Assembly (NCBI RefSeq): GCF_900111575.1
Contig: NZ_FOIF01000012.1
Location: 1 to 43,028, forward strand
Direction of reading: 5' to 3'
Length of the DNA stretch: 43,028 nucleotides
Origin: Anaerobranca gottschalkii DSM 13577
Lineage (GTDB): Bacteria > Bacillota > Proteinivoracia > Proteinivoracales > Proteinivoracaceae
Shown here in pieces: positions 1-43,028 of the stretch; the stretch's first letter is position 1, and each line of letters begins with the position of its first letter. A program made the translations under genes and the position numbers. The notes beneath the pieces were generated by a model. That model was not told the origin of the DNA and did not search any database. It was given only the letters and a program-made list of their open reading frames with translations.

Positions 1-2
1 TA

Positions 3-59
3 TTTTCTGAGGGGATAGAGGGTGTGGGGTTACACCCAATCAGAGTAAACATAGCTTAA
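3..59 (+). CDS. 3' end of an upstream gene (partial, unidentified)
   Basis: An open frame enters from the left edge and stops at TAA 57-59, giving an 18-residue tail ending in HPIRVNIA. It is too short to assign to a family. A rho-independent terminator at 201-226 would close this transcription unit. Between the two, another frame (77-193) is open but has no ATG and no ribosome site, so positions 60-200 are best read as untranslated. Confidence 0.35.
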   Translation, partial: FSEGIEGVGLHPIRVNIA

Positions 60-200
60 GCTGTGTTGACTGATAAATAATTTTGTTAAAATATTTGATT
101 ATTTCTATTGATTTTAACAAAATTAATAACCTTGGAATTGTAGATGGTAATCCTTCTGGAGTTTTAGTAACTCAATTATTTATTCAAAGATAATTTTCAT

Positions 201-226
201 CACCCCATTTGGCTGGGGTGTTTTTT
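201..226 (+). terminator. Rho-independent terminator
   Basis: CACCCCA (201-207) pairs with TGGGGTG (214-220) around a six-base loop and is followed by six T residues. It separates whatever lies upstream from the coat-like gene. Confidence 0.85.
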
Positions 227-229
227 ATC

Positions 230-255
230 ACCTTTTTTCTTCACCTACATACTAT
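230..255 (+). promoter_or_regulatory. Possible mother-cell sporulation promoter
   Basis: CATACTAT at 248-255 resembles the -10 of sigma-E/sigma-K promoters, with an AC element 16 bases upstream (230-231). The match is partial: the final TA of the sigma-K -10 is TG here. Support comes mainly from the coat-like nature of the gene behind it. Confidence 0.25.
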
Positions 256-290
256 GGTAGAGAAGATAGAAGAAAAGGAGGTTATCCGGT

Positions 291-1037
291 ATGGAAGATA
301 AATTTTTTGAGGAAAACATTTTAGAAGATGTAAATGAAGAAGATATGACTAGACATTATAAGCCTAAGCCACCAATTCCACCAAAACCCTTTGAAATTGA
401 TTGTATTATAGTTAAAAAAGTATATGATGCTTGCCGTCAACAAGAATGTCAGTTCTTTGAGTTTCCATGGTATTTACCAAATGGCTGGGATGAAGAGGAT
501 GTAGCTTATGCTTATACTAAAATAGTACCAAGTTCTGTGACCTATGAAGTAATAGATAGGGAGTTAATCGATGGAGGTCCTTTAGCAAGGGTGCAAGTAG
601 AAGTTTGTGCTCAAATTGAAATGTATGTTGTGAATCAACAAGGAGTTAAAGTAAAAGTAATACCACCTGTTAAAGTTAATAGTAATAATAGTAACAATAA
701 CAATAATAATTACAACCTTATTAAGAATATAGTTTGCTTTGAAAAAGATGTTATACTATACATGCCAGATTTAGACAAGATGGAAGTAATAGTAGAAGCT
801 ATTTTCCAAGTAGCAGGGGAACCAGTTTTAGAATATCCAGAAGAAGGTCCTGCTCTAGCCTTTATCCCAATTGGTGCTTTCATAATTTTAAAATCTGTAG
901 CTCAAGTACAGCTTCTTGTTCCAACTTATGGTTTCTGCCCTCTTCCCCCTCTTTGCGAAGAGTTCCCAGATACAGACCCATGTGATGATTTCCAACAACT
1001 ACCATTCCCAGATTTCTATCCACCACAACCTAAATAA
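291..1037 (+). CDS. Spore-coat-like protein with poly-Asn tract
   Basis: A 248-residue acidic protein without signal peptide, preceded by a strong AAGGAGGT ribosome site. The visible landmark is KVYDACRQQEC (near residue 44), a motif I associate with clostridial spore-coat/SipL-like proteins. The middle carries an Asn-rich stretch (about residues 130-143) encoded by AAT/AAC repeats at 681-713, and the tail is Pro-rich with scattered Cys. Low complexity, Cys pairs and Pro ends suit a structural coat or exosporium component. It is monocistronic, bounded by terminator-like hairpins at 201-226 and 1044-1067. The family assignment is from motif memory only; the exact role is unknown. Confidence 0.75.
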   Translation: MEDKFFEENILEDVNEEDMTRHYKPKPPIPPKPFEIDCIIVKKVYDACRQQECQFFEFPWYLPNGWDEEDVAYAYTKIVPSSVTYEVIDRELIDGGPLARVQVEVCAQIEMYVVNQQGVKVKVIPPVKVNSNNSNNNNNNYNLIKNIVCFEKDVILYMPDLDKMEVIVEAIFQVAGEPVLEYPEEGPALAFIPIGAFIILKSVAQVQLLVPTYGFCPLPPLCEEFPDTDPCDDFQQLPFPDFYPPQPK

Positions 1038-1043
1038 TCTTAG

Positions 1044-1067
1044 AGGTCACAGGCTATCCTGTGACCT
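1044..1067 (+). terminator. Hairpin after coat-like gene
   Basis: AGGTCACAGG and CCTGTGACCT form a perfect 10-bp stem with a CTAT loop. There is no real T run, so it may be a weak terminator or an mRNA 3' stabiliser. Confidence 0.5.
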
Positions 1068-1158
1068 TATCAATTTAAACATAAATTTTGGCAATTGGTG
1101 GTTAATTTCAACATTTTATGATAAAATTAATGTAAAATAATGTAGAGGAGTGGCGGAA

Positions 1159-1506
1159 ATGAGAGGATTAGTTTGGAGATGGGTAATCAATGGTTTAGCC
1201 TTATTTTTAACAGCACAGCTTTTTGCAAGTATTGAAATTAAGTCTTTTGGTTCAGCCTTAATCGCCGCTTTAGTATTAGGGTTAGCCAATGCTGTAATCA
1301 GACCGATAATTAAAATAATAACTTTCCCTATAACTATCTTGACTTTAGGATTGTTTACTTTTATCATCAATGGTTTTATTTTGTGGTTGGTACAAGCTAA
1401 TGTTACTGGTTTTGTTATCACCAATTTTTGGTCTGCAGTATTGGGAGCTATTGTTTTAAGTGTTATTAGTGCAATTTTAACTTCTTTAATTTCTGACCAA
1501 AATTAA
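1159..1506 (+). CDS. YvlD-type four-helix membrane protein (phage holin 4 superfamily)
   Basis: About 115 residues, almost wholly hydrophobic, with four predicted membrane helices and the family-typical ANAVIRPIIKIITFPITILTLG segment between helices 2 and 3. This matches the YvlD/phage-holin-4 group of small integral membrane proteins of unknown function, often linked to envelope stress in Bacillus. The frame also has GTG at 1150, but GAGGAG at 1145-1150 overlaps that codon and sits at ideal distance from ATG 1159, so the ATG is chosen. It lies 22 bp upstream of the hydroxy-acid dehydrogenase and may be co-transcribed. Confidence 0.85.
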   Translation: MRGLVWRWVINGLALFLTAQLFASIEIKSFGSALIAALVLGLANAVIRPIIKIITFPITILTLGLFTFIINGFILWLVQANVTGFVITNFWSAVLGAIVLSVISAILTSLISDQN

Positions 1507-1528
1507 AAAGTGCAAGGAGAGATCTAAT

Positions 1529-2539
1529 ATGCCTACAGAAATCAGAAAAAAAGCAAGGGAATTGATGACTGGCTATTGTAAAGTTTGTCCTGTTTGTGAT
1601 GGTAGGGCATGTAAAGGCCAAGTACCAGGTATGGGTGGTGTCGGTACAGGAAGTTCTTTTTGGGCTAATTTAGAGAGTTTAGCAAAAGTTAAACTTAATA
1701 TGAGGACTATCCATGATAAAAAGGATCCTGATACTTCCACAACTATTTTTGGAAGGAAAATTTCCCTTCCTGTAATGGTTGGGCCTATGACAGGGACTAC
1801 CTATAACATGGGTGGAAAAATAGGGGAAAAGGAATTTGTTTCATATCTCGTTGAAGGAAGTTTAAAAGCTGGGTCCCTTGCTATGACCGGCGATGGAGCG
1901 GATCCTGCTATGTATAATTCTGGCCTTGAAGCTATTAAGGAATTTGGCGGAGGAATTCCCATTATTAAACCCCGTTCACAACAGGAAATTATATCTAGAA
2001 TTAAAGAAGGGGAAAAGGCAGGGGCAGTTGCAATAGGTGTAGATATCGATGGGGCCGGTTTAGTAACTATGGCATTAAAAGGTCAGCCGGTAGGTCCTAA
2101 AACTGTTGCAGAACTGAAGGAATTAGTTCAATCAACGGCTCTTCCTTTTATTTTAAAAGGGGTTATGACTGTTGATGAAGCGGAATTGGCAGTGGAAATT
2201 GGAGCACAAGCTATAGTTGTATCTAACCATGGTGGCAGGGTATTAGATAGCTGCCCAGGGGCTGCAGAAGTTTTACCAGAGATAGCAAAAAGGGTAAAAG
2301 GTAAAATAACTATTTTTGCTGACGGTGGTGTAAGAACGGGAATAGATGTCTTAAAAATGTTAGCTTTAGGTGCTGACTGTGTATTAATTGGCCGACCCTT
2401 TGTTACTCAAGCCTTTGGTGGAGGTGCCCAAGGGGTAGAGGAATATTACAAGGTTATTCAAAGTCAGTTATACCAAGGTATGATTTTAACTGGCTGTGGT
2501 AGTATAAAAGAAATTGATGAAAGAATTATAAGGAAATAG
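1529..2539 (+). CDS. FMN-dependent alpha-hydroxy-acid dehydrogenase/oxidase
   Basis: A 336-residue TIM-barrel flavoenzyme of the LldD/glycolate-oxidase superfamily, expected to oxidise a 2-hydroxy acid at FMN in the cytoplasm. Seen: SNHGGRVLD with the catalytic-base His, a phosphate-binding FADGGVRTG segment, and LALGADCVLIGRP near the end. The N-terminus has four clustered cysteines (17, 20, 23 and 28), typical of the clostridial branch and absent from classical lactate oxidases; they could bind metal, which is inference. The length is normal for the short clostridial form. The ribosome site AAGGAGAG precedes ATG 1529. The natural substrate cannot be told from sequence. Confidence 0.9.
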   Translation: MPTEIRKKARELMTGYCKVCPVCDGRACKGQVPGMGGVGTGSSFWANLESLAKVKLNMRTIHDKKDPDTSTTIFGRKISLPVMVGPMTGTTYNMGGKIGEKEFVSYLVEGSLKAGSLAMTGDGADPAMYNSGLEAIKEFGGGIPIIKPRSQQEIISRIKEGEKAGAVAIGVDIDGAGLVTMALKGQPVGPKTVAELKELVQSTALPFILKGVMTVDEAELAVEIGAQAIVVSNHGGRVLDSCPGAAEVLPEIAKRVKGKITIFADGGVRTGIDVLKMLALGADCVLIGRPFVTQAFGGGAQGVEEYYKVIQSQLYQGMILTGCGSIKEIDERIIRK

Positions 2540-2546
2540 GTAAGAT

Positions 2547-2582
2547 AACCCTATGTATGCTTTTTGGGCATCCATAGGGTTT
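2547..2582 (+). terminator. Terminator-like hairpin
   Basis: AACCCTATG (2547-2555) pairs with CATAGGGTT (2574-2582), extended by ATGC/GCAT. Only a short T-rich tail follows, so termination may be incomplete and bshC could receive read-through. Confidence 0.6.
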
Positions 2583-2614
2583 AACTTAAATGATTAAAAA
2601 TAAGGGGTGCAAAA

Positions 2615-4183
2615 ATGGAAAATATTTACTACAATTACATAGAAAAGGATCCTAAAGCCCTGTCTTTATTTTCTTATCCCCCTAATTTCCAAGGTTTAAA
2701 GGACAAAGTGGCGGACTTAAAGGATAAAAGGGTATCAATAAAACTATGTCATTATTTAAGGGAATATAACAAAAGTTTAGGTTGTAGTGAAAAAACATTG
2801 AGAAATATTGATAAGCTGGAATCTGGTGCAAAGGTTGTAATTACAGGACAACAATGTGGCTTACTAGGTGGTCCTATGTACACTATCTATAAAGCTTTGA
2901 CAGCGGTAAAGTTAGGGGAAAAAATAGAGAAAGAAACAGGGGAACCTATAGTACCAATTTTTTGGGTAGCTGATGAAGATCATGATTGGTTAGAGATCAA
3001 TAATACGATCCTTTTAGATCGAGAAGGTAACCCGAAAAAATTTATTATAGAGGGAGAGGGTAGTGATTTACCTGCTTACAGGCGGGAAATAGGGGAAGAA
3101 ACCCTTAATAGATTAATTTCTTTTATTCAAGATTTAGGTTTTTCCACCGAGTATTTACCGAAAATCATCAACTTATTAGAAGTCACCTTTGATAAAAATT
3201 ACAGTAATTGGTTTGCTAAGTTACTTACTAAATTATTGGAAGGAACAGGTATAGTTTTGGTGGATTCTAAGGCAAAGGTTATCAAAACTGAAAGTAACGG
3301 AATATTTCAGGAAATGGTACTAAAGAGAGAGGAGTTAATGAAGGAACTGGAGAAGACAAATAAACAAATCCAGTGCCTAGGCTATCCTCTGCAAAACCCT
3401 ATTGACTATAATTCTGAAACTAATCTCTTTTTACTAAAGGGAAATTATAGATATAAATTAAGAAAGGAAAAGGAAGTTTTTTTAATTAAAACTGGGGAAG
3501 TTTTCAATCAAGGGGAAATAATTCAATATATCGATGAGGGGTTAATAAGCCCTAATGTTTTTTTAAGACCGGTAATTCAAGATGTAGTTTTTCCAACTTT
3601 AGCTTATGTGGCAGGTCCTGGAGAAGTAAATTATTTAGCTCAAATAAAAGATATGTATAAAATCTTAACTGGATTTAATTTACCTGTTATTTATCCAAGG
3701 CAGAGTTTTTTACTTATAGAACCCCATGTAAAGAAATTTTTAGAAAGATATTCACTGAATTATCCACATATCCACAGTTTAGAACGGTTTAAAAGGGAAG
3801 TTATCCACAATAGCCTTTGGGAAGGATTAGAAAGGGATTTTCAGGAGTTAAGAACTGACATTATCCACCAATATAACAGACTTATCGACAAAATATCAAC
3901 AATAAATCCACAGTTATCCACACTTGGTGATAAAAATCGACAGTTAATTCTCAAGCAAATTGATTTTTTACAAAACAAAACTTATAATGCCCATAAAGAG
4001 AAATATCAAGGAATGATCAGAAATATAGAGAAAATCCAAAACAACTGTTATCCTTACAACATTGAGCAGCAGAGAATTGTAAGTCCCTTTTATTTCCTTT
4101 TAAAGTATTATCCTAATTTAATCGAAAAAATTACTGAAAACATCCAGTTGGAAAATTTTAAACTACAATATGTTGAATTATAA
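2615..4183 (+). CDS. bshC: Putative cysteine ligase BshC (bacillithiol synthesis)
   Basis: A 522-residue protein of normal BshC length. BshC adds cysteine to glucosaminyl-malate, the last step of bacillithiol synthesis. Characteristic segments are VITGQQCGLLGGPMYTIYKA near residue 75, FWVADEDHDWLE near 118, and NVFLRPVIQDVVFPTLAYVAGPGE near 310; the C-terminal third is a coiled-coil-rich helical arm. Start ATG 2615 follows AAGGGGTG. It is the first gene of bshC-bshB1-bshA, so the whole pathway is encoded together. The 3' third contains several TTATCCACA-type DnaA boxes in all three codon phases (separate entry). Confidence 0.95.
   Translation: MENIYYNYIEKDPKALSLFSYPPNFQGLKDKVADLKDKRVSIKLCHYLREYNKSLGCSEKTLRNIDKLESGAKVVITGQQCGLLGGPMYTIYKALTAVKLGEKIEKETGEPIVPIFWVADEDHDWLEINNTILLDREGNPKKFIIEGEGSDLPAYRREIGEETLNRLISFIQDLGFSTEYLPKIINLLEVTFDKNYSNWFAKLLTKLLEGTGIVLVDSKAKVIKTESNGIFQEMVLKREELMKELEKTNKQIQCLGYPLQNPIDYNSETNLFLLKGNYRYKLRKEKEVFLIKTGEVFNQGEIIQYIDEGLISPNVFLRPVIQDVVFPTLAYVAGPGEVNYLAQIKDMYKILTGFNLPVIYPRQSFLLIEPHVKKFLERYSLNYPHIHSLERFKREVIHNSLWEGLERDFQELRTDIIHQYNRLIDKISTINPQLSTLGDKNRQLILKQIDFLQNKTYNAHKEKYQGMIRNIEKIQNNCYPYNIEQQRIVSPFYFLLKYYPNLIEKITENIQLENFKLQYVEL
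3760..3922 (+). other. Cluster of DnaA boxes inside bshC
   Basis: Perfect TTATCCACA boxes lie at 3760-3768, 3801-3809 and 3914-3922. Single-mismatch boxes lie at 3768-3776, 3861-3869 and 3882-3890. All have the same orientation. The perfect copies fall in three different codon phases of bshC (encoding YPH, VIH and LST), so they are not a by-product of a repeated peptide. Confidence 0.7.
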
Positions 4184-4213
4184 TTCTAATATAAGGTAAA
4201 GGGAGGTATTTTT

Positions 4214-4915
4214 GTGATAGACATTATGGCAATTGGAGCCCATCCCGACGATGTGGAAATTGGGGTGGGAGGGATTTTAGCAAAGTATAAAGGGTCAGAT
4301 GTAAAAACAATGATCGTTGATTTAACAAAGGGGGAAATGGGGACAAACGGGACACCTCAAATAAGGGAAAGGGAAGGGAAAAGAGCTGCGGAAATCTTAG
4401 GCTCTAAGCGGGTGGTTATGGACTTACCCGATGGAAAAATTAAAGTAAGTGAGGAAAATTTAATAAAGGTTATCGAACTCATTCGCCAGTTTAGGCCTCG
4501 AATAATCTTAACCCACTATCCTGATCCTGAGCAACATCCCGACCACTATAATAGTGCCCTTTTAGTTAGGCAAGCTGCCCACTTAGCAGGTCTTGCCAAG
4601 TATCCTGCCCAGGGAGAAAGATTTCGACCAGAGAGAATATATCATTTCTTTTTACCAAAGTATCTTCAACCTTCCTTTATAGTTGATGTAACCGATAGCT
4701 TCCCTATTAAAATGGAGGCTTTAAAGGCCCATGAATCCCAGTTTTTATCTAGGGATAAGGGATTGCCAACTAATGTCAATAGAGAAGATATTTTCGAGGG
4801 AATTGAAACTATCGCTAGATACCATGGCCAATCTATCGGTGTTAAATTTGGTGAAGCTTTGTATTATAAAGGGGTATTAGGGGTAGACAATATTATGAAT
4901 ATAGGTATGTTGTAA
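4214..4915 (+). CDS. bshB1: Bacillithiol biosynthesis deacetylase BshB1
   Basis: A 233-residue PIG-L/LmbE-type zinc deacetylase. It removes the acetyl group from N-acetylglucosaminyl-malate to give glucosaminyl-malate. The zinc motif AHPDD (about residues 8-12) and the second metal/active-site motif HPDH (about 109-112) are both present, and the length is typical of BshB1. Start GTG 4214 sits seven bases behind GGGAGG (4201-4206). It lies 30 bp after bshC and 2 bp before bshA, consistent with one transcript and translational coupling. Confidence 0.95.
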   Translation: MIDIMAIGAHPDDVEIGVGGILAKYKGSDVKTMIVDLTKGEMGTNGTPQIREREGKRAAEILGSKRVVMDLPDGKIKVSEENLIKVIELIRQFRPRIILTHYPDPEQHPDHYNSALLVRQAAHLAGLAKYPAQGERFRPERIYHFFLPKYLQPSFIVDVTDSFPIKMEALKAHESQFLSRDKGLPTNVNREDIFEGIETIARYHGQSIGVKFGEALYYKGVLGVDNIMNIGML

Positions 4916-4917
4916 AG

Positions 4918-6030
4918 ATGTTGAAAATAGGAATTACTTGTTATCCTTCCTATGGGGGCAGTGGTGCTATGGCCACAGAATTAGGAAAGACTTTAGCTGA
5001 TAAAGGTCATATTGTCCACTTTATTAACTATGAAGTGCCTTTTAGATTAAATGGCTATCACCAAAGGATAGTCTATCACCATTTAGAAATTCCCACTTAC
5101 CCTTTGTTTAAATATCCACCATATACCTTGGCCTTAGCTTCCCGGATTGCAGAAGTAGCCCTTAATGAGAAATTAGATATAATCCATGCCCATTATGCCA
5201 TCCCCCATTCAATATGCGGTTATTTAGCTAAGCTTATGGTACCTAATTTAAAATTAGTTACTACCCTACATGGTACCGATATTACTTTAGTAGGTAACGA
5301 TCAGACTTTCTTCCCTATAACTAAATTTGCCATAGAAGCTAGTGATGGAGTAACCGCAGTTTCCCAAAGTCTTAAAGAAGATACATACAAAATTTTTGAT
5401 ATTAAAAGGGATATCCAAGTTATTTATAATTTTGTCGATACTGCTAGTTATAAAAGGGAAAGAAATTCTAAATTAGTTAATTGTTTAGGTCTTAATGGGA
5501 AAAAAGTTGTAATTCACATTTCAAACTTTCGACCTGTCAAAAGAATTACCGATGTTATAGAAATATTTAAAGGAATTAGTGAAAAGGTAGATAGTGTTTT
5601 ATTGATGATTGGTGATGGGGTGGAAAGGAGTAAAGCTGAAAAGCTGACAGCCAAGTATAATTTAGATGTAAGGTTTTTAGGGCAACAAGCTAATATCATT
5701 CCCTTTTTATCAGTAGCAGATCTTCTACTTTTACCATCGGAACAGGAGAGTTTTGGCCTCGTTGCTTTAGAGGCCATGGCTTGCAATGTACCCGTTGTAG
5801 GAAGTAAAGTGGGAGGTTTACCAGAAGTGATAAAAGATGGAGATAACGGCTATTTAGTTGAAGTTGGGAATATAGGCCTTTTTGTTCAAAAAAGTTTAGC
5901 TATTTTAACTAATGATAATTTAAGAGAGATAATGGGTAATAAAGGAAGGGAGAGGGCAGTTAAATATTTTGACCAAGGGAAGATTATAAAAGAATATGAA
6001 GAATTTTATTACCAAATTTTGAAAGGATAA
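4918..6030 (+). CDS. bshA: N-acetylglucosaminyl L-malate synthase BshA
   Basis: A 370-residue GT4-type glycosyltransferase that joins UDP-GlcNAc to L-malate, the first step of bacillithiol synthesis. The N-terminal domain begins KIGITCYPSYGGSGAMATELG, typical of BshA. The C-terminal Rossmann domain carries the ISNFRPVKRI donor-binding stretch and the EX7E-type EQESFGLVALEAMA motif. ATG 4918 follows the bshB1 stop by two bases. With bshC and bshB1 it completes the pathway, so this organism very likely uses bacillithiol as its low-molecular-weight thiol. Confidence 0.93.
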   Translation: MLKIGITCYPSYGGSGAMATELGKTLADKGHIVHFINYEVPFRLNGYHQRIVYHHLEIPTYPLFKYPPYTLALASRIAEVALNEKLDIIHAHYAIPHSICGYLAKLMVPNLKLVTTLHGTDITLVGNDQTFFPITKFAIEASDGVTAVSQSLKEDTYKIFDIKRDIQVIYNFVDTASYKRERNSKLVNCLGLNGKKVVIHISNFRPVKRITDVIEIFKGISEKVDSVLLMIGDGVERSKAEKLTAKYNLDVRFLGQQANIIPFLSVADLLLLPSEQESFGLVALEAMACNVPVVGSKVGGLPEVIKDGDNGYLVEVGNIGLFVQKSLAILTNDNLREIMGNKGRERAVKYFDQGKIIKEYEEFYYQILKG

Positions 6031-6128
6031 GAGGAATTTTAACTTTTTTATAGTAATATATATTTAATAGAATTTGATCACTTTTAACTTTTAAAGTGAA
6101 ATTTATAGATAAAGGAAGGGAAAAAAAA

Positions 6129-6509
6129 GTGAATGATTCGTGGCCTAGGTTTAAAAGTTTTGTCTTTTGTACTATGATATTTGTAGTTTTCGGTACCCTA
6201 ATGAGTTGGGTACACATCATGGGGGAAGTAAAAGGGATAGATGAACCTGTTGGAAAAATAGTATTTCTATTAGCAGTTATATCTATCGCCTTGATATTAT
6301 TAGTGCAAAAGCTGGACTTGAGATGGATCGCGAGAATTTCCTCAATTATTGTGTTGTGTATACTTTACTATATTTTTACTGTAAACTCCCGTTATGATTT
6401 ACCAGTAACAACATATAGAGAAACGGTAGGGCTTTTGGGTGAAGGAATTTACTTTACCACTATTTCTAGCCTACTTACTATTATAATTTCAGCTTTAGGA
6501 AGTAAATAA
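6129..6509 (+). CDS. Small four-helix membrane protein, unknown function
   Basis: About 126 residues with four hydrophobic segments (near SFVFCTMIFVVFGTL, IVFLLAVISIALILLV, IARISSIIVLCILYYIF and the C-terminal ISSLLTIIISAL). No recognised family. An upstream GTG at 6096 is in frame, but the ribosome site AAGGAAGGG at 6111-6120 points to GTG 6129, which is used here. It stands alone behind the bsh operon and ends at a terminator (6518-6560). It could be a minor membrane component; no function is proposed. Confidence 0.65.
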   Translation: MNDSWPRFKSFVFCTMIFVVFGTLMSWVHIMGEVKGIDEPVGKIVFLLAVISIALILLVQKLDLRWIARISSIIVLCILYYIFTVNSRYDLPVTTYRETVGLLGEGIYFTTISSLLTIIISALGSK

Positions 6510-6517
6510 TAATATTT

Positions 6518-6560
6518 AAGCAAGGTGTATTGCAGTATTACCATATACCTTGCTTTTTTT
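6518..6560 (+). terminator. Rho-independent terminator
   Basis: AAGCAAGGTGTAT pairs with ATATACCTTGCTT (one G-T wobble), followed by a run of T (6554-6560). Confidence 0.85.
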
Positions 6561-6584
6561 ATTCATTTAAGGGAAAGCTAATAC

Positions 6585-6613
6585 TGGACAGTTAGGGAGA
6601 GGTGTTATATAAT
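6585..6613 (+). promoter_or_regulatory. Sigma-A promoter of ppaC
   Basis: TGGACA (6585-6590), 17-base spacer, perfect TATAAT (6608-6613). The predicted start of transcription is about 25 bases before the ribosome site. Confidence 0.8.
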
Positions 6614-6644
6614 ATTTAGGCTAAAATTAAGGAGGTATTGGAAG

Positions 6645-8270
6645 ATGGATGGAGAAATAATTGTTTTAGGTCATAAAAATCCTGATACTGATTCTGTGGC
6701 TTCAGCCATTTCATATAGTGCTTTAAAAAACAAATTAGGTCAAAAATGTGTTCCTAAGGTATGTAGTGCTATAACGGGAGAAGCTAAACATGTTTTAGAG
6801 TTACTGGGAATTGAACCACCAGAAGTTCTAGATACTATGGAACTAAAGGTAAAAGACTTTATGAATAGGGAGCATCCTTATCTTTCAGAAGAAGAGACCC
6901 TAAAAAATATAGGTTATATTATGGGAAAAGAAGGAGTAAAAACTATCCCTTTAGTGAATAAAGAGAATGTTGTAACTGGTATTATAACAGCTGGGGATTT
7001 CGCTAAATTATATTTACAAGAAATATCTAGTGGTGAAACTATTTCTACAGGTATTGACCTTGAAAGTGTACAGAAAACTTTAAATGGAACTATATTTTTA
7101 GGGGATAAAGATCAATTAATATCTGGACGGATAATTGTAGGGGCTATGGGAGTTGAAAAACTACTTAGTCATTTAGGGGAAAATGATATTTTACTTATAG
7201 GTGATAGAGAAGATTGTCAAATTCAAGGATTAGAGTATGGAATCAATGCTTTGATAATAACTGGAGGAGCAAAGCCCTCAAAGAAAGTCTTAGAATTGGC
7301 CCAAAGGAAAGGAACCCCTATATTAGGCTACGATGGAGACACTTTTTCCGCTGCCCGCTTAATTTCTTTAGCCCGTAAGGGAAAGGAAATTATGACAAAA
7401 GAGCCATTTACTGTCGATGTAAATACTACAGTCACAACAGTTAAGGAACTGTTTAATCAAAAAAAGTACAGGTCTTTTCCAGTAGTTAATGAAAAGGGAC
7501 AGTATCTAGGAATAGTGACTAAAGGGGAAATTTTAAATGCACAGCCTAAAAAAATAATATTAGTTGATCATAACGAGAAATCCCAAAGTGTTGACGGTTT
7601 AGAATGGGGTGAAATAATTGAAATAATTGATCATCACCGTTTAGGAGATGTACAAACGAAAAAACCTATTTTTATAAATTGTAAACCAGTAGGGAGTACT
7701 GCTACGTTGGTAACGGAAATGTATCTTCAAAAGGGAATTATCCCAGAGAAAAAAATAGCTGCTTTGCTATTAGCTGCCATTTTATCTGATACCGTCATTT
7801 TAAAATCCCCTACTACAACTTCCCAAGACAAAGAGATGGCCCTATATTTATCAAACTTAACGGGACTAGATATCAAAGAATTTGGTGGGAAAATCTATGG
7901 ATGGTCAGAAAATCTAGAAAAGATTACACCTTATGAAATTGTCACCGGTGACTTGAAAGAGTTTTCCTTTTTAAAAGGTAGAGTGGCTCTGGGTCAATTT
8001 GAAACAACCGATGCAAGAAAAATTTTAGAAATGAAAAACTCTATTTTAGGAGAAATGGAACGAATAAAAAATAAAAAAGGATTAGATCATATACTAATGG
8101 TAATTACTGACATAGTAGAAGGTAATTCCTACATGTTTTCCATCGGTAGTTTAAATACCTATGTAGAGCTTGCTTTTTCTAAACCAGTAGATGAAATTAT
8201 TTATTTACCAGGGGTAATGTCAAGGAAATTACAAATTGTACCACCATTAAGTGAAGCATTAAATGTATAA
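6645..8270 (+). CDS. ppaC: Nucleotide-regulated family II inorganic pyrophosphatase (CBS/DRTGG)
   Basis: A 541-residue Mn-dependent cytoplasmic pyrophosphatase. The DHH catalytic domain is split: LGHKNPDTDS with metal ligands at residues 8-16, then a regulatory insert (about 70-300) made of two CBS domains around a DRTGG domain, then the DHH continuation IIDHHRLGD near 328. The C-terminal DHHA2 domain ends with the substrate-binding SRKLQIVPPL. This is the long form known from Clostridium and Moorella, which is inhibited by AMP/ADP and activated by diadenosine polyphosphates through the CBS pair. GGAGG precedes ATG 6645; it has its own promoter and terminator, so it is monocistronic. Confidence 0.93.
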   Translation: MDGEIIVLGHKNPDTDSVASAISYSALKNKLGQKCVPKVCSAITGEAKHVLELLGIEPPEVLDTMELKVKDFMNREHPYLSEEETLKNIGYIMGKEGVKTIPLVNKENVVTGIITAGDFAKLYLQEISSGETISTGIDLESVQKTLNGTIFLGDKDQLISGRIIVGAMGVEKLLSHLGENDILLIGDREDCQIQGLEYGINALIITGGAKPSKKVLELAQRKGTPILGYDGDTFSAARLISLARKGKEIMTKEPFTVDVNTTVTTVKELFNQKKYRSFPVVNEKGQYLGIVTKGEILNAQPKKIILVDHNEKSQSVDGLEWGEIIEIIDHHRLGDVQTKKPIFINCKPVGSTATLVTEMYLQKGIIPEKKIAALLLAAILSDTVILKSPTTTSQDKEMALYLSNLTGLDIKEFGGKIYGWSENLEKITPYEIVTGDLKEFSFLKGRVALGQFETTDARKILEMKNSILGEMERIKNKKGLDHILMVITDIVEGNSYMFSIGSLNTYVELAFSKPVDEIIYLPGVMSRKLQIVPPLSEALNV

Positions 8271-8335
8271 TTTGCTGAAATGAGAGCAAAATAGATAATG
8301 GTTAATGACTTACTTTCATTAGCCCCCTGTGAATA

Positions 8336-8377
8336 CTCCGAACAGTATAGGCCGCTGTTCGGAGCATTATTTTTTTT
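8336..8377 (+). terminator. Rho-independent terminator
   Basis: CTCCGAACAG (8336-8345) and CTGTTCGGAG (8355-8364) form a perfect 10-bp stem followed by a long T run. It ends the ppaC transcript. Confidence 0.92.
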
Positions 8378-8405
8378 TAGTTTTCTGGAAAAAAGTTAAT
8401 TATAA

Positions 8406-8434
8406 TTGACAGAAATTAGTTTGCATTGTATATT
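8406..8434 (+). promoter_or_regulatory. Sigma-A promoter of the HutP-like/PRD pair
   Basis: TTGACA (8406-8411), exact 17-base spacer, TATATT (8429-8434). The untranslated leader is about 55 bases and AT-rich. Confidence 0.8.
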
Positions 8435-8496
8435 TAAAATGTATTAACATTATTATTTTAATGTATGAAAGTTAGAGAAGATATGGGGTGAAAAAT

Positions 8497-8955
8497 TTGC
8501 TAGACATAACTAAAATTCTTGAGGGTGAAGAAGGGAAAATACCTATTGGTAAAGCAGCTTTGGCATTAGCTATGATTGCCGATGATTCAGACGATGCCCT
8601 TGTAGAATTACTAAATGGAAAAGACTTATTAGCTGTAATAACCAGGGCAGGTGGTAAAGGGGAAGAGGTAAAAAATAAGGTTTTAAGAAATTCATTAGCT
8701 GCAGCAGTAAATAGTGCTGTTATTACTGATAACATTCAAGATAGACGGGTATTAGCCCGCTGTGTAGAAAGGGCATTGGCAGGTTTAGGTGGTCCTATGA
8801 CTTCCATTTCTGGAGCAGGGATGAAAATTGGTATTGTTAGAGATGATGCCCATTTAGCAGTGGCTATCTATGGGAAAATAGGGATACCTGGACTTAATGT
8901 AGACCATGAAATCTCTGGTTTAGGAGTACATTATTACGGTTTATTAGGTGATTAA
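8497..8955 (+). CDS. HutP-family RNA-binding antiterminator-like protein
   Basis: About 152 residues resembling Bacillus HutP, the L-histidine- and Mg-dependent hexameric antiterminator of the hut operon. The C-terminus (IYGKIGIPGLNVDHEISGLG) matches the HutP end, including the HEtxGxG metal/histidine site. The two His that I recall as further metal ligands in Bacillus HutP (73 and 77) align with Arg here, so the ligand may differ. No hut genes are nearby. GGGGTGA (8484-8490) is better spaced to TTG 8497 than to in-frame GTG 8488, so TTG is chosen. It is translationally coupled to the PRD protein that follows, and the pair sits just upstream of the first PTS/ABC operon. Confidence 0.8.
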   Translation: MLDITKILEGEEGKIPIGKAALALAMIADDSDDALVELLNGKDLLAVITRAGGKGEEVKNKVLRNSLAAAVNSAVITDNIQDRRVLARCVERALAGLGGPMTSISGAGMKIGIVRDDAHLAVAIYGKIGIPGLNVDHEISGLGVHYYGLLGD

Positions 8956-8956
8956 A

Positions 8957-9325
8957 ATGTGGCTACAAGAAATGGAAGAAAAATTTTTGCCTTTAGTTTC
9001 TACTAAGGATAAAGAACAAAAAGATTATTTAATATCTTTACTTAAGAAAGTAGATGAAAGTTTAGCTGCTAAGGGTTTTAAAGGATTGACTTTTTTTCAC
9101 AGTGTAACTTTGTATAACCACTTAGCTAATCTTTGTACCAGAGGGATACTTGAAGAGCTGGATGAAGGGGTTTTTGGAGATCTTTCTAAAAAATATCCAC
9201 AGGCTTATGAAATAGCAGAAAGTATACTATCCCTGATGGAAGAAAAGTTTCCTGGTGTAAACCAAAAGGGAGAAAGACAGCATTTAACTATTTTATTATC
9301 TGATTTAACTAAAGTCAAAAATTAA
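8957..9325 (+). CDS. Stand-alone PRD (PTS regulation domain) protein
   Basis: About 122 residues forming a single PRD. These domains are phosphorylated on His by HPr or EIIB in PTS-controlled regulators. The first conserved site is seen in FFHSVTLYNHLANLCTR (NHL...R). The second half, KYPQAYEIAESILSLMEEKF then ERQHLTILL, matches the PRD fold, but the second canonical His position is Leu. There is no RNA-binding CAT domain and no DNA-binding domain, so it probably acts on a partner, most simply the adjacent HutP-like protein (inference). An in-frame GTG at 8948 overlaps the preceding gene; ATG 8957, five bases after AGGTGA, is preferred. A terminator follows at 9333. Confidence 0.8.
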   Translation: MWLQEMEEKFLPLVSTKDKEQKDYLISLLKKVDESLAAKGFKGLTFFHSVTLYNHLANLCTRGILEELDEGVFGDLSKKYPQAYEIAESILSLMEEKFPGVNQKGERQHLTILLSDLTKVKN

Positions 9326-9332
9326 TTTCAGG

Positions 9333-9372
9333 AAAACTTGAAACCTTATTGGGTTCCAAGTTTTTTCTTTTT
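9333..9372 (+). terminator. Rho-independent terminator
   Basis: AAAACTTGAAACC pairs with GGTTCCAAGTTTT (one A-C mismatch) and runs into T-rich sequence. It ends the HutP-like/PRD transcript and separates it from the PTS/ABC operon. Confidence 0.8.
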
Positions 9373-9570
9373 TATGATTATGAGAAATTATTATATATTT
9401 TAAAATATAAAATTAAGATGTTTTTTTAAAAAAAATATTTTTTAAAAAAAGGATATTTTGTTTTTATGTAGAATATATAATAACAAGAAAAAATTCTGAT
9501 AAAGATTATGGATTGATAAGATAATTATAATAATATAATTTTAGGGTATAAGAAAAATAAGTAAAATAAT
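9373..9570. other. AT-rich intergenic leader region of operon 1
   Basis: About 200 bases of very AT-rich sequence with A and T homopolymers (9421-9450), no coding potential, and a weak promoter candidate at 9513-9539. From about 9544 it matches the leader of operon 2 (from about 19089). Confidence 0.5.
9513..9539 (+). promoter_or_regulatory. Weak promoter candidate for operon 1
   Basis: TTGATA (9513-9518) and TATAAT (9534-9539) with a short 15-base spacer. A second TATAAT lies at 9526-9531. This is far less convincing than the promoter of operon 2. Confidence 0.35.
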
Positions 9571-9612
9571 AACCCACCCTTTGTTTAACATTGGGGTGGG
9601 TTTGTCTTTTTT
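9571..9612 (+). terminator. Leader terminator/attenuator upstream of EIIA-1
   Basis: AACCCACCC (9571-9579) pairs with GGGTGGGTT (9594-9602), with a 14-base loop and a T-rich tail ending next to the ribosome site AAGGAAGG (9613-9620). The same hairpin, loop and tail recur before operon 2 at 19115-19156. Its position between leader and first gene suggests conditional termination. Confidence 0.75.
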
Positions 9613-9629
9613 AAGGAAGGATGGTAAAA

Positions 9630-10049
9630 ATGGTGGGAATAGTGATTGTTGCCCATGGCAACTTAGCCCAACAATTTATAAAAACCAGTGAGATGATTTT
9701 AGGTAAACAAAAGAACTTGTTGGCTGTAAATGTATTACCTGAAGATAGTTTGATAGAGCTTCGAGTAAAAGTAAAAGAAGCTATAGAAAAGGTAAAAACA
9801 GCTAATGGAGTCATTATATTCACTGATATTTTTGGAGGCAGTCCCACCAATGCCAGCACTTACTTATTGCTTGATGGAAATGTGAGAGTTATAACTGGAG
9901 TAAACTTAGCTATGCTTCTAGAGACTTTGGCAAATAGAAATAAGTCTTTAGATAGATTGACTCAATTGGCTTATAAAGCAGGGAGTGAAGGTGTCCAAAT
10001 AGTACAAGTAGAACAAAAAGGTGAACAACTTGAATTTAAAGGAGGTTAG
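9630..10049 (+). CDS. Mannose-family PTS EIIA protein, copy 1 (ABC-associated)
   Basis: About 139 residues forming a stand-alone EIIA domain of the mannose/fructose/sorbose PTS family. In EII complexes it takes phosphate from HPr on an N-terminal His and passes it to EIIB. The site is visible as VIVAHGN (His9 from the chosen start), and the family motif DIFGGSPTNAS is at about 70-80. An ATG at 9621 touches the ribosome site AAGGAAGG, whereas ATG 9630 has correct spacing. No EIIB follows; the stop is only three bases before malK, whose ribosome site is inside the last EIIA codons. This suggests a regulatory partner of the ABC importer or a donor in trans for EIIB of operon 2. Confidence 0.9.
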   Translation: MVGIVIVAHGNLAQQFIKTSEMILGKQKNLLAVNVLPEDSLIELRVKVKEAIEKVKTANGVIIFTDIFGGSPTNASTYLLLDGNVRVITGVNLAMLLETLANRNKSLDRLTQLAYKAGSEGVQIVQVEQKGEQLEFKGG

Positions 10050-10052
10050 AAA

Positions 10053-11159
10053 ATGGCAAAAGTTGTTTTGAAAAACATTTCCAAATACTATGGAGATGTA
10101 ATGGCGGTAAATGACTTTAATTTAGAAATCCAAGACAAGGAGTTTTTAGTTTTGGTAGGACCATCCGGTTGTGGTAAATCCACTACTTTAAGGATGATTG
10201 CAGGTCTTGAAGAAATAACCGATGGGGAGCTGTACATAGGAGATAAAAAAGTAAATGATGTTCCCCCTAAAGACAGGGATATAGCAATGGTTTTCCAAAA
10301 TTATGCCTTGTATCCCCATATGAACGTTTATGAAAATATGGCCTTTGGACTTAAGCTTAGAAAATTTAGTAAAAGTGAAATTGACCAAAGGGTGAAAGAA
10401 GCAGCTAGAATTTTAGGAATAGAGAACTTGCTAAAAAGAAAGCCAAAGGAGCTTTCCGGTGGTCAAAGGCAAAGGGTAGCATTAGGTAGAGCTATAGTAA
10501 GGAATCCTCAAGTTTTCTTAATGGATGAGCCTTTATCTAACCTTGATGCTAAATTAAGGGTCCAAATGCGTACAGAAATCAGTAAATTACACCATAGGTT
10601 ACAAACAACAATGATTTATGTAACCCATGATCAAACAGAAGCTATGACTATGGGAGATAGAATTGTAGTTATGAAAGATGGAGTAGTACAACAGGTGGCA
10701 TCACCTCAAGAAATTTACGATAACCCCAAAAACGTCTTTGTTGCAGGTTTTATAGGTTCTCCTGCGATGAATTTCATAGATTCTGTCATAGTAGAAAAGG
10801 ACAGTGACTTGTACTTAAAATTTGCTGGAGTAGAAATAAAAATACCTTCAGGTAAAAGTAAAGTATTAAGAGAAAAGGGTTATGTAGGAAAAGAAGTTAT
10901 CATGGGTATTAGACCTGAAGATCTCCATGATGAACCGGTATTTATTGAAAGTTCACCGGAAAGTGTCATAGAACCAGTAGTAGAAGTAGTTGAAAAAATG
11001 GGAGCAGAAAACTATCTATATCTCGTGTTAGGGGAAGTTCAATTAACAGCTAGGGTAGATGCAAGATCAAAAGCAGTTGTTGATAGTAAAATTAAAGTAG
11101 CTTTAGATATGAATAAAGTCCATATTTTTGATAAAGAAAGTGAAGAATCAGTTTTATAA
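10053..11159 (+). CDS. malK: Sugar ABC transporter ATPase MalK, copy 1
   Basis: A 368-residue MalK/MsmX/UgpC-type ATPase that powers alpha-glucan import on the cytoplasmic face. Seen: Walker [10 protein letters not shown] (36-44), Q-loop Gln82, signature LSGGQ (134-138), Walker B VFLMDEP (154-160), H-loop His192, and a C-terminal regulatory OB/TOBE region (about 235-368). The ribosome site GGAGG lies in the end of the EIIA gene. Copy 2 at 20060 has the same length and is nearly identical in protein; parts are identical in DNA (10509-10657 and 10992-11125), others differ at many silent sites. Cognate permeases are MalF1/MalG1, though such ATPases often serve several importers. Confidence 0.95.
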
Positions 11160-11167
11160 GTTTATCT
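10053..11167. repeat. Long direct repeat, copy A (malK)
   Basis: The unit is repeated at 20060-21174 with a constant offset of 10,007 bases. Perfect identity over 10509-10657 and 10992-11125 contrasts with divergence elsewhere in the gene, indicating patchy homogenisation. Confidence 0.85.
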
Positions 11168-11221
11168 TTCCTTAATTATTAAAAAAATGAAAAATATCTA
11201 GTTAAGAAGGGAGAAGTTTTT

Positions 11222-13387
11222 ATGATAAATAAAAAAAATAGTATAGGTAAAGCAATATGTATTTGTTTATCTATTCTTTTATTGTTTGGAGTGTTAAGCA
11301 TTTTTCAACCAGTAACAAATGCCACTCAAAATTCACTAGAACATATCAAAGAGCATACAAGTGTTAATAATCAAGTAAATTATGCTACTGATGTTATATA
11401 TCAGATTGTAACAGATCGTTTTTTAGATGGCGATAAATATAATAATCCAACTTGTGAAAACCTTTATTCTGAGGACGGGGCTGATTTGCGTAAATATTTA
11501 GGTGGAGATTGGAGAGGTATTATACAAAAAATTGAGGATGGATATTTACCTGATATGGGAATTTCAGCTATTTGGATTTCTTCACCAGTAGAAAATATAT
11601 ATGCTGTTCATCCGCAATTTGGAACATCTTATCATGGTTATTGGGCAAGGGATTTTAAAAGAAATAATCCTTTTTTTGGGGATTTAAATGATTTTAGAGA
11701 ACTTATAGCGGTTGCTAATGAACATGATATAAAAGTAATTATTGATTTTGCACCTAATCATACTTCTCCAGCAGAAGTTAATAATCCTAACTATGCTGAA
11801 GATGGTAATTTGTATAATAACGGAGAATTTGTAGCTTCTTATTCTAATGATTTAAATGAAATTTTTTACCATTTTGGAGGAACTGATTTTTCAACTTATG
11901 AAGATAGTATATATAGAAACCTGTTTGATTTAGCAGGATTAAATTTAAATAATAATTTTGTTGATCAATATTTACGTGATTCGATAAAATTTTGGTTAGA
12001 TCTCGGTGTTGATGGTATTAGAGTGGATGCTGTTAAACATATGCCGTTAGGATGGCAGAAATCTTTTGTGGATACCATTTATAATCATAAACCTGTATTT
12101 GTTTTTGGTGAGTGGTATTTAGGTAAAGATGAATATGATCCTAATTATTATCATTTTGCAAATAATAGTGGTATGAGTTTATTAGACTTTGAATTTGCTC
12201 AAACTACACGTAGTGTGTTTCGAAATCATGAAAAAAATATGTTTGACTTATATGACATGCTAAAAAATACGGAAAACAACTATGAACGTGTTGTAGATCA
12301 GGTAACTTTTATTGATAATCATGATATGGATCGCTTTCACTATGATGGAGCAACTAAAAGAAATGTAGAAATTGGATTAGCATTTTTACTAACATCAAGG
12401 GGAGTTCCAACTATTTATTATGGTACTGAACAATATTTAACAGGAAATGGTGATCCATATAATCGTAAGCCTATGTCGTCTTTTGATCAAAATACAAAAG
12501 CATATAAAATTATTCAAAAATTAGCACCTTTAAGGAAGTCTAACCCAGCCCTTGCTTACGGAACAACACAAGAACGCTGGTTGAATAATGATGTTATTAT
12601 TTATGAACGTAAATTTGGAAATAATATTGTTTTAGTGGCAATAAATAGAAATTTAAGTCAATCTTACTCTATAACTGGTCTCAATACCAAACTTCCTGAG
12701 GGTTATTATTATGATGAGCTAGACGGATTGTTATCAGGTAAAAGTATTACTGTTAACCCTGATGGTTCAGTGAATCAATTTATAATTAATCCTGGAGAAG
12801 TAAGTATATGGCAATTTGCAGGGGAAACTATTACTCCACTTATTGGGCAAGTTGGACCTATTATGGGTCAAGTAGGCAATAAAGTGACTATTAGTGGTGT
12901 TGGTTTTGGTGATAAAAAAGGTACAGTAAATTTTGGAGAAATAGATGCAACAATTATTAGTTGGACTAATTCAGTTATACAGATAGAAATACCATCAGTA
13001 CCAGCAGGGAACTATGAGATTACTGTTTCAAGTGAAGGTGGGGAAAAAAGTAATAGTTATAATTTTGAAGTGTTAACTAATAAACAAATCCCAGTAAGAT
13101 TTGTTGTTAATAATGCATATACATCTTGGGGGCAAAATGTATATCTTGTTGGCAATGTTCATGAATTAGGAAATTGGGATCCAAATAGGGCAATAGGACC
13201 ATTTTTTAACCAAGTAGTTTATCAATATCCTACTTGGTATCTAGATATTAGTGTTCCAGCTGATACAACATTGGAATTTAAATTTATTAAAATAGATGAA
13301 TCTGGGAATGTGATTTGGCAAAGTGGATTAAATAGAGTGTATACTACACCGGAAAAAGGAACAGATACAATTTATTTTGAATGGTAA
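11222..13387 (+). CDS. Secreted cyclodextrin glycosyltransferase (CGTase, GH13)
   Basis: A 721-residue extracellular enzyme that makes cyclodextrins from starch by cyclising transglycosylation. The N-terminus is a signal peptide (cleavage likely after TNA near residue 34). The A/B catalytic domains start at YQIVTDRF; the catalytic triad is Asp269 (GIRVDAVKH), Glu297 (FGEWYLG) and Asp368 (FIDNHD). Phe235 in YRNLFDL fills the central subsite, as expected for a cyclising enzyme. Domain C follows, then an IPT/TIG domain D (about 540-620), then a C-terminal CBM20 starch-binding domain E (about 625-721). Full five-domain length argues against plain amylase. It uses more CGN arginine codons than malK. 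It precedes the cyclodextrinase gene, forming an outside-make, inside-cut pair. Confidence 0.93.
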
Positions 13388-13450
13388 ATTATTTAATTTT
13401 ATTTTTCTCTTTATTAGTAATATTAATAGGTATTTTGAAAGGGGTATGTA

Positions 13451-15178
13451 ATGTTAATACAAGCTATTCACCATTTGCCTAAAAATAACTATGCATTTAT
13501 AGTCAATGATAAGGAAGTAGAGATAAGGATTCAAACTGGGCCAGAAGTTAAAAAAGTGGAGATTATTTACGGGGATAAATATGATTGGGATTCTACTGTC
13601 TCACAATTAGATATGACAGTATTAGGACGAGACGAACTTTTTACCTACTGGTATTGTAGACTGTACTGCCCAGCTAAAAGAATAACTTATGGATTTAAAG
13701 TTTATGGTCCAGATCAGGTTATATGGGTTAAAGAAACTGGTTATACTAGCGAGCCTATTGAAGGTCATAGAGAGCTTTTTGATTTTCCTTGGGTACATGT
13801 AAGTGATGCCTTAACTATTAGTGACTGGGTTCGGGATGCAGTTTTTTATCAAATATTTCCTGATAGATTTGCTAACGGAGATACTAGTAATGACCCCACA
13901 AACTTAACACCCTGGGATAGTCCCCCGACTCCTACATCTTTTTATGGAGGGGATTTGCAGGGGATTATAGATAAACTAGATTATTTAAGCGAATTAGGTA
14001 TAAATGCAATTTATTTGACTCCAATTTTTACTGCGCCTAGTAATCATAAGTATGATACCGTGGATTATAAAACAATAGATCCCCATTTTGGAGACTTATC
14101 AACTTTGAAGAAGTTGGTAAATGCTTGCCACAATAGGGGAATTAAGGTGATTTTAGATGCTGTTTTTAATCATATTGGGTGGTATTCTCCTCAGTTTCAG
14201 GATGTTTTGAAACATGGAAATCAATCTAAATTTGCAGACTGGTTTAATATTTCCGATTTTCCCCTTCGTACCCATCCCAATCCTAACTATGAATGTTTTG
14301 GTTTTGTAGCTTCTATGCCTAAGCTCAACACTACAAACCCTGAAGTTAAAGAATTTTTGTTGGATATTGCTGAGTATTGGATTAAAGAGGCAAATATAGA
14401 TGGTTGGCGTTTAGATGTGGCCAATGAAATAGACCATCAATTTTGGCGGGATTTTCGCCGTAGAGTAAAAGCAATTAAACCCGATGCATATATAGTAGGA
14501 GAAATAATGTTTTTTGCAGGACCTTGGCTACAGGGAGATCAATTCGATGGAGTAATGAATTATAGATTAACAGAAGCATTGATTGATTATGTTGCTGAAG
14601 GGAAAATTGACAGTAAAGAATTTACACACCAACTCAATAAAGTATTATTTTATTATCAGCGGTCAGCAATGTTAGGTAACTTAAACCTGTTAGATAGCCA
14701 CGACACACCTCGGTTTCTTACGAGGTGCAAGGGCAATAAAAAATTGTTTAAGCTGGCGGCAATGTTAATGTTTTCTTTGCCAGGTGCCCCTTGTATTTAC
14801 TACGGAGATGAGATCGGAATGGAAGGGGGACATGATCCGGATTGTCGTAGGGGGATGATCTGGAACAAAGCCAAACAAGATGGTGAGTTGTTAGATTGGT
14901 ATAGACGTCTAATAGCAGTTCGACGAAATCACCCTGCCTTTAGTCGAGGAGATATTGAAGTTCTTAATCTTGGAAATTTGGCAGCTTGGAAAAGATGGTG
15001 GCAGGGAGAGGAATATTTAGTACTGGCTAATCCTTCCCTTGAGGAAGTTAAGATTGATGGTAATCAGTGCGAAGGATATTATATAGACTTACTTAAAGGA
15101 GATAAGGTGAAAATAGATAAGTATTTTTTACTTCAATCTCAGATGGGGCTGATACTAAAAAAATTGGAAACTTATTAG
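13451..15178 (+). CDS. Cyclomaltodextrinase/neopullulanase (GH13_20)
   Basis: A 575-residue cytoplasmic hydrolase without signal peptide. Residues 1 to about 120 form the N-terminal CBM34-type domain that mediates dimerisation in this subfamily. The (beta/alpha)8 domain starts at VFYQIFPDRF. The catalytic residues are Asp322 (GWRLDVANEIDH, where VANE is typical of cyclodextrinases), Glu351 (VGEIMF) and Asp418 (LLDSHDTPRF). The region-V-like MPKLN motif also fits cyclodextrinase, neopullulanase or maltogenic amylase. It should linearise and cut imported cyclodextrins or maltodextrins. It lies between CGTase and the binding-protein gene, so it is probably part of the operon. Members of this subfamily have overlapping activities, so exact specificity is open. 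Confidence 0.92.
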   Translation: MLIQAIHHLPKNNYAFIVNDKEVEIRIQTGPEVKKVEIIYGDKYDWDSTVSQLDMTVLGRDELFTYWYCRLYCPAKRITYGFKVYGPDQVIWVKETGYTSEPIEGHRELFDFPWVHVSDALTISDWVRDAVFYQIFPDRFANGDTSNDPTNLTPWDSPPTPTSFYGGDLQGIIDKLDYLSELGINAIYLTPIFTAPSNHKYDTVDYKTIDPHFGDLSTLKKLVNACHNRGIKVILDAVFNHIGWYSPQFQDVLKHGNQSKFADWFNISDFPLRTHPNPNYECFGFVASMPKLNTTNPEVKEFLLDIAEYWIKEANIDGWRLDVANEIDHQFWRDFRRRVKAIKPDAYIVGEIMFFAGPWLQGDQFDGVMNYRLTEALIDYVAEGKIDSKEFTHQLNKVLFYYQRSAMLGNLNLLDSHDTPRFLTRCKGNKKLFKLAAMLMFSLPGAPCIYYGDEIGMEGGHDPDCRRGMIWNKAKQDGELLDWYRRLIAVRRNHPAFSRGDIEVLNLGNLAAWKRWWQGEEYLVLANPSLEEVKIDGNQCEGYYIDLLKGDKVKIDKYFLLQSQMGLILKKLETY

Positions 15179-15290
15179 ATAAGAAGATTAATCATTGTAG
15201 TAATTGGATTTTTAAAAACTGCATATTTTTTATTACAAAATTGTGCAATCGATTTCCCGAAGTATTTGTATGTTAACTTTTATGTAAGGA

Positions 15291-15314
15291 GTTAAAAGGC
15301 TACCACCTTTTAAC
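15291..15314. repeat. Inverted repeat before the binding-protein gene
   Basis: GTTAAAAGG (15291-15299) and CCTTTTAAC (15306-15314) form a perfect 9-bp stem with a six-base loop, about 35 bases before the GTG start of the lipoprotein gene. It could be an operator or an mRNA 5' hairpin; no T run follows, so it is not a terminator. Confidence 0.55.
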
Positions 15315-15349
15315 AATATAACTAAAAAAATTTAAAGGGAGTGATTTTT

Positions 15350-16591
15350 GTGAGAAAGTTTGGATTAGTAAGTCTAGTTATGCTGCTAGTGATGGGTCTT
15401 CTTGCTGGTTGTGTTTCTAGGCCCAGTGATAACGGGGGAGGTGAAACTGTAATACCAGATAAGCCTGAAAAGCTAGTGATTTGGGAATCTGATGAATGGG
15501 TGAAGAATGTAGAAAAAATAGCGAAAAAATTTACAGAAAAGTATGGTATAGAGGTTGAAGTTGTTGGAGTGTCAGAGTTAGAACAGCGAGATACACTAAA
15601 ACTAGATGGACCTGCTGGTTTAGGAGCAGATGTTGTTACTTGGCCCCATGACCAGATAGGGGAAGCAGTGATGGCAGGAATAATTATTCCTATAGATGAA
15701 TGGATAGAAGAAGGAACTTTGGAACAGTTTTATGAAGGGGCAATAATGGCAATGCACTATGACGGTTACCTCTATGGTCTTCCTAAAACTATTGAGACCA
15801 CTGCCTTAATTTACAATAAGGATATAATATCTAATCCACCACAAACATGGGAAGAGTTGTGGAGTGTTGTAAAAGAACATACAAATAAAAATGATAATCG
15901 ATTTGGCTTTTTATTTGATTTTAAAAACTTCTATTTTGTACACGGATTTTTCGCCGGTATGGGTGGATATGTATTTGGTTTTGAAGATGGAGTTTATGAT
16001 ATAGATGATATTGGTCTTAACAATCAAGGTGCTGTAGCTGCTTTGGAACTGATAAAAGAGTTTACAGATGGTGGTTATCTACCTTTATCAACTGATTATG
16101 ATGTAATGCAAGATCAATTTAACTTGGGAAGGACTCCAATGATCATTAATGGTCCTTGGTCTATTCAGGGTTTTAAGGATGCAGGTATTAATGTTGGGGT
16201 TGCTCCTTTACCTACATTACCTAATGGCAACAATCCTATGCCTTTTTCAGGTTATAAAGGTTGGTACCTAAGTGCCTTTAGTGAGCATCCTTATTGGGCG
16301 ACAAAATTAATTGAGTTCCTAAGTAATAAAGAAAGTTCAGAACTGAGGTTTACAGATACAAATCAGATTCCTCCTCGCCATGATATTACTTTTAATGATG
16401 AAATAGCAGCTGCCTTTTTAGCTCAAGGGGAATTCGCTATACCTATGCCCAATATACCTGAAATGAGGGTAGTTTGGGGTAATGTTAGTGATGCTATTGA
16501 CTTAGCTACTAGAGGAGAAATGGGCTCTCAAGAAGCACTGGATCAAGCAGTTAAGTTTATTAGAGATGGTATTGCAGAAATGCACGAGTAA
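15350..16591 (+). CDS. Maltodextrin/cyclodextrin-binding lipoprotein, operon 1
   Basis: About 413 residues forming a family 1 extracellular solute-binding protein. The signal peptide ends in the lipobox LLAGC (lipidated Cys21), so it is anchored outside the membrane. Typical MBP features are IWESDEWVKNVEKIAKKF near the start, LIYNKDI, PMIINGPWSIQGFK and the C-terminal helical LIEFLSNKES region. The first in-frame GTG (15341) overlaps the ribosome site AAAGGGAGTGA, so GTG 15350 is preferred. Its position behind CGTase and cyclodextrinase and before MalF/MalG suggests that cyclodextrins or long maltodextrins are the ligand. A very stable hairpin follows the gene (16599-16642). Confidence 0.9.
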   Translation: MRKFGLVSLVMLLVMGLLAGCVSRPSDNGGGETVIPDKPEKLVIWESDEWVKNVEKIAKKFTEKYGIEVEVVGVSELEQRDTLKLDGPAGLGADVVTWPHDQIGEAVMAGIIIPIDEWIEEGTLEQFYEGAIMAMHYDGYLYGLPKTIETTALIYNKDIISNPPQTWEELWSVVKEHTNKNDNRFGFLFDFKNFYFVHGFFAGMGGYVFGFEDGVYDIDDIGLNNQGAVAALELIKEFTDGGYLPLSTDYDVMQDQFNLGRTPMIINGPWSIQGFKDAGINVGVAPLPTLPNGNNPMPFSGYKGWYLSAFSEHPYWATKLIEFLSNKESSELRFTDTNQIPPRHDITFNDEIAAAFLAQGEFAIPMPNIPEMRVVWGNVSDAIDLATRGEMGSQEALDQAVKFIRDGIAEMHE

Positions 16592-16598
16592 GGAACAT

Positions 16599-16642
16599 AT
16601 TCATTACCTGTCCTGTCCTTAGGGACAGGACAGGCAATGAAT
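16599..16642 (+). other. Very stable intercistronic hairpin between malE-like and malF
   Basis: A perfect 12-bp GC-rich stem (16607-16618 with 16623-16634, loop TTAG) is extended by ATTCATT/AATGAAT across one mismatch. There is no T run. The position directly after the binding-protein gene fits a 3' mRNA stabiliser giving more binding protein than permease. It also covers an upstream ATG (16637), which argues for a later malF start. Confidence 0.8.
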
Positions 16643-16672
16643 ATAATTAACTTGGGGGTGAGTTTAAAAGTA

Positions 16673-17989
16673 ATGAAAGTTAAAATTGTTTCTCAACAAC
16701 CGGAACAGATTTATGGCACTAGGCATGCTAACATTGCTACAATTTTAAGCTTGCTGTTTATGGGGCTAGGGCAACTTTATAATCGCCAGTGGATAAAGGG
16801 TTTTAGTCTGATGATATTTCAGATTTTTGCTTTAATTATAGGATTTAGACCTATGCATTATGCATTATGGGCGATAACTAGTTTAGGGGAGCAGCCAATG
16901 CGAGATCATTCCCTGTTTTTGATGATAGATGCAATTATTATTTTTATTATTTTTGCTTTATTTTTAGCAATATATATTAGTAATGTGGTCGATGCTAGAA
17001 AAACAGGGCGATTGCTGGATATGGGAATTCCTGCACCAGGGATAAAACAAAGTTTAAATACTCTAAAAGAAAAGGGTTTTCCTTTATTGCTGCTAACTCC
17101 GGGTTTTCTTTTGTTATTGTTTTTTACTGCAATGCCGCTAATTTTTGCTATTTCTATCGGTTTTACCAATTACACTGCTAGTACCTCTCCTCCACGACAT
17201 ATTTTGGAATGGGTCGGTTTTACTAATTTTGTTAGAGTCTTTACACTGGAAGCATGGCGCACTACTTTTTTTCAAGTGTTAGGTTGGACTTTAATATGGA
17301 CAGTTGTTTCTACTTTATCAACTTTTTTATTAGGTTTGTTGCTAGCGATATTGCTTAATCATCCCAAACTTAAGTTTCGTCGCCTGTTTAGAACACTACT
17401 TATATTACCTTGGGCCATTCCGGGGTTTATATCTATATTGGTTTTTCGGGGATTATTTAATGATCAATTTGGTCATATAAATCAAATGCTAATTAATCTT
17501 GGATTAGGAAGGATACCTTGGTTTACCGATGGATTTTGGTCTAGAATAATGGTATTACTAGTCAATCTTTGGTTAGGTTTTCCTTGGTTTATGATTCTCT
17601 GTTCTGGTGTGCTCCAGAGTATATCTTCGGAAATTTATGATGCCGCTGAGGTAGATGGTGCTTCAGGTTTTCAAAAGTTTTGGAGAATCACCCTACCCCT
17701 GGTATTATATAGTGTGGCACCTTTATTAATAATGTCCTTTGCCCATAACTTTAACAACTTTAACGTTGTATACCTATTAACTGGAGGTGGCCCTGCATTG
17801 GTAGGATCTAGAGGGGCTGGAGCTACAGATATTTTAATTACCTGGGTATTTAAGATTACTTTTGATGAGTTATTCCGATACAATTATGCTTCTGCTATAT
17901 CTTTAGTGATATTTTTCTTTGTTGCCGGTGTTTCTATATGGAACTTTAGGAGGACTAGACAATTCCAGGAAGAGGATGTGATATCATGA
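16673..17989 (+). CDS. malF: Sugar ABC permease MalF, operon 1
   Basis: About 438 residues with roughly eight membrane helices. An N-terminal two-to-three-helix part contains the TM2-like motif SLLFMGLGQLYNRQWIKG, followed by the permease core with the EAA loop AAEVDGASGFQKFWRITLPLV that docks on MalK and the family LTGGGP motif before the last helix. Such N-terminal additions are common in Firmicute MalF/GanP proteins. An ATG at 16637 lies in the hairpin; the ribosome site GGGGGTGAG (16653-16661) points to ATG 16673 (or GTG 16670). Its last codons overlap malG (ATGA type), a sign of coupled expression. Confidence 0.92.
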   Translation: MKVKIVSQQPEQIYGTRHANIATILSLLFMGLGQLYNRQWIKGFSLMIFQIFALIIGFRPMHYALWAITSLGEQPMRDHSLFLMIDAIIIFIIFALFLAIYISNVVDARKTGRLLDMGIPAPGIKQSLNTLKEKGFPLLLLTPGFLLLLFFTAMPLIFAISIGFTNYTASTSPPRHILEWVGFTNFVRVFTLEAWRTTFFQVLGWTLIWTVVSTLSTFLLGLLLAILLNHPKLKFRRLFRTLLILPWAIPGFISILVFRGLFNDQFGHINQMLINLGLGRIPWFTDGFWSRIMVLLVNLWLGFPWFMILCSGVLQSISSEIYDAAEVDGASGFQKFWRITLPLVLYSVAPLLIMSFAHNFNNFNVVYLLTGGGPALVGSRGAGATDILITWVFKITFDELFRYNYASAISLVIFFFVAGVSIWNFRRTRQFQEEDVIS

Positions 17990-18831
17990 TTCGGTATAAA
18001 ATAAAAAATCATTCCTTTAATTGGGGGTTAATAGTGACTTATCTGGTGTTAATTATTATGGTAGTCATTGTATTTTATCCAATAGCTTGGATTGTATCAA
18101 GTTCTCTCAATCCTGGCAGAAGTCTTTCTGGTAGTCAGTTGATACCCAGAAATCCTACTTTGAATCATTATCGGATTTTATTTACTGAAACAAACTATCT
18201 ATTGTGGTATAAGAACACCCTTAAGATTGCCGTTATAAATTCTGCTGTATCAGTAGTGTTAACTACTATGACCGCTTATGCTTTTTCCCGTTTTCGATTT
18301 TGGGGGCGTAAGGTAGCGATGATGACCTTTTTGATAATTCAGATGTTTCCTGGAGCAATGGGTATGATAGCCATTTACGTTCTCCTTCTTAGACTTAACT
18401 TATTAGATTCCCATTTAGGACTAATCTTGGTATATGCTGGGGGACAGATACCTTTTAATACCTGGATTATGAAAGGCTATTTAGATACAATTCCAAAGAG
18501 CATCGAAGAAGCTGCCTATATTGATGGGGCAGGGCATTTGACAGTTTTTTATAGGATTATGTTACCTTTAGCTTTACCTATAATTTCAGTAGTTGCTTTG
18601 TTTAATTTCTTTGGTCCTATGTTTGATTATATTTTACCTCGAATTGTTCTCAGAAGTCCGTCTAACTACACCTTAGCTTTAGGATTACACCAATTTGTAA
18701 GTCATCAGTTTGCAAATAACTTTACACGGTTTGCTGCTGGAGCTGTACTAGTTGCTTTCCCTATAGCTATAGTATACCTTATGTTACAAAAGTTACTTAT
18801 CTCTGGTCTTACTCGAGGAGCAACAAAGTAG
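17986..18831 (+). CDS. malG: Sugar ABC permease MalG, operon 1
   Basis: A 281-residue six-helix permease that pairs with MalF1. The EAA motif EEAAYIDGAGHLTVFYRIMLPLALP is present for contact with MalK, and the C-terminus ends in the usual LISGLTRGATK, matching MalG proteins whose tail reaches into the ATPase interface. The start ATG overlaps the malF stop by four bases. It is the last gene of operon 1; a short strong terminator follows at 18852. Confidence 0.93.
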   Translation: MIRYKIKNHSFNWGLIVTYLVLIIMVVIVFYPIAWIVSSSLNPGRSLSGSQLIPRNPTLNHYRILFTETNYLLWYKNTLKIAVINSAVSVVLTTMTAYAFSRFRFWGRKVAMMTFLIIQMFPGAMGMIAIYVLLLRLNLLDSHLGLILVYAGGQIPFNTWIMKGYLDTIPKSIEEAAYIDGAGHLTVFYRIMLPLALPIISVVALFNFFGPMFDYILPRIVLRSPSNYTLALGLHQFVSHQFANNFTRFAAGAVLVAFPIAIVYLMLQKLLISGLTRGATK

Positions 18832-18851
18832 CTGTTTTATCGGATAAATAT

Positions 18852-18873
18852 AAGGGGAGGCTCCCCTTTTTTT
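18852..18873 (+). terminator. Rho-independent terminator of operon 1
   Basis: AAGGGGA (18852-18858) and TCCCCTT (18862-18868) with a GGC loop and seven T residues. Confidence 0.9.
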
Positions 18874-19022
18874 GTTATCCTCATTGATGGGAGGAAAATC
18901 AATCATATTTTTTTGACATATTTACATATAGATATAATAAAGTTAATACTAATAGATATAATAAAGTTAATACTAAAAGCTTGGTAAAATAAGTTTAGCG
19001 GCTATCAAATATGGCATAGTAT
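18874..19022. other. Gene-free region between the two ABC operons
   Basis: AT-rich, with no reading frame of interest. It contains a 24-bp tandem duplication (18928-18975) and stray TATAAT and TTGACA elements at non-canonical spacing. The usable promoter is at 19023-19051. Confidence 0.6.
18928..18975. repeat. Two perfect tandem 24-bp repeats
   Basis: 18928-18951 is repeated exactly at 18952-18975. Each unit contains TATAATAAAG, so a -10-like element is duplicated. It may be replication slippage or a doubled binding site upstream of the operon 2 promoter. Confidence 0.85.
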
Positions 19023-19051
19023 TTGACATTTTTTAAATTAAGTAATATAAT
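19023..19051 (+). promoter_or_regulatory. Consensus sigma-A promoter of operon 2
   Basis: Perfect TTGACA (19023-19028), exact 17-base spacer, perfect TATAAT (19046-19051). It predicts a leader of about 115 bases that includes the attenuator at 19115-19156. Confidence 0.88.
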
Positions 19052-19114
19052 CATATTAGTTAATAAATATAATCATAATAAAATAATTGGGTATAAGGAA
19101 ATAACGAAAATAAT

Positions 19115-19156
19115 AACCCACCCTTTGTTTAACATTGGGGTGGGTTTGTCTTTTTT
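19115..19156 (+). terminator. Leader terminator/attenuator upstream of EIIA-2
   Basis: AACCCACCC (19115-19123) pairs with GGGTGGGTT (19138-19146) and is followed by TGTCTTTTTT. Stem, loop, tail and following ribosome site are the same as at 9571-9612. With a consensus promoter just upstream, constitutive read-through would make no sense, so a conditional role is likely. Confidence 0.8.
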
Positions 19157-19173
19157 AAGGAAGGATGGTTAAC

Positions 19174-19605
19174 ATGGTGGGAATAGTAATTGTAGCCCAT
19201 GGTAATTTGGCTGAACAGTTAATAAAAACAAGTGAAATGATCATGGGTAAGCAAAGGAATTTGATTCCTGTAAATGTTTTGCCTGAAGACAGCTTAATAG
19301 AGCTAAGATCAAAAGTAGCCAATGCCGTTAAAAAGGTCAAAACTGATTACGGTGTTTTAATCCTTACAGATATTTTCGGAGGCAGTCCCACCAATGCCAG
19401 TACTTATTTGTTATTGACAGAGCCTGTGAAAGTGGTAACTGGAATCAATTTATCTATGCTGTTAGAAACCTTGACAAATAGAAATAAACCTTTAAGCATT
19501 TTGGCTGAGATAGCCTATCATGCAGGTAATAAAGGAATACAAATAGTACAAGTTGAACAAAAAGAAGGTGAACAATTTGAATTTAAAGCTGGTACGGATC
19601 GATGA
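19174..19605 (+). CDS. Mannose-family PTS EIIA protein, copy 2 (ABC-associated)
   Basis: About 143 residues, a close paralogue of the EIIA at 9630. The phosphorylation motif is VIVAHGN (His9) and the conserved DIFGGSPTNAS follows. ATG 19165 abuts the ribosome site and ATG 19174 has the right spacing. The 3' end overlaps the EIIB gene by about 29 bases, so the two are translationally coupled. In copy 1 the same C-terminal EFK codons run straight into the malK ribosome site instead, as if EIIB had been removed there. Role as for copy 1: phosphoryl relay from HPr to EIIB, probably sensing PTS state for the ABC operon. Confidence 0.9.
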   Translation: MVGIVIVAHGNLAEQLIKTSEMIMGKQRNLIPVNVLPEDSLIELRSKVANAVKKVKTDYGVLILTDIFGGSPTNASTYLLLTEPVKVVTGINLSMLLETLTNRNKPLSILAEIAYHAGNKGIQIVQVEQKEGEQFEFKAGTDR

Positions 19606-20056
19606 CCGTTTTATTCACGGTCAAGTTGCAGTTGCTTGGACAAAATTTTTAGATATAAATCAAATTATTGTAGCTAATGATGAAGTTGCCAATGATGAAT
19701 TTCAAAAAACTTTAATGGAAATGGCTAAGCCACCTAATGTGCAAGTAGATATTTTATCTATTTCTGAAACAATAGAAAAAATTAATGCAGATTTTTTTAA
19801 AAACAAAAATATAATTCTACTAGTAGATAGTCCTGGAGATATTTTAAAGATGGTTAATGGGGGAGTAGATATTAAAAAAGTAAATATTGGGGGAATGCGG
19901 CATAAAGAAGGCAGGAAACAGATTACCCGTACTGTAGCTTTAAATAATGAAGATAAAGAAACATTTAAAAAACTTGCTAATCTAGGTATTGAATTAGAAC
20001 TTAGAGCTATTCCTACAGATTCAAAAATAAATTTTATGAAACTATTAGGAGGTTAA
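19577..20056 (+). CDS. Mannose-family PTS EIIB protein (ABC-associated)
   Basis: About 159 residues of the mannose/sorbose EIIB family. The phosphorylated His is in VRIDDRFIHGQV (His14 from the chosen start). The domain is complete (usual length about 160). In-frame candidates are TTG 19553, GTG 19568 and TTG 19577; GAAGGTGA (19564-19571) is best spaced to TTG 19577. Four bases separate its stop from malK, whose ribosome site GGAGG is in the EIIB end. The matching EIIC and EIID are not here but at 32581-34054. It may supply phosphate to that permease, to the PRD protein, or act on the transporter. Confidence 0.9.
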   Translation: MNLKLVRIDDRFIHGQVAVAWTKFLDINQIIVANDEVANDEFQKTLMEMAKPPNVQVDILSISETIEKINADFFKNKNIILLVDSPGDILKMVNGGVDIKKVNIGGMRHKEGRKQITRTVALNNEDKETFKKLANLGIELELRAIPTDSKINFMKLLGG

Positions 20057-20059
20057 AAG

Positions 20060-21166
20060 ATGGCAAAAGTAGTTTTAAAAAACATCTCTAAGTATTATGG
20101 AGATGTAATGGCGGTAAATGACTTTAATTTAGAAATTCAGGACAAAGAGTTTATAGTTTTAGTTGGACCTTCCGGTTGTGGTAAGTCTACAACACTTAGG
20201 ATGATTGCAGGTCTTGAAGAAATAACCGATGGAGAACTGTACATTGGAGATAAAAAAGTAAATGACGTTCCACCTAAAGACAGGGATATAGCTATGGTTT
20301 TCCAAAACTATGCCTTGTATCCCCACATGAATGTCTACGAAAACATGGCCTTTGGACTTAAGTTGAGGAAATATAGTAAAGAAGAAATTGACCAAAGGGT
20401 TAAAGAAGCAGCTAGAATTTTAGGAATAGAGAACTTATTAAAAAGAAAGCCTAAGGAACTTTCTGGTGGTCAACGGCAAAGGGTGGCACTAGGTAGGGCT
20501 ATAGTTAGAAATCCACAAGTTTTCTTAATGGATGAGCCTTTATCTAACCTTGATGCTAAATTAAGGGTCCAAATGCGTACAGAAATCAGTAAATTACACC
20601 ATAGGTTACAAACAACAATGATTTATGTAACCCATGATCAAACAGAAGCTATGACTATGGGAGACAGAATTGTAGTTATGAAAGATGGAGTAATACAACA
20701 GGTGGCATCACCTCAAGAAATTTACGATAAACCAAAAAATGTCTTTGTTGCAGGTTTTATTGGTTCACCAGCTATGAATTTTATAAACGCTACTATTATT
20801 GAAAAAGGTAGTGAGTTGTATTTAAAATTTGAACAAGTAGAAATAAAAATTCCTTCAGGTAAAAGTAAAGTATTACGGGAAAAGGGTTATGTAGGAAAAG
20901 AAGTCATCATGGGTATTAGACCTGAAGATTTACATGACGAACCAGTATTTATTGAAAGTTCACCGGAAAGCGTTATAGAACCAGTAGTAGAAGTAGTAGA
21001 AAAAATGGGAGCAGAAAACTATCTATATCTCGTGTTAGGGGAAGTTCAATTAACAGCTAGGGTAGATGCAAGATCAAAAGCAGTTGTTGATAGTAAAATT
21101 AAAGTAGCTTTAGATATGAATAAAGTCCATATCTTTGATAAAGAAAGTGAAGAATCAGTTTTATAA
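20060..21166 (+). CDS. malK: Sugar ABC transporter ATPase MalK, copy 2
   Basis: 368 residues with the same motifs and positions as copy 1 (Walker A 36-44, LSGGQ 134-138, Walker B 154-160, His192, C-terminal regulatory domain). Protein differences cluster around residues 104-109 and 261-275; the last 100 residues are almost identical. It is coupled to the EIIB gene upstream. The two copies probably arose with the whole leader-EIIA-malK module. It should energise MalF2/MalG2, although exchange with copy 1 is likely given their near identity. Confidence 0.95.
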
Positions 21167-21174
21167 GTTTATCT
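20060..21174. repeat. Long direct repeat, copy B (malK)
   Basis: Partner of 10053-11167 in the same orientation. Recombination between the copies would remove or duplicate the intervening 10 kb (CGTase, cyclodextrinase, operon 1 transporter, EIIA and EIIB). Confidence 0.85.
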
Positions 21175-21262
21175 CCTCTTAACCATGGAGGTAAAATATA
21201 TTTCCTGGACCGGGTAGGGAAGGGAAAATATAAAGCAAAAAAAAATAAGGGGGTAAATCCTA

Positions 21263-22150
21263 GTGAAAAAGTTTTCTGTTTTACTTGCTATTCTTATGGT
21301 TTTATTATTAGCTGTTTCAGCTAGTGCTCAAGAGGTTATTTTTGAAATGGCTGACCCAATTGGAGATGCTAAAGGTGATGGAAATTATACCCATCCAACA
21401 TCTGGAGACTTCGGTGATAGAGTAGCTGAAATGTTAGACTTAACTAACTTTAGAGTTACTGATTTAGGAAACAAAGTGGAATTTAGATTGAGCTTTGCTT
21501 TAGAACCAAACTATGTTAATCCATGGGGTGGTGGAGGATTAAACTTCCACAGAATCGATATCTACCTTGTAACTGGAGAAGAGGGAGGCAAAACTGAAAC
21601 CTTTAGAGATGGTGCTTTTGTTAAATTCGCTGAACCTTGGAATAAGTTAATTAAAGTATTAGACTGGGATCGATCTAGAATTTTTACAACCTCTGATGAT
21701 CCTGCCGATGGAGATGCTGGAATTGGAGTAAGTGATGACTTCACTGTTAAAGTAGAAGGTAAAGATATAGTAATAACAGTGGCTAAAAGTATTATTGGTG
21801 AAATTGATCAGTCTACTAAATACTACGTATTAGTAGGTCACCAATGTGAATTTGGTGATGACAATTACAGGGCTGTAGCAGAAGTAGCTGGAGAATGGCA
21901 AGGTGGTGGCGGTGACGATACTAACTTCAATCCAAACGTATATGATATGCTAGCAGAAACTGCTGACGAACAATATAGACAATTAGGTTCATGGGAAATT
22001 GGTAAATTAGCTGTTATTAAACCAGTAGGTGGAAAATCTGCTGGAGCTGCTGGCTCAACAACCACTATCATCGTCGTTGTAGTTGCCCTTGTTGTTATCG
22101 CCGGTGGTGTATACTTCTATATGAAAAAAGGTAAAAAGGTAGCTGCTTAA
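21263..22150 (+). CDS. Membrane-anchored surface glucan-binding protein (glucodextranase C-terminal-like)
   Basis: 295 residues: signal peptide (cleavage near SASA-QE, residue 22), a beta-rich domain, then a short linker (GGKSAGAAGS), one membrane helix and a Lys-rich cytoplasmic tail at the C-terminus. The domain start DPIGDAKGDGNYTHPTSGDFG and NPWGGGGLNFHRIDIYL resemble the C-terminal binding module of glucodextranase (PF09985-like), which binds alpha-glucans at the cell surface. Here it stands alone and carries its own anchor. Its place inside the ABC operon suggests that it holds polysaccharide or the CGTase near the importer (inference). GTG 21263 follows GGGGG. A perfect hairpin follows at 22160. 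Confidence 0.82.
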   Translation: MKKFSVLLAILMVLLLAVSASAQEVIFEMADPIGDAKGDGNYTHPTSGDFGDRVAEMLDLTNFRVTDLGNKVEFRLSFALEPNYVNPWGGGGLNFHRIDIYLVTGEEGGKTETFRDGAFVKFAEPWNKLIKVLDWDRSRIFTTSDDPADGDAGIGVSDDFTVKVEGKDIVITVAKSIIGEIDQSTKYYVLVGHQCEFGDDNYRAVAEVAGEWQGGGGDDTNFNPNVYDMLAETADEQYRQLGSWEIGKLAVIKPVGGKSAGAAGSTTTIIVVVVALVVIAGGVYFYMKKGKKVAA

Positions 22151-22159
22151 TAATTTTCC

Positions 22160-22183
22160 CCCAGTGGCCAAAAGGCCACTGGG
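22160..22183 (+). other. Intercistronic hairpin after the surface-protein gene
   Basis: CCCAGTGGCC (22160-22169) and GGCCACTGGG (22174-22183) with an AAAA loop and no T run. Like 16599-16642 it follows a presumably abundant extracytoplasmic component, so mRNA stabilisation is likely. Next to it, TCCCTACCC (22184-22192) and CCTACCCGG (22196-22204) are complementary to CCGGGTAGGGA at 21210-21220, upstream of the same gene. Confidence 0.7.
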
Positions 22184-22245
22184 TCCCTACCCAAACCTAC
22201 CCGGGAAATAAGGGGAGATACTAATTTTTAGTAAGGAGGATTAAC

Positions 22246-23940
22246 ATGAATTTAACAACACCTTCTAGCAAAGTACCTACAATCCCTCCCATTAATTTAG
22301 AATTACCTACAGAAGGGAAAAAGGTCTACCTAGTAGATGAAAGTGTTTTGCTCTATTCCATTACTGATGTAGGGAAAAAAATCAAAGAAGGTATTGTTGT
22401 TGTTGCCACTCCTTTTATCCAAAGAATTAAGGATTTAGCCCTAAATGCTGAGGACGAAGGAGTTAAAAAGAAAGCCCAAAAGGCTCTAGCTTTTATTGAA
22501 AAACATAAAGATCAAGGGCAAACTGGGTTTACTGTAAAGAAAAACACCTGGATTTTTGTGGATATCGATTTGCCATATGAAGGAAACGATACCATTTTCC
22601 GAGTTTTTCAGGCCTTTAGCAATACCGAAAAAGACTCACAAGTTATAATAACCACATCTAATGTAAAGGTACAGATTAAAGCTGACAGAGATAAATTACC
22701 TAACTATAGGTTGGTAATAAAACAGCCGCTGTTTAAACGCTATGATTTAAAAGAAACTATATCAGCATATACTTTTTTAGCACCATTTTTAATTATTTTC
22801 TTTACATTCTTAGCCTTTCCTTTCTTTTACTCTATGTTATTGAGTTTTTATGAATGGGATATGGTAAATCCAGCAAAATTTGTTGGACTTGCCAATTATA
22901 AAAGGGCATTATTTAATGACCCCCATTTCTTCTGGGGAATCAGACAAACTTTGTTGTTTGTCATTATAGGAATGCCTTTTGGAATCACAGTCTCGTTAAT
23001 ATTGGCTTTACTTTTAAACAACAGGCTAAAATTTAAAGAAGTTTATAGAACTGCATATTTTTTGCCTAATGTATTAGATATGCTTGTTGTGGCAATAATC
23101 TGGGTATTTATTTATAATCCCCAATATGGTGTTTTGAAAACTGTTTTAGAAAGTATAGGGATAACCTATTTTTCAGAAACAGGGATTTTAGGAAACCATT
23201 TAACAGTAATCCCTGCTATCGTACTAATGACAACTTTAAAAGGGGCAGGGGGAGGTATGATCTTCTTCTTAGCTGCTTTGCAAAATATTCCTAAAGACCT
23301 CTATGAAGCGGCGGAGATAGACGGTGCCTCTTCATTTAGACAGTTTAGAAGTATCACATTGCCGATGATTAAACCTATTATGTTGTTTATGGTAGTTACT
23401 GGTTTTATAGGATCCTTTGGTATGTTTACTGAAATTTATGCTATGACTGGTGGTGGACCTACTGTTCAAAGGGGAGCTGCTAGGGCACAAGGTGAAGTTG
23501 TATTTTATGGAGAGCCAGGAACAGTAATTCCTGAAGGAACAAGGGTAGTTAAACCTCCAGCCTTTGATGGTGATGATACTTATGTTTATATTACCCAAAG
23601 AACTGTAACAATTCCTCAAGGAAGTAATCAAGTGACTGCTAGGGTAAGGGCACAACATACAGGAGAATATTATAATACACAACCCTTTACTATTACCCAA
23701 ATACCTAACCCTCCACCTGGGGTCAATAAAGTGGAAAATCCCGCTGAAATTACAGGTGGTAAAAATGGTGTAACTAGAAGCTTTACAAGAGTTATTGGTT
23801 ATCACATGATGTCAATGGCCTTTTTAAGTGAAAGTCCACAATTTGGTTATGCCGCTGCTATGTCATTTTTGATACTTTTAATAACTTTAGTAATAACCTT
23901 TATAAACTTTAAATTCTTTGGCTCCGGTGTGGAGTACTAG
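22246..23940 (+). CDS. malF: Chimeric MalF-type ABC permease with PIN-like N-domain and baseplate-J-like insertion
   Basis: 564 residues, far longer than usual. Residues 26-154 resemble the PIN domain of PhoH/YlaK proteins: KVYLVDESVLL opening, VVVATPFIQ, a GND (Asp115) motif, and a closing VIITTSNVKVQIKA. Asp31 and Asp115 remain, but the usual Glu and the last Asp (Asn139 here) are lost, so nuclease activity is unlikely. The permease core starts near residue 180, with EAA loop AAEIDGASSFRQFRSITLPM. After EIYAMTGGGP (residue 405) about 104 residues interrupt the family sequence before TRSFTRVIGYHMMSMAF and the last helix. This insert (GTVIPEGTRVV, VTIPQGSNQV, NPPPGVNKVENPAEITGG) resembles the beta domain of phage baseplate J proteins and would lie outside the cell. 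Both domain calls are by eye. Confidence 0.88.
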   Translation: MNLTTPSSKVPTIPPINLELPTEGKKVYLVDESVLLYSITDVGKKIKEGIVVVATPFIQRIKDLALNAEDEGVKKKAQKALAFIEKHKDQGQTGFTVKKNTWIFVDIDLPYEGNDTIFRVFQAFSNTEKDSQVIITTSNVKVQIKADRDKLPNYRLVIKQPLFKRYDLKETISAYTFLAPFLIIFFTFLAFPFFYSMLLSFYEWDMVNPAKFVGLANYKRALFNDPHFFWGIRQTLLFVIIGMPFGITVSLILALLLNNRLKFKEVYRTAYFLPNVLDMLVVAIIWVFIYNPQYGVLKTVLESIGITYFSETGILGNHLTVIPAIVLMTTLKGAGGGMIFFLAALQNIPKDLYEAAEIDGASSFRQFRSITLPMIKPIMLFMVVTGFIGSFGMFTEIYAMTGGGPTVQRGAARAQGEVVFYGEPGTVIPEGTRVVKPPAFDGDDTYVYITQRTVTIPQGSNQVTARVRAQHTGEYYNTQPFTITQIPNPPPGVNKVENPAEITGGKNGVTRSFTRVIGYHMMSMAFLSESPQFGYAAAMSFLILLITLVITFINFKFFGSGVEY

Positions 23941-23951
23941 GGGGTGAAGCG

Positions 23952-24794
23952 ATGAGTGTTGAAAGAAAAGATCTATGGTATTACATTAAATATATTCTAA
24001 TTTACACATTATTGACCCTTGGAGCAATATTTGTCCTCTTTCCCTTCTTTTGGATGTTATCTACTGCTTTTAAACCCTTAGGAACCCACTTTACCATCCC
24101 CATTGAGTGGATTCCCCGTAATCCCACATTAGAAAACTACAGAATTGTTTTTAGGGAATATGCTTTTGGTAGGGCATTTTTCAACTCCTTTATAGTTTCA
24201 GTTTCAGCTGCGGTAATGGTGGCAACTATGTCTACTATGGCGGGGTATGCCTTTGGTAAGAAGAATTTCCCTGGTAGAGATCAATTGTTTTGGTTGCTGC
24301 TTTCAACAATGATGATCCCAGGCTTGATGTTTATGATTCCCCAGTTTATAGTAGTGAGAAACTTGGGGTGGATGAACACCTATAGGGCAATGTTTTTACC
24401 CCATACTGCAAATGTCTTTTTCGTCTTTTTAGTTCGCCAATACGTGAAAACAATACCTAATGAGCTTCTAGATGCAGCTAGGATTGATGGTGCAGGGGAG
24501 TGGCTAGCCTTTAGAAATATTATTTTACCATTGGCAAAACCAATTATTGCAACAATGTTTTTATTGACCTTTCAAGGTCAATGGACTAACTTCTTATGGC
24601 AGTACATCGTTGCACCTAGGGAATCGATGATGACTTTACCCGTAGCTTTAGCCAGGTTTCAAGGGCAATATGGTACTTATTGGACATTGATTATGGCTGC
24701 CGGGTCCCTATCTATCATTCCTATAGCTATTATCTTCTTATTTGCCCAGAAGTACTTCATTGAAGGTATACAGATGGGGGCTATTAAAGGTTAA
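23952..24794 (+). CDS. malG: Sugar ABC permease MalG, operon 2
   Basis: A 280-residue six-helix permease paired with the chimeric MalF. The EAA motif is LLDAARIDGAGEWLAFRNIILPLAKP, and the C-terminal EGIQMGAIKG is of MalG type. Start ATG 23952 follows GGGGGTGAAG. It has no unusual insertions, so the odd architecture of this importer is confined to MalF. The gene lies 11 bp after malF2 and 23 bp before the lipoprotein gene. Confidence 0.93.
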   Translation: MSVERKDLWYYIKYILIYTLLTLGAIFVLFPFFWMLSTAFKPLGTHFTIPIEWIPRNPTLENYRIVFREYAFGRAFFNSFIVSVSAAVMVATMSTMAGYAFGKKNFPGRDQLFWLLLSTMMIPGLMFMIPQFIVVRNLGWMNTYRAMFLPHTANVFFVFLVRQYVKTIPNELLDAARIDGAGEWLAFRNIILPLAKPIIATMFLLTFQGQWTNFLWQYIVAPRESMMTLPVALARFQGQYGTYWTLIMAAGSLSIIPIAIIFLFAQKYFIEGIQMGAIKG

Positions 24795-24817
24795 TTATGA
24801 AAAAAGGAGGAGTTTAA

Positions 24818-26101
24818 ATGAAGAGTTTTTCTAAAATTTTAACCATTGGACTTCTTGCTGTCTTCACTTTAACAGGTTGTTTTGGAGGCAGTAAAACTTC
24901 TGGAGAATATGAATTACCTCCAGAGAGAGAACCAGGTACAAAAGTAGAACTTACTTTATGGGAAACCTATAACAATGAAGAGCATGCCGTTTTTATGGAG
25001 ATTGTTAGAAAGTTTGAAGCTCAAAATCCTGATATTAAAATTAATGTAGAGAGGATTCCGTGGGGCGGTCACTGGGGAAGAATAGCGACAGGTCTTGCTG
25101 TTAACGAAACTCCAGATATCGCTAGGGTAGACGTAGCTTATGTAGCTACTTTAGCAGACAGGGGAGCTATAGTTAATTTAGATTTATTAGGTGCTGATAA
25201 AGTTGTTAATGAATATGTAGATGCTGCTATTCATTCAAATATTTTCCGGGGTAGTGTGTGGGGCTTACCTGACCAAACAAACACCACAGTACTTTTTTAT
25301 AACAAAACATTATTTGATGAAGCTGGTGTTGATTATCCAACTTTTGAATGGACATGGGATGATTTAATTGAAGCAGGTAAAAAAATTACAGGAATTAGAC
25401 CTGGGATATATGGATTTGCTATGGGTAATACCCTTTGGGAAACATTCCCATATTTCGGAACCTTTGGTGCTAAATTTTTAAATGAAGATGGAACTAAATG
25501 TATCCTTGATTCTCCTGAAGGTATTCAAGCATTAAGTTTAAAGGTAAGTTTAAACCGTGAACATGGAATTGAAGCTGGAGCTTGGAGAGAAGGTGCAGTT
25601 GGGGCGGAAGACGGATTCTTAGCTCAACAATATGCTATGATTATTACTGGTCCTTGGAAAATAGCGGAATATAGAAATGCTGGTATTGATTTTGGAATTT
25701 CTCTAGTTCCTAGAGGACCAGCTGGTACTGCATCTAACGTAGGTGGTACTAATATGGTTATTTTCCGTAATTCAAGATATCCAAGGGAAGCCTATCAATT
25801 CTTAAGATTCTTAACCAGTGTTGAAATGCAAGCTTACTGGGCAAATGAATTAGGCCAAATTCCTGTAAATAAAGGGGCCTTTGACCTTGTAGATACTGAT
25901 AAAAATCCATATCTAGAAGTTTTAATGGAACAAGCAAAATACGCCATTGCAAGACCAGTTTTAGTAAACTATGCTAGGGTTGAAGAAATTATCAATGCTG
26001 AAATGGCCTTAGCTTTAAGGGGAGAAAAGAGTCCAGCTCAAGCTTTAAGGGATGCCGTTAAAGCGATAAATGAAGATCCAGATATCTTTCCTAAAAATTA
26101 A
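24818..26101 (+). CDS. Sugar-binding lipoprotein, operon 2
   Basis: A 427-residue family 1 solute-binding protein with lipobox LTGC (Cys21) and a typical fold: LTLWETYNNEEHAVFMEIVRKF start, DIARVDVAYVATLADRG, VLFYNKTLFDEAG, IITGPWKIAEYRNAG and a C-terminal helical tail. It delivers sugar to MalF2/MalG2. It is distinct from the operon 1 lipoprotein and placed last in the operon, not ahead of the permeases. AAAGGAGG precedes ATG 24818. Many aromatic residues suit an oligosaccharide ligand, but specificity cannot be read from sequence. A terminator follows. Confidence 0.92.
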   Translation: MKSFSKILTIGLLAVFTLTGCFGGSKTSGEYELPPEREPGTKVELTLWETYNNEEHAVFMEIVRKFEAQNPDIKINVERIPWGGHWGRIATGLAVNETPDIARVDVAYVATLADRGAIVNLDLLGADKVVNEYVDAAIHSNIFRGSVWGLPDQTNTTVLFYNKTLFDEAGVDYPTFEWTWDDLIEAGKKITGIRPGIYGFAMGNTLWETFPYFGTFGAKFLNEDGTKCILDSPEGIQALSLKVSLNREHGIEAGAWREGAVGAEDGFLAQQYAMIITGPWKIAEYRNAGIDFGISLVPRGPAGTASNVGGTNMVIFRNSRYPREAYQFLRFLTSVEMQAYWANELGQIPVNKGAFDLVDTDKNPYLEVLMEQAKYAIARPVLVNYARVEEIINAEMALALRGEKSPAQALRDAVKAINEDPDIFPKN

Positions 26102-26117
26102 CAATTAGGTAAAAAAG

Positions 26118-26151
26118 CCTTCCTGAATTGGAATTTTTCAGGAAGGTTTTT
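26118..26151 (+). terminator. Rho-independent terminator of operon 2
   Basis: CCTTCCTGAA (26118-26127) and TTCAGGAAGG (26137-26146), preceded by A6 and followed by T5. Confidence 0.9.
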
Positions 26152-26225
26152 AAATTAATATTTGATTTAAAAACTAATCATGCTAAAATATATTTAGACT
26201 ACAAAAAAATTAGGGAGTGGAGTTA

Positions 26226-27458
26226 ATGTCTGAAAGCTACCTTAGCATGATTAGGAAAATGTCCCTTAACTTAAAGTATTATTTTATTGCCTCATTTTTT
26301 GCCTATTTAGGTCTTGGGGCAGGGAATGTTTTAGTTAATCTTTTTTTAATGGAAAAAGGGTATGGAGAAAATGTCGTCGGTGTATTTTTATCTATTAAAT
26401 TGTTTACAACTGGAATCCTCGCTCTACCTGCTGGAATCCTTTGTAATAGAATGGGCTATAAATGGAGTTTAAAAAAAGGTTTATTTTTTATAGGTATAGG
26501 GATAATAATCCTTACCTATTTTAATGGTCTAGTAGCTATATATCTAAGTAGTTTTTTGTGGGGATTAGGGTTATCTGTTTTTGCAGTTTCCGCTCCTCCA
26601 TTTATTCAAGATAATGCAGAAATGAAACATCGTCAGCAGGCTTTTAGTATCAATTTTTCAGTAATGATGTTTTCTAACATGATGGGTAATTATATCTCAG
26701 GAAAAATGGCTGAAGTCCTCCCTTATGGAATTTTGAAAAATTATCAAGTAACCCTTACTGTTTTTGCCCTTTCTACTTTTATAGGGATTATTTTCTTAGC
26801 TAATATTAAAGAAAAAGTAAAAGGGGAAGAGAAGTTTAATTTAAAAAATCACATTGTAGGAATAACATCTCTAGTTAAAAAAGATAATAATATTGTTAGA
26901 CTTTTATTGTGCCATGGTATAATTGGTATGGGAGCAGGTTTAATAGTTCCACTACTTAATGTATTTTTAAAAAATAATGTAGGTGCTACTACATCTCAGA
27001 TTGGGACTATTATGTCTCTATCCCAAACTACAACTGCCATTGCCGGTCTAATCACACCTTATATAGTCCTTAGATTAGGTAAAGTTAAAACAGTTACTAC
27101 TTTAAGACTTCTTTCAATTCCTTTTTTAATAGCAATTGCCCTTTTGCAAAATATTTATTTAGTAGCAATAGCTGTTTTTGTAAGGAGTAGTTTAATGAAT
27201 ATGACCCATCCTGCTGAATTGGAATTTTCAATGGGATTAGTGGGTAAGAATAACAGGGCCTTTTTAAGTGCACTCTTAAAAACCGTTGAAAGTGTAGGAA
27301 GGTCTTTTAGCGTATTAGCAGGTGGATACATTATGGCAAATTTAGGGTACTCCCTTCCATACTATATAACTTGTTGTCTTTATTTCATCGCTGTAATTCT
27401 TTTCTATTCTTGGTTTAATTCTGTAGAAATTGAAAATAAAATTACAATAAGTAATTGA
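26226..27458 (+). CDS. Major facilitator superfamily transporter
   Basis: About 410 residues with twelve predicted membrane helices. The loop between helices 2 and 3 has the MFS signature-like GILCNRMGYKWSLKKG, and the central cytoplasmic loop (about 200-220) is charged. It is a generic MFS permease; the substrate is unknown. The in-frame GTG 26217 overlaps GGGAGTGG, and ATG 26226 is correctly spaced, so ATG is used. It lies after the operon 2 terminator and before the trxB promoter, hence is monocistronic. It might export sugars or drugs; nothing in the sequence decides this. Confidence 0.85.
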   Translation: MSESYLSMIRKMSLNLKYYFIASFFAYLGLGAGNVLVNLFLMEKGYGENVVGVFLSIKLFTTGILALPAGILCNRMGYKWSLKKGLFFIGIGIIILTYFNGLVAIYLSSFLWGLGLSVFAVSAPPFIQDNAEMKHRQQAFSINFSVMMFSNMMGNYISGKMAEVLPYGILKNYQVTLTVFALSTFIGIIFLANIKEKVKGEEKFNLKNHIVGITSLVKKDNNIVRLLLCHGIIGMGAGLIVPLLNVFLKNNVGATTSQIGTIMSLSQTTTAIAGLITPYIVLRLGKVKTVTTLRLLSIPFLIAIALLQNIYLVAIAVFVRSSLMNMTHPAELEFSMGLVGKNNRAFLSALLKTVESVGRSFSVLAGGYIMANLGYSLPYYITCCLYFIAVILFYSWFNSVEIENKITISN

Positions 27459-27483
27459 CAAAGGAAAAAATAACTAGTAAAAT
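27455..27483 (+). promoter_or_regulatory. Sigma-A promoter of trxB-trxA
   Basis: TTGACA (27455-27460), 17-base spacer, TAAAAT (27478-27483). It starts inside the last codons of the MFS gene. Confidence 0.82.
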
Positions 27484-27496
27484 AATAGTAAAAGAA

Positions 27497-27513
27497 ATAC
27501 CCCTTAGGGGTAT
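27497..27513. promoter_or_regulatory. Palindromic operator of trxB (CsoR/CstR-like)
   Basis: Perfect palindrome ATACCCCTTAGGGGTAT, located just downstream of the predicted transcription start and directly before the ribosome site. Related sites occupy the same position before the two Fe-S genes (30155-30171 and 31177-31193). The sequence resembles operators of CsoR-family repressors (copper or persulfide sensors); no such regulator is encoded in the window. Confidence 0.6.
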
Positions 27514-27525
27514 AGGAGGGATAAT

Positions 27526-28440
27526 ATGATTTACGATTGTATAATAATTGGTGCAGGACCAGCTGGCTTATCTGCTGCTTTATATGCTGCTAGGGCAGAG
27601 TTAAAAACCCTCTTAATAGATAAACAAGGGCCAGGGGGGCAAGCTGCTACCACCCACCTTGTAGAAAACTATCCTGGAGTACCTTCAATTACAGGACCTG
27701 ACTTGACATCTAATATGTTTAGCCAAGTTATGGAACTGGGAGTTGAATTAGTTGTAGAAGAAATTCAAAATATCTCCCTAGATGGAAAGATTAAAGAAAT
27801 AGTGACAGATGGTGGAGAATACAAAGGTAAAACTGTGATTATCGCCACTGGAGTAGAACCTAAAAAGCTCGGTGTAGCTGGAGAAAATGTTTTCAGAGGT
27901 CGAGGGGTATCCTATTGTGCAACTTGTGATGGAGCTTTTTATAAAGGGAAAAGGGTAGCCGTTATAGGTGGTGGAGATTCTGCTGTAGAAGAAGGAAATT
28001 TTCTTACAAGATTTGTTGATAAGTTATATATAATCCATCGCCGTTCAGAGCTCCGAGCTACAAAAGTGGTACAAAAAAGGGCCTTTAACAATCCTAAAAT
28101 AGAGTTTATTCTAAATTCTGTAGTTAAAGAAATTAAAGGGGATACAAAGGTAGATGGGGTAATAATTGAAAACCTAGTCACAGGTGAGAAAATGGATCTG
28201 GAAGTAGATGGAGTTTTTATTTACATAGGTAATACCCCAAATACTGAATTTTTACAAGGTCAAATAAACTTAGATGAACAGGGTTATATTATAACAAATG
28301 AAGAAATGGAAACTAATGTTCCTGGAGTGTATGCAGCAGGGGACATAAGGGTTAAATCTTTAAGGCAAATTGTTACCGCTGCTGCTGATGGTGCTATTGC
28401 AGCAGTTAAAGCGGAAAAATATATTGAAAACTTAGAATAG
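27526..28440 (+). CDS. trxB: Thioredoxin reductase
   Basis: A 304-residue FAD/NAD(P)H flavoenzyme that reduces thioredoxin in the cytoplasm. Seen: N-terminal FAD motif [15 protein letters not shown], redox-active CATC (Cys131/Cys134) in the middle of the NAD(P)H domain, nucleotide motif [10 protein letters not shown], and the C-terminal FAD-binding [13 protein letters not shown]. This layout is the low-molecular-weight bacterial TrxB type. AGGAGGG precedes ATG 27526. It is co-transcribed with trxA (12-bp gap) under a promoter with a palindromic operator, so expression is probably induced by thiol or metal stress. Confidence 0.95.
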
Positions 28441-28452
28441 GAGGATGATATT

Positions 28453-28776
28453 ATGTCAAAGGCGTTAGAAATAACCAGTGCTAATTTTAATCAAGAGGTT
28501 TTAGAAAGTGAAGTTCCTGTATTAGTTGATTTTTGGGCTCCATGGTGTGGTCCTTGTAAAATGTTATCACCAATTATTGATCAATTGGTTGATGAATATG
28601 GTGATAAACTAAAAATAGTTAAAGTTAATGTAGATGAAAACCCAGATTTAGCAGGGGATTATGGAATCATGAGTATCCCTACATTAATTCTTTTCAAAAA
28701 TGGAGAAGAAGTTGAAACTATTTCTGGATTTATGCCTAAAAATAAATTGATGGAAAAAATTAACCCTAAATTATAA
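28453..28776 (+). CDS. trxA: Thioredoxin
   Basis: A 107-residue classical thioredoxin with active site WAPWCGPCK (Cys32, Cys35), buried Asp26, and the cis-Pro motif SIPTL near residue 75. It reduces disulfides of target proteins using electrons from TrxB encoded just upstream. AGGAGG lies between the two genes. The operon ends at the strong terminator at 28803. Confidence 0.96.
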   Translation: MSKALEITSANFNQEVLESEVPVLVDFWAPWCGPCKMLSPIIDQLVDEYGDKLKIVKVNVDENPDLAGDYGIMSIPTLILFKNGEEVETISGFMPKNKLMEKINPKL

Positions 28777-28802
28777 TTTAATTAAATAGAAAAATGATAT
28801 AG

Positions 28803-28840
28803 AATTCTGAAATTACCAAGGTAATTTCAGAATTTTTTTT
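28803..28840 (+). terminator. Rho-independent terminator of trxBA
   Basis: A perfect 14-bp stem (28803-28816 with 28821-28834), CAAG loop, then a T run to 28840. Confidence 0.93.
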
Positions 28841-28943
28841 GACACTTTTTTATAAAAACACAGGTCATATATATTGAAAGAAACTAAACTTTATTGGGAA
28901 AAATAAACAATAAAGTTATTTTGTAAGTTAGAGGAGTGGTAGT

Positions 28944-29792
28944 GTGAAAATCAAATTTGTTGTGGATAGTACTTGTGATGTTCCTAAAGAATTGGTGGAA
29001 AAATACGATATAGCAGTTGTTCCTTTGAGTGTTCAATGGATGGGGGAAACTTTTAGAGATGGTGTAGATATGACTAGTGATGAGTTTTATGAAAAGTTAG
29101 TTACGGTAGCAGATCATCCCAAAACCTCTCAACCTCCTGTAGGTGCCTTTTATGAAGTCTATAAAAAGGCCTTGGAAGATGGGTATGAAAAAATTATTTC
29201 TATCCACATTACTTCAGGATTTAGTGGAACCTGTCAATCTGCAGAAACAGCAGCGGAGATGGTAGGTAGGGATAAAGTAGAAATAATCGATTCTAAATCT
29301 GCTTGTATGGGTGCCGGTTGGCTGGTTGTTAAAGGTATTGAAGGGATGGAAAAAGGCCTTGAATTTGAAAAAATAGTCGAGGAAATAAAAAAGACTATAG
29401 AAACCACTAGGGTAGTAATTTATCTTGATACCCTTGAATATGCCATAAGGGGAGGAAGGATTAGCAAATTAAAAGGAATTGTAGGCTCCCTTTTAAATGT
29501 AAAGCCAGTAATCTATTTTGAAGATGGTATGGTTAAAGAATATTCAAAATCTAGGGGGAAAAATAAAGCTATAGAATCCTTTATCGATGCCTTTGAAAAA
29601 TTATTTAATGTAGATGAAAAGAAACCGATTAGAATTGCTTTAGCCTATGGTACAGATAAAGAATACGCCCAAGAAGTGTTGGAAAGATTAAAAGAAAAGT
29701 ATAATGTTCAACAAGGTTATATATTCCAAACAGGAATAGCTATTGCTGTCCACGGAGGACCTAATCTTTTGGCTGCCTGTGGAACTTGGTAA
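28944..29792 (+). CDS. DegV/FakB family fatty-acid-binding protein
   Basis: A 282-residue DegV-fold protein. Family members bind a fatty acid and, as FakB, present it to the kinase FakA. Visible motifs: VDSTCDVP near the start, HPKTSQPP (conserved Thr-Ser in the lipid carboxylate site), ITSGFSGT, and the C-terminal GPNLLAACG-type ending with AVHGGP. Length is normal. GTG 28944 is seven bases after GAGGAG. No FakA is encoded nearby, so it may be one of several DegV paralogues. The gene ends at the repeated hairpin that also borders the 29793-30105 element. Confidence 0.92.
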   Translation: MKIKFVVDSTCDVPKELVEKYDIAVVPLSVQWMGETFRDGVDMTSDEFYEKLVTVADHPKTSQPPVGAFYEVYKKALEDGYEKIISIHITSGFSGTCQSAETAAEMVGRDKVEIIDSKSACMGAGWLVVKGIEGMEKGLEFEKIVEEIKKTIETTRVVIYLDTLEYAIRGGRISKLKGIVGSLLNVKPVIYFEDGMVKEYSKSRGKNKAIESFIDAFEKLFNVDEKKPIRIALAYGTDKEYAQEVLERLKEKYNVQQGYIFQTGIAIAVHGGPNLLAACGTW

Positions 29793-30105
29793 CAGGACTA
29801 CTGCGGTAGTCCTTTCAGTTTGTAGACAAAGTCTTTTTTAAAAGGCTGTGGTAATTAAACATTCTAACAAAGTTTTGCGTCGAGATTTAAGGCTTCTATC
29901 TAAAAGGAAGAAGGGTACCGCTCTAATTCGCCGTCCATGGCTCAATAGAGCTTTCGGAACGTCCTGTTCCTCACCCCTTCTTCCTTTTATCTAATCAGCT
30001 CTTAAATCTATCTCCTCAACTTAATCGTATCTTTATTTAATTACCACAGCTGATGATGGCTTTGTCTATAGTTTGTCTTCAGCCTGACAGGACTACTGCG
30101 GTAGT
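29792..30105. mobile_element. MITE-like inverted-repeat element, non-coding
   Basis: A gene-free stretch with nested inverted repeats: TAGACAAAG (29823-29831)/CTTTGTCTA (30060-30068); GCTGTGGTAATTAAA (29845-29859) and its exact complement (30036-30050); GATTTAAG/CTTAAATC (29884/30001); and a 14-bp AAAAGGAAGAAGGG stem (29902-29915/29975-29988). The tip holds two small hairpins, GCTCTA/TAGAGC with CCATGG in its loop and GGAAC/GTTCC. The whole is bordered by a 19-base direct repeat ACAGGACTACTGCGGTAGT (29792-29810 and 30087-30105). It could be an inserted non-autonomous element or a long structured RNA. No transposase is present. Confidence 0.6.
29795..29812 (+). terminator. Hairpin after degV (left copy of repeat)
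   Basis: GGACTAC and GTAGTCC around TGCG, followed by only three T. Probably a remnant or duplicate of the degV terminator. Confidence 0.5.
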
Positions 30106-30112
30106 TTTTTTT
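30092..30112 (+). terminator. Terminator at right copy of repeat
   Basis: ACTAC/GTAGT around TGCG, here followed by eight T. It is a functional-looking terminator just before the Fe-S gene promoter. Confidence 0.65.
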
Positions 30113-30114
30113 AC

Positions 30115-30142
30115 TTGACAAAAAGTATAAAAAAGCTATAAT
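30115..30142 (+). promoter_or_regulatory. Sigma-A promoter of the membrane Fe-S gene
   Basis: TTGACA (30115-30120), 16-base spacer, TATAAT (30137-30142). Confidence 0.78.
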
Positions 30143-30154
30143 AATAATTGTACT

Positions 30155-30171
30155 ATACCTATGTAGGGTAT
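30155..30171. promoter_or_regulatory. Operator-like palindrome before the membrane Fe-S gene
   Basis: ATACCTATGTAGGGTAT, with half-sites ATACC and GGTAT separated as in the trxB site and sitting just past the predicted transcription start. Likely bound by the same repressor. Confidence 0.5.
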
Positions 30172-30200
30172 ACAAAAATTATAAGAAGGAGGAAAAAATT

Positions 30201-30836
30201 ATGATACAAAACATAAGAAAAATATCACAAATTTTTGGGGTAATTTTCACATTAGTTCTTTTGGCTGCTGGTATTTGGTATTTTAATTTTATATTAGTAG
30301 CTTCAGGATTATTGCTCTCAGTATTCATGGGTAGGTATTTTTGTGGATGGTTTTGTCCAATGGGAACCTTCGCAGAAAGGGTGTTAGTAAAGATATCTAA
30401 AAATAGGCCACCCCATAAAATATTTAGCAGTAAACCCTTTCAATATGCCTTTGCAGTATTCTTTTTTGCTGCTATATTTATTGCAAGGAAAAACTTTCAC
30501 TCCCTTTATGTTGTTTTAGGGATGATGTTATCTGTTGGGATAATGGCAACTTTATTAGCTATATTTTACCAACCGAGAACCTGGTGTGGATCCCTTTGCC
30601 CATGGGGGACTGTTATGACAACAGTAAGCTTTAACAGAAGGTTTAAACTTGAAATCGGAGAAGATTGTAAAAATTGTAGAGTGTGTACAAAGGTATGTAA
30701 TATACCTCAACAATTACACCAAAGTTTAGATGAAAGAAAAGAAAAATCAGGCAAAGTTTATATTGGAGATCGTTGTATAAACTGTTTGGCCTGTGTAGAA
30801 AAGTGTCCAACAAAACAAATTAAAATAAAAGAATGA
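30201..30836 (+). CDS. NapH/YccM-type membrane 4Fe-4S electron-transfer protein
   Basis: 211 residues: about four membrane helices carrying two cysteine motifs of the NapH/NosR/RdxA type (CGWFCPMGTFAER near residue 50 and CGSLCPWGT near 131), then a C-terminal cytoplasmic ferredoxin domain with two 4Fe-4S motifs (CKNCRVCTKVCN and CINCLACVEKCP). Such proteins pass electrons between the membrane pool and soluble redox partners; the partner here is unknown. AAGGAGG precedes ATG 30201. It is monocistronic. The palindrome shared with trxB suggests redox- or metal-responsive control. A small ferredoxin gene lies convergently downstream with a matching site. Confidence 0.87.
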   Translation: MIQNIRKISQIFGVIFTLVLLAAGIWYFNFILVASGLLLSVFMGRYFCGWFCPMGTFAERVLVKISKNRPPHKIFSSKPFQYAFAVFFFAAIFIARKNFHSLYVVLGMMLSVGIMATLLAIFYQPRTWCGSLCPWGTVMTTVSFNRRFKLEIGEDCKNCRVCTKVCNIPQQLHQSLDERKEKSGKVYIGDRCINCLACVEKCPTKQIKIKE

Positions 30837-30868
30837 CCAGCAAAAATTGGTCATTCTTTTATTTTTTA
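30827..30868. terminator. Bidirectional terminator between Fe-S gene and ferredoxin
   Basis: AAAAGAATGACCA (30827-30839) and TGGTCATTCTTTT (30848-30860) form a perfect 13-bp stem that contains the stop codon of the membrane Fe-S gene. T-rich sequence follows on the plus strand, and A-rich sequence before it gives a T run for the opposite gene. Confidence 0.85.
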
Positions 30869-30945
30869 TTTATACCCTTATTAGTTTAAAGTATCCATTT
30901 CCAAATATACTTTTTACATAATCTACTTTAGTGTTGGTAAACTTT

Positions 30946-31131
30946 TTAAATCATTTCTATGGCCCTTTGTGGGCAAACTTTAGCACATTTACCACAACCA
31001 ATACATTTTTCTTCATCAACTTTATAAGAATTAATTGTCTCATCAAAATAAATGGCATTAACAGGACAAACCCTTTTAGCTGGGCAAAAAGGAGATTTGT
31101 CACACTTAGAAGGTTTTATATATGCTATCAA
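30946..31131 (-). CDS. Small 4Fe-4S ferredoxin-like protein
   Basis: 61 residues with seven cysteines. The C-terminal motif CIGCGKCAKVCP (Cys43, 46, 49, 53) is a standard 4Fe-4S site. The N-terminal motif is atypical, CDKSPFCPAKRVCP (Cys10, 16, 22, spacing five and five), a variant lacking the usual CxxCxxC. Thus one cluster is sure and the second uncertain. The start is TTG 31131, six bases from GGAGGG on the minus strand. It has its own promoter (31194-31222) and an operator-like site, and converges on the membrane Fe-S gene, so the two may work together. Confidence 0.85.
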   Translation of the reverse strand: MIAYIKPSKCDKSPFCPAKRVCPVNAIYFDETINSYKVDEEKCIGCGKCAKVCPQRAIEMI

Positions 31132-31176
31132 AATAGTCCCTCCTCTCAGTTGGTGATTTTTATTATAATACTACAT

Positions 31177-31193
31177 ATACAGGGTATAGGTAT
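31177..31193. promoter_or_regulatory. Operator-like site before the ferredoxin gene
   Basis: On the minus strand it reads ATACCTATACCCTGTAT, sharing ATACCTAT with the site at 30155 and overlapping the predicted start point. The palindrome is less regular than the other two. Confidence 0.42.
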
Positions 31194-31222
31194 ATTATAG
31201 CATTGGAAATCACAAAATTCAA
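31194..31222 (-). promoter_or_regulatory. Sigma-A promoter of the ferredoxin gene
   Basis: On the minus strand TTGAAT (31222-31217), 17-base spacer, TATAAT (31199-31194). Confidence 0.75.
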
Positions 31223-31329
31223 TATATTATTTTAAACAAAAGAAAGTTTTACTTAAAAAATAAGTTTAATATTTTAGTGGAAAGGAAAACCTATATATAA
31301 ACTAAAATTTTAAACAGAGGTGAACTTAG

Positions 31330-32493
31330 TTGAAATCCAAAGTTATTATAGTCTTATTTACAATTTTTCTCTTTTCTTTTTCTGGTATAGTACTTGCAGA
31401 AAATGAATTAGAAGATGGTAGTTATTATACTTTATACGATGAGAATAATAATGTCTTATTAAGGACTGGGATAGTTATCCACGTTGGAGATAAATTCATC
31501 GATCATAACAATATTCATTATGTAGTATATAAAGTAGATTCGGTAAATTTAAAAGCCTGGGCAAAAAAAATAGATCCAGATGAAGTAACAACATTTACTA
31601 TAAGTAATTTTGCCCAATTAAAAGGAGCAGATCAAAGGAGAATAGGACTATATTATACCCATAGTGGAGAAAGCTATGTTCCTTCTGATGGCTATGCCCA
31701 AACGGATAGAAGGCGAGGTGGCATATACAAAGTAGGAGAAAGACTAGCTCAAAGGTTGGAAGAACTAGAAGTAGAAGTTATAAATAATCGTCGTACCCAT
31801 TTTCCTTATGCTGGATCCTATCGCCGGTCTAGAAGAACGGCAAAGGAAATAATAGATAAAAAAGTAGATGCTATTTTTGATGTTCATCGGGATGCTACAC
31901 CAGTAAATGAATATTTAGAAGAAATAAATGGTGAAAAAATTACTCAAGTTTTAATAGTTGTTGGCAGACAAAATCCAGCTTTCAAAGTAAATGAAGAATT
32001 TGCTTTAAAATTAAAAGCAGTGGGAGATGAAATGTATCCTAAGCTTGTTAAAGGTATTTTTTATGCTCGAGGTGGGTACAATCAAGATTTACATCCTAGG
32101 GCTTTATTGTTGGAAATAGGAGCCCATACAAATAAAAGGGAGCATGCAGAAAGGGGAGCAGAGCTTTTTGCAGAAGTCATTACTAAAACCCTATATGGAG
32201 ATTTAGAGGTACCAAAAGCTACGGAAGAACTAGAAGAAAACCCTAAATCATTGGAAGAAGAGGAAAACAATGACCCTCCTAAAGTACAATCCACTGTAAA
32301 CAGTGGTGGCACTGGAAGAGGAGGACTATTAAAAGGCATGATGATAGTTTTATTATTAACAGTTATAGGTGGAGGGGGCTATTTACTAATTAGTGTAGGA
32401 GATACTCGGGAGATAGAAAGAAAAATCAGGAATTTTCTATCAAAGGAATTTGCTAATGCTTTAATTGGGAAAAAAGGTAAAAAGGAAAAGTAA
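31330..32493 (+). CDS. spoIIP: SpoIIP-like sporulation peptidoglycan hydrolase
   Basis: 387 residues: signal peptide (cleaved near VLAEN), a short N-terminal region, a SpoIIP domain (about 105-300) with YYTHSGESYVPSDG, DVHRDA (catalytic-site His), and LLLEIGAHTN (Glu), then an acidic linker, one membrane helix (about 338-355) and a basic tail. SpoIIP is the amidase/endopeptidase that thins septal and then other peptidoglycan during engulfment. The C-terminal anchor differs from the N-terminal anchor I recall for Bacillus SpoIIP, so it may be a paralogue. The start is TTG 31330 after AGAGGTGA. The gene stands alone between the ferredoxin and the PTS permease. Confidence 0.85.
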   Translation: MKSKVIIVLFTIFLFSFSGIVLAENELEDGSYYTLYDENNNVLLRTGIVIHVGDKFIDHNNIHYVVYKVDSVNLKAWAKKIDPDEVTTFTISNFAQLKGADQRRIGLYYTHSGESYVPSDGYAQTDRRRGGIYKVGERLAQRLEELEVEVINNRRTHFPYAGSYRRSRRTAKEIIDKKVDAIFDVHRDATPVNEYLEEINGEKITQVLIVVGRQNPAFKVNEEFALKLKAVGDEMYPKLVKGIFYARGGYNQDLHPRALLLEIGAHTNKREHAERGAELFAEVITKTLYGDLEVPKATEELEENPKSLEEEENNDPPKVQSTVNSGGTGRGGLLKGMMIVLLLTVIGGGGYLLISVGDTREIERKIRNFLSKEFANALIGKKGKKEK

Positions 32494-32496
32494 AAG

Positions 32497-32525
32497 TTGA
32501 CACTATCAGAAAAGGGGTATATCAT
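32497..32525 (+). promoter_or_regulatory. Sigma-A promoter of the EIIC-EIID operon
   Basis: TTGACA (32497-32502), 17-base spacer, TATCAT (32520-32525), beginning four bases after the spoIIP stop. Confidence 0.7.
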
Positions 32526-32580
32526 AAAATTAGAAAATTTTCTTTGAAATGGGTAAAATTTGATTTAGGGGGGAGGAAAA

Positions 32581-33327
32581 ATGTTTTTGAAGTTTTTTTT
32601 AGCAGCCTTGATTTCTGCAATTACATATATTGATGCAACAGCTGTAGGACAAACTATGATTTCTCGCCCCATAGTTTCAGCACCTATTATTGGTTTAATT
32701 TTAGGTGATTTACAAACTGGTATTTTAGTTGGAGTATTGTTGGAATTATTATGGGTTGGTACACTACCTGTAGGTGCAACAGTACCACCGGAATCAACTT
32801 TTGCCGCTGTAAATACAGTGGCTATTGCTATCCTAACTGGTTTTACCGATGTAAGTAGTTTAATCTTAATATTTATCTTTTTAATACCATTTCTTTACAT
32901 AGCTAGTTTTTTTGAGGATAAAATTAGAGGTAAAAATAACAAATTGACTATAATAGCTGAAAAACTAATAGAAGAAGGGAAACTAGATAAATTAGTCCGA
33001 TTACATTTTTTAGGTTTGTCTCGATTTTTTAGCAAAACATTTATCATTTCCTTAATTGCAGTTACAATAGGTTATTATATCATCCCCCCAGTTTACCAAG
33101 ATTTACCACAATCCTTTTATAATACATTGGAAATAGGAGGCAAAATACTACCTATTTTAGGGGTCGCAGTAGTTATAGATTTATTGATAAACAAAAGAAA
33201 TCTGTATTTTTTATTTTTGGGTTTACTCTTAGGATTATTTAATGTTAATCTTTGGTTATTATTGCTAATTAGTATTGTTGCTGTAATCCTTTACCTTTTA
33301 TTTTTAAGGGGGGGAGATTTTGAATAA
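32581..33327 (+). CDS. Mannose-family PTS permease subunit EIIC
   Basis: 248 residues with about seven hydrophobic segments. The N-terminal IDATAVGQTMISRPIVSAPIIGLILGD and GTLPVGATVPPESTFAA are signatures of the mannose/sorbose EIIC family, which forms the sugar channel with EIID. GGGGGGAGG precedes ATG 32581. It overlaps EIID by eight bases. No EIIA or EIIB lies beside it; the only mannose-family EIIA/EIIB genes in the window are in the ABC operons at 9630 and 19174-20056. The gene may encode the glucose/mannose or hexosamine entry route; specificity unknown. Confidence 0.9.
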   Translation: MFLKFFLAALISAITYIDATAVGQTMISRPIVSAPIIGLILGDLQTGILVGVLLELLWVGTLPVGATVPPESTFAAVNTVAIAILTGFTDVSSLILIFIFLIPFLYIASFFEDKIRGKNNKLTIIAEKLIEEGKLDKLVRLHFLGLSRFFSKTFIISLIAVTIGYYIIPPVYQDLPQSFYNTLEIGGKILPILGVAVVIDLLINKRNLYFLFLGLLLGLFNVNLWLLLLISIVAVILYLLFLRGGDFE

Positions 33328-34054
33328 ATTTTATCTCTTAGTAAAAACAGTATTTAGAAGTATGTTTATTCAAGGTTCCATGAACTTTGAAAGGATGCAT
33401 AACCTAGGAATAGTTTATATTTTATTACCAGCATTAAAGGCTATTTATAAAGATGAAGAGAAATTAAAGGAAGTTCTTAAAGGGCACTTAGAGTTTTATA
33501 ATTGCCATCCATATATGTCATCATTTGTATTGGGAACTGTTATAAAATTAGAAGAGAAAAGACAAAGGGGTGAATTACCTAATCCAAAGTTTATCAGTCA
33601 AGTGAAAACTGGAATGATGGGACCATTAGCTGCGATGGGAGACTTGTTTTTTTGGCGTACTTTACGACCAATGGCAGCAGTTATTGCTGTAACCTTTGCT
33701 TTAAATGGATATCTATATGCTCCTTTGATCTTTTTAGTACTATATAATATACCCCATATCTATATCCGGATTGTTGGGGTATTTTTAGGGTATAAAGAAG
33801 ATATAAAAATTATCAATAAAGTACAATCCTTTAATGTCAATAATATTGTTAAGGCATTTGGGGCAGTTGGTATCTTTTTCTCAGCAGTTCTTTTTGCTAG
33901 TATAATTAATTGGGATATTATTACAATTTCAGCATTTTACTATTTTGCTGTTTTGTTATTTGCTTTGTTTTTCCTTAGAAGAGGAATTAAAGTGTTAAAT
34001 GTTTTTGCTATCTTTATGGTAATTACTTTTATTTTTCAAATAATAAAGGGATAA
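33320..34054 (+). CDS. Mannose-family PTS permease subunit EIID
   Basis: 244 residues. The start RSMFIQGSMNFERMHNLGIVYILLPALK and the central KTGMMGPLAAMGDLFFWRTLRP are highly typical of EIID; three or four C-terminal membrane segments follow. With EIIC it makes the transmembrane part of a mannose-type PTS. Start TTG 33320 lies behind GGGGGGAG inside the end of EIIC, indicating coupling. Downstream genes (PHP phosphatase, ROK kinase, second PHP) follow within a few bases and are probably in the same transcript. Confidence 0.92.
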   Translation: MNKFYLLVKTVFRSMFIQGSMNFERMHNLGIVYILLPALKAIYKDEEKLKEVLKGHLEFYNCHPYMSSFVLGTVIKLEEKRQRGELPNPKFISQVKTGMMGPLAAMGDLFFWRTLRPMAAVIAVTFALNGYLYAPLIFLVLYNIPHIYIRIVGVFLGYKEDIKIINKVQSFNVNNIVKAFGAVGIFFSAVLFASIINWDIITISAFYYFAVLLFALFFLRRGIKVLNVFAIFMVITFIFQIIKG

Positions 34055-34070
34055 TGGGAAGGTGATGATA

Positions 34071-34805
34071 TTGAAAATAGTAGCAGATTTGCATACCCAT
34101 ACCATAGCAAGTGGTCATGCTTATAGTACTTTATTGGAAATGGCTAAAGCTGCCAGTGATAAAGGGTTAGAAATGTTGGCCACTACAGATCATGGACCGA
34201 ATATGCCGGGAGCACCACACCCCTATTATTTTGGTAATATGAGGGTTGTTCCTAAGGAAATATATGGTGTGGAAATTCTTAGGGGTGTAGAAGCTAATAT
34301 CTTGGATGAGCAGGGAAATATCGATTTACCCCTTCATTTTCAAAGGAACCTCGATATCTTGTTAGGTGGGTTCCACTTCCCTTGTTATAATTCAGGTAGT
34401 GTAGAAGAAAACACAAGGGCTGCAATCCATGCTATGATCCATTCTAAAATCGATGTTTTAGTACATCCAGGAAATCCTGAATTTCAGTTAGATGCAGAGA
34501 AGGTAGTTCAAGCAGCTAAAGAAAATAATGTATTAATAGAGATAAATAATAGTTCTTTAGGGGAAGGAAGTAGAAAGGGAAGTTATGATAATTGCTTAGA
34601 GATAGCCAAGGCTGTTGCCAAGTATAATTGGATAGTATCTTTAGGAAGTGATGCCCATATTGTTTTTGATGTGGGGAACTTTAGTAAAGCATTAACATTA
34701 ATTGAAAAAGCTGGGTTAACAGAGGAAAATATAATTAATACTGATATTAAAAAAATAAAAGAGTTTTTAAAATCTCGAAAAAGACCAAGATTCATTGAAG
34801 GTTAA
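34071..34805 (+). CDS. PHP-domain phosphatase (YcdX-like)
   Basis: About 244 residues of the PHP metallophosphoesterase superfamily. Seen: DLHTHTIASGHA at the N-terminus, TDHGPNMPGAPHPYYF, HPGNPEF, and SLGSDAH near the C-terminus, together giving the His/Asp ligands of a trinuclear metal site as in YcdX. Candidates GTG 34062, ATG 34065 and TTG 34071 are in frame; the ribosome site GGAAGGTGAT overlaps the first two, so TTG 34071 is chosen. It sits between EIID and glucokinase, pointing to sugar-phosphate metabolism, though the substrate is unknown. Confidence 0.87.
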   Translation: MKIVADLHTHTIASGHAYSTLLEMAKAASDKGLEMLATTDHGPNMPGAPHPYYFGNMRVVPKEIYGVEILRGVEANILDEQGNIDLPLHFQRNLDILLGGFHFPCYNSGSVEENTRAAIHAMIHSKIDVLVHPGNPEFQLDAEKVVQAAKENNVLIEINNSSLGEGSRKGSYDNCLEIAKAVAKYNWIVSLGSDAHIVFDVGNFSKALTLIEKAGLTEENIINTDIKKIKEFLKSRKRPRFIEG

Positions 34806-34819
34806 GAGGAGGAATAATC

Positions 34820-35758
34820 ATGGAAGAGTTAATTATTGGTGTCGATTTAGGAGGTACAAACATTGCTGCAGCTTTAGTAAAAAAAGATGGTAGTATTATA
34901 AAGAAAATTTCTAACCCTACAGAAGCAAACAAGGGTAAAGATGTTGTAATAACTAATTTAATAGCTACTATTGAGGAACTGTTAGGTTATGTAGACCATA
35001 ATAAAAAAATAAAAGGTATTGGTATCGGAATACCAGGTGTTTGTGATATAGAAAAAGGTCTAGTTAAATTTGCACCAAACCTTTTTTGGGAAAATGTTGA
35101 GATAGTGAAGATATTAGAAAGCAAGTTTAATTTGCCAGTCTTTATTGACAATGATGCCAATGCCGCTGCCTTAGGAGAAGTATGGTGTGGGGCTGGTAAA
35201 GGGAAAAGAGACATTGTCTGCATTACCCTTGGTACTGGAGTAGGTTGTGGAATTATTTTAAATGGAGAAATTTTTCACGGGGCAGGCAATGGTGCTGGAG
35301 AATTAGGACATATAACTGTAAAGGAAGATGGTCCTAAATGTAATTGTGGAAATAATGGGTGTTTAGAGGTATTAGTAGCTGCACCAGCTATAGCAAAAAA
35401 GGGTAAAGATGCTTTGTTAAAGGGTGATACTTTATTAAGGGATATCACTGATTTAGAAAAATTAACGGCTAAAGATGTATTTGATGCTGCCAAAAAAGGA
35501 GATAAAATCTGTCTAGATATAATTAAGGATGTGGCTAATAATTTGGGATTAGCTATTGCCAATGTCATAAATATATTAAATCCTCAAATGATCATCATTG
35601 GTGGCGGAGTAGCGGCAGCAGGGGATATCTTGTTTAAACCTTTAGAAGAAGTTGTTGCTAAAAGGGCCTTGAAAGATTTATATAAAGATGTAGAAATAGT
35701 TCCTGCCCAATTAGGAAATGATGCAGGAATTATTGGAGCTGCAGCATTGGTTAAATAA
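34820..35758 (+). CDS. ROK-family glucokinase
   Basis: 312 residues. The N-terminal phosphate-binding GVDLGGTNIAAALV, the IDNDANAAALGE catalytic segment, LGTGVGCGIILNGE, and the ROK zinc motif GHITVKEDGPKCNCGNNGCLE are all present, which identifies a ROK kinase of the bacterial glucokinase type. It phosphorylates intracellular glucose, such as that released from imported maltodextrins and cyclodextrins, linking the ABC operons with glycolysis. AGAGGAGG precedes ATG 34820. It has no DNA-binding domain, so it is an enzyme and not a ROK repressor. Glucose is most likely, but N-acetylated or other hexoses cannot be excluded. Confidence 0.9.
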   Translation: MEELIIGVDLGGTNIAAALVKKDGSIIKKISNPTEANKGKDVVITNLIATIEELLGYVDHNKKIKGIGIGIPGVCDIEKGLVKFAPNLFWENVEIVKILESKFNLPVFIDNDANAAALGEVWCGAGKGKRDIVCITLGTGVGCGIILNGEIFHGAGNGAGELGHITVKEDGPKCNCGNNGCLEVLVAAPAIAKKGKDALLKGDTLLRDITDLEKLTAKDVFDAAKKGDKICLDIIKDVANNLGLAIANVINILNPQMIIIGGGVAAAGDILFKPLEEVVAKRALKDLYKDVEIVPAQLGNDAGIIGAAALVK

Positions 35759-35812
35759 AGTAGTAAATTTATCAAAAAGGGGGAAAATTATTTTAAAAAG
35801 GAGGAACCCCCT

Positions 35813-36535
35813 TTGAAAATAATAGGTGATTATCATACCCATACAAAATATAGTCACGGGAAGGGAACTATAGAAGAAAATGTAGTTATGGCAATTAAGA
35901 GAGGTTTAAAAGAAATTGGAATTGCTGAACATGGGCCTAGAGTTTTATTTGTGGGAGTATCAGAAAAAAAATTACATAAAATTGCCGATGAAATAGAAAT
36001 TTTAAGAACAAAGTATAAAGAGATAAAAATTCTCTTTAATATTGAAGCTAATCTCTTGGATATTCATGGTAATATTGATGTTCCTCCTAGTATTTTACCT
36101 CGTCTAGATATGTTACTTTTAGGCTTTCATCCCAATATACTCCCTACTTATCATTATTTGCCTTTAGTATATAACAACTTTTTAGCTTCTCTCAGTTCCC
36201 AAAATTTAGAAAAGGCTCGAGATCTTAATACAACGGCTTTAGTTAATGCTGTTAATAAATATAAAATTGATATTATTACCCATCCTGGCCATAGAATCCA
36301 TATAGATACTGGTCGTTTAGCAAAGGCTTGTGCTAATAGGAAAACTGCTTTAGAAATAAATTGCCGACAGGGTCAGAAAATCGAAGACTTTGTAGAGGTA
36401 GCTTTAAAAGAAGGGGTAAAATTTTATATAAATACAGATGCCCATAAACCTGAAGATGTGGGGAATTTTCATGAAGGAATAGAAATTGCTAAAAAGCTAA
36501 AGATACCTAAAGAATTCATCGTTAACTGTAACTGA
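35813..36535 (+). CDS. PHP-domain phosphoesterase, second paralogue
   Basis: A 240-residue PHP protein. Motifs: GDYHTHTKYSHGKG, AEHGPR, THPGHRIHID and INTDAHKPEDVG supply the metal ligands. It is related in layout to the PHP protein at 34071 but divergent. A PHP gene in front of rapZ-yvcK-whiA is common in clostridia. TTG 35813 is used, with AGGAGG at the right distance. It is coupled to rapZ (12-bp gap). A phosphatase of the histidinol-phosphatase/YcdX type, substrate unknown. Confidence 0.87.
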   Translation: MKIIGDYHTHTKYSHGKGTIEENVVMAIKRGLKEIGIAEHGPRVLFVGVSEKKLHKIADEIEILRTKYKEIKILFNIEANLLDIHGNIDVPPSILPRLDMLLLGFHPNILPTYHYLPLVYNNFLASLSSQNLEKARDLNTTALVNAVNKYKIDIITHPGHRIHIDTGRLAKACANRKTALEINCRQGQKIEDFVEVALKEGVKFYINTDAHKPEDVGNFHEGIEIAKKLKIPKEFIVNCN

Positions 36536-36547
36536 GGAGGAAACTTT

Positions 36548-37396
36548 ATGGAATTTGTTATTGTTACAGGAATGTCTGGAGCAGGGAAAACATTGGCATT
36601 GAGGAGTTTTGAAGACCTGGGGTATTTTTGTATTGATAATCTTCCCCCTGCCCTCATTCCCAAATTTGCTGACCTTTGTGCTCAATCGGAAGGTAATATC
36701 ACAAAAGTAGCAATTGTAGTAGATATTCGGGGAGGTCAGTTTTTTAAAGATTTAAATTTTATCTTACAAAATAATGGCTTCCAATTTAAAATTCTCTTTT
36801 TGGAAGCTAAAGATGATGTATTAATAAGGCGTTTTAAAGAAACCCGTAGAACCCATCCTTTAGCTTTAGATGATAGAATAATTGATGGTATTGCTAAAGA
36901 AAGGGAAATGTTGGAGGGGCTTAGGGATAAAGCTAATATAGTTATAGATACATCGGATTTCACTGGACATCAATTAATTGCTAAAATAAAAGAACTTTTT
37001 AAAGGTACTGATACAAAGGATTTATTGATAACTATTATTTCCTTTGGTTTTAAATATGGAATTCCCTTAGATTCTGATATGGTCTTTGATGTTCGTTTTT
37101 TACCTAACCCTTTCTACGATGAAAATTTAAAAAATTACACTGGAAATGATAAAAATGTTCAAGATTATATTATGGCAGCTAAGCAGACATCGGTCTTTTT
37201 GCGTAAATTAGAAGATATGATCGACTTTTTGATTCCTTACTACAAAGAAGAAGGCAAAAGTCAATTAATTATCTCTATTGGCTGTACTGGTGGAAAACAT
37301 CGTTCTGTAACAGTAGCTAATAAATTAAAGGAAAAATTACAAAGGGATGGGAAATTAGCCAAAACATTCCATAGAGATATTGATAAAGGAAAATAA
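36548..37396 (+). CDS. rapZ: RNase adapter protein RapZ (YvcJ)
   Basis: 282 residues. P-loop GMSGAGKT (8-15), then the family hallmark [32 protein letters not shown], and the C-terminal [23 protein letters not shown] and CTGGKHRSV. RapZ/YvcJ binds nucleotides and, in proteobacteria, controls glucosamine-6-phosphate synthase via small RNAs; the Firmicute role is less clear. GAGGAGG precedes ATG 36548. The conserved order rapZ-yvcK-whiA-HPr is kept, linking cell-envelope precursor control with carbon state. Confidence 0.95.
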
Positions 37397-37444
37397 TTTG
37401 GGAATGTACTATTAGAAGTTCTGGGAAAAAACGGGGGGATATTT

Positions 37445-38779
37445 ATGAAGTGGTTATACCCAGGTTTAGGGATAAAAAGGTGGATTTTAGTTACTATTTT
37501 ATCCCTATTTCTTTTCTTATTTAATTTTACAACGATAATTATAGGGGTTAACGATATTGCCACTTTAGGAAAGAGGCTATTTGAAGGGGTTTTTAATTAT
37601 TTAGGAGATTATGTATATATCATTTCTATAATTTCAGGGATTACAAGTCTGTTTATCTTAGTTTTTGCTGTTATTAAGACTAACCAGGCAATAATAAGGG
37701 TTATCCTACCTAATGACATTGAAGATGCTAAAGTAGTAGATCTTATGTATAGTAAGCGATTTTTAGGACGGGGGCCCAAATTAGTAGTTATTGGCGGAGG
37801 AACAGGGCTCTCTGTTTTATTGAGGGGGCTAAAAAATTATACATCTAATATCACTGCTGTGGTTACAGTAGCTGATGATGGAGGAAGTTCAGGTAGAATT
37901 AGGGGAGAAATGGGAATTTTACCTCCTGGAGATATTAGGAATTGTTTAATTGCTTTATCAGAATCAGAGCCTGTTTTAGAAAAGGTATTTCAACATAGGT
38001 TTAAAACGGGGATTGGTCTAGAAGGCCATAATTTTGGTAATTTGTTTTTAGCTGCTTTTACTGAATTAATGGGATTTGAGCAGGCGGTAAAGGAAATGGC
38101 AAAGGTTTTAGCAGTAAGGGGTAAAGTCTTACCTGTAACTTTAGAAAATATTGTTCTTCAAGCTAAATTAAAAGATGGTACAATAGTTCGGGGTGAATCT
38201 AATATTTCTAAAAGTCAAATCCCTATTGAAAAAATAAGTATTATTCCTAGCTATGCAAAAGCATTAGAAGATACTATTCAAGCTATCCAAGAAGCAGATG
38301 CTATCATTTTAGGTCCTGGCAGTTTATACACTAGTATCATCCCAAATCTTTTGGTTGCCGGTATTGAAGACGCTATTAAAAAAAGCAAAGCACCGGTATA
38401 TTATGTTTGTAATATCATGACACAAAGGGGAGAAACGGAAGGGTATACTGCCCCTGATCATCTAGAAGCCATATATAAACATACAAAGTCTAGATTTATA
38501 GATTATGTAGTAGTTAACAACAAAGATATAACTTCTCGGCAAAAACATTTATATATTTTAGAAAATTCTATTCCAGTAAAAATAGAGAAAGAAAGGTTAG
38601 CAGCTATGAAGATTAAACTCCTTGAGGGTGATTTGCTAGCTCAAGCAAATCAGGTTCGCCATGATCCAGATAAGTTAGCACGAATTATTCTTGCTAACTT
38701 GTTAAAAGAACATTATCGGAGTAAATCCTTTATTGATGGAATTCTTTTGGAAAGAAAGTTATCATTAAGGTCTAATTAG
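37445..38779 (+). CDS. yvcK: YvcK-family UDP-GlcNAc-binding protein with membrane anchor
   Basis: 444 residues. Two N-terminal membrane helices (about 14-37 and 58-78) precede the CofD-like Rossmann domain, which starts KLVVIGGGTGLSVLLRGLK and contains VTVADDGGSSGR and GHNFGNLFLAAFTEL. YvcK/GlmR proteins bind UDP-N-acetylglucosamine and are needed for cell shape on gluconeogenic carbon. The helical N-terminal extension is common in clostridial members and places the protein at the membrane. GGGGG lies upstream of ATG 37445. It ends at a 13-bp-stem terminator, so whiA starts from its own promoter. Confidence 0.94.
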   Translation: MKWLYPGLGIKRWILVTILSLFLFLFNFTTIIIGVNDIATLGKRLFEGVFNYLGDYVYIISIISGITSLFILVFAVIKTNQAIIRVILPNDIEDAKVVDLMYSKRFLGRGPKLVVIGGGTGLSVLLRGLKNYTSNITAVVTVADDGGSSGRIRGEMGILPPGDIRNCLIALSESEPVLEKVFQHRFKTGIGLEGHNFGNLFLAAFTELMGFEQAVKEMAKVLAVRGKVLPVTLENIVLQAKLKDGTIVRGESNISKSQIPIEKISIIPSYAKALEDTIQAIQEADAIILGPGSLYTSIIPNLLVAGIEDAIKKSKAPVYYVCNIMTQRGETEGYTAPDHLEAIYKHTKSRFIDYVVVNNKDITSRQKHLYILENSIPVKIEKERLAAMKIKLLEGDLLAQANQVRHDPDKLARIILANLLKEHYRSKSFIDGILLERKLSLRSN

Positions 38780-38787
38780 TTAATAAA

Positions 38788-38828
38788 TCAAAACCCTAGC
38801 TTCATTTTCGGGCTAGGGTTTTGATTTT
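38788..38828 (+). terminator. Rho-independent terminator after yvcK
   Basis: TCAAAACCCTAGC (38788-38800) and GCTAGGGTTTTGA (38812-38824) form a perfect 13-bp stem with a short T tail. Confidence 0.8.
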
Positions 38829-38899
38829 AAGGGGGTATGAATTTCACTTGTCTATTAGTATTATTAACAATAAATTTAATATTTATTCAGAAAAAATAT

Positions 38900-38927
38900 T
38901 TGAGAAAGGGCTGTAATTTGATATAAT
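38900..38927 (+). promoter_or_regulatory. Sigma-A promoter of whiA-HPr
   Basis: TTGAGA (38900-38905), 16-base spacer, perfect TATAAT (38922-38927). Confidence 0.72.
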
Positions 38928-38959
38928 TTTTCTAAAGAAAATGTTAAGGGATGATAAAA

Positions 38960-39928
38960 ATGGCAATTACTTCTTTTTCTGCTAATATAAAATCTGAATT
39001 ATGTCGTATCAAAAGCCCCCTTTGCTGTATTAAAAGTGAATTAGCTGCCCTTTGTCTAATTAACGGTACAGTGCAAATAAATTCTCGACAAGGGATTGTA
39101 TTAAATGTTATCACTGAAAATGCCACTATTGCTAAAAGGATATATACCCTTATTAAGGAAGCCTTTGATATCAACAGTAGTATTTTTGTTCGCCGTAAAA
39201 CAAAACTTAAGAAGAATAATAGTTATCTAGTTGAAGTTAGCGGGAAGGAAAATGTAGAAAATCTCTTAGATAATCTGTACCTTTTAGGTAGTGGTCAAGG
39301 GGTAAAAGAAAGGATTCACAATCAGCTGTTGAAAAAACGCTGTTGTAAAAGGGCTTTTATTAGAGGAAGTTTTTTAGCATCTGGTTCTGTAAATAATCCC
39401 GATACAACTTCATATCACTGTGAAATAAATGTAAGTTCAGCTAACCATTGTGAGTATTTAGTAAGTTTATTTAAACTTTTCCATTTACGGGTTAAAAGTT
39501 TTCAAAGGAGAAATAATTATGTAATTTACCTAAAGGATAGTGATGATATAGTGGATTTTCTCAATATCATCGGTGCCCATAATGCTTTACTAACCTTTGA
39601 AAATGCCAGGGTATATAAAGAAATGCGGAACAATGTAAACAGAGTCGTTAACTGTGAAACAGCTAATTTAAATAAAATTGTCGATGCAGCTCAAAAACAA
39701 ATAGAACAAATAAAAATTATCGAAAAAACCATAGGTCTTGATAATTTACCACAAACTCTAAGGGAGGTAGCTTTAGAGAGGTTAAAGGATCCTTCCTTAA
39801 GCTTAAAAGAAATAGGGGAAAGATTAAATCCGCCTGTAGGAAAATCAGGAATAAATCACAGATTTAAGCGTATACAAAAAATAGCAGAGGATCTTATTCA
39901 GAATAATTTAAAAGAGGGGGAGAAATAA
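38960..39928 (+). CDS. whiA: DNA-binding protein WhiA
   Basis: About 322 residues. The N-terminal SFSANIKSELCRI is the WhiA signature, followed by a LAGLIDADG-like double domain (RGSFLASGSVNNPDTTSYHCEI) and a C-terminal helix-turn-helix (RLKDPSLSLKEIGERLNPPVGKSGINHRF). WhiA influences cell division and chromosome segregation in Firmicutes. In-frame ATG 38951 is only one base from the ribosome site AAGGGATGA, so ATG 38960 is preferred. It is followed three bases later by HPr. Confidence 0.94.
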   Translation: MAITSFSANIKSELCRIKSPLCCIKSELAALCLINGTVQINSRQGIVLNVITENATIAKRIYTLIKEAFDINSSIFVRRKTKLKKNNSYLVEVSGKENVENLLDNLYLLGSGQGVKERIHNQLLKKRCCKRAFIRGSFLASGSVNNPDTTSYHCEINVSSANHCEYLVSLFKLFHLRVKSFQRRNNYVIYLKDSDDIVDFLNIIGAHNALLTFENARVYKEMRNNVNRVVNCETANLNKIVDAAQKQIEQIKIIEKTIGLDNLPQTLREVALERLKDPSLSLKEIGERLNPPVGKSGINHRFKRIQKIAEDLIQNNLKEGEK

Positions 39929-39931
39929 AAG

Positions 39932-40189
39932 GTGGTAGAAACTAAAGGGGTTATAAAGATACCCATAGGGTTACACGCAAGACCAGCTGTAATTTTCATT
40001 CAAAAAGCTAGTGAATTTACCAGTAATATAAAATTGATTAAAGATGAATTTGAAGTCGATGGGAAAAGTATAATGGGGGTAATGTCACTAGCCTTAGGAC
40101 ATGGTGAAGAAGTAACTATACGGGCAGAAGGGGAAGATGAACAAGAAGCAGTAGAGACACTAATTAAACTTTTAGAGGAACTAGCATAA
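39932..40189 (+). CDS. ptsH: HPr phosphocarrier protein
   Basis: 85 residues. The EI-phosphorylated His15 is in GLHARPA and the regulatory Ser46 is in GKSIMGVMSLA, so both the transfer site and the HPr-kinase site are present. Crh, the paralogue found at this locus in Bacillus, lacks His15, so this is a genuine HPr. It can feed phosphate to the EIIA proteins at 9630 and 19174 and to the PRD protein at 8957, and as Ser-P can act in carbon catabolite control. EI (ptsI) is not in the window. It is coupled to whiA; the start is GTG 39932. Confidence 0.94.
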   Translation: MVETKGVIKIPIGLHARPAVIFIQKASEFTSNIKLIKDEFEVDGKSIMGVMSLALGHGEEVTIRAEGEDEQEAVETLIKLLEELA

Positions 40190-40226
40190 AAAGATAAACG
40201 GCATTTCAGCCGTTTATCTTTTTTTA
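40190..40226. terminator. Bidirectional terminator between HPr and rpmE
   Basis: AAAGATAAACGGC (40190-40202) and GCCGTTTATCTTT (40209-40221) form a 13-bp stem with T run on one side and A run on the other. The last two codons and stop of rpmE lie inside the structure. Confidence 0.92.
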
Positions 40227-40417
40227 TTGTATTTTTCTACGAACTTCTCAATTCTACCGGTAGTATCTACAACCTTTTGTACTCCAGTATAAAAAGGATG
40301 GCAATTAGAACAAATTTCTACCTTTAAATCTTTTTTTGTGGAACCTGTTTCATATTTTGCCCCACAGGCACATTGAATAGTGGTGGTTTGGTAATTAGGA
40401 TGGATACCAGCTTTCAT
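40214..40417 (-). CDS. rpmE: 50S ribosomal protein L31 (zinc-binding type)
   Basis: 67 residues starting [10 protein letters not shown]. The zinc ligands CACG and CSNCHPF (Cys16, Cys18, Cys37, Cys40) show the C+ form of L31. An upstream in-frame extension exists but the ribosome site GAGAGG (minus strand, about 40427-40432) fits ATG 40417. It is transcribed towards HPr and shares the bidirectional terminator with it, its stop codon being within the stem. C+ L31 is normally replaced under zinc starvation by a C- form, which is not in this window. Confidence 0.96.
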
Positions 40418-40726
40418 AAATTTGACCTCTCCCTTCGTTATGTATAAAAAATTAAGATAATTTAATAATAACATAATTATGAATATATGTAAATAAAATA
40501 AATTATTTTAAAGAGTTTAAATATATTAATAACAAAATATAACAGGAATAAAAACTTAGATTAATAGTATAGTTAAAAGGAAAAAAGAAGTTTATATAGA
40601 ATATAATAATATGGGAATAAGTATTATCCTAAGAACTCAATGAAAGGCTTTTATAAATTATTATAGAAAGTATTCGGTAAATAGTTGTGCTGGTTGTAGA
40701 AAATGAAAAAATTTAGGAGTGAGATT
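40418..40726. other. Divergent intergenic region rpmE/rpoN
   Basis: About 309 bases, very AT-rich, no reading frame of interest. A TATAAT at 40602-40607 points towards rpoN but has no good -35; no clear rpmE promoter was found. No notable repeats or hairpins were seen. Confidence 0.6.
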
Positions 40727-42121
40727 ATGAAATTGGATTTTAGTTTACAGATCCAACAGGTACAAAAATTGTTAATGACTCCACAATTGAAGCAAGCAAT
40801 TAAGATATTACAAATGCCTGCTTTGGAACTGCAAGAATATATTCAACAAAAGGTCGAAGAAAATCCAGTTTTAGAAGTTACTGAAGAACAGGAAAATGAT
40901 ATCTATATTGATAAAAAAGCCTTTGATAAAAAAACAAAAACTTCAAATGAAGATATTATTGATTGGCAAGAATATTTTAATGAAAGGCATTATGAAGAAG
41001 TTAGTTTTGGTAAAGAAGCGGTAGAAAGGGACAGTTTTGAAACTTATACAAAAAAGGAAGTAACTTTTTGGGAATATTTTGAACAACAAATGGGGATGCT
41101 CAATCTTTGTAAAAAAGGGGAAAAAATTGCTGAATATATTATAGGTAGTTTAGATGAAAATGGTTATTTACGAACTTCAGTAGAAGAAATTGCCCAGACC
41201 TTAGGGGTAAAAGATAGTGAGGTAGAAGTAGTTTTAAAGAAAGTACAGCAGTTAGAACCTGGTATAGCTGCAAGGAGTCTGAAGGAATGTTTGTTATTAC
41301 AAATTCAGTATAGAAAAGATGCTCCTCTCCATACCCAATGCATAATTGAGAATTATCTTGAATTAGTAGGAGAAATGAAACTGCCTAAATTGGCAGAAAT
41401 ACTAAATTTATCATTACTAGAGGTTCAAGAAATAGTAGATTACATTAAAAAATTAAATCCACGTCCCGGTTTAGCCTTTGTTTCAAACATGGATAACCGT
41501 TATATTCAACCCGATGTTTATATTCTGGAGTATGGGGATGAATATATGGTAATTGTTAATGATAGTATTCTTCCTAGATTAAAAATCAATAATTATTATA
41601 AATCTTTATTAAATCATGGTAATGATCAGGAACAACAGTATATCAAAGATAATTTAAATAATGCATATAATTTATTAAAAGCCATAGAACAAAGGAAAAG
41701 GACTTTACAACAGGTAGTGGAGTTTATTGTAGATTATCAAAAGGAGTTTTTTAAATACGGGATTAAATATCTAAAACCTTTAAAATTAAAAGATGTGGCG
41801 GAAAGCTTAAATATACACGAATCAACAGTTTGTAGAGCGACAAATGGAAAATATGCAGATACTCCTAGGGGAATATTTGAATTAAAATATTTTTTTAGTG
41901 GTGGTTTAGGATCGAGTTGTGGAGAAGAAATTTCCACAATAGGTATAAAGAAGAGAATAATTGAAATGATAGAAAAGGAAGATAAAAGTAAACCTTTAAG
42001 TGATCAACAAATTGCAGATATTTTACAAAAAGAAGGTGTAAATATTTCTAGAAGAACGGTAGCAAAATATCGTGATGAAGCAAATATTCCTTCTTCTGCA
42101 AAGAGAAAAAGATATAAATAG
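40727..42121 (+). CDS. rpoN: RNA polymerase sigma-54 factor
   Basis: About 464 residues. Region I is the Gln/Leu-rich N-terminus (LDFSLQIQQVQKLLMTPQLKQAIKILQMP) that contacts enhancer-binding ATPases. Core-binding and helix-turn-helix regions follow (KPLKLKDVAESLNIHESTVCRATNGKY), and the C-terminus has the RpoN box SRRTVAKYRDE that reads the -24 element. ATG 40703 is upstream of the ribosome site TAGGAGTGAG (40714-40723), so ATG 40727 is used. In Firmicutes sigma-54 often drives mannose-PTS operons with PRD-containing activators; none of the operons here has a convincing -24/-12 promoter. A 12-bp stem hairpin follows. Confidence 0.95.
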   Translation: MKLDFSLQIQQVQKLLMTPQLKQAIKILQMPALELQEYIQQKVEENPVLEVTEEQENDIYIDKKAFDKKTKTSNEDIIDWQEYFNERHYEEVSFGKEAVERDSFETYTKKEVTFWEYFEQQMGMLNLCKKGEKIAEYIIGSLDENGYLRTSVEEIAQTLGVKDSEVEVVLKKVQQLEPGIAARSLKECLLLQIQYRKDAPLHTQCIIENYLELVGEMKLPKLAEILNLSLLEVQEIVDYIKKLNPRPGLAFVSNMDNRYIQPDVYILEYGDEYMVIVNDSILPRLKINNYYKSLLNHGNDQEQQYIKDNLNNAYNLLKAIEQRKRTLQQVVEFIVDYQKEFFKYGIKYLKPLKLKDVAESLNIHESTVCRATNGKYADTPRGIFELKYFFSGGLGSSCGEEISTIGIKKRIIEMIEKEDKSKPLSDQQIADILQKEGVNISRRTVAKYRDEANIPSSAKRKRYK

Positions 42122-42130
42122 TTAAAATTT

Positions 42131-42162
42131 AAGTCTTCCCTTTAACTTTTAAGGGAAGACTT
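42131..42162 (+). terminator. Hairpin after rpoN
   Basis: AAGTCTTCCCTT and AAGGGAAGACTT form a perfect 12-bp stem with an eight-base loop. No T run follows, so termination efficiency is doubtful and the HD gene may be partly co-transcribed. Confidence 0.65.
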
Positions 42163-42192
42163 AGTGCTAATAACCTTATTGGGGGTGTTTTT

Positions 42193-42705
42193 ATGAAGCA
42201 GCGGATTAAACAATTCCTTAAAGCTATTACTGCAAAAATAGTTTTAGAAGATGAAGAATTTTTAAACAAATATTTAAAAGACCAAAGGTTAAAGGGGCTT
42301 TTTCGACAATTACCAGTTTTTGAACAGCGACATTCCTTAGATGTAGCATATACCATTTTGGAAAAGTATAGCCAAGTTTTAGATGATAATGAGAAAAATT
42401 TACTTATAAAAGGGGCATTACTCCATGATGTTGGTAAAATAGGGACAGGCTTAAATCCCTTAACTAAATCACTGGCAGTGGTAATTGATAAACTTTTTCC
42501 CCAAATAGCTAAAAAATTGACATTTATAAAATTTATTGATGGATATTATAATCATCCAATCAAAGGTGGTCAGATATTGAAAAAATATGATCTTCCACCA
42601 GATGTTATTTACCTGGTGGAAAATCACCATAAAAATAGTAAAAATCATTATGGCCACAGTGGTAAGCTCCTTAAAATATTGATGGATTGTGATGATTTGA
42701 ATTAA
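42193..42705 (+). CDS. HD-domain phosphohydrolase
   Basis: 170 residues. HD motif seen as RHSLDVA (His), LLHDVGK (His-Asp) and ENHH further on, in the order of a metal-dependent HD phosphohydrolase. Length and simple layout resemble small HDIG/HD-GYP-related proteins, but no GYP or other output domain is present. The substrate could be a nucleotide or cyclic nucleotide; this is not decidable here. GGGGGTG precedes ATG 42193. It ends at a strong terminator (42785-42834), after an 80-base AT-rich tail. Confidence 0.85.
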   Translation: MKQRIKQFLKAITAKIVLEDEEFLNKYLKDQRLKGLFRQLPVFEQRHSLDVAYTILEKYSQVLDDNEKNLLIKGALLHDVGKIGTGLNPLTKSLAVVIDKLFPQIAKKLTFIKFIDGYYNHPIKGGQILKKYDLPPDVIYLVENHHKNSKNHYGHSGKLLKILMDCDDLN

Positions 42706-42784
42706 TAAATACAATCTTTTTCCAAAAGATCTTGACTTATAATTGGAATATTGATAACTTGACTTTATCAGTAAAAATAAGATA

Positions 42785-42834
42785 AAAAGGCCTAGAACCC
42801 TTGTTTTACAAAGGTTTTAGGCCTTTTGTTTTTT
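42785..42834 (+). terminator. Rho-independent terminator
   Basis: AAAAGGCCTAGAACC pairs with GGTTTTAGGCCTTTT (one mismatch), extended by a CTTTG-type inner stem, followed by T-rich sequence. It may also serve the minus-strand gene that converges from the right. Confidence 0.88.
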
Positions 42835-42858
42835 GCAAAAAGTTGTCGTTCTATACCC

Positions 42859-43028
42859 CTATTTTTTAGTTTGAGCAATAATTTTTTTTATTTCGTTTAA
42901 AGTCATAAATCTCTTTGAAAAATCGATACCTGTAATTTTTCCAAGGTCATCAACAACTTCATTAAAATAGTCAAACATGTAGTAATTTTTATCAATATAC
43001 GTTCCTGTAATATTTTTCATCACATCAA
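42859..43028 (-). CDS. 3' end of a minus-strand gene (partial, unidentified)
   Basis: An open frame runs in from the right edge and stops at TAG (complement of 42859-42861), giving 55 residues. The visible piece is mixed alpha/beta in character (ITGTYIDKNYYMFDYFNEVV then GIDFSKRFMTLNEIKKIIAQ) and Lys-rich, with codon use like the neighbours. No family is recognised. It converges on the HD-domain gene across the terminator at 42785-42834. Confidence 0.65.
   Translation of the reverse strand, partial: DVMKNITGTYIDKNYYMFDYFNEVVDDLGKITGIDFSKRFMTLNEIKKIIAQTKK

What the first reader, a model, noticed from the sequence alone, without database searches (positions are those of the whole stretch)
23464..23773. 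Phage baseplate-J-like beta domain inserted in the last extracellular loop of MalF2
Seen: the family sequence EIYAMTGGGP stops at residue 405 and resumes about 104 residues later at TRSFTRVIGYHMMSMAF. The insert has no hydrophobic helix and contains FYGEPGTVIPEGTRVV, VTIPQGSNQVTARV and NPPPGVNKVENPAEITGG, matching the pattern of the baseplate J/gp47 N-terminal beta domain (GTVIPAGT, VTIPAGxxxVxVPVxA, PPGVxxVxNPxxxxGG). It would face outside, where the binding protein docks. Inference: an analogue of the E. coli MalF P2 loop that captures the binding lipoprotein, the surface glucan-binding protein or polysaccharide. This domain swap in an ABC importer looks undescribed.
Basis: partly seen in the sequence, partly recalled or inferred. 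Interest (0 to 1): 0.85.

Follow-up and report, generated by a model that had tools for sequence, protein, structure and literature searches.

The report
Phage baseplate domain inside sugar importer
One membrane subunit of a bacterial sugar importer carries, in a loop on the cell's outside, a small domain taken from the tail baseplate of a phage, plus a seemingly dead nuclease-type domain on the inside; both are kept by selection in two species, but what they do is untested.

Summary
Confirmed. MalF2 (22246-23940, 564 aa) is a six-helix CUT1 permease subunit. About 105 residues sit between its TGGGP motif (405) and the last helix, where relatives have only a few. The insert matches Baseplate_J (PF04865) at 6.6e-14 and phrog_6 at 4.4e-17. 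AlphaFold2 models it at pLDDT 89; the 21 best PDB fold matches are all contractile-tail baseplate proteins (top: phiCD508, 1.4 A). It is the 'wing' domain, which in phage J/Tri2 proteins is itself an inserted, partner-contacting domain. It is the only Baseplate_J match in the genome, so not prophage debris. The fusion is colinear in the other held species of the genus (92% identical), the insert under purifying selection (dN/dS 0.096) with a 51-residue stretch free of amino-acid change. About 780 genomes of the phylum showed no other case. Function is inferred: most likely an extracellular docking arm for lipoprotein SBP2, analogous to, but placed differently from, E. coli MalF P2. Binding of the anchored glucan-binding protein, or mere tolerance, is not excluded. 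New variant of a known kind.

The parts
22246..23940 (+). malF2: CUT1 ABC permease subunit, 564 aa, with two added domains
   Evidence: BPD_transp_1 2.2e-16 over residues 246-405; best PDB relatives SugA and MalF; six helices
23461..23775 (+). insert in the helix 5 - helix 6 extracellular loop (residues 406-510)
   Evidence: alignment with 11 MalF homologues
23467..23763 (+). baseplate J wing domain (residues 408-506)
   Evidence: PF04865 6.6e-14; phrog_6 4.4e-17; AF2 pLDDT 89; Foldseek to phiCD508, phi812, Mu, diffocin baseplates
23527..23679 (+). 51-codon stretch of the insert (residues 428-478) without amino-acid change between the two species despite many synonymous changes
   Evidence: permutation p about 0.003
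22327..22698 (+). N-terminal PhoH2-type PIN domain (residues 28-151), active site mostly lost, expected inside the cell
   Evidence: PF13638 8.2e-7, 9.5e-7 in the sister species; alignment; fold
23952..24794 (+). malG2, partner permease subunit, ordinary architecture
   Evidence: BPD_transp_1 1.6e-18
24818..26101 (+). SBP2, substrate-binding lipoprotein; proposed partner of the wing
   Evidence: SBP_bac_8 2.9e-42; orthologues in the family
21263..22150 (+). membrane-anchored Glucodextran_C protein; alternative partner
   Evidence: PF09985 6.6e-47; conserved next to SBP2 in the family
20060..21166 (+). malK2, ATPase
   Evidence: UgpC/MalK family 6e-152

Best explanation
MalF2 is a working-type maltodextrin permease subunit that captured the wing domain of a phage baseplate J (gp47/Tri2) protein in its extracellular P3 loop, before the split of the two species. 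The wing is kept as a fixed docking arm next to the substrate entrance. Its most likely partner is the substrate-binding lipoprotein SBP2, encoded two genes downstream, so that the arm holds SBP2 close to the MalF2-MalG2 gate, doing for this transporter what the unrelated P2 domain does for E. coli MalF. Shown: identity, fold, position, conservation and selection (identity about 0.97). Inferred: partner and docking role (about 0.4).
For: Profile and fold identity. Domain ends match the wing's own boundaries: from GxTRKxA to TGG, without the DxExD that follows in J. Extracellular loop before helix 6, next to where the binding protein docks in type I importers (PMC11414716). Same protein in the sister species, dN/dS 0.096 in the insert, p about 2e-13 against neutrality; 51-residue invariant stretch. 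EAA motif and MalG2/MalK2/SBP2 intact in one gene run. Wings in phages are protein-contact domains: hub-hydrolase in diffocin (PMC10996793), sheath in phiCD508 (PMC11948020). P2 of E. coli MalF binds MalE throughout the cycle (Daus 2009, title cited in PMC3328499).
Against: No binding data and no complex prediction. Purifying selection may only keep the fold. The insert could hinder docking as well as help it. SBP2 exists in other genera without MalF2, so it did not arise with the wing. Only two genomes carry the fusion.
Confidence: 0.45

Rival explanations
1. The wing is a tolerated insertion without a binding role: it came in by chance, its ends are close enough not to disturb helices 5 and 6, and selection now only keeps it folded.
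For: The site after GGP varies in length among MalF proteins; the wing is a self-contained insertion domain in its own family (PMC10996793); dN/dS of the insert (0.096) is higher than that of the membrane core (0.014).
Against: Retained over a divergence with dS about 0.65; a 51-residue stretch invariant in sequence, including loops, is more than fold maintenance would be expected to need.
Confidence: 0.25
2. The wing binds the neighbouring membrane-anchored Glucodextran_C protein, or a glucan or cell-wall polymer directly, concentrating substrate at the entrance.
For: Glucodextran_C gene directly upstream and conserved beside SBP2 in the family; the operon region encodes starch-active enzymes.
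Against: No carbohydrate-binding family hit in the insert, no Trp in it; wings are known for protein contacts, not sugar contacts, in the papers read.
Confidence: 0.2
3. MalF2 has become a sensor: the wing reports docking outside, the inactive PIN domain inside passes it to RNA or to the PTS or ATPase proteins.
For: Added domains on both faces of the same subunit; EIIA and EIIB genes in the same run.
Against: No effector or known pathway; the N-terminal part is the fastest changing part (dN/dS 0.234).
Confidence: 0.08
4. Assembly or gene-calling artefact, or prophage remnant.
For: None beyond rarity.
Against: Open frame through both junctions; same protein in a second species with mostly synonymous differences; only Baseplate_J match in the genome.
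Confidence: 0.01

Closest known systems
Baseplate J / gp47 / Tri2 wing domain (PF04865 N-terminal part; diffocin CD1371, phiCD508 gp65, Mu baseplate 9ki1)
   Same: Sequence family, fold (1.4-2.8 A) and domain limits; an inserted domain in both settings
   Different: Here it is alone, without the rest of J, and lies in the outer loop of a host transporter
E. coli MalF with its P2 domain
   Same: MalF-type subunit with an extra folded domain on the outside of the membrane
   Different: P2 lies between helices 3 and 4 of an eight-helix MalF; this domain lies before the last helix of a six-helix one and has a phage origin
Scoop loop (P3) of MalG, SugB, PotC
   Same: Corresponding loop between helices 5 and 6
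   Different: In the MalF-type subunit and 105 residues longer; no evidence that it enters the binding protein
PhoH2-type PIN domain (PF13638)
   Same: Sequence over the full domain and predicted fold
   Different: Fused to a permease instead of a PhoH ATPase; most acidic residues lost
Thermotogales MalG1/MalG2 with a unique hydrophilic region (PMC2246101)
   Same: Lineage-specific extra region in a maltose permease
   Different: Different subunit and origin; function of that region also unknown

Membership tests
Baseplate_J wing domain (PF04865) | Profile match above the curated cut-off | tested here: met
   52.2 bits against 21.1
Baseplate_J wing domain (PF04865) | Fold of the wing in solved baseplates | tested here: met
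   Foldseek TM 0.76, 1.4 A to 9g8s; model alignment contained phage wings
Complete baseplate J protein | Core bundle before and dimerisation part after the wing | tested here: not met
   only profile positions 17-110 of 255 matched
CUT1 ABC permease subunit (MalF/UgpA type) | Six helices, EAA motif, permease profile | tested here: met
MalF P2-type docking domain | Position between helices 3 and 4 | tested here: not met
   insert is between helices 5 and 6
MalF P2-type docking domain | Binds the substrate-binding protein | not testable with these tools
   no binding or complex data
PIN domain (PF13638) | Profile match above cut-off and PIN fold | tested here: met
   29.8 bits against 21.9; Foldseek top hits PIN domains, model pLDDT 74 from a PIN-seeded alignment
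Active PIN nuclease (PhoH2 type) | Four conserved acidic active-site residues | tested here: not met
   first Asp kept (D30); Glu of the second motif is Arg; third and fourth Asp are Asn here, Arg and Asp in the sister species

The most novel reading that the evidence does not exclude
MalF2 is a two-faced transporter-sensor: the phage wing outside senses docking or surface glucan, and the pseudo-PIN inside passes that state to RNA or to PTS or ATPase proteins, so an importer was turned into a receptor by capture of a phage domain and a nuclease domain.
Probability: 0.08. Interest if true: 0.85.

Novelty: new variant of a known kind. Interest (0 to 1): 0.62.

Why it matters
It is a clear case of a contractile-phage structural domain domesticated into an unrelated host membrane machine, in the loop next to where type I ABC importers engage their binding protein. 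It shows that the P3 loop of MalF-type subunits tolerates a whole folded domain, and offers a natural experiment on what drives binding-protein docking in importers that lack the E. coli P2 domain. The N-terminal pseudo-PIN adds a second unexplained capture in the same subunit.

Tried and rejected
Prophage debris: rejected, no other Baseplate_J in the genome. Assembly artefact: rejected by the second species. Common MalF loop: rejected, none of the homologues compared carries it, and wing-type hits lay in reading frames of about 350-530 aa and helix-6-type hits in separate frames; no hit other than those of the two genus members spanned both. Search of viral contigs with the insert as single sequence: nothing confirmed. 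PIN homologue search with the single sequence gave three weak hits, all spurious on inspection. Genome-contig scan with MalF2: one distant MalF only. Whole-protein structure prediction was not run: mixed alignments placed the PIN rows wrongly, so the last job went to the PIN domain. No paper found on a baseplate-permease fusion. No single phage donor stands out: best matches are all 30-39% identical.

Full report
Observation. The finding lies in a 564-residue reading frame, 22246-23940 on the + strand. Its core is a binding-protein-dependent permease (BPD_transp_1, 2.2e-16) with an intact EAA motif. Its closest solved relatives are mycobacterial SugA-type subunits, then E. coli MalF; its closest curated family is UgpA, below cut-off. 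Hydropathy gives six helices, the last at 535-553. Aligned with eleven MalF homologues, one clean block of about 105 residues follows TGGGP405 and ends before TRSFTRVIGYHMMSMAF; the homologues have a few residues there. So the insert is real and lies in the loop between helices 5 and 6, on the outer face by the established topology of this family.

Identity of the insert. Pfam Baseplate_J matches residues 408-506 at 6.6e-14, 52.2 bits against a cut-off of 21.1, covering profile positions 17-110 of 255. PHROG 6 (baseplate wedge subunit) matches at 4.4e-17. tblastn finds relatives in 40 phage records, most of them annotated as baseplate proteins, and J proteins in other genomes of the phylum are 30-39% identical. 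AlphaFold2 with 36 phage wings in the alignment gives mean pLDDT 89, above 90 for 86 of 117 residues. All 14 PDB matches with E <= 0.001 are contractile-tail baseplate proteins: phiCD508 (1.4 A, TM 0.76), phi812, A-1(L), diffocin, Mu, 7-7-1, Milano, AFP; the named viral-library hits are nearly all of the same kind. The model alignment contains phage sequences, which favours this fold, but the profile hits are independent of it.

What that domain is in phages. [quoted passage not shown] In phiCD508 the gp65a wing contacts sheath domain III and varies in conformation (PMC11948020). That the matched segment is this wing is my reading of the residue range (80-167 of CD1371) together with these descriptions. 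A domain that is already an insertion is suited to capture by another loop. The captured piece begins at the residues matching GxTRKxA of J and ends at TGG; the DxExD that follows in J is absent.

It is kept. The only other held genome of the genus has the same architecture, 564 residues, 92% identical, without gaps. dN/dS is 0.014 for residues 161-405, 0.096 for the insert and 0.234 for the N-terminal part; the excess of synonymous change in the insert has p about 2e-13. Residues 428-478 contain no amino-acid change among many synonymous ones (permutation p about 0.003). The genome has no other Baseplate_J match.

How rare. A query joining the end of helix 5, the insert and helix 6 was run against 398, 399 and 17 genomes of the phylum (about 780 different genomes judged by handle numbers). 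Only the two genus members match across both parts. Elsewhere the wing part lies in frames of about 350-530 aa and the helix-6 part in separate frames. A wing too diverged for the first-look filter could have been missed, and other phyla were not searched this way.

A second added domain. Residues 28-151 match PIN_4 (PF13638) at 8.2e-7 here and 9.5e-7 in the sister species, above the curated cut-off. They align with PhoH2-type PIN domains over their length. A model (pLDDT 74, alignment seeded with PIN domains) matches PIN structures first. The first Asp is kept; the Glu of the second motif is Arg; the third and fourth Asp are Asn here, Arg and Asp in the sister species. An inactive, repurposed PIN domain is likely (inference). 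With six helices the N-terminus is expected inside.

Neighbourhood. The gene run is EIIA-Man, EIIB, MalK2, a membrane-anchored Glucodextran_C protein, MalF2, MalG2, SBP2. In two other genera of the family the Glucodextran_C protein and an SBP2 orthologue (44% and 42%) sit side by side at the corresponding site, with the same downstream transporter and thioredoxin reductase genes, but without MalF2, MalG2 and MalK2. The permease pair is therefore peculiar to this genus at this locus; loss in the others or gain here cannot be decided.

How it may work. Shown: identity, place, conservation, selection. Inferred: the partner. In type I importers the same loop of the partner subunit enters the binding protein (scoop loop, PMC11414716), and E. 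coli MalF uses a different extra domain, P2, to contact MalE (Daus et al. 2009, by its title as cited in PMC3328499). By position and by what wings do in phages, an extracellular protein-docking arm for SBP2 is the best single guess, at about 0.4. A bystander insertion, binding of the glucan-binding protein or a polymer, and a sensor role are the alternatives. A near-repeat ACTGGTGGT / ACAGGTGGT at the two ends (23446 and 23752) would fit capture by short homology, but both encode conserved TGG motifs, so it may be coincidence.

Verdict.

Noticed in passing
   Followed up: yes
9621-11159 and 19165-21166: Mannose-family PTS EIIA genes (70% identical to each other) stand directly before or near two MalK genes (96% identical proteins); suggests PTS control of the importer ATPase and gene conversion between the copies.
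   Followed up: partly
L181:1262-2857 (sister species): EIIB and MalK are one continuous reading frame of 531 aa, because the EIIB stop codon seen in the window is absent (LLGGKKMAKVV).
   Followed up: partly
L179 and L180 (other genera of the family): Glucodextran_C protein and an SBP2 orthologue are kept side by side without any permease or ATPase gene next to them; a lone binding-protein pair of unknown use.
   Followed up: partly
23446-23454 and 23752-23760: Near-identical ACTGGTGGT / ACAGGTGGT at the two ends of the insert, both coding for TGG; possible trace of capture by short homology.
   Followed up: no
L027:268-2397 (G002): A 710-aa MalF-type permease whose long N-terminal part has no Pfam family above cut-off.
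   Followed up: no
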